64,000 nt of DNA from NCBI GenBank assembly GCA_032718865.1, contig JALUTQ010000006.1:203675-267674 (forward strand). The letters are read 5' to 3'. A program made the position numbers and the translations under genes. The stretch is from Tilletia caries (lineage: Eukaryota > Basidiomycota > Exobasidiomycetes > Tilletiales > Tilletiaceae). Position 1 is the first letter of the stretch. The number at the start of each line of letters is the position of its first letter. Below the pieces are notes generated by a model. It saw nothing but the letters and a program-made list of their open reading frames with translations. It did not search any database and was not told the origin of the DNA. Positions 1-64,000 of this stretch are shown here, one piece after another.

Positions 1-360
1 CCCGGTATCCCGCCCATGATGGGCATGGGCGGCATGGGCGGGGTGAATTCGGCGATGATGATGAGTATGATGGCGGCGGGCATGGGTGGGGGTGGGCCGC
101 AGGGTGGCGGAGGAGGGGGAGGGGGGAGAGGAGGCTATGGAGGACGGGGCGGGGGTGGCGGTGGAGGGATGGGAGGTGGAAGGGGTGGGATGCGGGGTGG
201 ACGTGGAGGCGGTGGAGGAGGAGGAGGAGCTGGAGGTCATTACAACCCGAACTTCTACGGCGGCGGTGGAGGTGGAGGAGGCGGAGGTGGTGGGATGGGC
301 GCAGGAGGGGGAGGGGGAGAAGATCGTGAGCGGAAGCGGCATCGGTATGATGATCCATGA
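1..360 (+). CDS. C-terminal end of a Gly-rich RGG protein (5' partial)
   Basis: The reading frame is open from the first base of the window and stops at 358-360, so only the last 119 residues are visible and the start lies upstream. The segment is dominated by Gly and Met, with several GRGG/RGG-type motifs, one HYNPNFYGG block and a basic tail (RKRHR). RGG tracts of this kind usually bind RNA, and a tail of this form follows an RRM domain in many hnRNP- and CPSF6-like proteins. No folded domain is visible here, so the function is inferred from composition only. The antisense and alternative-frame ORFs over this stretch are low-complexity shadows. The gene converges on the aminopeptidase gene, whose stop lies 222 bp away. 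Confidence 0.6.
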   Translation, partial: PGIPPMMGMGGMGGVNSAMMMSMMAAGMGGGGPQGGGGGGGGRGGYGGRGGGGGGGMGGGRGGMRGGRGGGGGGGGAGGHYNPNFYGGGGGGGGGGGGMGAGGGGGEDRERKRHRYDDP

Positions 361-582
361 GAGGGGAGATCATGTATCGTATTCCGTACCTCGCTGCCCG
401 TTTAGAATTTCAGCTTTCTTTCTTCGTCTCCTACCCCGAGCCCCTCTCATTATTCTGCTTTCCCTCCTTTGTCCACTTCCCATGAATCATGACAACCAGC
501 GTGAAAAGATAGCTTCGATGCATTTCAGCAAAAGGGATGACAACGGGAAGTGAACACGCCAGGGAGACGAGCTCCCAGCCCC

Positions 583-2789
583 CTAATCAACAGTAAGCTC
601 CCCATCAACCCCCTCAAACCGATTGAAAAAGCTCTCAAAAAGCCGAATCTTCAACTCCACATCCCCACTCCCACAAGTCTCCCGAATCGAATGCATCGAC
701 AACTGCGGGTTGCCCAGATCCACCGTCCGGATCCCCGTCTTGCTCATCATCGGCCCAATCGTCGAGCCGCACGGCATGTCGTTTCGCACTTCGAACTCTT
801 GTAAGGGTACGTCGGCTAGCTTGGCGAGCCGGCGGAGGAGGAAGGTCGTTGGTGCTGTGGAGGCGTAGCGCTGTTTGGCATTCGTCTTGATCACGGGGCC
901 GCCGTTGATGCGCTGGGGAGGAGATAAGGTCGTGTATGTCAGTAAGAGGAAGATGGACTGTTCAGTAGTTGAAAGTACGTACAGGGCGATGGTTGTCCTC
1001 GTAGAAGGAGCTGTAGTTGGGGTGGAAGCCTGTGGAGAGGAGGCGGAAAGATGTGTCAGGAACATGTAGAGGACTGCACTCATGTAATACCAAGCAAGGA
1101 CTAACCATGAGCCATATCCGAGCTAATCAAGAACGACTTAGCAATCGCCCTCTCAAACGCCGTCGCACTCCTCCACTCGCTCTCCTGAATCTCAATCCCC
1201 TCAATCGGCATCGAGGCCAGCCGACGGACAGTAGACGCGAGCATGTTCGACTCGGCACCGTGCGTGGAGACCGAGCCGACTTCCTCGTTGTCGAACAGGG
1301 CGATGGCGCGGATGCTGGAGGAGAGGGAGAGGGGCTCGTCGGTGCTGGTGGTCTTGGAGTCGGTGCTGGAGGGGGAGAGGGAGTTGATGAGGGCTTCGGT
1401 GGCGCAGAAGCAGGACACTGGCGTAAGTGAATAGCAGAGAAGAGATGAGAAACAAGCAGAGAAAAAAGCACATGGGCAAGGTACCTTGAGGGATAAGCGT
1501 GGCAAGAAATACACTCACTCTGATTATCCAAACGAGGACTGTGAATGAACTCATTGTTGAGCCCACCAATCGCAGCGGGCTGGACGTCGTACAGACTAAG
1601 CTCAAAGTCCTGAATCGCCTCAACAGGCACACTGAGCTCATTCGCGATGAGCTCAAGGAAGGCCGGGTGGTGCTTGCTCTGCATGGTGGGGGAGCCTACT
1701 GCTGACTCGTGGACTTCGGCGGCGGAAGGGTCGGTTTCCGCGGCGGAGTCAGAGGAGACGGGCTTGTTCAACGTTTTGGCGGCTTCGAGGCCGAGGATGG
1801 GAACCATGTTGTCTTCCTGGTTGACTGCGAACGATCGCCTCGACCTACGTTTAGCTATGCTTGTCTCCAGGAATAAGAGGACTGCAACACGGAGAGCGAG
1901 GCAAAGGGTTCTGATCATCCCCACTCACACTTGAAAGCATCGTTGGCAGTCCGGTTCAGGTGAATGGCGAGGGTGGGGATGCGGAGGATGGGGCGTCGGA
2001 TGTGGATCAGCTGGGAGGAGAAGGACTTGTTTGACTTGGAATCGGCCACGATGACTCGTCCTGCGAGAGACAGGTCGCGGTCGAACCTGAATCAATTCCA
2101 AGGATGAGCAGATAAACCAAATTCAGAAATGCCAGCTGGGTATCAGAGAGAGACAAAGGCTTTGGGTTCTCACCAGGTGCTCCAGAGTCCGCCTCCGTAG
2201 GTCTCCACGCCTAAGGGAACGAACGTGGAAGTCAGCACTCCTCAATCCGTCTGAGCAAGGTCTCGATCTCTCCCAAACTCACTGCATTGCAGATAGCCTT
2301 CCTTCTTCTTCGTAGAGACTGGCTTGATATGGAAGTTGGGCGAGTCGGTCTGGAGAAGATGTAGCTACATGCGTCAGTACATGCAGCTACACTCAGCATC
2401 TTGAGCTCATTTTTGCAACTCACATGCGCTCCCACGAGATGAACACCATTGCCCGGTCGGAACTTATGTCCAACAGCAAAAGCGACAAGTGCAGACTGGT
2501 TCCGCGTGAAAAAGTACCGACCACCCTTCTTGACTTTGCCCTCCCACGGCTCGGACTCGCGCAGACGCTCAAAGCCAGCGTCCTGGAGCATGCGCGCCGA
2601 GACGGCGGTTGCGTGGAAGGGAGTCGGGCTGGCGTCGACGTAGCGCAGGAAGCGCAGGGCTGCGGGCGGTGGGGAGGGGCCCTTTGTCAGGGGGGCGATG
2701 GCGACGGCGGCAGTCTGCTTAGGGGGATCGCGAGTTGTCAGTGCTGCATGTATGCTCCCCTCTTTACGCGAAGGGCACTCACTCACCAT
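583..2789 (-). CDS. Aspartyl aminopeptidase, peptidase family M18 (nine exons)
   Basis: Exons on the minus strand: 2787-2789, 2424-2714, 2283-2349, 2174-2210, 1931-2086, 1519-1844, 1106-1417, 983-1029 and 583-912. Phases close to give 522 residues, the usual size for the DNPEP/Ape4 group. Visible M18 hallmarks, in order: SPTPFHA near the N-terminus, the metal-site block GAHTDSP around residue 98, [25 protein letters not shown] around residue 336, SSDMAHGFHPNY, and the C-terminal [11 protein letters not shown] and QLSMHSIRE blocks that complete the di-zinc active site. The family removes N-terminal Asp/Glu from peptides in the cytosol or vacuole. The first exon is only the ATG codon, followed directly by GTGAGT. 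An upstream in-frame extension exists but carries no M18 similarity. It is divergent from the sphingomyelinase gene across 285 bp. Confidence 0.93.
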
Positions 2790-3074
2790 GGCAGTAGTTC
2801 TCGGCGTGGGTTCGTGCTCGGTCTCTGTTCTCTGCGGTGGTGGTGGTGGTGGTCGTGCGTGGGACTCAGGCTCGGTGTCGTGCGACCTCATCACCGTGTC
2901 CAGAGTGTGATGAGAAAGCCGGGCGGGAGTGGGACTCACTGGGACTGGGAGGTGATGGCACATCCCTTCTTCCGGGAGCGAGGTGGTCTGTGCAGCGATG
3001 AGCTCGGGACCCATGAACTCGACACCGACGACATCAACAACAGCGAGTAGTGTACAAGTACTCAGCAACCAACC

Positions 3075-5348
3075 ATGGCAGCAGTAGCAACGACGGCGAG
3101 GAGGAGCTCACACAATGCTGAGCGCTCCTTGCGAGTGCTCACCTTGAATGTATGGTCAGTCTCTAGCAATACTGCATCACATTCAACTCATCTTCACTGA
3201 CACTCTTTCGTTTCCTTCTCAGGGGCCTCAAGTACGTCTCCAAACTGCGTACCATCCGACTCCGCGCCATTGCAGACCGACTCGGCTCCGTCCCCGCCAC
3301 CCCTCTACCCGCAGGCTTCAAAGCCTCCTCCTCGAGCTCCAACGGGCCCGACCAGACGAACGCGTACGACACCGAGGAAGACGATGGCCGGGATCATGCA
3401 GCGGAGGAGGAGCAGGCAGCGGAGGACGACGACGAAGATGCGTACGATGTGATTGCGCTGCAGGAGATTTGGGTCGAAAGCGAGGACTGGCGGTACATGC
3501 GCTCTCGCTGTGCTGAACGGTATCCGTACGCCAAGTTCTTTTATACGTGAGTTCTCAGCCGTCAGGTACTTGCTGTCCACTGAAAGCCGCGTTCAGGCGT
3601 CACTGATGTATTTGATGTCCCCTTCACAGCGCTGCCGTCGGATCAGGCTTGGCGATTATGTCTCGCTTTCCCATTGTCTCGACGCATACACAAGCCTACC
3701 TGCTCAACGGCGTACCCATGTACGTATCCCACGGAGACTGGATAGCAGGCAAGGCGTTTGGAAGTGTCACCATTTCTCATCCGAGACTTGGCCTGGTGGA
3801 TATCTATAACACGCATGTGAGTTGGGGTGCATTTCCTTCGAAGAAAATGGTTCGAATGGGACTGAATCCTGGTCTGTTCTCTCATCCCACCAGACGATGG
3901 CGGCAGGAGGTGAAGACGGTCCCGAATTCACACGAGCGCATCGGGTAGCTCAAGCATGGGAACTGGCTACCAAAGTACGGGACAGCGCCGAACGCGGTCG
4001 ACACGCCATTGTGGTGAGTATCAATACTTCCTGGATCAAAGAAATGATATGCTCAAAGCTCTTGCCTCTTTCAACAGATGGGCGACATCAACTCCACCCC
4101 ACCCTCCCTAACCATCGCAGTCCTTCGAGACGTCGGCGGCCTCCAAGACGCATTCCTCGCCTCCCACCCCTCCTTACCAGCCCACGCCGTCTCCCTCCCG
4201 CCCTCGGCAGCCCACAGCGGGCCAGCGGACCCACATCGCGCCCTCGTCGAACTCGGAGTCACGTGCGACTCGCCGCTCAATACGTGGACGGCGGGGAAGC
4301 CGCTTGATCCGCGTGCTCGGGCGGGCGCGGGCAAGAGGCTGGATTATGTCTTTTGGCGCGGGCCGAACGATCCGCCCTCCCGTCCCTTCGGTCTGCTGGG
4401 CTCGGGAATAGGAGAAGGGAACGTGAATGGTGGTGATGGACCTGTGCATCAAGATCCGAGGGGACGATTGCGATGTTCCCAATCGGCCGTCGTCTTTACC
4501 GAGCGACTGACGCACCGGCCGGACATCTCCTTCAGCGACCACTTCGGCGTCGCAGCCACCTTCACCATCATCGACGACGCCGAAGCTGCAGCCACTCAAC
4601 CACAACAAGACGGCGCTATCATCGATGCAGAGAACGGGGCCCGCACCCCTCCGACGGGAGCGAAGAGTACCGGCGCAGGACTGAGCCCACCCATACAGAG
4701 AAAGAGGGACGACTCCCGTACGCTCCAGACCCTGACCTCGGCCTTACACGCCCTCTCTGGCGCCTCCCACATCGCCCGCAAACTCCAGCACACCCACTAC
4801 CTCGCCTTCCTCGCCAGTGTAGCCGCTGCGGTTGTGCTGATTGTGTTGGCGGGCATCCTGGTGCCTGTGGTGGGCGAGGGGAGGACGGAGAGTGCAGCGT
4901 TGGGTGCGGTGCATGCTTTGTTTGTTCTTCTGGCGGTGGGCGCGGGCTTTGCGGGGACCACGATGCTGTATAGCGCTTTCATTGGTGGGGAGTGGGAAAA
5001 GCGTGAGTTTTCGACCTCTATCCTCGCAGTTCGGAAAGGAGGAGCACTGACCCCCCCCCCCTCCCTTTCTTCTTCCTTCTCTTTCCGTTTCCAGGCTCGC
5101 TGCGCACCATCATGGAGTCCATCGAGCTCGAGCTCACGCCAATCAAACAGCGCCTGAACGAATCCGACCCACGCACGTCCGGCAACCTAGCTCCATCATC
5201 TTCCTCCTCCGAAACGACGACTGGTGCTGCTCATAGAGGCTCCGGTTCGGGCTCGGCGCGACAACGGAATGGGGCCAGCGATATGGGCGAGGGTCCGCTT
5301 GGTGGATTTTCTGCCCAGCGGACGGCTCCGGTTGAGAGTCTTATATGA
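3075..5348 (+). CDS. ISC1: ISC1-type neutral sphingomyelinase / inositol phosphosphingolipid phospholipase C
   Basis: Six exons: 3075-3154, 3223-3546, 3630-3816, 3894-4013, 4078-5002 and 5095-5348, giving 629 residues. The N-terminal two thirds is an endonuclease/exonuclease/phosphatase fold. LTLNVWGLKYVSKLR lies near the start, ALQEIW provides the Mg-binding Glu, and GSGLAIMSRFPI, HGDWIAGKAFG, MGDINSTP and finally SDHFGV follow in the expected order. Two hydrophobic segments near the C-terminus (YLAFLASVAAAVVLIVLAG and ALFVLLAVGAGFAG) match the membrane anchor of the fungal Isc1/SMPD2 group. The enzyme would hydrolyse complex sphingolipids to ceramide at membranes. An acidic, Ser-rich insertion lies between the first and second blocks. 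The last intron contains an unusual run of C residues in place of a T-rich tract. Confidence 0.92.
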
Positions 5349-6086
5349 GGACCGAGGTTTCCCTGCTTCTTTCTTCCTTTCGTTCCCCTTTTCTATTCAT
5401 GAAGATCAGACCTTTCCCGCCTGTTTGTACCACTTACGGGGAGCCCATACACGCAATTCGTACTTCTATTCACGCAGCAACATCATCGCTTCACATAGAC
5501 AGAACGCTTTTGACCAGGGAAGAGGTCATGAAGGGCCGCTTTCTATCGTAGCGATTCTTTCCACGCCTTGCTTGCTCAGTGATGTGGCCACGTGTAACGT
5601 TTCTGATTGTTACTGGTTCTGGTCTGGATACATGCGCCTATGCACAGCGTGTGCAGTGAGGGTTGGGTAAGAGCGTTCCCGCTCGCACGTCGATGCAGTC
5701 TGACCCGGAGCGTTGGGGCGACGCAGACGCAAATGGGGAGGACCCGGGGAGGTGGGTGGGTCCTTGAACAGAGCGTATAGCGAGCAAGTCGAGCGAAGTG
5801 ATGGTCACTCGCCACGTCAGTCGTGTCTCTTTCTCATCATTTCTATTCCGCTCTCCTTGCACCTCCACTTCCCTCGCAAGGCTCTGCGTCCCGCTTACTC
5901 CCGCGCAAGACTATCAAAGAGCCATGAAACGATGAAAAGAAATCAATGGCATGAAACTTGAGTTTGTCAAAGATGGGGGGAGGGGGAAGGTTCGCTGCAT
6001 ATATGATGCCTTAAAAAGGAGAAGTCTTCGTGTTAATCCTTTCCTCGCCATCATCCGCAACTCCCGTCCTTTGGACCCCCCGACGT
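5349..6086. other. Intergenic space between convergent genes
   Basis: This 738-bp stretch lies between the stop of the sphingomyelinase gene (+) and the stop of the first tandem paralog (-). It holds T-rich and C/T-rich sequence consistent with two 3' ends. The small ORFs seen on either strand have no family features and no splice support. I see no further gene, repeat or RNA here. Confidence 0.6.
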
Positions 6087-6933
6087 TCACGTCCGCTTCC
6101 GCTTCGCGGTTTGGCGACTTGGCTCGACCGTGCTCGGGGCAATGATACTGGGTGCGGCCGAGGCGGGTTGAGGAGCCTGCGACGATGATCCTGCAGCTGG
6201 GGGCTGGTACGGGGGTGGGGCCACTGCTAAATAACGTTGAGGAGTCGAGGCAGGTCCGGGCTGTGGCACCGCTGCCGGCCTTTTAGGAGCGAGAGGGAGA
6301 AAGGAGGTAGAGATTAGAGTTCGGACAGGGCTGGGAGGAGGGGATGGCGAGTCTGTTAAGACAGGAGCCGGAGAGGTCTCACCTGGCGGCAGACCCAGCG
6401 TTGAAGGCGTAGAGTTGTTGTGGTTGACTACTCGTCCAGGCGACCTGTCTTGCATGAGCAACCTGGGACACCGACGTTCGAGCCGCCTTAACTTGCAGAA
6501 GCAGGTTCTCCAGGATCTTGTTCGAATAGTCCTCGGCTGCCTTCACGCTGGCCTGGATGTGTGCGGAATTGGCGTTACACTGGCGCTGTAATCCATCCAA
6601 CTTGGTCGTCGCATCTTGCCGAGCTTGGCCGTCGTGTGGAGATTTCGACAGCACTTCGGCCCAATGCGCTCTGGCTTCAGATGCAATCACGCCCAGGAGA
6701 GCTCCTACATCGCTGCGAACCTTGAGATGGAGCGATTGCAGGTATGCCTTGTTCTGTGCCAGAGCGGCCTGAATGAAAGCCTCCATGCCTGCGAGCTGAT
6801 GCGAGCCGTCCGTTGTCGGTGCGGCGTAGATGTAGGCTGGGTGAGGCAGTAGTGCGTAGCCTGGCAACAGATGGGGAGGCACGGACGCCATGGTCGGTAC
6901 AACCTGTGCGAGTACGATGTAGGGCGCTGCCAT
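6087..6933 (-). CDS. Uncharacterised protein, tandem paralog 1
   Basis: Two exons, 6383-6933 and 6087-6279, joined at phase 2, encode 247 residues. I do not recognise the family. A Pro/Tyr-rich N-terminus is followed by a helical central part around AQNKAYLQSLHLKVRSDVG and by Pro/Ala/Ser-rich sequence. It ends in a basic AKRKRT tail that resembles a nuclear localisation signal. The neighbour at 7835-8536 has the same architecture: a matching helix start (QQNRSYLQSAHMRIRDDV), an intron at the same phase interrupting an Arg codon, and an AKRKRS tail. The pair therefore arose by tandem duplication. A TATA-like box lies about 190 bp upstream. The central helices could form a coiled coil, but the function is unknown. 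Confidence 0.72.
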
Positions 6934-7083
6934 TGTTCGTTAGAAGGGAAGGCTTCTGGTGTGCGTTAGGGTATCAAGGTGGGATGGGCGGAAGGGCAAA
7001 GCAGAAACGGGGGTGAGGAGGTGAGGAAAGGGAAGGGAAAGGAAAGGGAGGGGTGAGCGGTGAGGCGGTGAGGCGGTGAGGCG

Positions 7084-7160
7084 GTGAGGAGAGAAGTCAG
7101 CTCCAAGAATTCAGTTCAAAGCATCTTATATATGTATGGGATGTCAGGATTGTGGAAGCC
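7084..7160 (-). promoter_or_regulatory. Core promoter of tandem paralog 1, TATA-like box
   Basis: Read on the minus strand, TATATAAGATGC (7121-7132 region) lies about 190 bp upstream of the ATG at 6933. The block from GGTGAGGAGAGAAGTCAGCT through the TATA box to GTCAGGAT-GTGGAAG is repeated upstream of paralog 2, so it was duplicated with the gene and conserved. Confidence 0.55.
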
Positions 7161-7214
7161 TTGCAGACGTTCAGAAGTGGTGCATCTGGGTGCATCCGGG
7201 CAGCATCTGGATCA

Positions 7215-7765
7215 AATATTAAATATTAAATATTAAATCTCCAATGTCTAGCGTTCTGCTTCAAGGTTAGTCGTGTGAGCGCGTGTGAGCTTGTGTGAGC
7301 TTGATGTGAGCGCGCATGAGCTCGTATGAGCTTCATATGAGCTTGATATGAGCTTGTGTGAACTTGGTGTGAGTTCGTGTGAGTTCGTGTGAGCTTCGTG
7401 TGAGCTCGTGCGAGCCTGCTCCAGGATCGATTCATTGATTCTGCTTCAGAATCCTTGCTGCAAGGGTTCCTACCTGCTGCACGAGATGTCCGGAGGCCTG
7501 ATGCAGGAGATCTGAGGCTCTGAGGCCTGAGGCCTGAGGCTTGCAGACCATGCATGTACTGAGCCTTGCAAAATGGTGTACTGAGCTTCTCAGGATGTCC
7601 TGAGACTTGCATATGGTGTACTGAGCTTCTATGGCTCTGAGGACGAGGTCCTAATAACAGCCTCAGAATTTTGTGGCTTGACGCTTAATTGATGCATTGA
7701 TGTGTGTACTGAGATCTGAAACTGTGTACTGAGAATGTACTACTGAGAGGTGTACTGAGATTTTA
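7215..7765. repeat. Degenerate short repeats between the tandem paralogs
   Basis: An AATATTA-type run (7215-7237) is followed by about 150 bp of degenerate 8-12 bp units of the form GTGTGAGCTT/GTATGAGCTC (7270-7420). After that come repeated TGTACTGAG phrases (7550-7765). No coding potential was recognised. The stretch separates the duplicated genes and probably expanded by slippage. Confidence 0.6.
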
Positions 7766-7834
7766 CTGGTTATTTCGTTGACGTTCTGGACATATTCGGG
7801 AGTCGATGTCTGGGTACTGCCCTTCGGGTGAGGT

Positions 7835-8536
7835 TCACGACCGCTTCCGCTTGGCGGCAGCTTTGCGAGGTTGTTCCACAGAGCTGGGAGCAGCGACGCT
7901 GGTTGTGGCCACGCTTTGAGGGGCCGAAGGGACCGACGAGAGGGGTTCGGCCCGCGCTTGGTGTTGAGGTGGGGGTCCCGTCGCTTTGGCCTGAGAAGAA
8001 CAGACATGTACAGGTTGTTGCCCCGCTGCAGCTCTGTCACACCGAAGAAAGAAAAGTGAGAGAGAAAGGAAAGTCAGCGCCTGGTCAGGGTTCGGAGTGA
8101 GGGGCACATATGACGACGGGGGAGAAGCATCTCACCGTGCGACGGATTCCGTTGAACTCATCGTAGATACCGGTGGAGAGGGAAGGGACACGCACAGATT
8201 GGAGGTAATGAGCTGCCGAAGCACGATCTCCAAGTTCTTGCTCGATTGTTCGACACCCTTCAGGTCGGTTTGGATGCGCTCGGTCGTAGTATAGAACAGA
8301 CGTCCGATCTGCCTGACCTCAGCTAGAATCTCTTCTCGAGATTGGACCTGCTCGAGCCCCCGTAGCTTTTGCCGCCCATGGGCCATGGCCAACCATGCAG
8401 TTCGTTTGCTGAGGTTGTCGACATCGTCTCGGATCCTCATGTGGGCTGATTGCAGGTATGATCTGTTCTGCTGGAGCGCATGGTCGATCATGATGTCCAA
8501 AGGTGTGGGATGCGCCATCCGGGTTGCAGGCTGCAT
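7835..8536 (-). CDS. Uncharacterised protein, tandem paralog 2
   Basis: Two exons, 8136-8536 and 7835-8033, joined at phase 2, encode 199 residues from the ATG at 8536. The protein resembles paralog 1 in its first helix (QQNRSYLQSAHMRIRDDVDN), in the position and phase of the only intron, and in the Pro/Ala/Ser-rich second exon ending AAAKRKRS. The middle, with LRQLITSNLCVSLP, is more diverged. The start is less certain than for paralog 1: an upstream segment to about 8600 could hold another short exon, because paralog 1 has a longer N-terminus. I do not recognise a family and assign no function. Both are transcribed away from a repeat-rich upstream region. Confidence 0.65.
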
Positions 8537-8704
8537 CGATACAGTCGAGCTGGTAATTTTTACCGAGGTCTTGGCTTGTTTGCGGTTCCCTGCGGGAGAA
8601 AGAGAGGAAAGTAAGGGAGGATGGGTTGGATTGGTTGAGCGGGAACTGTGATGGGGGAGGAGGATGAGGGCGAGGCAGGGTTAGAGGGAAGATGGTAATG
8701 AAAG

Positions 8705-8776
8705 GGTGAGGAGAGAAGTCAGCTACAAGAATGTCAGTCCAGCGCATCTTATATAGGGAAGTCAGGATAATGGAAG
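8705..8776 (-). promoter_or_regulatory. Core promoter of tandem paralog 2, TATA-like box
   Basis: This block repeats the promoter of paralog 1: GGTGAGGAGAGAAGTCAGCT, then a TATA-like CTATATAAGATGC on the minus strand (8742-8754), then GTCAGGATAATGGAAGG. It lies about 215 bp upstream of the ATG at 8536. Confidence 0.55.
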
Positions 8777-8824
8777 GCCGCGAAGTTGTGCTTCAAGTTT
8801 GGAAGACTTGAGAGTAGCATCGAG

Positions 8825-9065
8825 ATATAAAGTTGAAAGGGTTCCAACTTCCATGCTTCCATCCCCTCATCTCATTCCCGAAGTTGAAAGGGATTCAACT
8901 TCTCCCCCCATCTCATTCCCGAAGTTGAAAGAGTTTCAACTTCTCCCCCCATCTCATTCCCGAAGTTGAAAGAGTTTCAGCTTCCATACTTCCATCCCCC
9001 CATCTCATTCCCGAAGTTGAAAGAGTTTCAGCTTCCATACTTCCATCCCCCCATCTCATTCCCGC
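8825..9065. repeat. Tandem repeat of about 41-54 bp with an internal inverted repeat
   Basis: Four to five copies of a unit containing CCCATCTCATTCCCGAAGTTGAAAG are arranged head to tail, with unit lengths near 41 and 54 bp. Each unit carries GAAGTTGAAAG-(N)-TTCAACTTC or a one-base variant, so each copy can form a hairpin. There is no spacer of unique sequence, and no cas-like gene is present. Confidence 0.75.
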
Positions 9066-9542
9066 ATGCCCACGCTACGTTGCACAGTCGCTCCATGCAC
9101 TCCATGTACTCCGTGTGGACTCCATGCTGCACTCAGACTAACTCGACGCACTCGAGCACCCCATGCTGTACTCACCACCAACTCGATGCACTCGATGCAT
9201 CCATCAAGCAGCTCCACGCTAGACAAGGGTTGGAAGGGCTCCGTCTCCAAGCACACTGCTATTTTGCTCGATGGGCGATGGTTCATGCTTCGCGGCCACC
9301 CAACCTCGCTTAGCACTGGCGTAGTCCTTATCCGGGGGCCGTGGAGTGTGGACGATGGTGCCCGTGGTGGACGCTCGGACATGGCGGTGGACGCTCAGGG
9401 TGGACGCTCGGCGACGATGGACAACGCTCCTTTAATGTTCCCGAAGCGCGAGACCGGTCTGCGTCAGAAACTGCCGGAGGGCGTCTGTCAGTACGATTGC
9501 AAATAGAAGATTAAAGATGTTACAGAACGGTGCCTGACCAGT
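9066..9542. other. Non-coding stretch with CTCCATGCACTC-like repeats
   Basis: The first 150 bp hold short repeated phrases such as CTCCATG and ACTCGATGCACTCGATG. The rest, to the methyltransferase stop, is unique sequence without splice-supported coding potential. ORFs over this stretch translate to repetitive Cys/Thr/Ser sequence. Confidence 0.5.
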
Positions 9543-10683
9543 TCACCGCCTCGAGGCCAGCAAGACGGCCATCTCCCACGAGAGATCGAGTTGGGATACA
9601 GGACCGCCCAGCGCACGTTCCAGCTCGGCCAGCTTGCTCTCGTACTCGGCTGCGAACTCCGGTTTGGACTTGTACTTCTTCACGACCGAGAAGCTGCCGA
9701 CGTAGGCTTTGAATAGGTCGAAGGAGTAGACTCTGCGACAGGCCTGGTCGTCCTGGTGGACGATGTTGATGCAGTCCTTTCCGCGCTCGTCGAGGGCGAA
9801 GGACTGATTGGCGAAGATGGTGCGATGGGGTCCGTCGGCATTGGCACTTTCTGCGCTCCACAGAACGCGTGTCTCCTGGTCGAAATGCTCAGCTGGGATG
9901 GGAATGTTCTTCATGAGCGAGTCATTCACGCTGAAGTTGTGTTCGAGCGTTTTCCGCTTGATAGGATCGTCGCCGATCTCCCTCCAGCCCATGGAGAAGA
10001 GGAATTCCATAAAGGAATCATACGCGGGCCGGGCTTCGGCAGGGCTCTGCAGGTATGCTTTACTGCTGTAGGCGACGACAGCTAGCGTTCCCTTGGGCCT
10101 GAGAACGCGCTGAACCTCGTCCATGAACCGATGCTTGTCGATCCAGTGGATGGCCATGAATGCCGAGAGCAGATCGACCGAACCGGGTTCGAAGAGCGAG
10201 AGGTCTTCGGCCGACCCCTGAAGAAACCTTGCGTGAGGAACGCCATGCTTCTTCGCATACTCGGTCGCCACAGGCAGGTGATCTGGGAAAAGGTCGACAC
10301 CAACAACATCCTTGAAGTCGCTGGCAAGCTTGACGGTAGAGTTGCCTTCGTTGCCACAATGAGGAGAAAAGGGTCAGGAACCAAGGGAAATGGATGATAA
10401 GCTGGGAAAAGAGAGAGAGACCTCACCTGGTCCACACCCTACATCGACGACTCGATCCTTCCCTCCACCGTTCTTCTCATGATAGTCCAAGATGGTCGAG
10501 AACACATCATCGCGGTACGTCGGCTGGGTTGGGGGCCGAGAGGCAGCGTTTCTTTCAGCTCGATGCAAGAATGGACCATGTTGGAACGCAATAGCAGGAC
10601 TTCGTAGAACTCACCCGTCCGTTCAGATACAACTCCCAGTCCCAGCCGCCCTTGTCCTTCTCTACATCGAGCCGGGCGGACAT
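9543..10683 (-). CDS. SAM-dependent methyltransferase, trans-aconitate methyltransferase-like
   Basis: Three exons, 10615-10683, 10427-10523 and 9543-10345, give 322 residues. Class I methyltransferase motifs are clear. VVDVGCGPG is motif I, DVVGVDLFP is the acidic end of the second strand, and AEDLSLFEPGSVDLLSAFMAIHWIDK covers the motif II region. FMDEVQRVLRPKGTLAVVAY is the post-II helix and strand. Length and layout match the yeast Tmt1/Crg1 group, which methylate small carboxylic acids such as trans-aconitate or lipid-active toxins. The substrate cannot be told from sequence. No signal peptide or membrane segment is present, so it is probably cytosolic. It is transcribed in the same direction as Rrp5, whose stop lies 338 bp upstream of the ATG. 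Confidence 0.85.
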
Positions 10684-11020
10684 TATGCTTATTCGCTGAT
10701 ATGCGTGTGAAGACTGAAGATGCTGTCTTGCTGTCGTGAGTGAGTGATGGTGATGGTCAGGTCCCTCAACCACGCGCACCGATCGTCATCCTCTCCCTTT
10801 GTCTCACGCTCCAAGCTCAACCGAGTCACACATACGAGAAGTAGGGGAGCATTCCAGCCAGTTGCAAATGTATCCAGCTCCCGCTCCGCCTCCAGTTCAA
10901 CATGTCGAAGTCGCGACCGCCTGACATATGTAGTTCCGTCTAGATTTAATAGCATTGAGAATTTCTCTGCCGTCGTTCACACCCTAACAGATGTGCTCTT
11001 ACTCTGAAGCAAAGGGGAAA

Positions 11021-14000
11021 CTAGTCCTCCTCCTCCTCCTCGCCGTCGTCCCCATCCGCAAAGTCGTCGCCGTCCTCGTCTTCCTCCTCCTCCTCCTCCT
11101 CGTCCCCCTCATCCCGTTGAGCAACCGCACCCGCCGCACCCTCCCGTTTCCGCATCGTAGCCTCGACAAACTGCTGAGCCCGCTTCACCACGCGCTGGAC
11201 GTCCTTCGGCCCACCGTGCTTCTGCTCGAACGCGTGCCACTTCTTCAGCACGGCTTTGGCCTTCTTTAGCGACTGCGGTAGGACGAGCACGCGCTCGAAG
11301 ATCGATCTGCGGAAGGGAGTTGGAGACGATGAGCTAACTTTCGTAGAGCATGTTCCTGAAGAGCAAGGAAGGGAAAGAAAACTCACCTCGCCGCAGGCAC
11401 GTTGCCCGCCTTGGCCTCTTGATCAATGTAAAGCCACCAAAGGTCAAGCTTCTTCGGATGACTATCCACCAACCGCTCAAACAGCGTCCGCCCGCGCTCC
11501 GGCTCGCCCGTGCTAAACTCAGCAAGCGCAAACGACTTCACCAACTCCACATGCCGCGCCTTCGGCAAACTCTGCTGCGCACGCGCCATCAGCGACCGCA
11601 CGTCGTCCTCCCGTCCATGGCGGAGGTAGAACTTCGCAAAGCCGGTCCAGACGGGGACGGAGGTGTTGAACTTCTTCACCGCGCGCGTCCAGATCGTCTC
11701 CGCCTTCGCGAGCTTGTTGCTCTTCTCCAGAATGGTCAACATCCGCACGTACACCGTCTCCGCGTCGTTAGCCTGGACGGCCTCTTTGAAGGTAGTATCC
11801 AGCGAGTCTTCGGAGCCGAACCGGTCCTCGAGGTTGAGCAGCGCAATCCAAACGTTGAGCTTCTCCTGCTCCTCGCGGTAGTTGATCACCTTCAGCGCCC
11901 GCTGAGCCACCTGACGCGCAGCCTCGATGTCCGAAAGTTGGAGCTGGAACGACATGAATTGGATCCAGAGGAACGAGTTGTTCGGCGAGCCGAGCAGCAG
12001 ACGCTCAAAGTCCGAGACGGACTCGGGCAACTTCTCGTCGAGGTCCGCAGCAGCGCCCTTTTGCGCACCTGCTGGGTCCTTGCCTTTGCCCTTCGCCCGC
12101 TTCGGCTTAGCCTCGGCATCGTCCGCCTCGCTGCTTGAGTCGGAGTCGAACCCAGGCCCGTCTCCATTGGTCTCATCGTCTTGACCCACGCCGGACCAGC
12201 TGAAGCCACCGGCGAGTTGGAGAGGCGCGATCTTCTTCTTCTTCGAGTCGACAGTTTCAACAGATGCACCTCCGTTGACGGTCGATACGGCCCGCATGTC
12301 GATTGCCTCCTCGTCGTCGTCATTGTCCACATCGTTCATGTCCTCATCTTCGGAGTCGGCATCACCTTGAGCCAACGATGTCTCGTCCTCTTCCTCGCTG
12401 TCAGCCTCCTCATCCTCCTCGTCATCATCATCATCCTCCTCGTCGTCGTCGTCATCATCGGCTCCAGCCATAGTCTCATCCTCCTCCTCCTCATCGTCCG
12501 AATCCACAAAGTCGGCGTCGTCAAAGTACGAAGGCTTCAGACCGAAAGAGACCTTCTTGTCCTCGCCATGAACCTTGAGGATGATCGCCTTGACACGGTC
12601 ACCGACGCTGTACGCCTTCACCGCCTCGGGCGATCCGTTGTCCGCGACCTGAGAGAAGATAAGGGAAGAAGTGATCAGCCCAGGAAGCTCTCCTGGCGCG
12701 GAGATCATACCCGGGAAGATGATCAAAGCTCACCTCAGACTTATGACAAAGACCGCTAACATTCGTCCCCGCCTTCTCGATCTGCAAGAAGAGCCCGATC
12801 TCCTCCTTGATACTCTTCACGAAACACTTGACCTTCTGGCCCTTCTTGAACTCGTTGAGACCGTGTTGGAAGGGAAGCTGCGCCTTCTTGCCGTTCGCTG
12901 CCGCTGCCTTCTTGGACTTGTCCTTCTTGTCCTGCTGTCGCTGCTTCGCGAGATCCTCCTTGGGCGTGCGGAGCGTCATGTCGATCACTGTCTTGTTTCC
13001 GTTCTTGTTGATGCTATTGGGAGTAAAGAGATTCGGAGTGATCAGCGCTGATACATCAACATGACAGCCATACAACCTTGTCACGGGAATAGACGACTCA
13101 CCTCACGATTCTCCCCTCAACAGGCTTCCCAACCTCGAACTCATCCTTCCACTTAGAAGTGAGCACATCAACAGCCTCCCTCACCCGCACCCGCGCCTGC
13201 ACGTTCTTCCCCAGATCAACAGTCAACCCACCATCCGCAATCGCACGCACAAAGCCGCTGTACTTGCTCCCCACAAACAAGTCGGCCGCCTCGTTGATCA
13301 CCGGCTCACGGGCCGACGATGGTGCTGGGGTTTTGGCTGGGGTTTTAGGAGCGGGGCGCGTCAGCCGGAGGGACGCCATCAGTCGGCCGGTCTCATAGTC
13401 GATATGGGTCAGTCGGACCTTGACGACTTTCCCATCAAAGAAGCGGGTGTTCAGATCCTCCGCGGTAACCACCTCCGTCGACGTCGAGCTCTCACTCGTC
13501 TCCTTCGCCGGGATGAACGCTCGCAGTCCGCCGTAGAGATCAACAAGGAGACCCCCCGCTCCTCCCTTTCCGGCCTGATTGCGGGTCGGGTCCGGCAGGC
13601 GCGACACCACGGCGTGCGTGATGTCACCAGCACGTGCATCTTTCAACGAGCTCACGACGGGCAGGTCACTCTGGAGCAACGACTTCTTGAGTGTCAAGAC
13701 AATCCGATTCTTCGCCGGGTTCACCGCCCACACGCGCGCCTTGACACTCAGACCCGGCTTGTACTTCGCCAGCGCCTTCTTGCTCTTGAGTTGGATGTCC
13801 GAGAAGTGCGAGGGGAAGACGATGCCGTTGTGTGCGCCCCCAATGTCGACCACGATCTTGTGCTCGTCCGCATTGGTGATGGTCCCGCGGACCTCGTCAC
13901 CGACGACAACCTCGCTGACCCGCATGAACTTGAGCGCCAGGACGGAGGGCTTCATGGAGAGGAGGATGAGTCGATCGGTCGGCGCGTGGGAGATGACACG

Positions 14001-16042
14001 GACCTCGTGCTTGCTTCCGACGCAGTACGGCGCCGAGTCGACGAGGGAAAGCGTGTCGATGTGCGAGTCGGACACGGAGGAGATGTGGACGAAGCCCTGG
14101 ATGGAAGCAGCGTCCGATCCCATCAGTATCCGTTGTGACTCGTTGTTGGCGAGGGAACAGAAGAGACCCCAATCCTCGTCCACGCGGGTAACCGTGACGC
14201 GAAGCTTGGTGCCGATGGGGAACACTTCAGAGAGGGCCTTGCGCGGGATGGAAGGGTTGATCCCTCCGACGACGGACACGACGGGCGGCTCGAGGGCAAG
14301 GACGTGATCAGCAGCGCTAAGGGCAACCTTGCGGTACTGTCTCGCGCCGGGCCCACCGTCGTCGTCATCACGCTCTCCAAGAGCAAGCTGCTCAGCGTAG
14401 AGGTCCCCGAGTTCCCAGAAGACGCGGGCTCGGATCTTCTTGCCTTCCTTGAAGTGCGTCTCGTACTCCTGCCCGTCTTTGAGGGTGGGCAGATGGGCTC
14501 GATCGATAGTCGCGTCGAAGAGGCCGAAGAGCTTGACGTTCAGTCCCGCCGGAAGGTTCGCGGTGATGAGGGCATCGAGGGCCAGACCGGGGAGAAGGCC
14601 GGAGAGGGAGGGTGGAGTTGACTTGCTTCCGAGGAAGGCGGAAGTGATGTCCTTAGTTTTCAAGGTGACAGTGGCCGAGCGTTTGTTGTCGGCAATGGAG
14701 AGCACGTTGGCAGGTACGACCTGTCCGACATGCAGCTTGGGGCCCTTCTTCCCACCCGGAGTGTCCTTGAACGCACAGAACGCAGACAGTGGCGACTCAA
14801 GCCCCAAATCGAGGATGTATCCGTGGTCCTCGACCGACTTAACAGCGGCTGGCAAGAGGAAGCCCGGGCCGAGCTCTTCGATGTTGACACCCTGGTTGAA
14901 GAGCGTGGGGTCGAGGGAGAGTTCGACGCGGCGGGATTCGCGCTCGTACTCGCCTCCTTCGCGAGATCGCTGACCGTTTGAGGATTCGTTCATGGCGGCC
15001 TTGTATGCGCCGGAGGAGAGGACATTTGTGACAGAGGCGTGAACCCACTGGCCAACGGTGAAGAGGTCGCGGAGTTCAGGTGCATCCGATGATCGTTTTG
15101 ATCCGCGCCTCTTATCTTGACCGTCATTGTCGTCATCGCTCTCGTCCTCGTCGCTGCCTTCATCCTCCTCGTCATCGTCATCTTCGGCGGCATCTGCCAT
15201 GGACTGGAGCCTTTCTGTGAAGGAAGGGCTGATGGCTGTGATGGGAACGTGACCGAGCAGTTGACCGGGGAGGGAGAGGACGAGGGCAAAGGGGTGAATG
15301 GCGAGAATGGTGCAGAGCAAGCGTGCGCCGGTTTGAAGACGCTGTGGGAAGTCATCTTTCGATTGTCAGTCTGAATGTGCAAGATGAGGGGGACACGGGG
15401 TCAGAAGGAGAGACGGACCTTGTAATTGATGCGCTCGATCCGAAGGAAGTCTTTCTTCGCTGCGCCCGACTGTCCCTGAGGTGCGGCATCTCCTGGAAGC
15501 GCGTGTTTCTTCTTGAGGGCATTTTGCTTGTCTCGATTGTATTTTTGCTTTGCGAGACCGGCCTTGTTGCGCTCTGTATCCACTACCGCATCGCCAGCAC
15601 CGCCAGATGACTTGGGCGCGGTCGATTTGTTTGCGGGCGTGGTGCTGTCCTTGAAGAGTGCGTCTGCTTCTGCGCGTGCTTCTCGGAGTGCCTGCCGGTG
15701 TTCGAGGGGAGTGAGGACGCTGCCTCCGCCGCGAGGGAAGTCGGTCTCTGCTGAGGAGAGCAAGACGGAGCTTGATGCTGGCCTTGCTCCTGCCCCTGCG
15801 CCTGTCCCTGCGCCTGAGAATGTCGATTTCGATGCTGCCGGCTTCTCCCGCTCGCCCGTCTTTGCCTTCTTGTTGGCCGATGAGGATGCAGCTGCGGGTT
15901 GGGTTGACGCTGCGCTGGAATCGAAGCTCTTGCGCTTCTTCGCTGCCGATGCTCCGGGCGGCGGTGCTGAGCGCGTGGTAGAAGCAGACGCGCCGTTCGC
16001 ACCGCTTCCCTCCGCTGATTTCCTCGGCGCCGTGTTCTTCAT
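11021..16042 (-). CDS. RRP5: Rrp5, rRNA biogenesis protein with S1 and HAT repeats
   Basis: Five exons: 15419-16042, 13102-15341, 12734-13013, 11387-12648 and 11021-11306, summing to 1563 residues. The basic, Ala/Ser-rich N-terminus contains FPRGGGSVLTPLEHRQ, typical of Rrp5. It is followed by about a dozen S1 RNA-binding repeats across exons 2 to 4 (for example VGDEVRGTITNADEHKIVVDIG). A very acidic Asp/Glu linker comes next, then C-terminal HAT/TPR-like repeats (DFERLLLGSPNNSFLWIQFMS, SIFERVLVLPQSLKKAK). The protein acts in the nucleolus in pre-rRNA cleavage for both subunits. It ends in an acidic tail of mostly Glu and Asp, longer than I expect for the family. Its start lies 241 bp from the start of a small divergent gene. 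Confidence 0.95.
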
Positions 16043-16053
16043 TCTGTCAAGAT

Positions 16054-16093
16054 CAGGATGAGGATGAGGATGAGGATGAGGATGAGGATGAGC
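16054..16093. repeat. (GATGAG)n microsatellite in the Rrp5 5' leader
   Basis: About six to seven head-to-tail hexamers begin 12 bp upstream of the Rrp5 start codon, in the shared promoter with the small divergent gene. Confidence 0.85.
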
Positions 16094-16282
16094 TGGCTGT
16101 CAGTCAGAGAGCGAGCGAGTCAGTGGAAGGTCCTCCCAAATTTTTTGCTTGCCATGCTCAATCGCCGACTTGGGATGCCGCGATATCCGAAACGCCGATC
16201 TCGACACACTCAACGCTCGCGATGGCAGCGACGGGCTTAGCGATGGCATCGAGCACAGCGGTGGTACTGGCAGCAGCAATCA

Positions 16283-16703
16283 ATGGCACAGGCATCAGCG
16301 AGTGCGCAGGAGGTGCAACCCTTCAATGCGTCCGAAGTCACGCAGTGGCTCAACCATCGCTTTCGTGCCATCGAAGCTGAGGCTCTCAATCTCTCATTAC
16401 CACCAGACGGTCAGTTTCATCATTGCCATGTGTTCACAGCTACGTGCTGACCCGCCCTACTCTCTCAACTTGCAGCGCGACCAGAGATCGTGAAAGTGTC
16501 CAAGCCAGCAGGTGGCCCGACGCCGGGCGCGACAGGAGGAGCCGGCGCGTGGGGTGGCAGCAAGCGTGAGTACTGCCCCGCATACATACATGGACATATG
16601 TAGACCGCTGATTCCCTGCTTCTCTTCTCCAGGACAAGGCGTCAGCTTCGTCGCCGACGTTCTCAAGGCAGCCCAGGCGGCGGGGGTCGCGGACAGGACA
16701 TGA
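16283..16703 (+). CDS. Small uncharacterised protein (95 residues, three exons)
   Basis: Exons 16283-16409, 16476-16565 and 16633-16703 sum to 288 nt with compatible phases and canonical borders (G/GTCAGT, TTGCAG, C/GTGAGT, CTCCAG). This is the main evidence that the gene is real. The product starts MAQASASAQE and contains VTQWLNHRFRAIEAEALNLS, a predicted amphipathic helix. A Gly/Pro-rich linker (KPAGGPTPGATGG) follows, then a short C-terminal helix FVADVLKAAQAAG. I do not recognise the family. It carries no signal peptide or membrane segment. It is divergent from Rrp5 across 240 bp. The start was chosen as the first ATG after an in-frame TAG at 16238-16240. Confidence 0.7.
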
Positions 16704-17227
16704 CGAATGTTCGTACTGCTGAACGAGGCGATGTCCCCGCGGCAGGTGTTCAGATTGAAGCGTACCCAGGGCATCTGCCGTCCTCCCGAGGACCTTGCTA
16801 CCGGCCAACTGTACGACATCGTGCGCTATCCACGCAGACAGCTGCACATCCCGACCCGTCCCTCCTCAAGGCCAGATATGTCGGTCCGATCTTCCCAGCG
16901 AGTTTGATCCCACGGCTGCTGTATGTCCTGGGCGGGCATATTGGCGCCGGACTTGTTGTCATGCCTCTGGAGTCTGGAGGCAGGGAAGACGCCTTTGTAC
17001 ACAGCCTTAGGGTATGCCTTTGGTCACTCTGTCCGCTTTGTGGAGTGCTGTGTGATTCATTCTGCTCGTAGACGCACATCATCCGAACCCTGACCTAAAT
17101 AGGTGACCCAAATCCAGAGCAATCATTCCATCTTGACAACGACGAGCGAGCGACAGAGTGGGAACAGGGAAGCAAGAGCCGGTCACGACTCACGGGTCAG
17201 TCGATGCCTCGAATCTCGATCTTCTCC
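16704..17227. other. No gene seen
   Basis: This stretch runs from the small gene's stop to the target duplication of the 521-bp mobile element. ORFs on both strands are short, lack splice support and show no family features. It probably holds the 3' end of the small gene. Confidence 0.5.
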
Positions 17228-17237
17228 TCCGGCTTCC

Positions 17238-17758
17238 TAGTCTGATCACACCAGACCGTCGCACGCACGTGATGACAAGGACAGGATCCCGTGGAGACGG
17301 TCTGGGGACATTCGACGCGATTTACTTAGTAGGTGGCCCATACAGAACTGAAAGTTGTCGCAGACACTGCTCCAGTGCCCAACTTCTCGACGATCCGTCA
17401 AAAAAGAGGCCCGTGCGAGCTGTCTGGTGTCCGCTCCACACGACGCAGTCAACACGAAGATTAGCTGCTCTACAGCGACGAACACAATGGCCAGCCGTGA
17501 CACAACAAAGAAGCCAATGGCAAGGAAAACACCATGGCGCTGCTCCTTGTCTGCTGAGCTCGCGGCAGCGCTGTCTTTGTGCTGATTTCGTTTGGCGAAA
17601 ATGGAAGCTGAGAGGAGGAGAAGTGGGCCTTCAGACGGTGTTGGGTCAAAAAGTTGCAGGCACCTTCCAATTGAATCGGGTCGAATGTCCCCAGACCGCG
17701 TACGCGGTATAGTGCTTTAGCTCATTTGAGAGTTACAAGGTCTGGTGTGACCAGACTA
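17238..17758. mobile_element. Non-autonomous TIR element (521 bp) of the DUF6589/helicase family
   Basis: The element begins TAGTCTGATCACACCAGACC and ends with the near-exact reverse complement (GGTCTGGTGTGACCAGACTA). It is flanked by a perfect 10-bp direct repeat, TCCGGCTTCC, at 17228-17237 and 17759-17768. A second inward block, GGTCTGGGGACATTCGA, is present at both ends. These tips match the ends of the 6.84-kb element at 40253-47094, most closely its right end over about 80 bp. ORFs inside are short and without similarity, so it is probably a deletion derivative or MITE moved by the larger element's enzyme. Confidence 0.88.
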
Positions 17759-17824
17759 TCCGGCTTCCCAAATCCGCTGCCAATCAAGAATCCATGCACG
17801 ATCGGAACGAGGACGGAAAAATCT

Positions 17825-18115
17825 ATGGAGCGCCGAAGTGATCACCTTTTTGATTTGATTTCTGATCTTGATTCTTGACCACCACACCCACCACACCCAC
17901 CACCACATCACCTCGCGCGCACATCAAGTTCTCTGCAAGGGTATGTATTACGGTTGCTCTAGGAAACTCTTCTCCCGGTCTGCTGACATCTCCTTCTCTT
18001 CTCTTCTCTTCTCTGCTCATCAGTCTGCCACAGTGCCACCGACGACTGTCCTTGACCTGCTGCTCGTCCCCGTCGCTCGCCCACCGTCGCTCGCCCACCG
18101 TCGCTCGTCCCCGCC
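17825..18115 (+). repeat. Left terminal inverted repeat of the integrase element
   Basis: This arm matches the reverse complement of 23461-23753 with only a few differences in about 290 bp (for example CTTGACCTG versus CTTGGCCTG). It contains (CCACACCCA)n and (TCTCT)n tracts. Beyond it the left side continues into a longer CGCTCG array than the right side. Confidence 0.88.
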
Positions 18116-18640
18116 CTCGCTCGTCCCCGCCTGCGCTCGCCCTCGCTCGCTCGCCCGTCGCTCGTCCCCGCCCGCTCGTCCCCGCCTCCGCTCGTCGTCT
18201 GCCTGCGCTCGCCCGTCGCTCGCTCGTCGTCCGCCTGCGCTCGCCCCCGCTCGCTCGCCCGTCGCTCGTCGTCCGCCCGCTCGTCCCCGCCTCCGCTCGT
18301 CGTCTGCCTGCGCTCGCCCGTCGCTCGCTCGTCGTCCGCCTGCGCTCGCCCCCGCCGTCGCTCGCTCGCCCCGCGCTCGTTCGTCCTTGGCCTGCTGCTG
18401 CCTGCTCGTCCCCGCCGTCGCTCGTCCCCGCCGTCGCTCGTCCCCGCCGTCGCTCGCCCCGCCGTCGCTCGCCCCGCCGTCGCTCGTCCCGCCGACGCTC
18501 GTGCTGCTCGTTGCTCGCCCGGCCGTCGATCGGCCCGCCGTCGCTCGTGCCGCTGCTCGTCCGCCTCGTGTGGCTCTCAGCCCGCCCTCCGTCCGGACTC
18601 GCCCGTCGGCCTCTCGGCTCTCGTCCGCGGTCCGGCTGCT
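18060..18640. repeat. CGCTCG/CGTCGCTCGCCC low-complexity array
   Basis: About 580 bp of degenerate 8-13 bp units (CGTCGCTCGCCC, CCCGCTCGTCC) run inward from the left TIR. Long ORFs exist on both strands because stop codons cannot be formed from these units. They translate to Arg/Ser/Pro-Ala or Arg-Gly-Glu repeats and are not genes. A much shorter version lies inside the right TIR. Confidence 0.85.
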
Positions 18641-18926
18641 CGTGCGATCCGCCCGTCGCGTCCGTTTGACGCGGCTGTCGGTTGCTGTCTTCTTTCTCTG
18701 CGGCTGCTCTGGGGGTTTCTGTATTGCGTGAGTATTTAATATTTATGGCAGCGCGTTCATTCATGAGTGTTTGCTGAAAATGATTATGTTTCTGTTGATT
18801 GATCCGGCTCAGGGCTCTTCACTGTGTGGTTCTGCTCTCCTTCTCGTCTTTCTGGGCAAGCAAGGATCGTCGAAAACGTCGGCCCTGCTCGCGTGCGCGT
18901 CTGGTCAGACTCTTCACACCCTAGCC

Positions 18927-20817
18927 ATGGAAGACGCTGGTTCATCTACACCTCCTGCGCCTCCTCATGTCTCCGCTGCTACCGACCCTCTACACTCCAC
19001 TGAAATACGAGACTTAATCGGTCACACTGCGTCTGCTCTCGCCCCGTTTGAATCATTCATTGCCGATCCCAGCAGAGACGTTATGATGATTCCGGCCCAT
19101 CTGCTCGCCTTACAAGAGCTGATCGACGGTTGGGCTTTGTGCGTCCACCTCCTCCCATCCCCTCAATACGATCCACTCATGCGAAAAATGCTTTTTGCCC
19201 GAGAAGAGCTAGATACGTTGGAGCGGACTATGCCCGAGACGCGGCAGCAGGCATTGTGGGAGCGTACTGCGCGAGGGCAGCTTCGACTCAACGTCAACAC
19301 CGACACCCTCTGCGAGCTCGTGGAGCTTCAGTTCACCGACGCAACAATCTCGATAATGTTGGGCGTCTCTGCGATAACTGTGAGGAGACGGCGGCGCAAA
19401 CTGGGGCTCGTACGTAGGGGGGACACAATGGTTTCCGACGAGGACTTGATAGCTGTGAGTATGATTCAACCTAGAGACCAGCTAGTCTTCCATGTTTGCT
19501 GACAAACCTTTATGCTCCTGCCTGTCCATCTCGATTCTGCTCGCCTCATCCTCATTTCCTCACCTCTGCTCTGTGCTACTCTAGGCCATCGAATCTACAT
19601 ATGGGATGGGCATGAGTGTTGGAGAGAGGGGAATGCGCGGTGCGTTACGCGCAGTTGGAGTCAGTGTCAGTCGCGCACGTTTGCGGCTGGCATTGCAAGC
19701 AAACAATCCTCATCGTGTGCAGGCACTCTGGGCGAAGACGACCAAGCGGCGGGATTACTACGTCCCGTTCGTTAACAGTCTCTGGCACATCGATGGGCAT
19801 CATAAGCTCATCAAATACAAGATCGTCATACATGGGGGGGTGGATGGGAAGAGTCGGGTGGTCACGTTCATGCGCGCCAACTCAAACAACCGCGCCGACA
19901 CCGTCGCCGACTGCTTCCTCGAAGCCACGGAGAGGTGGGGATGGCCGAGTAGGGTCAGGGCTGATCACGGAGGGGAGAATCTGGAGGTTATGAGGTTGAT
20001 GGAGGAAGCTCGAGGTGAGATGATGAGGTTTCATGCTGCACTTAACGCGTAGTATGAAGCCAAACTGACGTCGTTCTTATCCATTCATCAGGACACAATC
20101 GCGGTTCGTTCATTCAGGGTCCTTCGACCCGTAATCAGCGCATCGAGAGGATGTGGGTCGATGTTCAACGATGGACCACGGCCAAATACAAAGCCCTGTT
20201 TCAGGCCATGGAAGAGAGCGAACTTCTCGACGTGAACTGCTCCATTCACTTGTGGTGTCTTCATCTCGTATTTTTGCCGCAACTCAACAAGGCACTTGAT
20301 CACTTTCAAGACGTGTGGAACATGCATCCTGTGCGGACAGCGGGCTCCAACTGGAGTCCTCAGCAAATGCACACGGCAGGTCAGTGAGAAGAGTGGTGTT
20401 GGGATTGCAACATACTGAATCATTTTGTGACTTCCAGGTGTTCTGGAAGCCGAGCGCAAGGGTTTCGACCTCCGGACTCGACCTGCTGTGCTGGAAGAGG
20501 AGGAAGCTGCCGAGGATATCAGACAGCACGCTCTGAGAAATTTTGCGGAGTACGGAGACGATGTGGCACGAGAAGGGAGGGAACGGCGAGAGAATGATCC
20601 TCATGTCGTGCTGGATCCGGTAGAGCGGGATTTGCCGGCGCTGCTACTGGATCCTGCCGTGCGAGAATGGGTCGAGGCGGAAGTGCCACTCCAGTGGCCT
20701 CCTGGTGAAGACATGGGGTTGGGAAGGTACACCAAGGTTTTGGAGGTTGTTTCCGAATTGCTAGAGGCAGCGGAGGGGCAGGAAGGTGAAGGTTCAGTGG
20801 AACACTCCCACGCGTAG
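18927..20817 (+). CDS. DD35E integrase-type transposase
   Basis: Four exons, 18927-19454, 19585-20014, 20092-20379 and 20438-20817, give 541 residues from an ATG in the context GCCATGG. An N-terminal helical region is followed by a helix-turn-helix around residues 130-165 (FTDATISIMLGVSAITVRRR). The integrase core follows. WHIDGHHKLIKYKIVIHGGVDG supplies the first Asp (about 246), VRADHGGENLEV the second (about 303), and NQRIERMWVDV the Glu (about 338), so the D-to-E spacing is the canonical 35. HPVRTAGSNWSPQQMHTAG closes the core, and a 120-residue acidic tail follows. The layout matches the rve-like integrase domain widespread in agaricomycete and fish genomes. It probably cuts the TIRs of its own element. 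No internal stop or frameshift was found. Confidence 0.88.
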
Positions 20818-20889
20818 CGTAGAGGCTGAAGTCAACGGGAAGAGAATACCTACCGCATCAATGACGCCGAACAGCCTTCCTACCCAGTG

Positions 20890-23222
20890 TCACACACGCT
20901 CCGCACGTCCACAGACAGCCATCTCTGGGACGGTTCTCGTACTGCTTATCTTTCGGCCGTTCTTGGGCCTGAACACCAAGCAGGCCTTGTGATACTAGTT
21001 GATGTGGAACAATTGAACTTTCAGCGCAAGAATCACGCGCTGCGCGCAACTCTGGAGCCTGGAGGAGAAGGAAGGACTGACCCACTGCTGACACTCGGGA
21101 ACATCGCACTGAACCCACTGCAAAGGAGAGCAGTAATCCAGAATGTCAACATATGAGTAATCAATCGATCTGCATGAATCGTGATGAAGAGAAGAGAACC
21201 TCACATCATCAACTGGATCTCCCTCTCCCTCCTCCGCCTCGCTGAAAAGCTCTGGCGCTTGACGGCTGCAGCACACTGGACAAATCTCCAGCATGCCCAG
21301 CTTTGAGCTTCCGGCGGTGGAGTTAGGCTGGGCGCGGCGCGCATGTTCTGCCTTCCCCCCTTCCTCACTGCCTCGAGCCTTTCGCTTCCGTATCTCCGGG
21401 CGCGCTCGAGAGGGGATGGAGAGAGGAGGGGTTGAAGTATCCTTCAAATGTAGAGTGTACAGTATCAGTAAAGCAGAACGAAATGACACGCCACTTTCCT
21501 CTCACCTTCCCCATTCGACCCACATCAGAGTCACTCTCGCCGCTCGAAATAGAGATCTGTAGAGAGTGCAGTTTGAATCAGCTTTGAGCTTGGGCTGGAA
21601 CCGTAAAAAGGGAGAAGGAAGTAGCTCACTGCGTCGTCAATAGTATTGTTCATCTCTCCCGACAATCCTGGCTCCTGCTTCACACTACCTGGTTCGTGTT
21701 TGACTTTGTAGTCAGACCGGACACAGGTGTGCTGTGCGAGGACGTGGGGCGGCATACGAACGCGACAATGTTCGCACTGGTTCTTGCCTGTCTCTTTGCC
21801 TGGCCGAGAACCTGAAGCTGCTGCAGATCCCCCTCCCTCCCATCGCGACCTGTCGAACATGACCTCGAGACGCGGGAGGTACGAAGAGGGAGGAGCAGCA
21901 GGGGGTTCATCACGGTTCCCCACCACGTAGGCCTGCTTGCCTGAGTAGATGGCGGCGAGGTCGGCTCCGGTGGGGAACAGAGGGGCTCCATCTTTGTCCC
22001 GTTCTTGCCACAGTCGCAGAGCCGGGGGGGAAGCACTGCACCACCTGATAAATGAGGTAGAGAAGGGTGAATCAGCAATCCTGACCGACAGCAGCTGAAA
22101 GCGTGTTAGTGCAGCTGCTACGTACGTGAAACCCAATGTCTCGATGTCTTTGGCAAACCTCGGGAAAGAGCGACGCACAAAATTCCACACGTCATCTGCA
22201 CTCGAATCAGCAGTCAGATTGGGACTAGTAGCCACGCAGTCCCACCGACCCAGCACCATGTGCAAGTTGGGCGTGGCGACACGCTGACTGATGGCGCCCG
22301 ACCAAGGCACGTAGTAGATCTGTGCGTTCGTCGAGCCATAGAACGTAGGTAACATCAGCATAACTGGTCCCAAACAGTGTGTAAAGTGCTGGGGAGGGGA
22401 AGAGAATTGGAGAGGTCTTACGAACGCTGTCATTCTTGAGCTTGATCCGATTGAAAGAACCCTGGCGCTGATTGGTAGCTGAGGCGAACCCCAGCGACGA
22501 CGCCGCGGAAGACAGGGACGAAGCAGAACGACCACTCGCCCCAATGTTCCGCAGCAGCTGCGCGGCGCGGAAGCCTGAATTCGTGCTCGCGCGCAGCTGG
22601 CTCGGAGCGGAGGAAGACGAGCCGGCAGAGGAAGAGATGGTGGTGAGCCCAGGTCGAGGTCGTAGCGCTGCATGAGATGAAGAGAGTTTGGGGTTCAGTA
22701 GCCTGCCTGTCAATCCATATAGTAGATTGACTATGATATACATACCCTCAACGTGATCTCCTTCCCCAGTAACGTGAGGAGGAACACGAGACGGAAGAGC
22801 AGACAAGGGAGAGGGCTGCCCAGTCTGCAGCTGGCGGAGCGACATCAACTCCTGCCGCAGCCCAGTGACCTCCTGCTGCAGCCCACGAGCATCTTCCGCG
22901 GACTGCTTCAAGTATTCGAGCTGGCTTCTGGAGACTGACTGCAACAAACGTACAGTTAAATTTGAAAGGGTCAGTGCCATAACCCACAGCGAGCACGACG
23001 CCGGAGACGCGTTGCTGCTGTGCACTCACCACTCGCGGGCTGATTGATGTAGTGCCGTGCACATGATGCGAAGGGGCTGTGTGTAGGGAAAGAGGGTTAT
23101 GAGAAATGAAGGGAGGAGGACAAAATTATTGTTCAGCATTAAGAGCAAGTACGACGGGTTGCCGCCCACCGGTCACGCCTCTGGTGCCATACTCACAAGG
23201 GGATCGTGAGTTCCCCTCCATG
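20890..23222 (-). CDS. Coiled-coil protein with C-terminal PHD-type zinc finger (transposon-borne)
   Basis: Ten exons: 23198-23222, 23030-23076, 22746-22938, 22422-22667, 22363-22126, 21630-22044, 21506-21556, 21205-21441, 21082-21117 and 20890-20994. Phases close to 530 residues. An N-terminal coiled coil (LEYLKQSAEDARGLQQEVTG) is followed by a Ser/Ala-rich stretch. A unique middle domain (QIYYVPWSGAISQRVA; DVWNFVRRSFPRFAKDIETL) comes next, then a C2HC-like knuckle (CEHCRVRMPPHVLAQHTC). The end resembles a PHD finger: ICPVCC, then WVQCDVPECQQW spliced to YHKACL. The last PHD cysteine pair (LWTCGAC) is encoded in a different frame just downstream, near 20900. The exact C-terminus, 20890 or 20858, is therefore uncertain, and a one-base indel is possible. 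It converges with the integrase. It may target the element to chromatin, but that is inference. Confidence 0.72.
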
Positions 23223-23460
23223 GTGATGGTAAAGCAGGCGCGACCGAGAAGAGAAACCAGCCCAACGCAGGCCGATGCAATTAACAGATAGACTGCTAAA
23301 TGAGAAAAGTGATGGGAAAAGGAGTTGGGAATCAGCGACCATACGTCCAGTGGTAGCGTGCAGACGAATGACACTGTTACTCACGCGTGAAAGAACGAGA
23401 GGCAGCGTCAGACAAACGAACGAACGAGCGCGGGCGAACGAGCGACGGCGAGGGCGAGCG

Positions 23461-23753
23461 CAGGCGGGGACGAGCGAGGGCGGGCGAGCGACGGTGGGCG
23501 AGCGACGGGGACGAGCAGCAGGCCAAGGACAGTCGTCGGTGGCACTGTGGCAGACTGATGAGCAGAGAAGAGAAGAGAAGAGAAGCAGATGTCAGCAGAC
23601 CGGGAGAAGAGTTTCCTAGAGCAACCGTAATACATACCCTTGCAGAGAACTTGATGTGCGCGCGAGGTGATGTGGTGGTGGGTGTGGTGGGTGTGGTGGT
23701 CAAGAATCAAGATCAGAAATCAAATCAAAAAGGTGATCACTTCGGCGCTCCAT
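23461..23753 (-). repeat. Right terminal inverted repeat of the integrase element
   Basis: This is the reverse complement of 17825-18115 with few differences and one short length change in the CGCTCG part. It is followed by the 8-bp target duplication copy at 23754-23761. Confidence 0.88.
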
Positions 23754-23761
23754 AAAAATCT

Positions 23762-24223
23762 GTCGACGAGGTTCCGCCGACCGCTGCGCGCTGGGGCCTG
23801 GGAAATGCTGGGACGGGCGGGCGTTCCCGGCTCCGCTGGGCCTGGGACCTGCATGAGAAAGTCAGAAAGGGGGCTTTCTGTTTCAAGTCGTCCGCATCCC
23901 GTCTCTTCTTTCCCAGGCGCACGCATCCACCCGGATCTCCCTGACTCTGTGGCCGTGGCCAGGTGTAAATGATGGGAAATCTTTGACAGTAGGCTGGGCG
24001 CTGACTTGCCTCCGACCCCCGTACTCCGTCGCTGTGAATTGTGATGCTGCTCCCCTGCTGACACTTCTTTGCACATGCTCCCTGCCTCTGAAAAGCGTAT
24101 AACATGGATGGCTTCTGCTCAACGCTCAACGTTCTCCCCTTCTGATCTCCCCCTTCCTCAGCACTTCAGCCCTCCGTCCTCTCATCCATTTTCCCCACTC
24201 CGCCTTCTATATAGCCTCTCGCC
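23762..24223. promoter_or_regulatory. Upstream region of the Cys-rich protein gene with TATA-like box
   Basis: No gene is seen between the integrase element and the ATG at 24224. A TATA-like TCTATATAG lies at about 24206-24214, only about 10 bp before the start codon, and a C/T-rich tract precedes it. A transposon insertion 460 bp upstream may have displaced older control sequence. Confidence 0.4.
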
Positions 24224-26092
24224 ATGATCGCCATCATCGTGAAGGCTGCTGGCCGCAACGTTGCCCTCGCCCTCCTGGCTGCACAGCTCAACACGATCGC
24301 AGCAGTCGCCTCCCCTCTCGATCTCAACGACGGCAGCCCGGCCCTCTGGTCCCGCGCCCAAGGCGCCAAGCTCGTCGGATCGGTCTGCAAGGCAAACGCA
24401 GAATGCTTCTCGGCTAATTGCCAGATCACCTCGTCCACAAACACAACCTTGACGTGCCAACTCCAGCCATACCAGGGTCCCTGCTCCGAAGACGGGAATT
24501 GCGTGTCGCGGAATTGCGAAAAGGGAACCTGCTCCAACGCCGCAGGTCTCCTCGGACCATGTGCGCACGACGACGACTGCGACGACTGGAGGAACTTCAA
24601 GCCGGTGGTATGCTCCCAGGGTCTCTGCAAAATCAAGGAGAACAAGGACTGCAAGGCCAACGCAGAGTGCACCACGGGCCTGTGCGACAACAAGATCTGC
24701 AGAAGACCTCCCCAGTCTCCGAATGCGGCCTGCTTCACCAACTCGGAGTGTCTCTCTGGCTCGTGTAAGGAGCTTCTGCATTGCACCAAGAAGAACGGCA
24801 CCCTGACGGCCTGTGACTCCGTTTCCGAAAAGCACTGCAGCCGCTTCCAACTCGGAGAGCGATGTGCCAATACCGGAGAGTGCGCGTCCGGGTTCTGCCG
24901 GAACGGCGTCTGCGTCGCGGGCAAAGTAGGGGATACTTGCCTGGAGCAATACCAATGCTCCGGAAGCTTGCTATGCGGATCGAATGGCAAGTGCTACCAG
25001 CCCAAGAACGGAATCGCATCTCCGACGGGAACCTGCTCGACCAACTCTCAGTGCGCGAGCGGTCGTTGTCTCGGAACTACACTGGTGCGGGATAGCGATG
25101 GCGTCAATGCCTGGAACAACGCGACTCTCCGCGTGGACCCGAAGCAGTGCGACTACCTCCACGACGGACAGGCGTCCTGCCGTACCTACAAAGACTGCGC
25201 CAGCGGTCTCTGCAAGAGTGGAAAGTGTGCACCAGGCAAGGCAGGCGATCGATGCTTGGTCAACTACCAATGCGAAGGCCTCTGTGGACTTGATGGCATC
25301 TGCTTCACCCCGACGCAGCAAGCCAGCCAGGGCGCCAAGCAGCCCTGCAAGACGGGCTCAGACTGTCTTTCGGACACCTGCGACAACGCCGAGCTCAATA
25401 CCCTGCAACGCCCCTCCCTCCTCGACCCAGAACAGACACTCACCGTGCGGGACGGATCGTGCCAACAGGCATATCTCGGCGAGGGCTGTCGCAAGCTGAG
25501 CGACTGCGCCGAGGGCGTCTGCTCCAGCGGCAAATGCACCCCCGTACGCACAGGCAACACATGCTCCGCCGACGAACAATGCGCAACCCGACAATGCACC
25601 AGCGGGACCTGCGTCCTCGCAGGCACCGGCATCAATTGCAAGAAGAACACCGACTGCTTCTCAAACGACTGCCATGATTCCCCGTGTTTCTACTACTTCG
25701 AGAACCCGTGCACGTCGTACCTCACCTGCTCGGCGATCCTTACCGGCGGGACGTGTCGGGACGGTAGGGACTGCGAGGGGGATGCGACGTGTGCGCCGGA
25801 TAGGACGTGTCGGGTTTTGAAGGACTACCCTTGTAAGAAGGATGGCGATTGTCTGTCGAAGAACTGTATTGCGAACAGCTTCTGTACGCCGGGCGACTGC
25901 TCGACCCCGAAGGTCTGTGGCGATCCCCTCCGATCGACGACGACCTTGAGCTCGACACCACGAACTAGCAAGCCTCCGACGAGCTCAACAAGGACCGCGA
26001 GCTCGGCTTCGCACTCCACGACGAAGACGAAGTCGACGTCGAGCTCAAGTAAAACGTCTTCGGCAAGTCCCACGAAGACGTCCACGATATGA
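24224..26092 (+). CDS. Secreted Cys-rich repeat protein (Dickkopf-like CX3-6C modules)
   Basis: A single uninterrupted frame of 622 residues, which is unusual among these intron-rich neighbours. The first 29 residues (MIAIIVKAAGRNVALALLAA...) look like a signal peptide. The body is a long run of modules of the form C-x5-DC-x3-C-x4-C, for example CKANAECFSANC, CSEDGNCVSRNC, CANTGECASGFC and CKTGSDCLSDTC, spaced about 30-60 residues apart. This cysteine pattern resembles Dickkopf/colipase-like repeats found in some basidiomycete extracellular proteins. The last 60 residues are Ser/Thr/Lys-rich and likely O-glycosylated. There is no terminal hydrophobic tail for a GPI anchor. The role is unknown: cell-wall or secreted, possibly adhesive or protease-resistant. 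Confidence 0.85.
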   Translation: MIAIIVKAAGRNVALALLAAQLNTIAAVASPLDLNDGSPALWSRAQGAKLVGSVCKANAECFSANCQITSSTNTTLTCQLQPYQGPCSEDGNCVSRNCEKGTCSNAAGLLGPCAHDDDCDDWRNFKPVVCSQGLCKIKENKDCKANAECTTGLCDNKICRRPPQSPNAACFTNSECLSGSCKELLHCTKKNGTLTACDSVSEKHCSRFQLGERCANTGECASGFCRNGVCVAGKVGDTCLEQYQCSGSLLCGSNGKCYQPKNGIASPTGTCSTNSQCASGRCLGTTLVRDSDGVNAWNNATLRVDPKQCDYLHDGQASCRTYKDCASGLCKSGKCAPGKAGDRCLVNYQCEGLCGLDGICFTPTQQASQGAKQPCKTGSDCLSDTCDNAELNTLQRPSLLDPEQTLTVRDGSCQQAYLGEGCRKLSDCAEGVCSSGKCTPVRTGNTCSADEQCATRQCTSGTCVLAGTGINCKKNTDCFSNDCHDSPCFYYFENPCTSYLTCSAILTGGTCRDGRDCEGDATCAPDRTCRVLKDYPCKKDGDCLSKNCIANSFCTPGDCSTPKVCGDPLRSTTTLSSTPRTSKPPTSSTRTASSASHSTTKTKSTSSSSKTSSASPTKTSTI

Positions 26093-26303
26093 TCTACCAG
26101 CTACCTGATGTGCTCTGTCAGCACGGACATAGAATAAAGCTTCCTCTGTACCAAAGTATGTACGATTGAACAAAGATGCGTGGAGTGAAAAGAAAAGGGT
26201 GGAAAATGCATGCAATTCAGCGCTGTACAAGGAGGGAAAGATTGACTTGATTGATTTGTGCGGAAACAGGCCGGCAAGGGGAAGTCGACAGCCCTCTTCT
26301 GCC

Positions 26304-28646
26304 CTACGTATGTCGAGCAGGCACCAACGTCTCCCGACTCGCATTCCCCTGCCCATCCTCCTCCTCCTCCTCTTCCCCATTCCCATTCCCACCACCCATC
26401 AACCCCCTCCGCTCCGCCTCCGTCCCCGCAGACACCTCCCCCGTCCCGGCCCGCGTCACCCGCGGCCGAGCCGTATAATTCTGATCCCCAATCTCCTCCG
26501 CGTCGTCCTCGTCTTCTCCGACGGAGAAGACGACGTCGGCGTCCGAGGACGCGGGGTTATGTTGCCGCGCTGCACCTGCACCTGCGCCTGCTCCTGACCC
26601 TCCTGGGTGGGCTTGGGTCCCGCTCGCTCGTGCGCTCCCGCCGGGTGGTGGGAAGTACGGCGGTGGAGCATCAGCCCCTTCCCTATCCGGTCGAACCGTA
26701 GGTCCCGCCCCCGCGCGTATTCGAGCGCGCTTGGCAGCCTCGAGATCGCCATCGTCGTCGTCATCATCATCGTCGTTGTCGTTGACGCCTTCCCGGGTGG
26801 CAAAGGTGTCGATCTCGAAGTCGTTCGCGTCGTAGTCGTCGTCGGTCGCGACTTCGTCTGACATGGACATTCGCAGGTTTTGGCCTGTTGGGCGCCAGAT
26901 CCAGGCGATGGACGAGAACACTGCGAAGCATGAAGTACGGTCAGCTAAAGCTTGAGGCTCTGGATAAGACATTTTCGTAGAATCCTACTCACCGATGAAG
27001 TACAGGGTGCCGAGCCATCCGTCGAGCAGGAGCCAGCGGTACTTCCACGTTCGACTGCTGAAGGTCTCAACTGCGGAGCCGAAGGATACCGTCGAGATGA
27101 CGAAGAAAAGGAAGATGACGAGAACGGCGATCGAAAGAATACGATGCAGCTTCTTGAACATCGACACCTTGAATCCTGTTGGTTGAGCAGGGTCAGAACA
27201 GCGAGCCACACTCAGAACGATGCTTCGAGGGGAGAACTCACTCTGCTTGCGTGCAGTCAGATGATCGATCGTGCTGTTCAGTGACCTCAGCGTCCACATC
27301 ATAAACCCAGTTAGCGTCAAAGAAAGCGGGAAGATGCTGGAGGACAAGAAGAAATGGCACACGCGCATTCGCAGTCAGCTCGTTGTGCTCGTCCTTCTCT
27401 TTTCGGAGAAGACAGAGGTCAACTCACAACATAAAAATGAATCCTCCACCAGACTCGAGCGTGATCAAGACGACTCCGACAGAGTACAGCACACCAAAGA
27501 CGAAATGCAGCCCAGTAAGCATACGAACCCTCGTCATGATCGGCCCAATACTAGGCCTAACCACGCCGTATCCCATCGAAACAATGAGCAGCAAGAACAG
27601 ACTGATGCTGTTCCTGGCCGCGTCCAGCACGGAGCTGAGGACGAGGAGCGTGCGCGCAAAGATGGTGACGAAGTGGTTCTCGGAGGCGGAGCGGATGGTG
27701 AAGAAGTCGATGTCGGTGGCGTTGAGGTAGGCGTAGTAGCCGAACTGGGCACACATCTCGATGATGAGGAACAGGATGGTCAGGCTGAGGAAGTGCTGGA
27801 CGGTGAGAAGTCTGTTGGGAAGGTAGCAAGAGAGATGTGAGTGGATGAGCGCGCATAACAACTTTGCTATGATTCGCGACGGCAAGGGCAAAGTACTCAC
27901 TCTGAGCGGTGCATGATGGAGAGCGTGAGCCAGACGACACCCATGACGAGGTACGCCAGAGTGAGGAAACCATAGAAGGCGAGTTTGGGATACTCGGCAG
28001 CAGGAAGATTGCCATTGAAGTTGTTGGTAAAAGTGACGATGCCCTTGTACTGCGCGTGCGTACCGGAAGCGCCATACGTCAACGTAGGCGTCGAGCCATT
28101 CCCAGCAGCCGCCGTCGAGGAGAGCGGCACACTGGCCGTGCAGTAGAACCCGTCCTTGCTGATGGGATACTCGATGCTGAACGGCGCGACACTCTTGCTA
28201 AAATCGACCCTCTGCGTCCGGATCGACGGCGCCTGCCCATTAACGATAAACTGCGCAAGCTGCGTCTTCCCATCGCACAACCCCTGCGCAGCAGCCGCGT
28301 CCGTGCAGATATACGTCTTAAGCGCATATCCGAACCGATCCGCCGTGCTCGAATCCGTCTTGCCCAGCGCGTGGAAGTCGGTCCAGTCGTAGATGACGTT
28401 GGCCACGATGCCCACGGCGCCCTTGTCGAAGGTCACCGTGACCCGGCTTCGGTTGGAGCCGGGGGGAGAGGCGCGCACGCCTTCGCAGACTTGGCGGAGC
28501 TCGTCCTTGTCGGAGAAGCCGACCTTGCTGGCGTGCGCGGTGTCGGCGAGAAGGAGGAGTCCGAGCGCAGAGACGAGGACGAGCAGGGCATGTATGCTGC
28601 CTGCGCTGGGCGATGAGGGCCGCCGACCGAGTGTGAAGAGGCGCAT
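26304..28646 (-). CDS. PTM1: PTM1/GPR107-like seven-transmembrane protein
   Basis: Five exons: 27901-28646, 27428-27811, 27242-27336, 26993-27175 and 26304-26920, giving 674 residues. I start at the ATG at 28646 because MRLFTLGRR leads straight into a signal peptide (IHALLVLVSALGLLLLADTAHA). The in-frame ATGs upstream fall in the shared promoter. A luminal domain of about 250 residues is followed by seven hydrophobic segments, including FYGFLTLAYLVMGVVWLTL, FLSLTILFLIIEMCAQFGYY and ILSIAVLVIFLFFVISTVSF. A long cytosolic acidic, Gly/Ala-rich tail then follows. Layout and the LAYLVMG.VW / EMCAQFGYYAYLNATD blocks match the Lung_7-TM_R (GOST) family, Golgi/endosome proteins linked to trafficking. 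It is divergent from quinolinate phosphoribosyltransferase. Confidence 0.9.
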
Positions 28647-28830
28647 GCAGGAGTGCCGCGCGCGCGCAGGTGGGAGAGAGTCTCTGTATGCGTGTATGTC
28701 GAGATGGTCGACGTCGTCCGCATCACCATCGTCCAGAACGAGCGAGGGAAGATGGGCAGGAAGCATGCGCACGCCCTCCATCATCCTCTCCTCACTCACT
28801 CACTCCTACACTCGCTCTACACAGACAGAG
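28647..28830. promoter_or_regulatory. Shared promoter of the PTM1-like and QPRT genes
   Basis: Only 184 bp separate the two divergent start codons, so control elements must be shared. A pyrimidine/CACTCAC-rich tract lies just before the QPRT start. I see no clear TATA box. Confidence 0.5.
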
Positions 28831-29978
28831 ATGGCCGACAAACAGTTCGCGCACCTCCTCCCGCCGTCGTGGAAGAACGTCCTGCACGCCTGGTTCGCCG
28901 AGGACTGTCCCTCCTTCGACTACGGCGGCTTCGTCGTCGGCGAGAGCCCCCTCACCGCAACCCTCTACGCAAAATCAGCGGGCGTACTCGCCGGCGTGCC
29001 CTTCTTCACCGAGGTCTTCACGCATCTGGGCTGTAAGGTCCAGTGGAACTATGCCGATGGCGATGTGCTCGGCGGCGGTGGAGGAGGGAAAGAGGAGGGG
29101 GGCAAGATGAAGGTCGCTGTTGCGAAGGTGTCGGGGCCTGCGCGACTTATCCTCCTCGGCGAGCGCGTGGCTCTGAATACCTTGGCCCGCTGCTCAGGCG
29201 TCGCGACTGCGTGAGTTGCTCTGTCCCTTTGCTTTTGGTTCTCGCTATGTACTGATCCGAGATATGCGATCCCACAGCTCCCGCGCATTCCTAGACAGCG
29301 CCCGCGCCTCAGGCTACGAAGGCATCGTCGCCGGCACCCGCAAGACGACGCCCGGCTTCCGACTCGTGGAGAAGTACGGCATGCTCGTCGGCGGCGTCGA
29401 TGCGCACCGATACGACCTCAGCTCCATGGTTATGCTCAAGGACAACCACATCTGGGCTTGCTCCCGGCCTTCGACTTCTTCTTCTTCTTCTTCCTCCTCC
29501 TCTGCTTCGACGGCAGACTCGAACTCGAATGAGGCCCCGATCACACGTGCGATCCAAGCGGCTCGACGAGTCGCCGGGTTCGCGCTCCGGATCGACGTCG
29601 AAGTGCAGTCCCTCGACGAGGCCCGACTCGCCATCGCTGCCGGCGCCGACGTCGTCATGCTCGACAACATGCAGGGCGCCGATCTCGTCGAGGGAGCGAG
29701 GACGCTCAAGCGGGAGATGCAGGAGGCTGCGGTTTCTGGCAAGCTTGCGAGACCTACGCTGCTGGAGAGCAGTGGTGGGATTGATATTGGCAATGTGGCA
29801 CAGGGGGGACATATCGACAATGGTGAGCCTCTTATGCGACTCGGCATACTAATCCGCAGCTTTCACGTAGACCTGACGACGTCCTTCTTGTCCTGCAGCG
29901 ATCGACATCATCTCCACCTCCTCAATCCACCAGTCTACTCAGCACGTCGACTTCAGCTTGAAGATCGACCAGCAATGA
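28831..29978 (+). CDS. BNA6: Nicotinate-nucleotide diphosphorylase (quinolinate phosphoribosyltransferase)
   Basis: Three exons, 28831-29210, 29278-29822 and 29899-29978, encode 334 residues. Family blocks in order: [62 protein letters not shown] (phosphoribosyl and quinolinate contacts), [25 protein letters not shown] and LESSGGI. The C-terminus [15 protein letters not shown] is also typical. The enzyme converts quinolinate and PRPP to nicotinate mononucleotide in de novo NAD synthesis. A Ser-rich, Asn/Ser/Ala low-complexity insertion of about 25 residues follows KDNHIW and is not part of the usual fold. Another Gly/Glu-Lys insertion sits after YADGDVLGG. Both lie at expected surface loops, and catalytic Arg/His/Lys motifs are intact. 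Confidence 0.95.
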
Positions 29979-30146
29979 ATGAACAACTATTTCAGTAGGA
30001 CAGGATCGAATGTAGATTGGGACAGAGATCGAATGCAAAAGAGTGCAATTAGGGATGTCATCGATGCGTTGCAAGAAGAAGAGGCACAAAAAAAAGTAAT
30101 GGGGCAAGGTATAGACAGTTCGTAAGGCGGTGGGCAATGCAGATTC

Positions 30147-32552
30147 TCACTCAGGCGCAGGACTCGCTCGAGGCGTCCACCTGATCTGCCGCAGCCGATC
30201 AAGCGCAATTTCCACCTCCCTCCCACGCACACCGACGTCCTGTCTCCGCTGTCTCTTCCGATCCTCCTCCGTCCCCTCCCGCGTCCCCGTCCGCGTCGGC
30301 GTCCGCGTCGCACCAAATGCAGAAGGGGAGCCTTGATGAAGGGAGGAGGGATGCCCGCGTTTGCCCAGAAGCGTATCGCCTAAGCGAGAGGAGACCTTCC
30401 CTCCCTTCCCTGAAGTCCGCTCCAACAAGAGCCGTCCAGCAGGTGAGAGAGTAGCAGCACTGCTCCGCGGAGTAGAAGACGAGCCCAAACCCGCCGAGGT
30501 CCTGCTCTTCCTCAACCCACCCGTATACCGCGCCTGGCCATACGGCGTCCCGTCGTCTTGTGGCTTGGGCGTCTGCTGGGCCGTCTTGGATCGGGAGGAC
30601 TGTTGAGCGAGACGGCGGCCGATTTGGTCGCGTCGTGGTGCTGGAGGAACGCGAAAGGAGCCGTCGTACACTACAGAGGAAATCAAGCGGGTGTTCAGCA
30701 CGAGCGCAAACCCCTGGTATCACGAGCGCAAACCCCTGGTATCATGAAGGGGGACAGAAAACTCACCCTCCTCCGTCTCCTCCTTCGTCCGCGGCTGCAC
30801 AGGCACATGATCCCGACCCCACCGCTTAAGCTCGTCCACCCTCCTCTCCCCATCCTCATCAAACACCTCCAGCCCCAGCCGGCGTCGAAAGGCGACGTCG
30901 GCCCCGATGGAGTCGAGGTAGTCGCCCAGTACCGACTCGTCGCGCGGGGTCTGTGCTAAGGGGGTCACGAAGCCGTAGCCGTTCACGCGCGGGGATGCGA
31001 AGGCTGCTGAGGAGAAGTCGAGCGAATCGTCGAGCGTGTTATCTCCTGCATGCGATGCGCCGTCCGCTGTGCCTAGTTGAAAGAGATGAATCAAAATGGG
31101 AATGTTCGTATACAAAGCGGGGAGGGTGAATGACTCACTCTGTGGTCGACCCGCGATGGCAGCATCTATGCGACTACTGGAAGGCGAATCTGGCCCACGC
31201 GACAGTCCAGCCTCACTTCGAAGGGCACTATCACTCCCGTCCAAATCAGGCATCCGAAGCGCATTCAGTCGAATCCCCGGCTTCTCAGCCTTCACTTTCC
31301 GCGCAGTATTCGACTTAGCAGGGTTTGCGCCTGACGATGATGCTGCGGGCGGTAGGCTGGAGGTACTGCGGTCGTAGGTGTTGATGTTTGCGTCCGGTCC
31401 AAAGTGGAAGGCGTTGCGTGCGGTGAAGCGCCAGGAGGGGAAGCTGGCGGGGCGGGTGTCTTCTACTGGTCTGAGAGCGGCGTCGGGATCGAAGTTGGGA
31501 TCCTCCTTGTCTGGGTCAGCAGTTCCTTCCTGTCCTTCCGAGGTGGAGGGCCCAGCCTCGATGAGAAGCTGTCGCTCCTTTCCCTTGAGCTTCTTCTTGA
31601 AGTTGGGGTCGGACTCGAGGGCGGCGGCGATGGCCAATCTCTGACCGTGATGCGCCTCCAGCCGGCCCTTCTCCTCAGCCACGATGCGTTTCTGATTGGC
31701 CGTCTGCTCCGCCTGATAGGCCCACGCATAGCGCTCCCTTCGCTTCATGGCATTAAGCTGAAGCAGGCGGGAGAACGAAGCGTTGTCCTCGGAGGTATAT
31801 GCGCGTTGGAAGGCTGTGAGGCTGAGGGACGTATCGGCCGGAGGACGCAGCTGCCGTTCGTCGTCGAGGGTGGACTGGCCCGCTTCGGACTGCGCATAGC
31901 GGGAAGGACCCGCGGTGGAGCGGGTGTCCGGGTAGCGAGAGTACGGCGTTGGGACTGTACCCTGCGCGAGCGAGCGGAGCGGGGTCTGGTCGTCGTCCCA
32001 GCCGCGCTGTCCGAGCGCTGGCCGTCGTGGAGTCGAGGCTGCGCTGGGTGCCGGTGAGGGAGAGGGGCCTGGTACGCGGCCCACCCTCGGGAGCGGAGTG
32101 CGAGTGGGAGTGGGAGTGGGAGTGCTGCGCGCCCGAGCAGGGGTCAGCGACGCTGCCGCATTGGCCGCGACGACCTCGTCCGCCCTGCGCTCCGCCCTGA
32201 CAAGGGCCCTGACAGTAGCCTCGATCCAGTCCTCCTTCCCACTCTGGAGCGCGTCCAGGTACTCGTTCTCCGCCCTGAGGCGGTCGAGGTCTGGGAAGAA
32301 GTCGCGCTGGATGATGGAGGAGACGGAGTGGATGTAGTGCTCCTCGGCGAGCACGCTCTGTCCGCGCAGACTGACTCCGCCGGCGTCGGACGGGGACCCA
32401 GCATGAGCATGAGCATGAGCATGAGCATGAGCATGAGCATGAGCATGAGCATGAGCATGAGCAGGGCGAAGCAGCGCCTTTGACGATGCCATCTCACCAG
32501 TCACAGCTAGTACTGGCTCTGAGGCCGAGCTCATCGACAGCGAGCGCGGCAT
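30147..32552 (-). CDS. ESS2: ESS2/DGCR14-type nuclear protein (spliceosome-associated)
   Basis: Three exons, 31139-32552, 30767-31072 and 30147-30670, give 747 residues. Characteristic ESS2 blocks are YIHSVSSIIQRDFFPDLDRLRAENEYLDAL near the N-terminus, LTAFQRAYTSEDNASFSRLL, and a following Arg/Lys/Glu helix (MKRRERYAWAYQAEQ). WRFTARNAFHFGPDAN and the C-terminal region follow. The family is nuclear and copurifies with the C-complex spliceosome. The N-terminus contains ten His-Ala dipeptides encoded by a perfect hexamer repeat, and a Pro/Thr-rich insert follows. The first ATG (32552) was used; 32534 is an alternative. The second intron carries two exact 22-bp repeats. It is divergent from the DCAF11-like gene. 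Confidence 0.9.
30699..30742. repeat. Exact 22-bp tandem duplication inside an ESS2 intron
   Basis: The unit CACGAGCGCAAACCCCTGGT(AT) occurs twice head to tail at 30699-30720 and 30721-30742, within the intron between exons 2 and 3. Confidence 0.95.
32401..32462. repeat. (GCATGA)10 hexamer array coding for His-Ala repeats
   Basis: Ten perfect copies in the first ESS2 exon. On the coding strand they read CAT GCT as alternating His-Ala. Slippage would change length in two-residue steps without a frameshift. Confidence 0.95.
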
Positions 32553-32770
32553 CGAGTTGGAGGGCCTCGCTGTTACGCACGTAAGTTACGTAAGGAGCAA
32601 AAAGGCTCCGCTCCACCTCCACCTTCCCCCAGCTGGACCCCGGATCCCGATCAAGGCATAGGCGCGGGCCAGAATCCAGATTGAGGTCAGCATCGCCATC
32701 GCCATCGCCATCGCCATCAGCAGCAGCGACAGCAGCGAGGTTGGCGGCGACGAGCACGAGCACGAGCACG
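32553..32770. promoter_or_regulatory. Shared promoter of ESS2 and the DCAF11-like gene
   Basis: The start codons are 218 bp apart. The segment has a (CATCGC)n tract (32690-32718) and (CAGCAG/CGAGCA)n repeats just before the DCAF11 ATG. A near-palindrome, ACGTAAGTTACGT, lies at about 32578-32591. No TATA box is evident. Confidence 0.45.
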
Positions 32771-32773
32771 ATG

Positions 32774-32804
<31 letters not shown>

Positions 32805-35800
32805 CCTGCGACCGCGCCATCGACCGCGCCCCGGAAGCGCATCAGCCAGCCAGCACCGACAGCGCTAGCATCCCATCAACACTCCCCAGCGCACACCCAG
32901 CATTCGCAGAGCAACAGCAAGAGCATGACCCCGACCCCGACCCCGACTCATTCGTAGATGCCGACGAAGGCCAGGACGAAAATCCCGACGGCGGAGATGA
33001 AGAAGATGACCACGGCGACAATGCTCGCCATTTCCTCCTCAACGCCGCATACGAGTTCGGCGGAGACGACGACGACGAAGACTTCTACGCCGCAGAGGAC
33101 GACATCGACGAAGACATCGACGAGGACGACGACATCGATATCGACGACGACCACCCCGACGTTCAGGAGTTCATCTCCCGCCTCACTGCCGGTCAGGCCC
33201 AAGACGGCGACGATGATGACGACGACGAGGACGACGACGACGACGAGGACGACGACGACGACGAGGATGTGGAAGAGGAGGGGGAACAGGAGGACGAAGA
33301 TGCGGAAGCCGGCGCTGCTCAGCCCGGAAATGCTCGAGCTCCCCTCATGGCCACCGTCGAGATCAACGGAACCCAGCAAGAAATGGGCCTGCTCGGTCAG
33401 TTCACAGCTGACTGATCATGCATACATTTCCCCCCTCTCAGCAGCTCACCTCCTGACCTTCCGATTCCCGCAGAACTCCTCGCCGCACTCACCCAAACTC
33501 GCGGCGCTGGCGGTCTCTCGGCCATCGCTGTACGCACCCTGCGCCAGATCGCAGCTAGCACAGCCCAAGTGCCCGGCGCAAGGAGAGCCGCTACCGTCAA
33601 CAACAACGGGGACGACGATGATGAGGATCTCTACGACGATGATGATGACGACGACTATTACGACGAGGAGGATGATGACCAGCCGATGACCTTCCTTGGC
33701 CATGCCCGGTCACAGAATGTGAGTGATGCGCGTTTCATCCTGTGTATATGCAGATTCTGAGAGCTCACATGGACTCATCACTCACAGGCTCGACCAAAGA
33801 TGACCGATCGATGGGAGAAGATCACCGAGCCTGTGACCGCAGGAGTCGAGCTTCTCATGAGTGGCGACTTCGGTCAGGTACGTCGCCCTCCCAGCCCCGA
33901 CATATCCCGCATACATGCATGTTTACTGGCTCTTTCGCCCCCCTCACAGCCTCCCTCCCGGCCCACAGATGCTCCCAGGAGCAACTTCGCTCCGTCCCGG
34001 AACCTGCACGGCATTCTCAGCGCTCATAAGACATCTACTCGGCCATTGGCCAGATCGAAGCTTTCGGTACGCTGCCAATTGCACCTCCTCCCGAAAAACG
34101 ATCATTGCCCTTCACTTCGTTTGACTGACCACTTGCGTGTAATCGGATCGTAGCACTACGTGCCTAACAGTGCAGGGGTTGAGGTAGCGAGATATGACGA
34201 TCGCTGCTACTGTGGGCAATACTCCGAAGGTACGATGCGATGGCCTGTCTCCATTGCCTTCTTTGGCAGCAGGCGAAACTGACGCGTCTCATGCTTCCAC
34301 CCCGCATTAGATTCGACATTCTTCTACTCCTGTACAAAGAGCTTCATGCTGCATGTGAGTGTCAGAACCCGCCCTTTGGCGCTGGAGATCTTCAAGTAGG
34401 TTTCCATGTCTCCCGCTCATGCTGAATGCAATCGTCATCCTTCCGCAGATGTACGACACCACCATGCCGCAACCGCCGCTCTCCTCCGTCGCCCGTCACG
34501 GCTTCGGGCATAGGTACCGCGCCTCCGGCTCCCAAATAACCAGCCTCCGCACGATCAAGTCCATCAAGTGCCGCGAGGGCCAATGGACGATCACCGACGC
34601 CAACCTGAGCCCAGACAACCGGTTCATGATCTACAGCTCCATCACGCCGTATGTGCATCTGGTGCCCACTGGGCTGGGGGACGTCCAGGAGGGCTTTGTG
34701 GACCATGGCGAGGTTGATTCGGATGAGGATGTGGTCGACCCGGATAACCCGGCGCATAGTGCTCGGCAGGTCCAGCTTGATTTTAGTGCGCCGGGGAGTC
34801 GGAGGGGGTGGTATGGCGGTGGCTCGGTGAGTTCACGAGCTCCTTCAAGTACCGAGCCTTGTTCCTGTTTGAACCTCACAGTCTTGACGATTTTTTTTTT
34901 TTTTAATCTCGATTCCTACCAGCTCTGGTCGATTCGCTTCTCGGGAGATTCTCGGGAGATCGTGGCTGGAGCGGGAAGCGGCGACATTGCTGTCTACGAT
35001 ATCGAGGCGCGCCGGCAGACGCTGCGAGTGTCGGGCCACGCAGACGATGTGAATGCTGTTGCTTTTGCGGACCGGGGCAGTGGTAACGTGCTGATCAGTG
35101 GGAGCGACGATAGCTACGTCAAGGTCTGGTGCGTAGAAACCGGTTTCCACTCTTGGTCAATGTTCGTTTTCGCTGATTTCCATCATTCAAATACTTCCAC
35201 AGGGACCGGCGATCGCTCCACCACGGCAAGCCTGCCGGAGTCCTCGTCGGCCACACGGAGGGAGTAACCTACGTCTCCCCCAAGGGCGACGGGCGGTACT
35301 GTGTCTCGAACGGGAAAGACCAGTGCGCGAAGCTGTGGGATTTGAGACAGATGCATTCGGGGGGCGACTTTGAGCGGATGATGAGGGCAGAGCGGAGTTC
35401 GAGAGGGTATGGGATTCCTGGGTTTGATTATCGGACGGATGTGGTGCGTCTCGCCCGTTTTCTCAGCAGGAGCTACTGTACGCGACGATAAGCTGACTCT
35501 CATGTTTGATTGGGTCCACTTCGCAGTATCACGCCCCGGCATACGAGACTCGTCCGGATGACTGCTCGCTGATGACGTTCCGCGGTCATGCAGTCATGCA
35601 GACGCTCATTCGCTGCCACTTCAGCCCCGAAGCGACGACGGGCCAGAAGTACATCTACTCCGGGTCGACGGATGGTCTGATCCATGTGAGCAACCGAGAC
35701 GCTTCTTCTTCTCTTCCCTTTGCCCTCTCATAGCGATGTGATACTGACCCCTGGGTTGCTATTTTCTGGATTCCTCAGATCTGGTCTCTGGACGGTCGCG

Positions 35801-36337
35801 TAGTAGAAGTGATCGACCGAAGCAAGACCCTCCCACTCGTAGCGGACCCCGTGGCCGGCGCCGGCGCTTCCTCCGCGCCTGACTTTGAGCTCGACGTCGA
35901 CATGGACGAATCGGCGGCTGAGTCGCTGACGTATGACGGCTTTGAGGGTCGGTATCGGCCGGTGCATAATGCGTCGAGAAAGGGGCCGACTTGTGTGAGG
36001 GATGTGAGCTGGCATAGTTATGAGCCTAGTATGATGAGCACTTCGTGGGGTGCGAATGGTCGAGGTAGTGAGTTGATCACTCGCTTTTGCTTTCAGCATT
36101 CAGACGTACTGAACTGGATCGCTCTCTCATCGACCGTTTCTCTCTCTTTTCCTCTAGGCATCGCAAAGCATGTAAGTCACCTGACAGATGAGAGACAGCT
36201 TTCTTGTCTGCGTGCCATCATAGACTGACCAAGTATGCAAACTTCTGATCCTCCCACAGGAATGGAAAGACTTCGGCAAGCAAGGGCTTTCCTTCGAAGA
36301 CGCGCTCGAGAAGGGCAGACTGGAAGCCTTGCGCTGA
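32771..36337 (+). CDS. DCAF11/WDR23-like WD40 protein (CUL4-DDB1 adaptor type)
   Basis: Thirteen exons: 32771-33395, 33474-33718, 33788-33877, 33950-34066, 34154-34229, 34313-34356, 34449-34826, 34923-35128, 35203-35443, 35527-35685, 35779-36064, 36158-36171 and 36260-36337. Phases close to 852 residues. The N-terminal 200 residues are acidic, with long Asp/Glu runs. RYDDRCYCGQYSE, DSTFFYSCTKSFMLHMYDT and later LWSIRFSGDSREIVAGAGSGDIAVYD, VLISGSDDSYVKVWD and CVSNGKDQCAKLWDLR form WD40 blades. The RPDDCSLMTFRGHAVMQTLIRC block is typical of the DCAF11/LEC14B group. Such proteins present substrates to CUL4 ubiquitin ligase. The target is unknown. Exon 12 is only 14 nt. The ATG at 32771 is the first in frame. 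Confidence 0.9.
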
Positions 36338-36754
36338 TCGAAGGGCTCGGCAGCGGAACGTTCTGTGGCTCTATGACTGTACGATCCTCTTCTTTGTAAA
36401 ACATGGATTCGCCAGCGAACCGTTGCATCATAATGACAGCTTCCCCACTCCCCGTTCTCATCTGTACACATGCGTTCGTTGTGTATCGTGATTGGAACGC
36501 ATCTCCTTCGTGAACGGCATGCCGGCCCGCTCTCGCCGTTCCCTTCTTTGGGATTCGGAGCGACCAACAACGCGCGGGAACTTGGAGCTTGAAACGCTTT
36601 TAACCACAACGCAGCTCGGATCGCGACTGGCTGCGATACGCGTCCTTGCATCCGAACAACACGCCGAGGGACATCGACGGGAAGAGCAGTGAAGCAACGC
36701 GCATCCGTGCATCCGCGCATCCGCACACCCCCAGCCAGCCAGCCACAGCCCAAC

Positions 36755-38405
36755 ATGCCCGCGGTGCGCTTCGACATGACCTACCCGCAGCGCGAAGGCT
36801 TCACCCGCCAGATCATCAAGGACATCGACATCTGGGCCTACACCATGCCGCTGCCGGAGGGCGAGAGCCAGTACGGCCCGCCCATGACGCGCAGGGTCGA
36901 CAATGACTACGTGAACGCGACGCGTCTACTTCAGCTCACGCGTCTTAACCCCAGCCAGCGCGCGCGGGAGCTGGCCGTGCAGCCGACGATTATCATACGT
37001 GGAGGCCTTAACAACATCCAGGGGACGTGGTGAGTTTCCTCCCTTACATGTCTGAACCACGTCTTCATGCGCGCCTCCCTCTCTTCTGCTTAGCTGACTC
37101 AGTGCAACGTAATTCCTTCCCGTTTCTCCATCTGCGCCGTGGTCTGACAGGGTCCCTCTCGAGCGCGCCAAGGAGCTCGCCAAAAGATACGAGATCGAGC
37201 AGATTCTCGAGCCAATTCTCTTCGATCCCGATCAAGCTCCCAAGGACTTCGTCGATGAGCGCCAGCATCCTCAGCACACAGCGCCAAAGAGGAAGTTACC
37301 AGCGACACCCACAACGCCGGCAACTCCTGCCACTGATGCTGCTGCTCCAACCCCCCGGGTTGCTTCTACTCCCGCACCTTCCGGACGCCGAACTGGAACC
37401 ACAGCTGGACGTAGTTCAGAACCGGGAGCACGCGCGAAGGGCAAGGCGGCTGTCGCAGCTGCCGCCCAGGCGCTAGCGTCTTCCACAGCAAAATCAGCCC
37501 CATCCAGTCCTGCCGCCCGACAGTCCGACACCAAACTGGGCAAGCGGAAGTTCGGCGCAATGGACTCTACGGGCCCCTCACCTTTCCCCACGCCTGCAGA
37601 TGGTCGTCCTCAGCAGGTCGAGATTGCGTCCTGGACCGCTCGCTCGCAGGGCGGCGATTCGGGTCCTCAGGCCACTTGGCTCTCACGATCGGGTAGTGGC
37701 TCGGTGCCGTCGGGCAGCTCGAACGGCGATGCTTCCATAGCCAAGACGGCGGCGATAGGGACGGATCTGAAGCAAGGTCTCGATGCCGCCGAACGGCTCC
37801 GTCCACGATCGCCCACGCTGTCCCAGCTGCAGAGTATGCTGCAATCGAACAAGCGGAGAGAGTCCAGTCCTGGCTTGCGCTCGACGGCTGCTTCTAACTC
37901 GGCTCGATCTTCGTTGAGAGGAACGGCTAACACCGCTGGACTTCCTCGGGAGAACGACCGGTCGACTGCTGGGCCCTCTTCTGCTTTCCCCAAGACGGGC
38001 TCAAGCTCATCCTGGTCCGCCGACATTGGCTCATATTCTACCTTCTCCGGATCCAACCCGTCCGTGCTGAATGGCGGGCCATCCCATCCCAGCCACTCGT
38101 CGTCGTCGTCCTCGACCCTGTCCGTGCACGACCCGACGACATGGGACAGCAAGTACGTCGCCGCCTTCGGTCGGAGCCGGGGCTGGAACGAGCAACGCGT
38201 GCTGTCCAAGCTGCGGGATAGCGACATCGATGGAACCTTATTGCTCAGTCTCGACCTGAATCAGCAGAGCGTCTTCGTGCTCGATCGGTGCGGGATCACC
38301 GTGCCTGGCGACCAGATGCGGATCATCCAGGCCGCACAGTTCTTGAGGGAGATCTACCCTACGGGACCCGAACATCGTCTCTTCGGCCAGGCACCCAATG
38401 CTTAA
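36755..38405 (+). CDS. APSES-domain transcription factor with C-terminal SAM-like domain
   Basis: Two exons, 36755-37029 and 37151-38405, encode 509 residues. The N-terminal 130 residues form a KilA-N/APSES DNA-binding domain: MTRRVDNDYVNATRLLQLT, IIRGGLNNIQGTWVPLERAKELAKRY and LEPILFDP. The APSES DNA-contact wing with GTWVPLERA is intact. The middle is Ala/Thr/Ser/Pro-rich with KRKLP and KRKFG basic patches that may be nuclear signals. The last 75 residues (FGRSRGWNEQRVLSKLRDSDIDGTLLLSL, then GITVPGDQMRIIQAAQFL) resemble a SAM domain, suggesting oligomerisation. APSES factors regulate cell cycle or morphogenesis in fungi. No ankyrin repeats are present, so it is not an Mbp1/Swi4 orthologue. 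The SAM call is less certain than the APSES call. Confidence 0.87.
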
Positions 38406-38933
38406 GAACGGGGGCACGCGCGCGCAGCCAAGAGCATGCGATTGGCGCCATCTACAGCCAGTCCCCTCGATTATCGTCTCTTCCCCAATCAATTCGTCTT
38501 GCAATGACCTGCTTCAAGGACCAGCAGCCAAGCATATGTTCCATTTCCCAGGCACGCCTTCAAACCATCTCGCCGCGGGATTTTATCGTCCAGGATCCTC
38601 CAAGTCCTTTTCTCCCTTCCTCTTCTTTTTTTTTCGGCCTTCGTCCCTCTTCCACTCCGCGTCGTCTTACTACATACGACCTTACCCGCACAGTCGGCAG
38701 CCACAACCTTATCGTTCCGGGCATTCTTCAACCGTTCTCCTGCCCGCGCTTTTCTTCCCTCTTTGTATGTCACAAGCGTCACAATTGTGCGTCAGTGTAA
38801 TAAGCAGCACTCCCTTACTCAAGGGGAAATCAATATCTCGTTGATCAAGGAAGTGAGGGTCGACTTGAGCGGCCTACCCTGCTTTGTAACCTAGCAACGG
38901 ACACCATGGTCGTCTCTGCGTCCACGTAATGAT
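38406..38933. other. 3' flanking space, no gene seen
   Basis: T- and C-rich sequence between the convergent transcription-factor and proteasome genes. ORFs are short and lack splice support or family features. It ends at the alternative terminal exon of the proteasome gene. Confidence 0.5.
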
Positions 38934-39983
38934 TCATTCCGACGAGCCGGCCGTGACTCTTGTTGGGATCCTGTGAGGATGAGCCGGGTGAAAGGTGTAT
39001 CATTGCGAAGGAAAGCATGACCATCAGTGAGAGAGAGTTCACTCCTGCATGTCGCCTGTCCCTGGGTCTGCGGATTCTGTTGCTTCTGTTGATGTCTCTG
39101 TTGCTGCTGCTGCTGCGGCCGCCGCGGAGCCGGCCGTGACTCTTGTTGGGATCCTGTGAGGATGGAAGCCAAGATAGAGAGTTTAAAGGAGGGATGTCAG
39201 CGCATGTGTTGATGAACAGGAGAGACAAGCACAAACGCACCGGTCAAAGTAGGGCTTGAGCTCGTCTCCCTCGATGATCCTGAACTTCTCTCCGGACCGC
39301 GCAGCGGCGGTGTTCAAGTCGGCATCCGCGCCCGGCCCGACAAGCGAGACGGAGATGGCATCGAGGTCGAGCTCCTTGCTCTGAGGCAGGGTGTCGCGCA
39401 GGGCTGTGAGGCCGTGGAGGAGCAAGTCGTCGAGGGAAGCCTCGGGGAACTTCTCAAAGTTGCGCTCGAGGTATGTCTTAGCACTGGCAGAGCGCGCACC
39501 GAGCGCCATGGCGACGTATTCGAGGCAATTTCCGGTTGGGCTGAATTCGAAGAGGTGGGGGCCAGCGCCGTCGACGCCGATGATGAGGAAGCCGACACCG
39601 TACGGGCGCTTGCCGTACTGCATTGTGTTGAGCTGGGCGCGGTCGGCAAGGGCGGAAGCGATGCGACTAAGAGGCAGGGGTCGGGCGTAGAGCATGCGGG
39701 AGGAGAGGGCGAGCTGGCGCATGTAGTTGGACAGCACACGGGCGTCGGAGGTGAGGCCGGCGAAGGCGATGCCGACGTGGTTGTCGACGCGGAGCATCTT
39801 GTTCTGGTAGGAGGCGAGCTCGGAGGGCGCGCGCTTGAGGGCGACGAGGACGGCGTGTGTGTTGGAGCGGAGGCCGACGACGGCGCTGCCCTGCTTGATG
39901 GCCTCCTGTGCGTATGCGATCTGCCAGATCTGCCCCTGCGGACTGAACACGGTGATGTCGGAGTCGTACGTGTTGCGGAACAT
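38934..39983 (-). CDS. PRE5: 20S proteasome subunit alpha type 1 (PSMA1/Pre5)
   Basis: The first exon (39241-39983) starts MFRNTYDSDITVFSPQGQIWQIAYAQEAIKQGS, the conserved alpha-subunit N-terminus. It continues with VGLRSNTHAVLVALKR, DNHVGIAFAGLTSDARVLSNYMRQ, RPYGVGFLIIGVD and GARSASAKTYLERNFEKF. The intron begins GTGCGT at 39240. Two acceptors in a duplicated 39-bp segment both keep frame: exon 39039-39153 gives 285 residues with an Ala/Thr-rich tail, and exon 38934-38970 gives 259 residues, close to the usual alpha-1 length. The alpha ring gates entry to the proteolytic chamber in cytosol and nucleus. A 6.84-kb transposon lies 270 bp upstream of the start codon. Confidence 0.94.
38943..39165. 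repeat. Direct duplication of the terminal-exon acceptor (two copies of about 39 bp)
   Basis: GAGCCGGCCGTGACTCTTGT and the following TGGGATCCTGTGAGGATG occur at 38943-38981 and again at 39126-39165, in the same orientation. Each copy carries a minus-strand CCTCACAG acceptor and the first codons of a terminal exon. Confidence 0.9.
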
Positions 39984-39999
39984 CGCTGCTATTCAGCGT

Positions 40000-40040
40000 G
40001 AGTGAGTGTGAGTGTGAGTGTGAGTGTGAGTGTGGGTGTG
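40000..40040. repeat. (GAGTGT)n microsatellite upstream of the proteasome gene
   Basis: Five to six copies of GAGTGT/GAGTGA begin about 20 bp upstream of the proteasome start codon, within its 5' leader. Confidence 0.85.
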
Positions 40041-40339
40041 GATGCTGGCACGGTGATGGTGATCGTGAGCAGCGACCTCGGGATGAGCTGGCGTGATGCG
40101 TCTGTGCGAAGCTGAGTGGAGAGCGAGGGAGACGCAACAGCGGAACAACGCGGGATGCAGCGAGCCCGGCCTGCTCCGAGCCAAGCTTCCCACGGCCTTC
40201 CCTTTGTGCCAACTCCCACTCGGATACATAGGAGGTAAACCACAGGATGGTATAGTCTGGTCACACCAGACCACTCCAGTCAGCTGTACGTGGTCTGGGG
40301 ACACTCGACCCGATTTTATTAGTATCTGGACAACCCCAA

Positions 40340-43289
40340 ATGTACTACTATCACCATATCCCCATGCTTCACACCGGAACCAACACGCATCCTCACAAAC
40401 ATGACGCCCCAAGCAGAGCACCCTCGGTGAGTATAATGCACACACGTTCAAACAGCCATGTTGCGACGGTGCAGCGGCTTGCTACTGTGCTGCAAGCGAG
40501 GAAGGTGACAACCGCAGTTTCGTCCATTGGCGGGTCTATACTCTATAGAATTACTGACAGCCATTGTTCCTTGTTGCACAGAATTACGCGGCTCGAGAAG
40601 ACAGAAGCTGTTCATGCGGCTATGGTGGAGGTCGGTCTATCCTTCTCCGACTTTTTAGAGGAGTTCCTCACCACCAAGGCCAGTAGCTTGCAGCGCATTC
40701 GGTCAATCTGGCTTTCCTACCGCTCCGATCGTCAATACGGACCTCTACGCCTCGTTCAGCTGCTTAGCGAGGCCGTGCGCAGTGCTGGAGACGATGGAGC
40801 AGTCGCGTACGACAAAGGGGTTGCATCTATCCTCTCCGACACCATCGCTGACGAAAAGAACCAGGCCTCCCACGTACCCGGATTTCGATCTTCCGACTTT
40901 CTGAAAGATTCTTCGGCACCGGAAACGAATCAACTTCGATACCTGAGCACGTTGATGGAAGAGCATCTTCCCGTGACGTTATGCGTCGCAGATTGTCTAT
41001 GCGGAACCATCAACCAAGAAGGCCCTGTCTCTGACGGTCAAAAGGAAATCGACGGCCACATGACCGAGGACCCCCCAGTACTGTCAGAATCTCGGCAGGT
41101 GAGCAAGCTGATTAACGTATCATACAGGCACCACTCACCAGTTTCCTGACTGAACAGATGGCTTTTGATTCACAGGCAGCCGTTGTCTGCCTATCACTTG
41201 CTCTGAACCTGCGCAGCGAACGAATGAACAGACTGCAGACGGTCCTTGGTCTGTTTCTCAGGTTCAAACACACGCCCAAACCAATCCACACGATGCTCCA
41301 TCGGCTAGGACTAGCGACTTGCCCGAAAACCAGCTCTCGTCACCTGGTCGAATTCAACAAGATCTCTCTTACCAAAGCCAAGACCATGATGCAGAATCCA
41401 GAACGAGTCCACACCCTCGTTTACGACAACTTCGACATTTATGTTCAAGAGTTGTCCAATCGGGTCACATCAGCAACTCGAGTCGTCAACCTTACCTGTC
41501 GAATGGTGGTCGAGCTTCCAGAGTCGTTTTCCTCCGCAGATATATCCACGTCCATCCTATCCACCGTCAACGCTCCGCGAGATTTGAAGGAATCCGAAGT
41601 TCTGGGTGATGATGCGTATCTGACACGCGCTGCGCATCTGTTCTTGGCCCAAGAGCTGCTCCAATCGAAGCGCGCAGCGAGCGATGCTCAAAGCAAACGT
41701 GTGCGGGACACCATTCGACTCCTGCGGGACTACATTCGAGACCTCCGTGACGCTCACCGCGTAGACGAGCTCTCAGCAGCGCGATGGCAGGTAGCTCCGC
41801 TTCCATTGATAGAGGCGAACGAAGGGAGCCTTGACGGAACTCTGGCTGTGATGGAGGATACTTCAATCATTCTGGGCGTTTACGATGAGGTTGAGATTGC
41901 CGACACTACGGCTGCATCTCAAACGTCTTCCTCCTCACCAAACCAAACCAGGTGGGACATTCGGCGCTCCAGCGTTTTGCCAATGGACGGCGTCTTGCTG
42001 GTCGTTGGAGATTTAAAGACGCACAGGAATGCCGAGGCAGCATTGAAGGGACGTAGCCGGCATACTAAAGCTGAAGACAGGTATGAATTTATACATTCAA
42101 TGTCTGCTCCCTGGCATTTGCACCTTAACTGGGTGTGGGCGATATTCAAAACACACTTCTCGACATCCAAGGTTGGGTATCAAGCGAGCTTAGAGCGTCT
42201 TCGTGACGCGCTCCGTCGAGGCAAGACAGCGCTGCGAGAGGATGAACCGCTGTACAACGAAGCCTGGGCTTTGATCCAGCATACGTTTAGCGGGTGGATC
42301 CGATGCCTGTTTGTTGCACAGCTAGGCAAGCAAAGGAAAGATTTGGCGACATGGACGCCGTCCAACGCTGATGCGGTTCGCGAGCTCGTAGACGCTGTTC
42401 GTAATGCAGCGTTGACGGAACCATCGATACATGCTGCCGAGCTACTTCAAGACGAGGTCGGGGCGAACGCGCGTCGATTCCTACGCGATGCACTTCTGGC
42501 GATAGAGTGGAGCGACGCTTGTCGGACGGGAGACGTTGGGAGGATGCTGATGGCCCAAAGGTTCCTGGCTGTTGCGTTTGCCGGCGTCGGCAAGCACCAG
42601 TACTCGCAGACGTGCCTGGACGAGATCTGGGCCCATAAGGTACTACCGGTCAAAACATGGCGAACCCTGGCCGCCGCCCGCCTCATCAATCGCTTTGGGG
42701 TCCAGAACGGCTTCATCGGCGCCGATCTGTACCAAGAACACTTGAACAAAGAGCTACAGGTCAGTGGGGGGTAAACGACAGAAGAGACCTTTGAGGATGC
42801 GGTCGCTCACCTTTCCTTGTATCTCCGATTTCCATTCAGCGGGTAGATACCAAGCACGGAGCAGCAACGGCGGTTTCGAGACTGCGGGATTGCTTCTCGG
42901 CTATTGCGGAGATTTCGAGATCCCTGAACGATGCCCATCCGGAGCTCTTCGACAAGAACGGACGAAGGCTGAAGGATGACGATGGTCATGTCAAGGATGT
43001 TGAGCGGGTTTGCAATCTGGCTCAGCAAGACGGACTCTTCGACGTACATTCGGGTAGATTGTCAAACGAGACATTGGCCGCACGCGTCAGTCGTAAGCCA
43101 AAACCAAACGCGGCAGGGGTTCCGACTGGGATGGATTTGATCGCCGATCTGCTGCCAACGCAGTGCGGTACCGATGTGCTCGAGAAGGGGTTGAACTACT
43201 TGAGAGCGAAGGGACTTCAACAGTGGAAGAACGCAAGATCAGCATGGTGTCGATACGAGGCCTTGCTGCGAGAGTCACAGAGAACCTAG
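40340..43289 (+). CDS. DUF6589-family protein, candidate transposase
   Basis: Exons 40340-41098, 41158-42759 and 42840-43289 give about 936 residues. The first ATG is used, but 40436 is also possible. The C-terminal two thirds match my recollection of DUF6589, a large basidiomycete family of unknown function: VYDNFDIYVQE (about 343), LLVVGDLKTHRNAEAAL (about 537), WHLHLNWVWAIFKTHF, RFLRDALLAIEWSDACRTGDVGR, KHQYSQTCLDEIW and DLYQEHLNKEL (about 780). Conserved D, D and E at these three places could be an RNase H-like triad, which is inference. The stop at 43289 may not be the true end: an acidic frame (43163-43528, EEEAEAELALVDED) overlaps it and looks coding. It converges with the helicase inside one TIR element. 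Confidence 0.75.
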
Positions 43290-43626
43290 AAACAGATCAG
43301 GAAGAGGGTCTCGTAGTCGCGACTGAGGAGGACGCGGTTGACGTACCTAGACTTCTGGATTCCGAGCCCGACATTCTCAGCGATGACGCCAGACGAGCCC
43401 TAGAAGAGGAACAGATGCATCGGAATTGGTTGCGCAGGGAGGAAGAAGCTGAAGCTGAATTAGCGCTGGTGGACGAGGATATCACAGGGGATGGTGGTGA
43501 AGAAGGATTGATAGTGAGACAGGAGTAATCGTAACTCACCTCTGCGTTTGCGTTGATGTGTAGGTCCGCACAAGGCTGCTGAATGAACGAAGCTCATGCC
43601 TTAGATACCCATCCGTTTCGGGTTAA
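43290..43626. other. Space between convergent transposon genes with an overlapping acidic frame
   Basis: The open frame ending at 43528 is rich in Glu and Asp and differs in phase from the annotated DUF6589 exon. It could be the true C-terminus, reached by an unrecognised intron or a frameshift. No other feature is seen before the helicase stop at 43627. Confidence 0.4.
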
Positions 43627-46569
43627 TCATGCGGCAATGGGAAGGGTGAGGCTGAGCGTAGCCCACTCCAACAGGGCAGGCAGCAACGCAATGGTATGTT
43701 CCTCTGACATGCCGGAAGAATGGCCAAGCAGAGACCGTATGTAAGAGTCGTCGATGCCCTCCTTGAACACGGCACGTGCGAGTAAGCGGGGTGCTCTGTC
43801 GATCAAGCCGCCCATCGTTTCGTCTGGCATCACAGATCGCTCCGTCTTCCACTCACGCACGCCGGAGCGGCTTTTGTATACGTTCCTCCTCCAAACAAAC
43901 AAAGCCCTTCCCAAGCTGCGACAAAGCTCGACAGTATCGGAATGGGCAGGTGGAGCAGTCAGACGGCCCACGGCAGTAGAAACGCCGACATCGATTGGCA
44001 ATCGTTCGACAGTGTTGCTGTCGTGTCACTGGGAGCAGCAAGTGGGATTAGTGCCCTCCATTGTGCCTAGATCCGTGGTATAGCCAGCGTTCGGAATTCT
44101 CCTCCAGTAGAAGGACGACAGTGTGTCTTTGATTGGCCCATCACCGATAGATTCGGTGCTGACTGATGGAGGTGTCGGATTGTGCGGCTCGACAGTCTGA
44201 ATCACAGGTTTGAAATCCAGCCGAAGAAGATCCGTGATTGCGACCCGCAAACATCCCGGAGTAGAAAACCATGTCTTGAGTTGGGTGTCGAGGTTGCTCC
44301 ACTGCTGCTGCAGATGAGGAGTCAGACTGGATGCCGGTGGCGCAGACTCCGGCGACGCTTCGTGCACTCGCCGAGCTTTGTAAAAATTCCGACATCGTTC
44401 GACCCAGTCAGGACACAGCAGGAGCGCCACTGCGCGCGATCCTGGGCCGCGAGCTCCACGTCCGAAGTGCTGGACCAGTCCTCGAAAGTCCTTCGGCAGC
44501 TCCCACTGGATGATCATATCTACGTCGGGTAAATCGATACCCATTCCGAGAGCCTCTGTGGCAAAGACGACTCGTATCGATCCTGAACGTAGGCCGGCCA
44601 TCGTTTTTCGCTTCTCGTATGCGGAGTCCATAGCCGTGAACGAAGCAACCTGGTCCCTCAGCGATTCCGGGAGATGTTGTCGAAGTAGCTCCGCAGCCAT
44701 CGTAGCCTTACTCCGTGAATTGACGTATATGATCGTCTTTGGTAGCACGTTGGACCCATCCCTCGATTGGAGTATCGTAAGCAGATCGTGGAACGATGAA
44801 GCCGCATGCCGAAAAGGCTGAATGTCGTACGTGCACCCGTCTCGTTCTTTACCGACATCCAGCGCAAAGAAGGGAAACCGACCGAACTGTAGTGCTGAGC
44901 AAATTGAAGGCAGGGATGGTCCACTCAGCGTAGCTGACATGGCGAGTAGAGGAACGTTGGCGTTGAGCTTGGCCCGCAATAAACCGAGCTTGCCGAATTC
45001 CGGCCTGAAGGCCGCCCTTCCGGAGCCTGAGGCGATTCCCCAGTCGTACACGAGGTGTGCTTCATCCACGACAACGGCACGCAAGTCTCTGGCCCACATG
45101 CTCTCGCTGACGGCTTTGCCAACCCTGGTATTGTGGAACAGAACCTCGGGCGACAGAAAGACAACTTGCGCGGTGTTGTTCTCGATCTCTTGTATGGGAT
45201 TGAATGCGCGCTCCTTTGACCCTCGGCCATGTATAAGCCTGCGCCGGGGACACTGCAAATGGTTAAAGATCACATCGGTCAACACGTCTGCCCTTAGCCT
45301 TACGCGCTGATTTATCCCGTTCAATGGACTGACCTCTGCACCGAGAGTGTCGGCGTTGAGCGCGACTGCCGATATACCCAGCTCATGCAAGATGTTGGTC
45401 TGGTGAATCATAAAGGTCTTCAGAACATATGTATGCAAGACAGAATGAATCGCGTTTATGTATCCTACCTGCTCCAACTGGATCTCTTTGAGTCCAGTGA
45501 AAACCAAAAAATTGGCCTTGGGAAGACGAAGAAGAAGGGAGGCGAAGACCCAGATCATACTCTTGCCTGATCCCGTCCCCGCAGCAACGACTCCATCCAT
45601 GCCGCCGAGCAAACGATAGACCGCCTCAACCTGCCATGGCTTCGGCTCCAATGGAAAATCACGAGAGCCCATGGCAGCGCGCACCCTCTCAATCAATATG
45701 TGTCTGGGAGGTAGCACATCTCGCTCCTTCCCAGACAGGCGAGGTCGCACTCGAGTTGTATTGGGTCCTGTGTTGTGGAAGGGAAAAAGAAAGGTAACCA
45801 GAAAAAATCTGTAAATGAGTAGCCGGCAACAGTCCACATAATCACACATCGAAAGCAACTCACTTATGCGTTTGCTGGCGCGTGTCTCAATGCCATGTGA
45901 GGCAGACGCGGCGGAAACTGGTTCATTGTGACGGCTGGTGAATGCGGTTGGCGTGGGGGTGTTCAAGGAGAGGGATGCGGCCGTTTGGTCGGTCGGCGAC
46001 GGCTGCGCATTGGGCGAACCCAAAGAACCGTGCCAGAGCGCGCACAAAGCCTCTGCGCCAATCCGTTCTTCATTCGAGATGTGAAGATCACTGTATAAGT
46101 GTGATCAAAGTAGCAAGCATATGTAAATTGTCAGCATTTATGCCCTGAAGTCTGCTCAACTCGAGTCTCAGTCATAAGATGCATCCATGCTCACATTTCC
46201 ATGTCCTCCACTTGATCTGATCCCTGCCGAGCATTGATTGGCCCAACACCGGGCTCCGGCGAAGAAATCCGACGTCTCTGGGCGATGAGAATAAGAGAAA
46301 AGATCACAGTCAGATATTAGCCGCGTGCGATCCAAGCTCTGGCCTCTGACGCTATTCACGGTGCGCACCTTTGAACCACAAGGAGATGATTCATATCCGA
46401 TGTCGAAGCAGGCAGGCGCGACGATTTCGGCAGCGGGAGATGGGCGCTGAGGATTGGCTGATGCTGGATGAGGTACGTTGTCCAAGACCGCGAACGGAAC
46501 GCGACTCGGTCTTGAGCATGGTACAGCATGGCCTGGCATGTCTGAGGGAGAAGTAAAGTGGCGCATCAT
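43627..46569 (-). CDS. RecQ-like DEAH-box helicase (transposon-borne)
   Basis: Exons 46369-46569, 46195-46277, 45864-46090 and 45767 downwards join in phase. Superfamily 2 motifs are in order: AGTGSGKSMIW (Walker A, about residue 235), VVVDEAHLVYDWG (DEAH), MSATLSG, KTIIYVNSRSKATMAAELL, VVFATEALGMGIDLPDVDMIIQWELP and VQHFGRGARG (a QRxGRxGR variant). This is the RecQ/telomere-linked helicase pattern of fungi. After GTNPTCCSQ an in-frame TGA (44026-44028) occurs, yet the same frame stays open and protein-like to 43627. Either a 114-nt intron (44029-43916, GTGACA...CGCAG) removes it in frame, or it is a nonsense change at a probable zinc-binding Cys. The enzyme likely unwinds DNA during movement of the element. 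Confidence 0.78.
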
Positions 46570-47094
46570 GCACGTATCAGTTCCGTATATAGGCCAATGC
46601 AATAGCGCGGGGACGGGAAGCTCACTGGTACTCCAGGGGATGGTGAAAGAATATTGAATCGTACCCGGTAGTCGAGTGGTCGTGCTGGCGTGCAATAGGC
46701 GTGCGGGCTAGAGGATGAAGAGAGGATAGGGAATGGGGAGGCATGAGCACACGACCGCAGAACAATCAGCTTGATATACCGTACAGCAGAAGACGGATGA
46801 TGGAGGAACTCACAGCTGCGCACAAGGTCGTGATCCAGTGTCCAGTGAACAGCAAGCCGTAAGCTGTGGAAGCGCGTTTGCAGCGGGCGCGCCGCGCGAA
46901 TGAGCTGCTTGCATGACGTGCAGGGGATCCGTGCGTCTTGTGGTGTATGGGAATCGAAATGAGACGTTGGAGGGGACAAGTTGGGCCCCCCATTAGTGGG
47001 AGATCCAGCCAAAACTGCCTCGAGTGTCCCCAGACCGTCTCCACGGGATCTGTCCCTCATCACGTGCGAGCGACGGTCTGGTGTGACCAGACTA

Positions 47095-50043
47095 AGGATG
47101 GTACACAAATTCTCGAAAAACCACATGATGGTACGCTCACTATTCCTCAGACTTTTATAGTTTGGGGTTTTAGAAGCGGAATCGTTACGGCCGTAGGCTC
47201 AAAAACAACAGCTGCTTGCAAACATGCTTTTTTTTCAAGGAAGTATCTTCCAAAATTTGCACATTTTCTTTTTGGATCGGCAGCCATTCATTCGCAAATC
47301 GCAGCTCCCAAAAGATGGGGTTCAACGGACGTGTTTTGATCGCTCTGGAGCTTTTTTGTCACCACAGTCCACAGGCTTCCCAGTTTTGCCTCACTAGGCT
47401 TCATTGAATGGGACTCATAAGAGCCTAACAGGGCAAAACACCGCCTTTCCTTGGTTATACATATGATGAGAAAATGAAATGGCATTTCTCCGCGTGGCCA
47501 ACATCCCTCCTCGCAAGCATGCCTTTCCGTGCTCTTACCTGGATGCCATCCACATACACACATATTCACACAAGGTAAATCAACAAGGCCTTAGTCGTTA
47601 CTCGTTAAGGTAATGATGATTGATGTCTGATGAAGTCGCTTTGGTTGCCGTTGTGCTGGATGACCACGTGCTTAACACGTGGCACCAGTATCTTATCTCT
47701 CCCCCCTTTTTTTTTTTTTATATATATCACGATTTTTTATATATATCATGAGAATGGATTGCGGTGTAGTGACTAGTGCGGGGAGGAATACAGTGTGAGG
47801 GGAATACATCGCATCATTCGGTGCTACTTCTAAAGCTCGGGCGCGGAGTGTGAGAGTGAGGCAAGAGAGAGAGAAGTGGGTGGTAGGGGGGGTTCGGAGC
47901 AGGAGGCTAGGGCCGAGGGGTGGGTCATCGTGCTGACGTTTGGAGTTATGAAGTGGAAAGGGTTGTGGGAGGCGCAGCGTTGGGGTGAGATCAGCCGAAG
48001 GGAGTCCAAGAGGTCCTCGCCGAGAAGTTGTCGCGGAAGAGTCAAGAGATGCCCTGGGGGAGCTTGAGTAGGTATTAGGTGGGGAGCGAGGGGTCGAGGG
48101 TCACGACGGCGGAGGGTTGAGTTCTGAAATGAGTGTGAAGGTGCGCGTCCGGGCGGCCGAGGGCCGGAAGAAAAGTTTTGTGAGAAGCGTAGGCAGAGGG
48201 TGAGTTTTCGTCCAAGGCGGATGGCCAGTCCGAGCGTGGATGGGGTCGGCACGGGGTCGGTAAGGCGACTACGGTGCCGGAGCAGAGGGTGATGGTGCGG
48301 TGGGGAGGGCGGATATGGCCAAGGAGGAGCCCTCGATGCGTAGGAGGGAGGATCCCAGGATCCAGCGCGACCGGAAACGGCCGACGGCCACCTCTGATTC
48401 TTGGGGGAGTCTGGACCAGGCAGACGTGAGCGCAGACACCACCGACGCGGTGGTGAAGGACAGGACGTCCATGGTGTCACAATGGTGGAAGTTTGGAGGA
48501 GAGGCACTGGTCTTGGCGTCGCGACCCGCTATGGTGCGAGCCGTGTGGAGGGTGACGAGGACGGCGTTTCGCCACAGCTCGAGTCGGCCGCGGAGGCCAG
48601 GCAGGTGCTGCCATGCTCCGATGATGGTCCGCGGGCCGAAGGAGAGGGGTGTGGAGACCCCCATCGCCTGGAGGAGGGGGAGACAGGCAGACCAGACTCG
48701 TAGGGCCGCGGGGCACACGCAGATGCCGTGCGTCGGGGAGTCCGCCTCAGGGCAGCCGACCGGGTAGTTGCCCTTTCCTTTCTCTTATCTTCCTTTCTCT
48801 TTCTTTTTCTCTCGCATCTCTGCATAGCAACACCTGCCTCCACTTCCCTTCCCTTTTTCCCACGTCACACTTTTCTCTCGCCCTCATCCTTACCCCTCTC
48901 GAGCTCATCCTTGTACCTAGTTCTTTCTCCTGGTCATTCACTCACACTTCACTTTGCACATACTACTAGTAGACGCATCAGTCATCTCTAGCTTAGTATG
49001 GCCGTTTGCGCGCGACTGGTGCTTATTCTGACCACCAGCGGCCTTTCAAAGATCACTGACACTCCCTATTTCTCAACTCTGCTGCGACTCGGACCCTTCC
49101 ATAGCTTCTCCTGTCCATTTTTTCAACGCTGACTGTCTCCTATACTCTGCTCCTCTAGAACGGTAGCAGAGGACTTCTGTTACCGTTCTGATCTCATTCA
49201 GCCCTTTTTGCTTCTGGTGCCCGTCTCCTTTTCAGTTCCCATACCTACAGGACGGTACGGGCGCCTTCAAAACCTCTCACAGCATCTCTGTATACTTATA
49301 CACGATTCCTGCCATTTTTGGTCTCCTTCCAGGCTCTGGTTGCGTTTCGGCGACGTCAGATACCTCCAAATCCTCCGATCAACGGTGAGTACACACTTTC
49401 TTGTTTTTTCTCCGCCCACACCATCCTGACACTCTCTATACATTATTTCCTGACTCCATAGGGTGCTGTGGTGCTCGTGAAGCCTTTCCGGTTTTGCTCT
49501 GACTCTTTAAAGCTCCTAGGCATATGTCATTTCTGTTGCTATCCTGTTCGTCGTAGTACACATCATTTTTGCCTTACCATTCCCCATTCTCTGATCCAAA
49601 TCTCAGTCTGAAAGCTTCTATGAGCTCGCAATGAGCATACCTTTCGAACGTATACATTTTTGTTTTGAAGTTTGAGGTGTTGAAAAGTCAGGTGCGGTTG
49701 ATGCACCAAGAAGTGTCTAGGCATGCACGTCGTGTCATTGTCTGGAAATTGTGAACTCCCACACACGAGTACACGACCAAATGCTACCACTCAGAATTTA
49801 ACATATAACAAAAATGGTATCCGTTTGCTTTAATCATCCCAGAGACCTTTCCTGCCAATTCTCAGCGTGTTCTGGGCAGTATTGGCTCCACAGGGTAAGA
49901 AAAACAGGTCAGAAATCGAGCTGGAATCGATTTCTCACGCGTTGAAAGTCACTCCTTCGCCAATACTGCTCTGACCAGGTTCAAAGTCGGCAGGCGAGGT
50001 CTCTAGGATACTATGAGCAATTGGACACCAATTTTATGTTGTA
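47095..50043. other. No convincing gene; degenerate sequence
   Basis: About 2.9 kb after the helicase element. It includes a small palindrome, CCACGTG-CTTAA-CACGTGG (47665-47685), a poly-T/TATATA stretch (47705-47750), a GC-rich part (47820-48770) and a pyrimidine-rich part (48770-49000). Long minus-strand ORFs in the GC-rich part (47830-48507, 48269-48718) are Pro/Ser-rich and lack any recognised domain or splice structure. This may be decayed transposon DNA. Confidence 0.45.
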
Positions 50044-51759
50044 TTAAGACCTGAAATGGTTTTCGGCCCTCAGCCCCGGTGCTGCAGAATACTTGCGCGA
50101 CTCAGAGGATGGAGGAATTCCGCACAAGTTTTGGGCATCGTATGCATTCCCGCGTCGAGGATACCGTCGAGAACATTGTCCCGGCATCGTCGGAATCTGC
50201 ATGCACGGTTGATTCGCTGTGCACGGGCCGTGAATCATGTGCGTGAGAACGGCTGTGTGCAGTTCCGGTTCTCGGATGGGATCCGGTAGCTCGGCGCAGA
50301 CGGCTCACGGCGGAGTCGATTGCCCTGGCTGAGTTGAGTTTGTCGCGATCCTTGAGGAACAATAGAAAATGGACGTGTGCAGGCCCCGTTTCTGGAATTC
50401 GACCGAGCAGCAGTGAGCAGCGGCCTCACCCGTGACATGTTGCTTGGTGGTGAGGAAGAGAAGGTGGTCGAGTTTGAGCCAAAAGACTCGAGACACCAAG
50501 TCCGGCCTATCGGATGCCGTTTGCCCGGGACACAGCTCGTCTTGAATCTTTCGCCAATGGACATCGGTGGTCATGGTGATAAACAAATCTGGGCGATCTT
50601 ATTCTCGTGAGAGCGCAATCGCGTCGTGGTACCTCGCTTGTCACCACCGCGGTCCCTCGGTGAAGCTTTCCGCAAGGATGGCCCTCTTCCCGACCGGGTT
50701 GAGGTCTCGACCGGTGATCAGTTCATCTTGAAGGCCAGCGTATTCCTCTGCACAGAGTGTGTCTTGATTGTTCCGCTTCCATTGGACCCGGTCCTGCTCG
50801 ATCATGGTCCACGCGTCGACGACGTACTCTTGGAAAAGGTTGTGACCGTGCAGTAAGGTGGAGAACTGGCCGTGATCATGCTAATGGAAAGCGTGGAACA
50901 TTTCCAGCGTCACCTTGTGTGTGCCACCGCGTCCACGACTCTCGGCCACTGTAGCAGATCACAGATGATGGGATATCAGAAGACCTGCTTTCAGAATAGG
51001 AAAAGGGTCATGTAGGGACACATACCTCGAGGCATTGAAAGCGCTGCGCGGGCGACATTCTGGTCGGGATCGAAAATGGCTCGAGGAGTTCCTTTGCCGA
51101 GCGGGATGTATGGATACCATCCAAAGTGGCCGTACGAGATAAGCAGAGGAAATCGTAAGGGAAGGAATGCCGGGTGGAGTTCTGAAACGCATCGAAGAGG
51201 ACCTTCCTTGTAGTAGAAGATCGGGTCTCGTCCGTGGCTTGTATTGTGCACATCGTGCACTATGAGTACTGCAACCTCGGAGGCTGTTGGACGATTGTAT
51301 GTGCGAGGGTCAGTTTCGCCTATACGACCTGGATCGATGATACGAATAGCGGTATCGTTTCCTTCTCGTTCGGCGGCGGAGAGCGTGTCGCTGGCGGAGC
51401 GCAGGAAAGAGGCAAAGGGGCTGCATATGTAGATCTCTTCCTGCACTCGTTGTATCGTCTCGATGTCCATGCTTGACGGCGACTGGAGCCGGTCCGTTGT
51501 CGCAGGGATCCGGTCATTGGTGAATCTTGATGGCGTGGGGTGCGAAAGCAGTAGGCTTCTTGCCGGATTGATACCGACGACTGAGCGTGGCGTGAATCGT
51601 GATTGCTCTCGAGTTGAAGAGGTCGGATGTTAGCGGGCAGGCTATGTCGGTGATGAGGGCGTGATGATGGATGAGGATCGCGGGCACCGGAGACTGGAGA
51701 CTCATCTGGTCACTGGTGTGGTCCAAAGTCGAAGGAGGCGGGGCCGTGTTCACTGGCAT
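50044..51759 (-). pseudogene. Helitron Rep/helicase-like relic with frameshifts
   Basis: Read on minus, several frames carry Helitron_like_N signatures in the correct order. RIIDPGRIGETDPRTYNRP with ASEVAVLIV and SELHPAFLPLRFPLLISYGHFGWYP (51470-51100) come first. MFITMTTDVHWRKIQDELCPGQTASDRPDLVSRVF and VEFQKRGLH (50586-50400) follow, then FLKDRDKL and MIHGPCTANQPCM (50362-50180). The fragments sit in different frames with stops between them, so the gene is broken. The upstream part (51480-51760) may contain the N-terminal region (SPMTGSL resembles the usual H.IGSL block). No helicase half was found in the window, so the element is truncated or decayed. Confidence 0.8.
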
Positions 51760-52099
51760 GTCGGTCGAAAGAATTGGGAAACGCGCAGGAGGCAGTCTGA
51801 AAGCGTGAATGCGTCCCTGCCTGCTTGGATGTGCGATACTGACCGTCTTCCACGATGTCTGCGTGTGCGGTCGTAACGGACGGATGCGCGCACCACCCGT
51901 GATGCGAATAGACTTCGAGAATGAAAGCCAAGGTCAGCATGCTAGAAGAAGTGCTTCTCTGTATGAGAGAGACTCACTCTGTGCTGGGTACCTTGACACT
52001 TGAGTATGAGGTTGGAGCAGTGGGCAGCTTCTCTCCTGGGGCTCTGCGCTGGAGCCATTGATGTGGTTCGGCCAGAAATGCGCTGCCAGATGGGAGGGG

Positions 52100-52260
52100 C
52101 ATCTCAAGTGAGTCGACATCGAGACTGATGAGGCTGGCAATCCACGGGTTCGACGGTCAGTGGGACTCTGGAAGGGAGCTGCATGTGAGAGCAAGAGAAG
52201 GTAGCGAGTACTCACCTTGTGCTTGAAAGCTGATTGCCTGTTAGGCCTGATGGAGCGAGC
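52100..52260 (+). repeat. Dispersed repeat, copy 1 (similar to 54175-54340)
   Basis: GAGTCGACATCGAGACT, TTCGACGGTCAGTGGGACT and ACTCACCTTGTGCTTGAAAG occur in the same order and orientation in both places, with small differences between. The two copies flank a hAT-like MITE. Confidence 0.8.
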
Positions 52261-52431
52261 CATACAGTTGTCACTCGTCCTCGGTGAAGGCACGGCAAAA
52301 ATCGGAGATGTTGCCTCCGCTCAGCCGGAAGTATGCGCCGAATTCGTCGAGAGCCCTTGCGATCTTGATGTTGGTCTCGGTGTCGAAGAAGGCGTTGGCG
52401 AACTGGTTCACCCTCTTCCCAGCGCAATAAG

Positions 52432-52434
<3 letters not shown>

Positions 52435-52496
<62 letters not shown>
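52435..52496. repeat. (GA)n microsatellite
   Basis: About 30 perfect GA dinucleotides in a row. Confidence 0.98.
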
Positions 52497-52498
<2 letters not shown>

Positions 52499-53387
52499 GT
52501 GTCAGCTGGGTGCTGGTATCTCGGTGCAAGCGACGTACTCACCAGTCTCGATGATCTTGAGCTTGGATACGTTGGAGAGGAAGTCGGAGTAGCCGGTAGC
52601 GCATGGGTTGTGTGGCATGCTCGGCGAGTCTTCCCTCGAGGACGTGTGCAGCGCGAGTCTCGGCGGCAACGTGTGTCTGGCTGACGTCTCCGTCGGGTGC
52701 CGTGATCGCAGGGACTTCAGTGGCGGCGCGGTCGTAGTCACATCATGACTGGGGCTTGGGTGCTGTGCAAGGTGCGGGAGTGCTGTGCTGAGTCCGAATG
52801 GATGAATGCGTTCTCGTCGGCTTGGATGGTGCGCCTTCACATCTGGGTCAGAGGCCCATTGATACCGAGACTTGGTGGCGGCGACGACCGTCTCGGCAGG
52901 CATAGGCGGCTGCGCGATGAGCCGGGGTCACTTGGACCGAGGATTGCCGTAGAGGCTTCCGGTGCCCTGTGCTGGATGGGAGCCATCCACGTGGCACTCC
53001 CCTTATCTTATCATCTTATCTCTCCTCTCGTTTCCCTTTCCCCTTATTCTCACACTCACCACGTGCTTCCTCCACCTCCACTATTTTCACACGCTACCTC
53101 TCTCGACCCCATCCTCACACCTCTGCTCCCCATCGATGTACTTCCTTCTTCTTTCCTTTGTCATTTAATCACTCGACACACTCTACACTTTGATTTCTAT
53201 CAGCACAATGCTCCAGTTGCAACCTCCTTTATAGCTCTAGACGCTCCTTTACCAGATATACGGCCATCCTGTCCATTACATGCCCAGGGGATGAAAGATG
53301 GCGGCAAGTACACTTGTCATGTTGTGCTCTGTGATATGCGGGTGCATGTCAATGCTGGGGCAATGCAAGATATTACGGAATCGCGTC

Positions 53388-54101
53388 CAGGGCTCGGCAC
53401 GACTGTGGGATTTTACGACTATTACGACTATAGCCTCATACAACTATGAGCGACTATAGTCATAGCCGCTGATAGTCGCACTTACGACTATGACTATGAC
53501 TATGCTGCAGAAAATGTAAGACAATAGTCGCCATAGTCGTCAAAAATCTGGTCTGAAATTGATTTTGCGACTATAGTCGGACAATAGCTAGACGTCAAGG
53601 CTATAGTCGCAGCAAAGAATCCGGCTATAGTCCGACTATGGTATGTCATGGTATGACTCTGGCTTGAAGTTGCGACTATAGCCACAGGACCGACCGCCAC
53701 CACTATAGTCAGACTATGTCATCCATTGCCCATGAAACACTATAGCCAGTATAGTGCGACTATTATCGTTGGATAGTCGAAACATAGCCTGACTATATCC
53801 AATTTTGGGCAATTGAGGGCGACCTACACCATAACTATTTGTAGTCTGAAATTTGACGTGCAACTATAGTGCGAAAATTATTGTCCCAAAGTCCGACTAT
53901 ATTGGCGCACTGGCGTCACAATTTTGGCTATGGTCACACTATAGTGCAAACATTCGGCTGCGCAAAAGCCTGCTACTATAGTCGACTGTGCCACTATAGT
54001 CAGATTTACGAGTATGATTATTTCGGATTTTCAAAAAATGCGTACGACTACGACTATGACTATGCCAAACAACGTGCGACTATAGTCGGAGCCGAGTCCT
54101 G
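53388..54101. mobile_element. hAT-like MITE with CGACTATAGTCG palindromes, copy 1
   Basis: The termini CAGGGCTCGG and CCGAGTCCTG are inverted repeats with one mismatch. They are flanked by 8-bp direct repeats ATCGCGTC and ATCGTGTC (7 of 8). The interior is packed with CGACTATAGTCG and CTATAGTC motifs on both strands. It aligns along its length with copy 2 at 57418-58146. CAGGG-type ends and 8-bp duplications are typical of hAT elements. Confidence 0.85.
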
Positions 54102-54174
54102 ATCGTGTCAAGGACTGTACTCACCCTTCTTTGCAGTGGTGGGGATGCGTGTGTCATGTGCCGAGGGAAGGCGG

Positions 54175-54340
54175 CGGAGTCGGGTGGAGTCGACATCGAG
54201 ACTTATGAGCGCAGTAATGAGCCTGGAAATGCATGGATTCGACGGTCAGTGGGACTGTAAAGTGGTGCCGCATGCGAGAGGAAGAGACGGTAGCAAGTAC
54301 TCACCCTTGTGCTTGAAAGCTGGTTGCCTGCGACACGGTA
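54175..54340 (+). repeat. Dispersed repeat, copy 2 (similar to 52100-52260)
   Basis: See copy 1. This copy is followed by short GA-rich sequence (GAGAGAGAGAGATC at about 54422-54436), which may be a shorter relic of the GA tract near copy 1. Confidence 0.75.
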
Positions 54341-54837
54341 GTAGGTGGAGAGTGAAAGAGACCGTAGATGGAAAAGAGACTGCGGTGACTGGTGAATGAC
54401 CGAAGACGTCTAGCACAGAGGGCGAGAGAGAGAGAGATCAAGAGGGTGTCGGTGAAAGAACTGCTGGAGAATGAAGCAGTGTTTGGGTGAAGAAGTGGAC
54501 TGGTCAGTGGTGGTGGACGCGGTGGTGGTAAGTCAGTGGTGAGAGGTCGAGGTGAATACTCCGGAGCCTTTCAAAATTTGTCACCCCAATTCAGCGCACG
54601 GACTACCACTGTCACAGCAGAGCAGCCGCTCAAAGCAGGAGCAACATATGGATTTGAGATGACAATAAATTCTGCTCCTCATGAGGGACTGAAGCAAAAC
54701 GGGAGCCCGCGGAATGGAAGTGAGCCCTTAAGAACGCCGAAAGGGCTCCCATTAATCCTCCCCGAACCCTCATGGTTCATGGTGACCACCTATGGCTAAG
54801 CCACCAATCCCCATGCAATGCCATTTTTCACAATCAT

Positions 54838-54925
54838 TTTTGATTGCACCGGGGTTTGAACCCCGGATATTTGTCTGTCCGCAGAAAAGCAAGGAAGCGT
54901 CCAACCCCACTAAGCCACAGAGCAT
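54838..54925 (-). other. tRNA-like Pol III promoter boxes (SINE-like)
   Basis: On minus, TGGCTTAGTGG (A-box consensus; 54917-54907) is followed about 55 nt later by GGGGTTCAAACCCC (B box; 54864-54851) inside a perfect CCGGGG/CCCCGG stem. The 5' and 3' ends do not form an acceptor stem and the TpsiC arm has an odd loop, so I do not call a functional tRNA. A tRNA-derived SINE or decayed tRNA is more likely. Confidence 0.5.
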
Positions 54926-55696
54926 AAATCCAATGTACATCCTCACTCCTGGACTGCTGTTGTTATAAACCGATGCAGTACAGAGGAAGAAGAGCAAGCA
55001 TTGGCTGTGGCAACTGATGACGGGGTTGATTGACGGAGCCGAAACCTTAAAAAGCGCTGTTTGCATCCGTTTCGGGCTCACCCGGTCCGATCCCATCCGA
55101 AATGAGGTAACCTGTTGGATTTGAGAGATAGTACAGATACTATCTTCGACCCCCCCCCCAAAAACCCTATTTCCTACCCTTTCGAATATAAAACGTGGCA
55201 TTCTTCATGGCCTCGCCGTCTGCAGGACGACCCCTAATGACCAAATTTTCAAAATGAGATCAGCTGGCCCTGTAACATATGCAACTAGACCTGTAAGCAT
55301 ATACAACTGGCTCTCTAACGGCTAACCTATAGAAATCACCATCTTCTAGAGGCGTTGAGGCGTTGAGGCTTCTTCTTGTGGGCAAGGCTACGACTCGTCT
55401 TCCGCCTTCCAGATTCCACCTAAGATGTAATCGCTGCGGTGCTGCTTCATTCCTCATAGCTCATGCATGCCTCATGCCTAGTTGCCTACCTAATCCTACA
55501 AAAGCATCCATCTGAAACATGGTTACATGCAGACCAACACCATGGTGGTAAATAAGTGGTAATGGTTCTGGTGAGAAATTGCATTTCATCATTCATGAAG
55601 TTTAAAGGCAGAGTTAAGGAGCAGCGGAAGCCGGAAACTATAATGAAAGGTTCGATCATCAGAAAGAACGAGCGCCGGAAATTGTCCGCTTCCTCC

Positions 55697-56115
55697 TCAG
55701 TGTTCACCCGACTCTTCAGTCTGCAGCCTTTCCATTTCAAGGTCGGAGTGCGACCCTCGAGATTCGAGAATGGCTTCGATCATTTTGCAAACGATAACCC
55801 CGCAGCTGGTGTGGTCATTCTGCAACGGATGTGCCGTTCCCGCCACGGCCACGCTCCAGCATGTATCCTGGTACAGACTAGCATCCGCAAGTAGTTTCTG
55901 CTGCACCTCCGCCTGTGCGCGTACGGCGTAGTGGTACTTACCACCTGGTAGGAATTTTTTGAAGGAATCTACTACTTTGTCCGGGGTGGTCGTACACTAG
56001 TACAGGGTGTGGAATTGTAAACTGCAATATTCTTGTTCCCTAGCTCGATGACCGCTAGGGTCCAGTGATCGCCGTTGATACGCAACGGTGAAATCATGGT
56101 ATGGTACGCAAACAT
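55697..56115 (-). pseudogene. Ulp1-like cysteine protease fragment (family C48)
   Basis: On minus, ISPLRINGDHWTLAVIELGNKNIAVYNST (56110-56000) gives the His of a C48 protease in DHW and an Asn where the family has Asp. After a frame change, LADASLYQDTCWSVAVAGTAHPLQNDHTSCGVIVC (55890-55780) gives the oxyanion Gln and the catalytic Cys. The frame stops at 55697. The two parts are in different frames and the N-terminal part is missing, probably cut off near the MITE at 56301. Ulp1 domains are common passengers of eukaryotic DNA transposons. Confidence 0.75.
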
Positions 56116-56300
56116 CGACTGCCCACGAGTTGGAAATTAAAGTGTGATGAAAGTTGAGCCAAAAATCCACCAACAAACAACCAAACGAGAAACAGCCCAC
56201 TAGCCACCTTATTGCCTTCAAAATGCTTCAAGTGGTGATCAAGAGCTTCTTTCTTTTTATCGATCTCCTCGATGTATGAAACCGTGGAAGCCAGATAGAC

Positions 56301-57043
56301 TAAGGAAAGGCGCGGAGGAACTCCGCGCCTCCGCGCCTCCGCCCGCCTACCTCCGCGAAAACTCCGCGCTCATTTTTGGGCGGATCATTCCGTCCGCCCA
56401 AGACAGTGGTGTCAGCAAGGCCGGTATCATTCCGTCCGCCGTAGCAGGGTGGTCCTCACCGAGGCCGCCTCCTTCGTCCGCGGTGGGTAGGCGGAGTTTT
56501 CCAAGGAGGGGACCTCCGTCCGCCTTCCTCCGGCGGAGTTCCGGCGGAGTTCCGCGCCTCCGCGATCCCAACTTGCCGACCCAAGTCTTGGTCTCAGACT
56601 TTGGAGTTACATGCTCAACTCGGCGAAAAAAATCATTTGAAGAGGGGTCTCAAGTCGTGAGACTCCGGCGTGACCAGCAATCACGTGACATGAGACCCGA
56701 GACTCCGTCTTCTGAGACTCTTTCAATAGGAGAGACCCTGTGTAACCCCCTGGATTTTCAGTCTCAGAGCGGAGTAAGCGCGGAGGCGCGGAGTTCCGCC
56801 GGAACTCCGCCGAAGTTGGGGCCGTCGACACTTCCGTCCGCGCTCAAGTCCAGGAACCTCCAACTCCTCCGCCCTCCGTCCGCGTTCAAGTCGTTGGCGG
56901 TACTTCTCCGTCCGCCCCTCCGCTGTCAGCCACCGCGGTGCGGAGGACGTCCTCCGGCGGAGGAAAATCGGCGGAGTTTTGCGGTACGGAGGCGCGGAGG
57001 ACGCGGAACTCCGCCGAGAGCGCGGAGGTGACGCCTTTCCTTA
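56301..57043. mobile_element. 743-bp MITE rich in GGCGGAGTTCCGC motifs
   Basis: The ends TAAGGAAAGGCG and CGCCTTTCCTTA are perfect inverted repeats. They are flanked by a perfect 8-bp direct repeat AGATAGAC at 56293-56300 and 57044-57051. The interior alternates GCGGAG and CTCCGC words on both strands, so it can fold extensively. ORFs inside are repeat shadows. Confidence 0.9.
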
Positions 57044-57417
57044 AGATAGACTTCTTTGATCTTTCGGTTTCTTTATTGCTGTAGTAATTTTGCGTCCTTT
57101 GAATTGTTTGACCTGCAGCGGCCAGCGATTGCATGACCAGCTGACCCCAGAGCGTGATTAGCGATCACGTCAACCAATCAGCTTGATGAAAGGCTTTGAA
57201 GCCGGACGCGAAGGGTAATGCTGGGTTATTGTCTCCGACCTGCACCGTGACAAAACCGGAGAGGCCGAGACTCTCCCGGTATGCGGAAGTTGCTGCAAAT
57301 TTTTTTGCTGTGCTTTGTTTCGGGTGGTATGGGCGTATGGCCTCCTGCTGGGTGACCGGAAAGTCAAACAAAGAAGGAATAAAGGAAGTCGACCGATAAT
57401 GTTGCCTAGCCTAGCAC

Positions 57418-58146
57418 CAGGGCTCGGCACGACTATGGGATTTTACGACTATTACGACTATAGCCGCATACGACTATGAGCGACTATAGGCATAGCCGTT
57501 GATAGTCACACTTACGACTATGCCTTCGACTATGCTGCAGAAAATGTAAGACAATATTCGCCATAGTCGTTAACGTCCTGGTCTAAATTTATTTGCAACT
57601 ATAGTCGGACCATGGCTGGACTTCAAGACCATTGTTACAGCAGTCAATGCCGCTATAGTCCGACTATAGTATCTTATGGTCTGACTATAGCTTGGAGTTG
57701 CGACTATAGCCGCAGGCCTGACCGCCACCGCTATGGTCAGAATATGACATCCATTGTCCAAAATATCCATGAAAAACTATTGCCAGTCATAGTGCGACTA
57801 TTATTGCTGGATAGTCGAACCATAGCCCGACTATGTCCAAATTTAGACAACAAAAACGGAAAAGCGACCTACACTATGATTATTGGTGGTTTGAAATTTG
57901 ATGTGCAACTATAATGCGATAATTATTGTCCCAAAGTCCGACTATATTGGCGCACTGGCGTCACAATTTTGGCTATGGTCACACTATAGTGCAAACATTC
58001 GGCTGCGCAAAAGCCTGCTACTATAGTCGACTGTGCCACTATAGTCAGATTTACGAGTATGATTATTTCGGATTTTCAAAAAGTGCGTACGACTACGACT
58101 ATGACTATGCCAAACAACGTGCGACTATAATCGGAGCCGAGCCCTG
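57418..58146. mobile_element. hAT-like MITE with CGACTATAGTCG palindromes, copy 2
   Basis: The ends CAGGGCTCGG and CCGAGCCCTG are perfect inverted repeats. They are flanked by a perfect 8-bp direct repeat CCTAGCAC at 57410-57417 and 58147-58154. It aligns with copy 1 at 53388-54101, with the last 200 bp almost identical. Confidence 0.92.
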
Positions 58147-58414
58147 CCTAGCACTGATGATAGTATTGAACATAACCCTTGCCATTCCCACTCAATTCTG
58201 AAGAGTTACCCAATACTCACTTTTCTGCGTCAATATATGATTTCTGCGTTGTGTTCAGTGTTGAACATACTATTGGAGGATGGAGCATTTCAGATTCCTA
58301 TAATATGGTATATATACTATTTGCAAAAAAAATATTATATACTATCGGGTCCCGGGAGAATTGTTTTGGAAAAACATACTATATACTATTTCAAAATCTG
58401 GCGGAGGTTATAGA

Positions 58415-58996
58415 CAAGGCTCGGACAGTTACTTACAGTTGTCCATTTTGGGTATACAGTACAGTACAGTTACAGTTATAACTTACCGCCATCGCCTACA
58501 GTACAGTTACAGTTACAATTAAGTGACTTTAAGTTACTACAGTTACTGTATTTTTTGTCGCGCACGGACCTCCAATCCCAGTTTAAGTCACTGTAACAGT
58601 CACTAACAGTTACTGTAAAAACTCTCAAAGTAACTGTAACTTAAAAAGTATTTTTAAGTCACAGTTTTGCCTTTCAACTGTAAGTAATTGTACGTCAACT
58701 GTAAGTAACTGTACGTGGCTGTCAGTGGCTGTAAGTGTTTTCTCAAACTGAAAGTGGCTGCCAGGTATTTTTTTCAACTTAAACAGTGCTGTATAGTCAT
58801 AGTAAGTCTGAGCAGTTTGGGGCCCGAAAAAATTCCAACTTAATCAACTGTACAGTTGACTGTACCCGGGCCCTACAGTTACAGTCAACTTAATTTTTTT
58901 CCGGCTCCGCCGCCTACAGTACAGTTACAGTTATGACTTATTAAGTCAACTTACCTACAGTTACAGTGGGCACAGTTATACAGTCGCCGGGCCTTG
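58415..58996. mobile_element. 582-bp foldback/MITE built of ACAGTTACAGTT words
   Basis: The ends CAAGGCTCGG and CCGGGCCTTG form an imperfect inverted repeat. TTATAGA flanks both sides, with one extra base on the right. The interior is a mosaic of ACAGTTAC and GTAACTGT words on both strands. It is inserted in AT-rich TATAGTATAC sequence. The exact ends are uncertain by one base. Confidence 0.7.
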
Positions 58997-59581
58997 GCTT
59001 ATAGACTATAGTATACTATAGTACCAAATTTAGAACGAGATCCCGAGCACGTCGTCTCAAAGTATTATAGTATATTTATAGTATACTGTACTCCCTCCAG
59101 TTATACTATACTCCTACGATAGTATATCATATTATTATAGTATGCATATTCCTGCTTAGTCATGATTATTCATCAGGTTTTGCCTTTACTACGTTTTGAG
59201 CTCAGCCTTTCTTCCTATCTATCATTCACCACCATCGCACACCCATACACACCGCACCCAATGAGCAAGCGCAAGAGGAATTACTCGACGAAGATGGCGG
59301 ACATAAAGTCGTCGTCATGAGAGATTTGTTGCGTGGTCTCGATGAATTACCTGTCATAGCCCGGCTTGGGGCTAGGAGTACAATCATCTTCGTCGCCACT
59401 CGTCGCCGCCGCTTTCTCGACTTTATGTTGCTTCTTCCATGCATCTAAATTACCATTGATAGTAGCCTTCCAACATGTCGTTGATTCAGTGTTTCAGCAG
59501 CATTCCAGTCCGTAGTCAGTAGTGGCACAATTCTTGCTTAAAGTGGCTCGCTTCTTATGTTGCTTCTGAATATACGGAAAG
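58997..59581. other. AT-rich stretch, no gene seen
   Basis: TATAGTATACTATAG-type repeats occupy 59000-59150. The rest is unique sequence with only short ORFs. I see no domain, splice structure or RNA gene. Confidence 0.5.
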
Positions 59582-59910
59582 GTGTTCAAGAGAAATGATT
59601 GTTCAGGGGAGCAAAATGAGAAGCTCATGAAAGTCTCGCGCAACGTCCTTGAGCAGCACTGCGAGTCTGCAAACGGAGAGACCCGATCTCGGATCCTGCA
59701 ACTTTCCGCTCAGCTCGTCGAGGATTCCGACATGGGGCATGCCTCGCCTGGGGCTCTCAGAGTCGGATTGGCGTGCTTCAGCATCGACGGCAGCCGGAAC
59801 CTGGCCTGGTCGGAGCTCTGAACGACCAGCAAGTCGTTGTCCGGCCTTTTGTACGTGTTACGTATCCTTTCTTTCGCCGCTGTCGCTCAAGATCAATCTA
59901 CCGACACCGA

Positions 59911-60503
59911 CTACACCAGCAGACCTGGGGACTGCCTGGGAGTGTCCCAGGGCGGCAGTGTCCCGGGATAAGACCACGGGGCTGACCGGGACTGTCCTAG
60001 CGCAAAAATCCCGGTATTGTCCCACGGGGACCGTCCCAGGACTGTCAATGTAAATAACAGGATAATCACACTTCTTTCCAAATGCCTATGCTCAGGATGG
60101 TTCCCTGAGGTGTGATTCGAGACTTTTGGGCGAGTTTTCTTAACCAGCCTCGCGATAATGTCAATATTGAGTGTATAAGTACTGATCAGAGAAACATTCG
60201 TCGTGCTGAAAAAGCGCTCATGGTTCAGTGGCAAGCATTGATCATTGTGATTGTGCAGGTCGAGAGTTCGATTCCCATAGTTTTTGATCTTTCGTTTTTT
60301 TTATTTAAAATTTTTCCTCTTTCTCGGACAGTCCTGGGGCGGTCCCGGTGCCGGTCCCAGGATTTCGCTCCCAGTCAGTCCCAGGATAGTTCGGAAAACG
60401 CCGCCGGGACGGTCCTCCGCTGGCTGGGCTCATACGAATCTGGGACCGCCCCGGGTGATCCCGCGGGACCGCCACGACCTGTCCCCATGGTCTGCTGGTG
60501 TAG
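59911..60503. repeat. Foldback element with 15-bp perfect inverted ends and GGGAC/GTCCC interior
   Basis: CTACACCAGCAGACC (59911-59925) and its exact reverse complement (60489-60503) bound about 590 bp. The reverse-complement match continues with TGGGGAC. Both flanking thirds are dense in GGGAC, GTCCC and CCCAGG words and can pair. The middle (60060-60300) is different and carries the tRNA-like boxes at 60214-60300. I found no clear target duplication outside the inverted ends. Confidence 0.7.
60214..60300 (+). other. tRNA-like Pol III boxes followed by T runs
   Basis: TGGTTCAGTGGC (A-box-like, 60221-60232) and GAGTTCGATTCCC (B-box-like, 60264-60276) are about 43 nt apart. TTTTT (about 60280) and a longer T run follow and would end Pol III transcription. 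No acceptor stem forms, so this is not an intact tRNA. It may be a short SINE or a tRNA relic. Confidence 0.35.
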
Positions 60504-60725
60504 CTCGAGCCAGTATCCTTCAAGTACGCTGCAGCATACAAAAAGGAGGTTTACAGCATCGCGCTCCTTTTACATACTGCAGTATACTGCAGTACGCCGC
60601 CAAATAATCCAAACAGGATACATCACCTTCTTCGAAACCGCCCAAATTTTCCGACAGGATACAGTATGTTTTAGCAAAAAGTAGTACTGCAACAGTATAC
60701 TGTGACAGGATACAGTATGTAGTAT

Positions 60726-61458
60726 GTCGAAACACTGCTCAAGCCCACTGTCGAAGCCGTCGGACTCGACGAGCAGCTCAACAAGCTGCTGTACGGCCTC
60801 GTCAAGCCCGTCAAAGGGGTCAGAATCTTCAAGAACAAGGCGATGCTTGCTCCCTCGGGAGCGCTTCTCCATGGACCCCCCGGTACCGGCAAGACCATGT
60901 TCGCCCACCACGCATGCTGGCAGGCGAACATCAAGTCCGTCAGTCTCAAGGCCAGCGAGATCTACAGCAAGTGGACCGGGATCTCAGAGAAGTGAGTGAT
61001 ATTGCGGAGATCCATAACTACGAATACATTGCTGACTCTTGTTTCCCTATCACAGAATCATCTTCTCCACCTTCGCGCAGGCCAAACTCGCTGTGCCGTC
61101 GACCATCGTCATGGACGAGATCGACTGCATCTTTCCTTCCCGCAGCTCGTCCGCCGGCGAGAAGAACCCGTCCTTTCTCACCCAGCTCCTCATCGAAATG
61201 GACAACGTTCGGGGCCATCGAGTCGCGCTTGTCGCCACGACTGACCTGTGAGTCTTTCTTTTCCCTCTTTTCTGCGTTGTGATGATTGGTGACTGGCCAA
61301 TCGTACTACATCTCAAGATCGGTAGTCTCGATCCCGCCCTTCTCCGTCGGCTTCCCGTCAAGATCGAGGTTCCCCTGCCCTCTCCCTCCGCCCGGTAAGA
61401 GGTGCTACTCCACCACATCGGCAAGAAGATTGTACACATCAGGGAAGGGGCACGATAG
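60726..61458 (+). pseudogene. Msp1/ATAD1-like AAA-ATPase fragment, broken at both ends
   Basis: Exon-like segment 60726-60991 reads VETLLKPTVEAVGLDEQLNKL and HGPPGTGKTMFAHHAC (Walker A). It splices in phase to 61056-61247 with IIFSTFAQAKLAVPSTIVMDEIDCIF (Walker B) and FLTQLLIEMDNVRG. A further part has SLDPALLRRLPVKIEVPLP (about 61325-61395). No start codon is in frame at the 5' end, which abuts repeat DNA. The third join has no acceptor in the right phase. A TAA (61396-61398) interrupts a frame that continues EVLLHHIGKK to a TAG at about 61456. The family extracts tail-anchored proteins from mitochondria. This copy looks dead. Confidence 0.8.
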
Positions 61459-62140
61459 CCTTGAATGTCGTGTTCCATGTTCTAATCCGAGAAATGATGT
61501 GTGTCAGCGCGGAGAATCTTCCAAGACCCTTTTGGTTGGAAGGAAACATACTCACGCCGCAGCGGTCTGGCCCTCGTCCTCCAAGTCGCGCACGATATAT
61601 CTGCAGAACGCATATCCACTGTATTCAGCTCTATTTCTGTACTTCTGCCCAATTTCTTGTTTAGACATGGAAAAGAACACTCACCTGTTTGACGGCCGAA
61701 AAATAAGATAACAAGCATTCAGCAGCGCAGCAGCACAAACAACTATTCATACATTTACCACCATCACTTGCAGCGCTCTCACGTCATTTCGTTGCTCGCC
61801 TCCTCCTCAACCCCCTGCTGGCTGATGTGGACGCGCTTCTCTAGCGGTGACTTGGTTACCAGCAGCGGGGAGAGTGTGGACCCGAGATTAGATGGTGCAC
61901 GGGGCGTGAGAGTGTGAGAATAATGTCAATGTGGAGGTTGAGGCGTGGAGGGAAGCAGATTTTTTTTCCTCTTCTCAACAGCCAACTCTCTCACCTTCTC
62001 CCTCTCCCTCTCCCTCTTCCTCTTCCCCTTCCCCTCCTCCCACCCCAACACACACTTCTTCTTCCCTTCGTTTCTTGGCAGTGCCAAACCTTCACATACA
62101 TTACTTTCGCTTTCCCCTCCCTTTCTCAGCTCAAGCCTCG

Positions 62141-62833
62141 ATGGCTGAGCTACTACATGACCTCCAGGCGGCAAAGGCTACTCTCCACCAATACTCTTTC
62201 TTCGTCCACTTCCTCCCAGTTGATTTGATCTGTGCTTCGTGCCAGACGGCGATCGACCCGTACGACTCTGCAATGAAACGACACATCGAACGAGCAGAGC
62301 CAGGCGTACACGGTGAGTAGTGAGTCTTATCAGACGCCTTTACACTCATTACTAATGCATCATCCGGAATCCGCAGACCAGGCCAACAGAGCCGTTGAAC
62401 AGGTGCTGGCATCATTCCGACAATACAAAAACTGCGACAACGGGGGACATATCTTCGATTCTCCGCCGTCGCTGAGCTCCCCGCGCCCTTTCCCGGTACC
62501 CGCATCCCTCAGCTCCGCGAAGAGCCGGGCTTTGCGTGTTCGGAGTGCCAACAGACTTGTCGGCTGGAGGAAGACATCGACATTCATCGCCTTAGGGATC
62601 ACGACGGAGGCGGTTCGACGTTGCTCACGAGTGTCCAGGGGTGGACGCCGGCGTCGACGGCAGTGTGGAGATGCCAAAAGGTGGTCGCCGTGGAGCCGTT
62701 GGAAATCATTCTGGTAGGCCAGCAAGGGACAGTGATTCGCCGTCTCGTCCGAGGGGAGGTCGTCGAGAACGACATTAGCGTTCAGCAGCTCCAAGAGGCG
62801 CGGCGCCTGCTGGATGCGATTATCCTGGAATGA
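62141..62833 (+). CDS. Small protein with two C2H2-like zinc knuckles
   Basis: Exons 62141-62312 and 62403-62833 join at phase 1 (G/GT) to give 200 residues. The acceptor TTGAACAG was chosen because it opens the frame that continues to the stop at 62833. The first module is LICASCQTAIDPYDSAMKRHIERAEPGVH and the second FACSECQQTCRLEEDIDIHRLRDH, separated by a Pro-rich linker (ELPAPFPG). This two-finger layout resembles the DUF3505-like proteins scattered through basidiomycete and ascomycete genomes near mobile DNA. The C-terminal part (VVAVEPLEIILVGQQGTVIRRLVRGEVV) is helical and hydrophobic but not membrane-like. It may be a transposon passenger or a DNA-binding protein. The family call is tentative. 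Confidence 0.65.
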
Positions 62834-62979
62834 ATTCGGACTACAAACGGGGCAATTACACGGCTATCGACGGAAGCGCAGGCAAAGCTCTCAAGTACGC
62901 TCTCACCCTTCAACAAGTTTTGCAGCTTTCAGCACTTACTTCGGGGTAAGTACAACAGGTCCTCTGTACCTTTTCATAC

Positions 62980-63070
62980 TTTTCTAACCCCCCCCCCCCC
63001 TTCTTTTCTTTTTCTTTTTCTTTTCTTCTCTCTCTTTTTTCCAGCTGCTCTTGCAGTGACATAGCAGCTA
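62980..63070. repeat. Poly-C and (CTTTT)n tract
   Basis: A run of C residues (about 62989-63000) is followed by TTCTTTTCTTTTTC repeats and a CAG. It could act as a splice acceptor region or be simple repeat noise. Confidence 0.7.
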
Positions 63071-63329
63071 TGGTATATCCCGCTCGTTTTCAAGTCAGTC
63101 CTCGACTTCGCTCCGGCCGACGACGACCCTTTTGCAGAGGTTCGTGCTCCTTCGGATGTGTTGGCGACGGGGACTCGGGTGTCGGGCGCGGGATCGTTGT
63201 CGGGTCAGGAGGAGGGGGATTCGTCATCGACCTCGCCCGTCGCTGGGAAGGACGACACGGTCGAATTCCTCGACGCCACTGCTGCCGTCGTTCCGCCTTC
63301 GTCGCGTCGCGTCCGAACCCCTGCCTGAG

Positions 63330-63833
63330 AGTCTCCGGGACTTCCAGGTCGGCACCGTTCGCCCCGCCCCGTCGTCGGAGCTTCAAGACTTGCTCCGTGG
63401 GCCCCTTCCGCGGCCCCGCTCCTTCCAGGAAGGGTCTCACCTCCTCGTCCTCACCGAGCGACCCGTCGCCTTCCTCTCGCGACTCACCTCCCCGGCCGAA
63501 GAAAAGCTTGTCGCGGCGGAGCTCGAGTTGGGTTGCCTCGCTTGGGCTTTCCATAAGTTCGCGCACCTCCTGGAAGGCGCCGACCTGACCGTCGTGACCG
63601 ACCACGCCCCTATGGAGCGGATGCTGCGGTCCTCGGCTAACACGACGTATGGGCCCACAGTCACACGTTGTCGGGCTTTCATTATGCCTCACCTCGGCAA
63701 CATTCGATTCGTTTACCGCCCCGGACCCCGGCATACCAACGCTGATGCCCTTTCTCGCCTTATTCCTGACCAGGGACGGTCAGCTTCTGGCGGTGGGGAT
63801 GTGCTGGAGAGCCAGACCATTACTCCCAAGTAG
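63330..63833 (+). pseudogene. Ty3/gypsy RNase H domain relic
   Basis: The frame ending at 63833 reads SPAEEKLVAAELELGCLAWAFHKFAHLLEGADLTVVTDHAPMERML, then FIMPHLGNIRFVYRPGPRHTNADALSRL. The catalytic Glu (AELE), Asp (TDHAP) and final Asp (ADALSR) of a gypsy-type RNase H are present. The upstream half to about 63330 (SLRDFQVGTVRPAP, EGSHLLVLTERPVAFLSR) fits the end of reverse transcriptase loosely. No complete pol frame, primer site or LTR is visible in the window, so this is a fragment. Confidence 0.75.
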
Positions 63834-64000
63834 CTAGTTTGATCATGATCACCTTTTCCCGTTCCGCTCCGTTCCGCTCTCTCTCTCTCTCACACTCGAT
63901 CGATCACTCCACGTTTCTTCCCCTTTCCGCCCTCAGATCGTTGCGCAACGGCGTGGCAGCCGGCTCTTCTCTTTTTCCTTCTTCTCACGCCTCGGCTTCT
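63834..64000. other. Window end, nothing recognised
   Basis: C/T-rich sequence with a (CT)n run follows the RNase H stop. It could be gypsy 3' sequence, but the window ends. Confidence 0.3.

What the first reader, a model, noticed from the sequence alone, without database searches (positions are those of the whole stretch)
40253..47094. A complete TIR transposon pairing a DUF6589 protein with a RecQ-like helicase
The element has exact 20-bp tips, a second inner shared block and a 9-bp target duplication, and just two convergent genes. DUF6589 is a large basidiomycete family without an assigned function. Its place here, inside a defined mobile unit and with no other transposase in it, suggests that DUF6589 is the transposase or a core transposition protein and that the helicase is a partner. 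I cannot say whether repeat databases already name this family.
Basis: partly seen in the sequence, partly recalled or inferred. Interest (0 to 1): 0.88.

Follow-up and report, generated by a model that had tools for sequence, protein, structure and literature searches.

The report
Helicase-carrying DNA transposon in bunt fungus
This is a real jumping gene from a wheat-bunt-type fungus that carries a protein of unnamed function, most likely its DNA-cutting enzyme, plus a helicase; it looks like a further member of a known class (AcademH) and gives that unnamed protein family a likely job.

Summary
Window 40253-47094 is a 6,842-bp element with exact 20-bp inverted tips, an inner inverted block and a 9-bp target duplication. 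It carries two convergent genes: a DUF6589 protein and a RecQ-like helicase. In the same 38.1-Mb genome the tip matches 223 places at up to 3 mismatches, against 1 for the reversed pattern. Of 22 distinct tip pairs, 20 carry exact 10-bp duplications, the window 9 bp, one none; mismatched pairings gave 0 of 462. Of 48 DUF6589 loci, 42 have a convergent helicase. A distant family has other tips but the same genes and a 9-bp duplication. One gene-pair copy lacks a duplication. A modest-confidence model of the DUF6589 core matches P-element, Hermes and ISCth4 transposases best. So DUF6589 is most likely a DDD/E transposase. Helicase plus 9- or 10-bp duplications is what is printed for AcademH. I file it as a probable new AcademH family. 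What is new is the link from an unassigned Pfam family to transposase function. No reference Academ protein could be compared.

The parts
40244..40252 (.). left copy of the 9-bp target-site duplication AGGATGGTA
40253..40272 (+). left 20-bp terminal inverted repeat (itself an imperfect palindrome, GTCTGGT-CAC-ACCAGAC)
   Evidence: 223 genome matches at up to 3 mismatches vs 1 control
40292..40317 (+). left inner (subterminal) inverted block containing GGTCTGGGGAC
   Evidence: pair I1; related blocks near both ends of the 521-bp copy
40401..40426 (+). DUF6589 gene, exon 1 (gene model from splice sites, inferred)
   Evidence: residues agree with annotated protein P0001
40582..41098 (+). DUF6589 gene, exon 2
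41176..42759 (+). DUF6589 gene, exon 3: holds most of the Pfam domain and the conserved acidic residues D265, E397, D460, D619, E625, D634 of the 858-residue spliced model
42840..43289 (+). DUF6589 gene, exon 4; in this copy the last about 84 residues of annotated homologue P0001 match in another frame than the part before
44026..46104 (-). RecQ-like superfamily II helicase, open frame of 692 residues with GTGSGKS, DEAH, SAT and QHFGRGAR motifs (introns and further exons likely, not modelled)
47011..47036 (-). right inner inverted block
   Evidence: pair I1
47075..47094 (-). right 20-bp terminal inverted repeat
47095..47103 (.). right copy of the 9-bp target-site duplication
17238..17758 (.). 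521-bp non-autonomous copy with the same tips (left tip 1 mismatch) and inner blocks, 10-bp duplication TCCGGCTTCC at 17228-17237 and 17759-17768

Best explanation
A cut-and-paste DNA transposon of the AcademH type. The DUF6589 protein is the transposase: an RNase H-fold DDD/E nuclease (probable residues D265, D460 and an acid in the D619/E625 stretch) that binds the 20-bp tips and the inner GGTCTGG blocks, excises the element and joins it to target DNA with a 9-10 bp stagger, which host repair turns into the duplication. The RecQ-like helicase made from the opposite strand is an accessory that probably unwinds ends or gap-repair intermediates. The short copies are moved in trans. Shown: tips, duplications, gene pair, copy number, subfamilies. 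Inferred: catalysis, binding sites, the helicase's step, and that movement is cut-and-paste rather than copy-in.
Confidence: 0.8

Rival explanations
1. DUF6589 is a transposase of its own superfamily, not Academ, that has independently paired with a RecQ helicase and makes 9-10 bp duplications.
For: No Academ sequence was compared; the best fold neighbours are P element and Hermes; RecQ helicases have joined transposases more than once, as in KolobokH (PMC9587614 passages).
Against: Helicase plus 9- or 10-bp duplication is the printed AcademH combination, and AcademH is reported from Basidiomycota, Ascomycota and Mucoromycota (PMC10799480 passage).
Confidence: 0.15
2. KolobokH element: RecQ helicase with a Kolobok transposase.
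For: KolobokH encodes a RecQ helicase and has been found only in fungi (passage of PMC9587614).
Against: [quoted passage not shown] Kolobok duplicates TTAA (recalled), here 9-10 bp of varied sequence.
Confidence: 0.02
3. DUF6589 is only an accessory or passenger and the real transposase is elsewhere in the genome, or the helicase does the cutting.
For: No experiment shows catalysis; the fold model is modest.
Against: No Pfam transposase matched among the 7 frames of the element that I scanned; the pair is kept in families with different tips; conserved acids and DDD/E-type fold match.
Confidence: 0.05
4. The tips belong to two unrelated short elements that happen to flank other genes.
For: Many short copies with the same tips exist.
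Against: The whole 6.8-kb unit recurs at about 98% identity with its own duplication in three other places.
Confidence: 0.01

Closest known systems
AcademH lineage of the Academ superfamily (Kojima 2020, Mob DNA 11:15; paper not held, seen only as cited in passages of PMC10045372 and PMC10799480)
   Same: Encodes a helicase; 9- or 10-bp duplications; found in Basidiomycota.
   Different: Reported as low-copy, whereas here 48 DUF6589 loci and 223 tip matches occur in one genome. Similarity of the transposase could not be tested, and the gene order of AcademH was in no passage that I read.
KolobokH (as described in passages of PMC9587614)
   Same: RecQ helicase partner, fungal.
   Different: Duplication (TTAA, recalled) and gene arrangement differ.
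P element and hAT (Hermes) transposases
   Different: They duplicate 8 bp and carry no helicase gene (both recalled); 9-13% identity in the structural alignments.
Mutator-like elements (MULE)
   Same: 9-bp duplications are typical of them (recalled).
   Different: No MULE domain matched; the usual duplication here is 10 bp.

Membership tests
AcademH | encodes a helicase | tested here: met
AcademH | 9- or 10-bp target-site duplications | tested here: met
   20 of 22 pairs 10 bp, window 9 bp, 1 none; L070 9 bp; one C4 copy none; definition from the passage
AcademH | Academ-type DDD/E transposase | not testable with these tools
   no Academ reference sequence or profile at hand; the fold is only compatible with a DDD/E transposase
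AcademH | occurs in Basidiomycota, among other fungi and animals (and title cited there) | tested here: met
   5 of 5 homologues are named Tilletia (three T. controversa, one T. indica, one T. horrida); the genome itself is unnamed
KolobokH | TTAA duplication (recalled) | tested here: not met
[quoted passage not shown]
   helicase is on the opposite strand, convergent; definition
MULE | MULE transposase domain | tested here: not met
   only DUF6589 and helicase domains pass their cut-offs among 7 frames scanned
DDD/E transposases in general | RNase H fold with three catalytic acids | tested here: inconclusive

The most novel reading that the evidence does not exclude
DUF6589 defines a DDD/E transposase superfamily separate from Academ, whose members are nearly always paired with a convergently transcribed RecQ helicase, so that the helicase is an obligate part of its transposition.
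Probability: 0.15. Interest if true: 0.65.

Novelty: new member of a known kind. Interest (0 to 1): 0.42.

Why it matters
It gives a protein family that Pfam lists as of unknown function (PF20231) a testable role as transposase, so that genes annotated as DUF6589 proteins should be treated as likely transposon genes. The conserved pairing with a RecQ helicase makes the question of what a helicase does in DNA transposition testable.

Tried and rejected
Protein searches for homologues found 5, 4 and 1 proteins, all named Tilletia. Each scored only the roughly 8,000 candidates sharing most words, so this does not show absence elsewhere, and pairing in other basidiomycetes was not tested. One scan of viral contigs confirmed no relative; none in PDB by sequence at E <= 10. 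The structure of the whole exon failed (pLDDT 46; Foldseek meaningless). Foldseek with the second model gave nothing at E <= 0.001 in PDB or viral models.

Literature, nine searches: 'DUF6589' 0 papers; 'PF20231' only an unrelated optics paper; 'AcademH' 7 papers. Of those 7, passages were read in PMC10799480, PMC10045372, PMC8290104 and PMC12210899; the other three were seen in the listing only. Passages were also sought in PMC12730594 (no Academ), PMC9674265 (none of the terms) and PMC9587614. So 'not linked in print' rests on these searches of an open-licence library only. An empty-site comparison in another strain was not run: I had no second assembly to use. KolobokH, MULE and 'two unrelated elements' were considered and rejected as stated. 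Tip pair L039 shows no duplication by the plain rule; a shared word lies four bases further out on one side. A copy on C4 has no duplication; the joint of its helicase-side flank and tip occurs once in the genome, so no second copy explains it.

Full report
What is there. Window 40253-47094 is bounded by exact 20-bp inverted tips, with an inner inverted block (26 nt, 85%) and a 9-bp duplication AGGATGGTA at 40244-40252 and 47095-47103. The tip is itself an imperfect palindrome, and the inner block shares its GGTCTGG core (read directly). Inside are two convergent genes. The plus-strand gene can be read as four exons giving 858 residues and holds Pfam DUF6589 (E 6.4e-49). An annotated homologue, P0001 of Tilletia controversa, is 98% identical over the best local alignment, which covers 56% of the query. 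The minus-strand gene is a helicase: its best solved relatives by sequence are BLM and RecQ; its best NCBIfam match is the RecQ family at 96 bits, below the curated cut-off of 220, closely followed by DpdF; GTGSGKS, DEAH, SAT and QHFGRGAR motifs are present.

Host. All five homologues from the first protein search are named Tilletia, so the 38.1-Mb genome is a bunt fungus at or near T. controversa.

Copies. The tip matches 116 places forward and 107 reverse at up to 3 mismatches, against 1 and 0 for the reversed pattern (100 of the 223 are listed). I examined the first 30 loci (L026-L055), the fetched copies L064, L065, L066, L068, and the window. Twenty of the 30 loci held both tips; the other ten did not within their 3 kb. 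In all this gave 22 distinct pairs: 20 with exact 10-bp duplications, the window element with 9, one (L039) with none by the plain rule. Pairing left and right flanks of different copies gave 0 of 462. Seventeen of the 22 pairs are 123-1281 bp, hence non-autonomous; one of them (L053) is the 521-bp copy at 17238-17758 of this window. L067, a partial copy with one tip, gave no pair. L064-L066 are about 98% identical to the window copy and 99.3-99.7% to each other, which argues for recent movement. In the window copy the part matching the last 84 residues of P0001 lies in another frame than the part before, so this copy's DUF6589 tail is probably altered; the helicase frames of L064-L066 also differ from the window's around residue 268, left unresolved between intron and frame change.

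Gene pair. PF20231 gave 75 matches, merged to 48 loci; the window's helicase gave 66 matches, merged to 50 loci. In 42 of 48 DUF6589 loci the nearest helicase is convergent and at most 3.8 kb away; 5 have none within 8 kb, 1 has another orientation; 8 helicase loci are unpaired. The counts are lower bounds by the tool's own note.

Other families. L068 matches the window element at 67-69% DNA identity over its three longest matches (shorter ones reach higher), has the same tip with one mismatch and a 10-bp duplication. Four relatives of it could be checked from letters already held: a copy on C13 has a 10-bp duplication, copies on C27 and C35 agree in all 7 bases visible of one flank, and a copy on C4 (400304-407329) has none. 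A distant pair, L070 and L071, 98.9% identical to each other over 7.1 kb, has another tip, TAGGCTCGTACCCAGCCCC, and the same two genes. L070 has a 9-bp duplication GCTATAGGG; L071 matches in 8 of 9. That tip matches 18 places in the genome at up to 2 mismatches against 1 for the control. So of 11 gene-pair copies with both flanks seen, 10 show a 9- or 10-bp duplication (one with a mismatch, two seen in part) and 1 does not.

How it works (inferred). The transposase binds tips and inner blocks, cuts the element out and joins it 9-10 bp apart on the two target strands; repair makes the duplication. The helicase probably opens ends or helps gap repair; nothing here shows its step. Short copies borrow the proteins.

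What is known. A passage of PMC10045372 says AcademH makes 9- or 10-bp duplications and AcademX 3- or 4-bp, and relates the difference to helicase versus nuclease. [quoted passage not shown] The defining paper is not held. The two structural features I could test are met; similarity of the transposase is untested. I therefore file it as a probable new AcademH family in a Tilletia-like genome. KolobokH also carries RecQ but differs in duplication and gene arrangement.

Noticed in passing
window 17238-17758: A 521-bp non-autonomous copy with the same tips and inner blocks, flanked by a 10-bp duplication TCCGGCTTCC.
   Followed up: yes
window 39183-39992 (-): A proteasome alpha subunit frame (PF00227, PF10584) that opens about 260 bp from the element's left end, so the element sits in its likely upstream region.
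   Followed up: partly
window 40238-40252 and 47119-47133: The target region has a near-repeat of its own, AACCACAGGATGGTA on the left and AACCACATGATGGTA a few tens of bases beyond the right tip (read).
   Followed up: no
L071 8919-9369: About 450 extra bases near the right end compared with L070, beginning where the tip is interrupted: probably a nested insertion.
   Followed up: no
G000:C21:395841-395972: Three identical tips 56 bp apart in the same orientation: a small tandem array of tips.
   Followed up: no
L069 3905 (G000:C4:400304-407329): A gene-pair copy with both tips but unlike flanks, so either an old copy that was rearranged or tips of two copies.
   Followed up: partly
P0001 (Tilletia controversa A4X06_0g7974): The public gene model lacks an internal stretch that the window reads as continuous exon, so the annotation probably contains a false intron across the conserved W-H motif.
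   Followed up: partly
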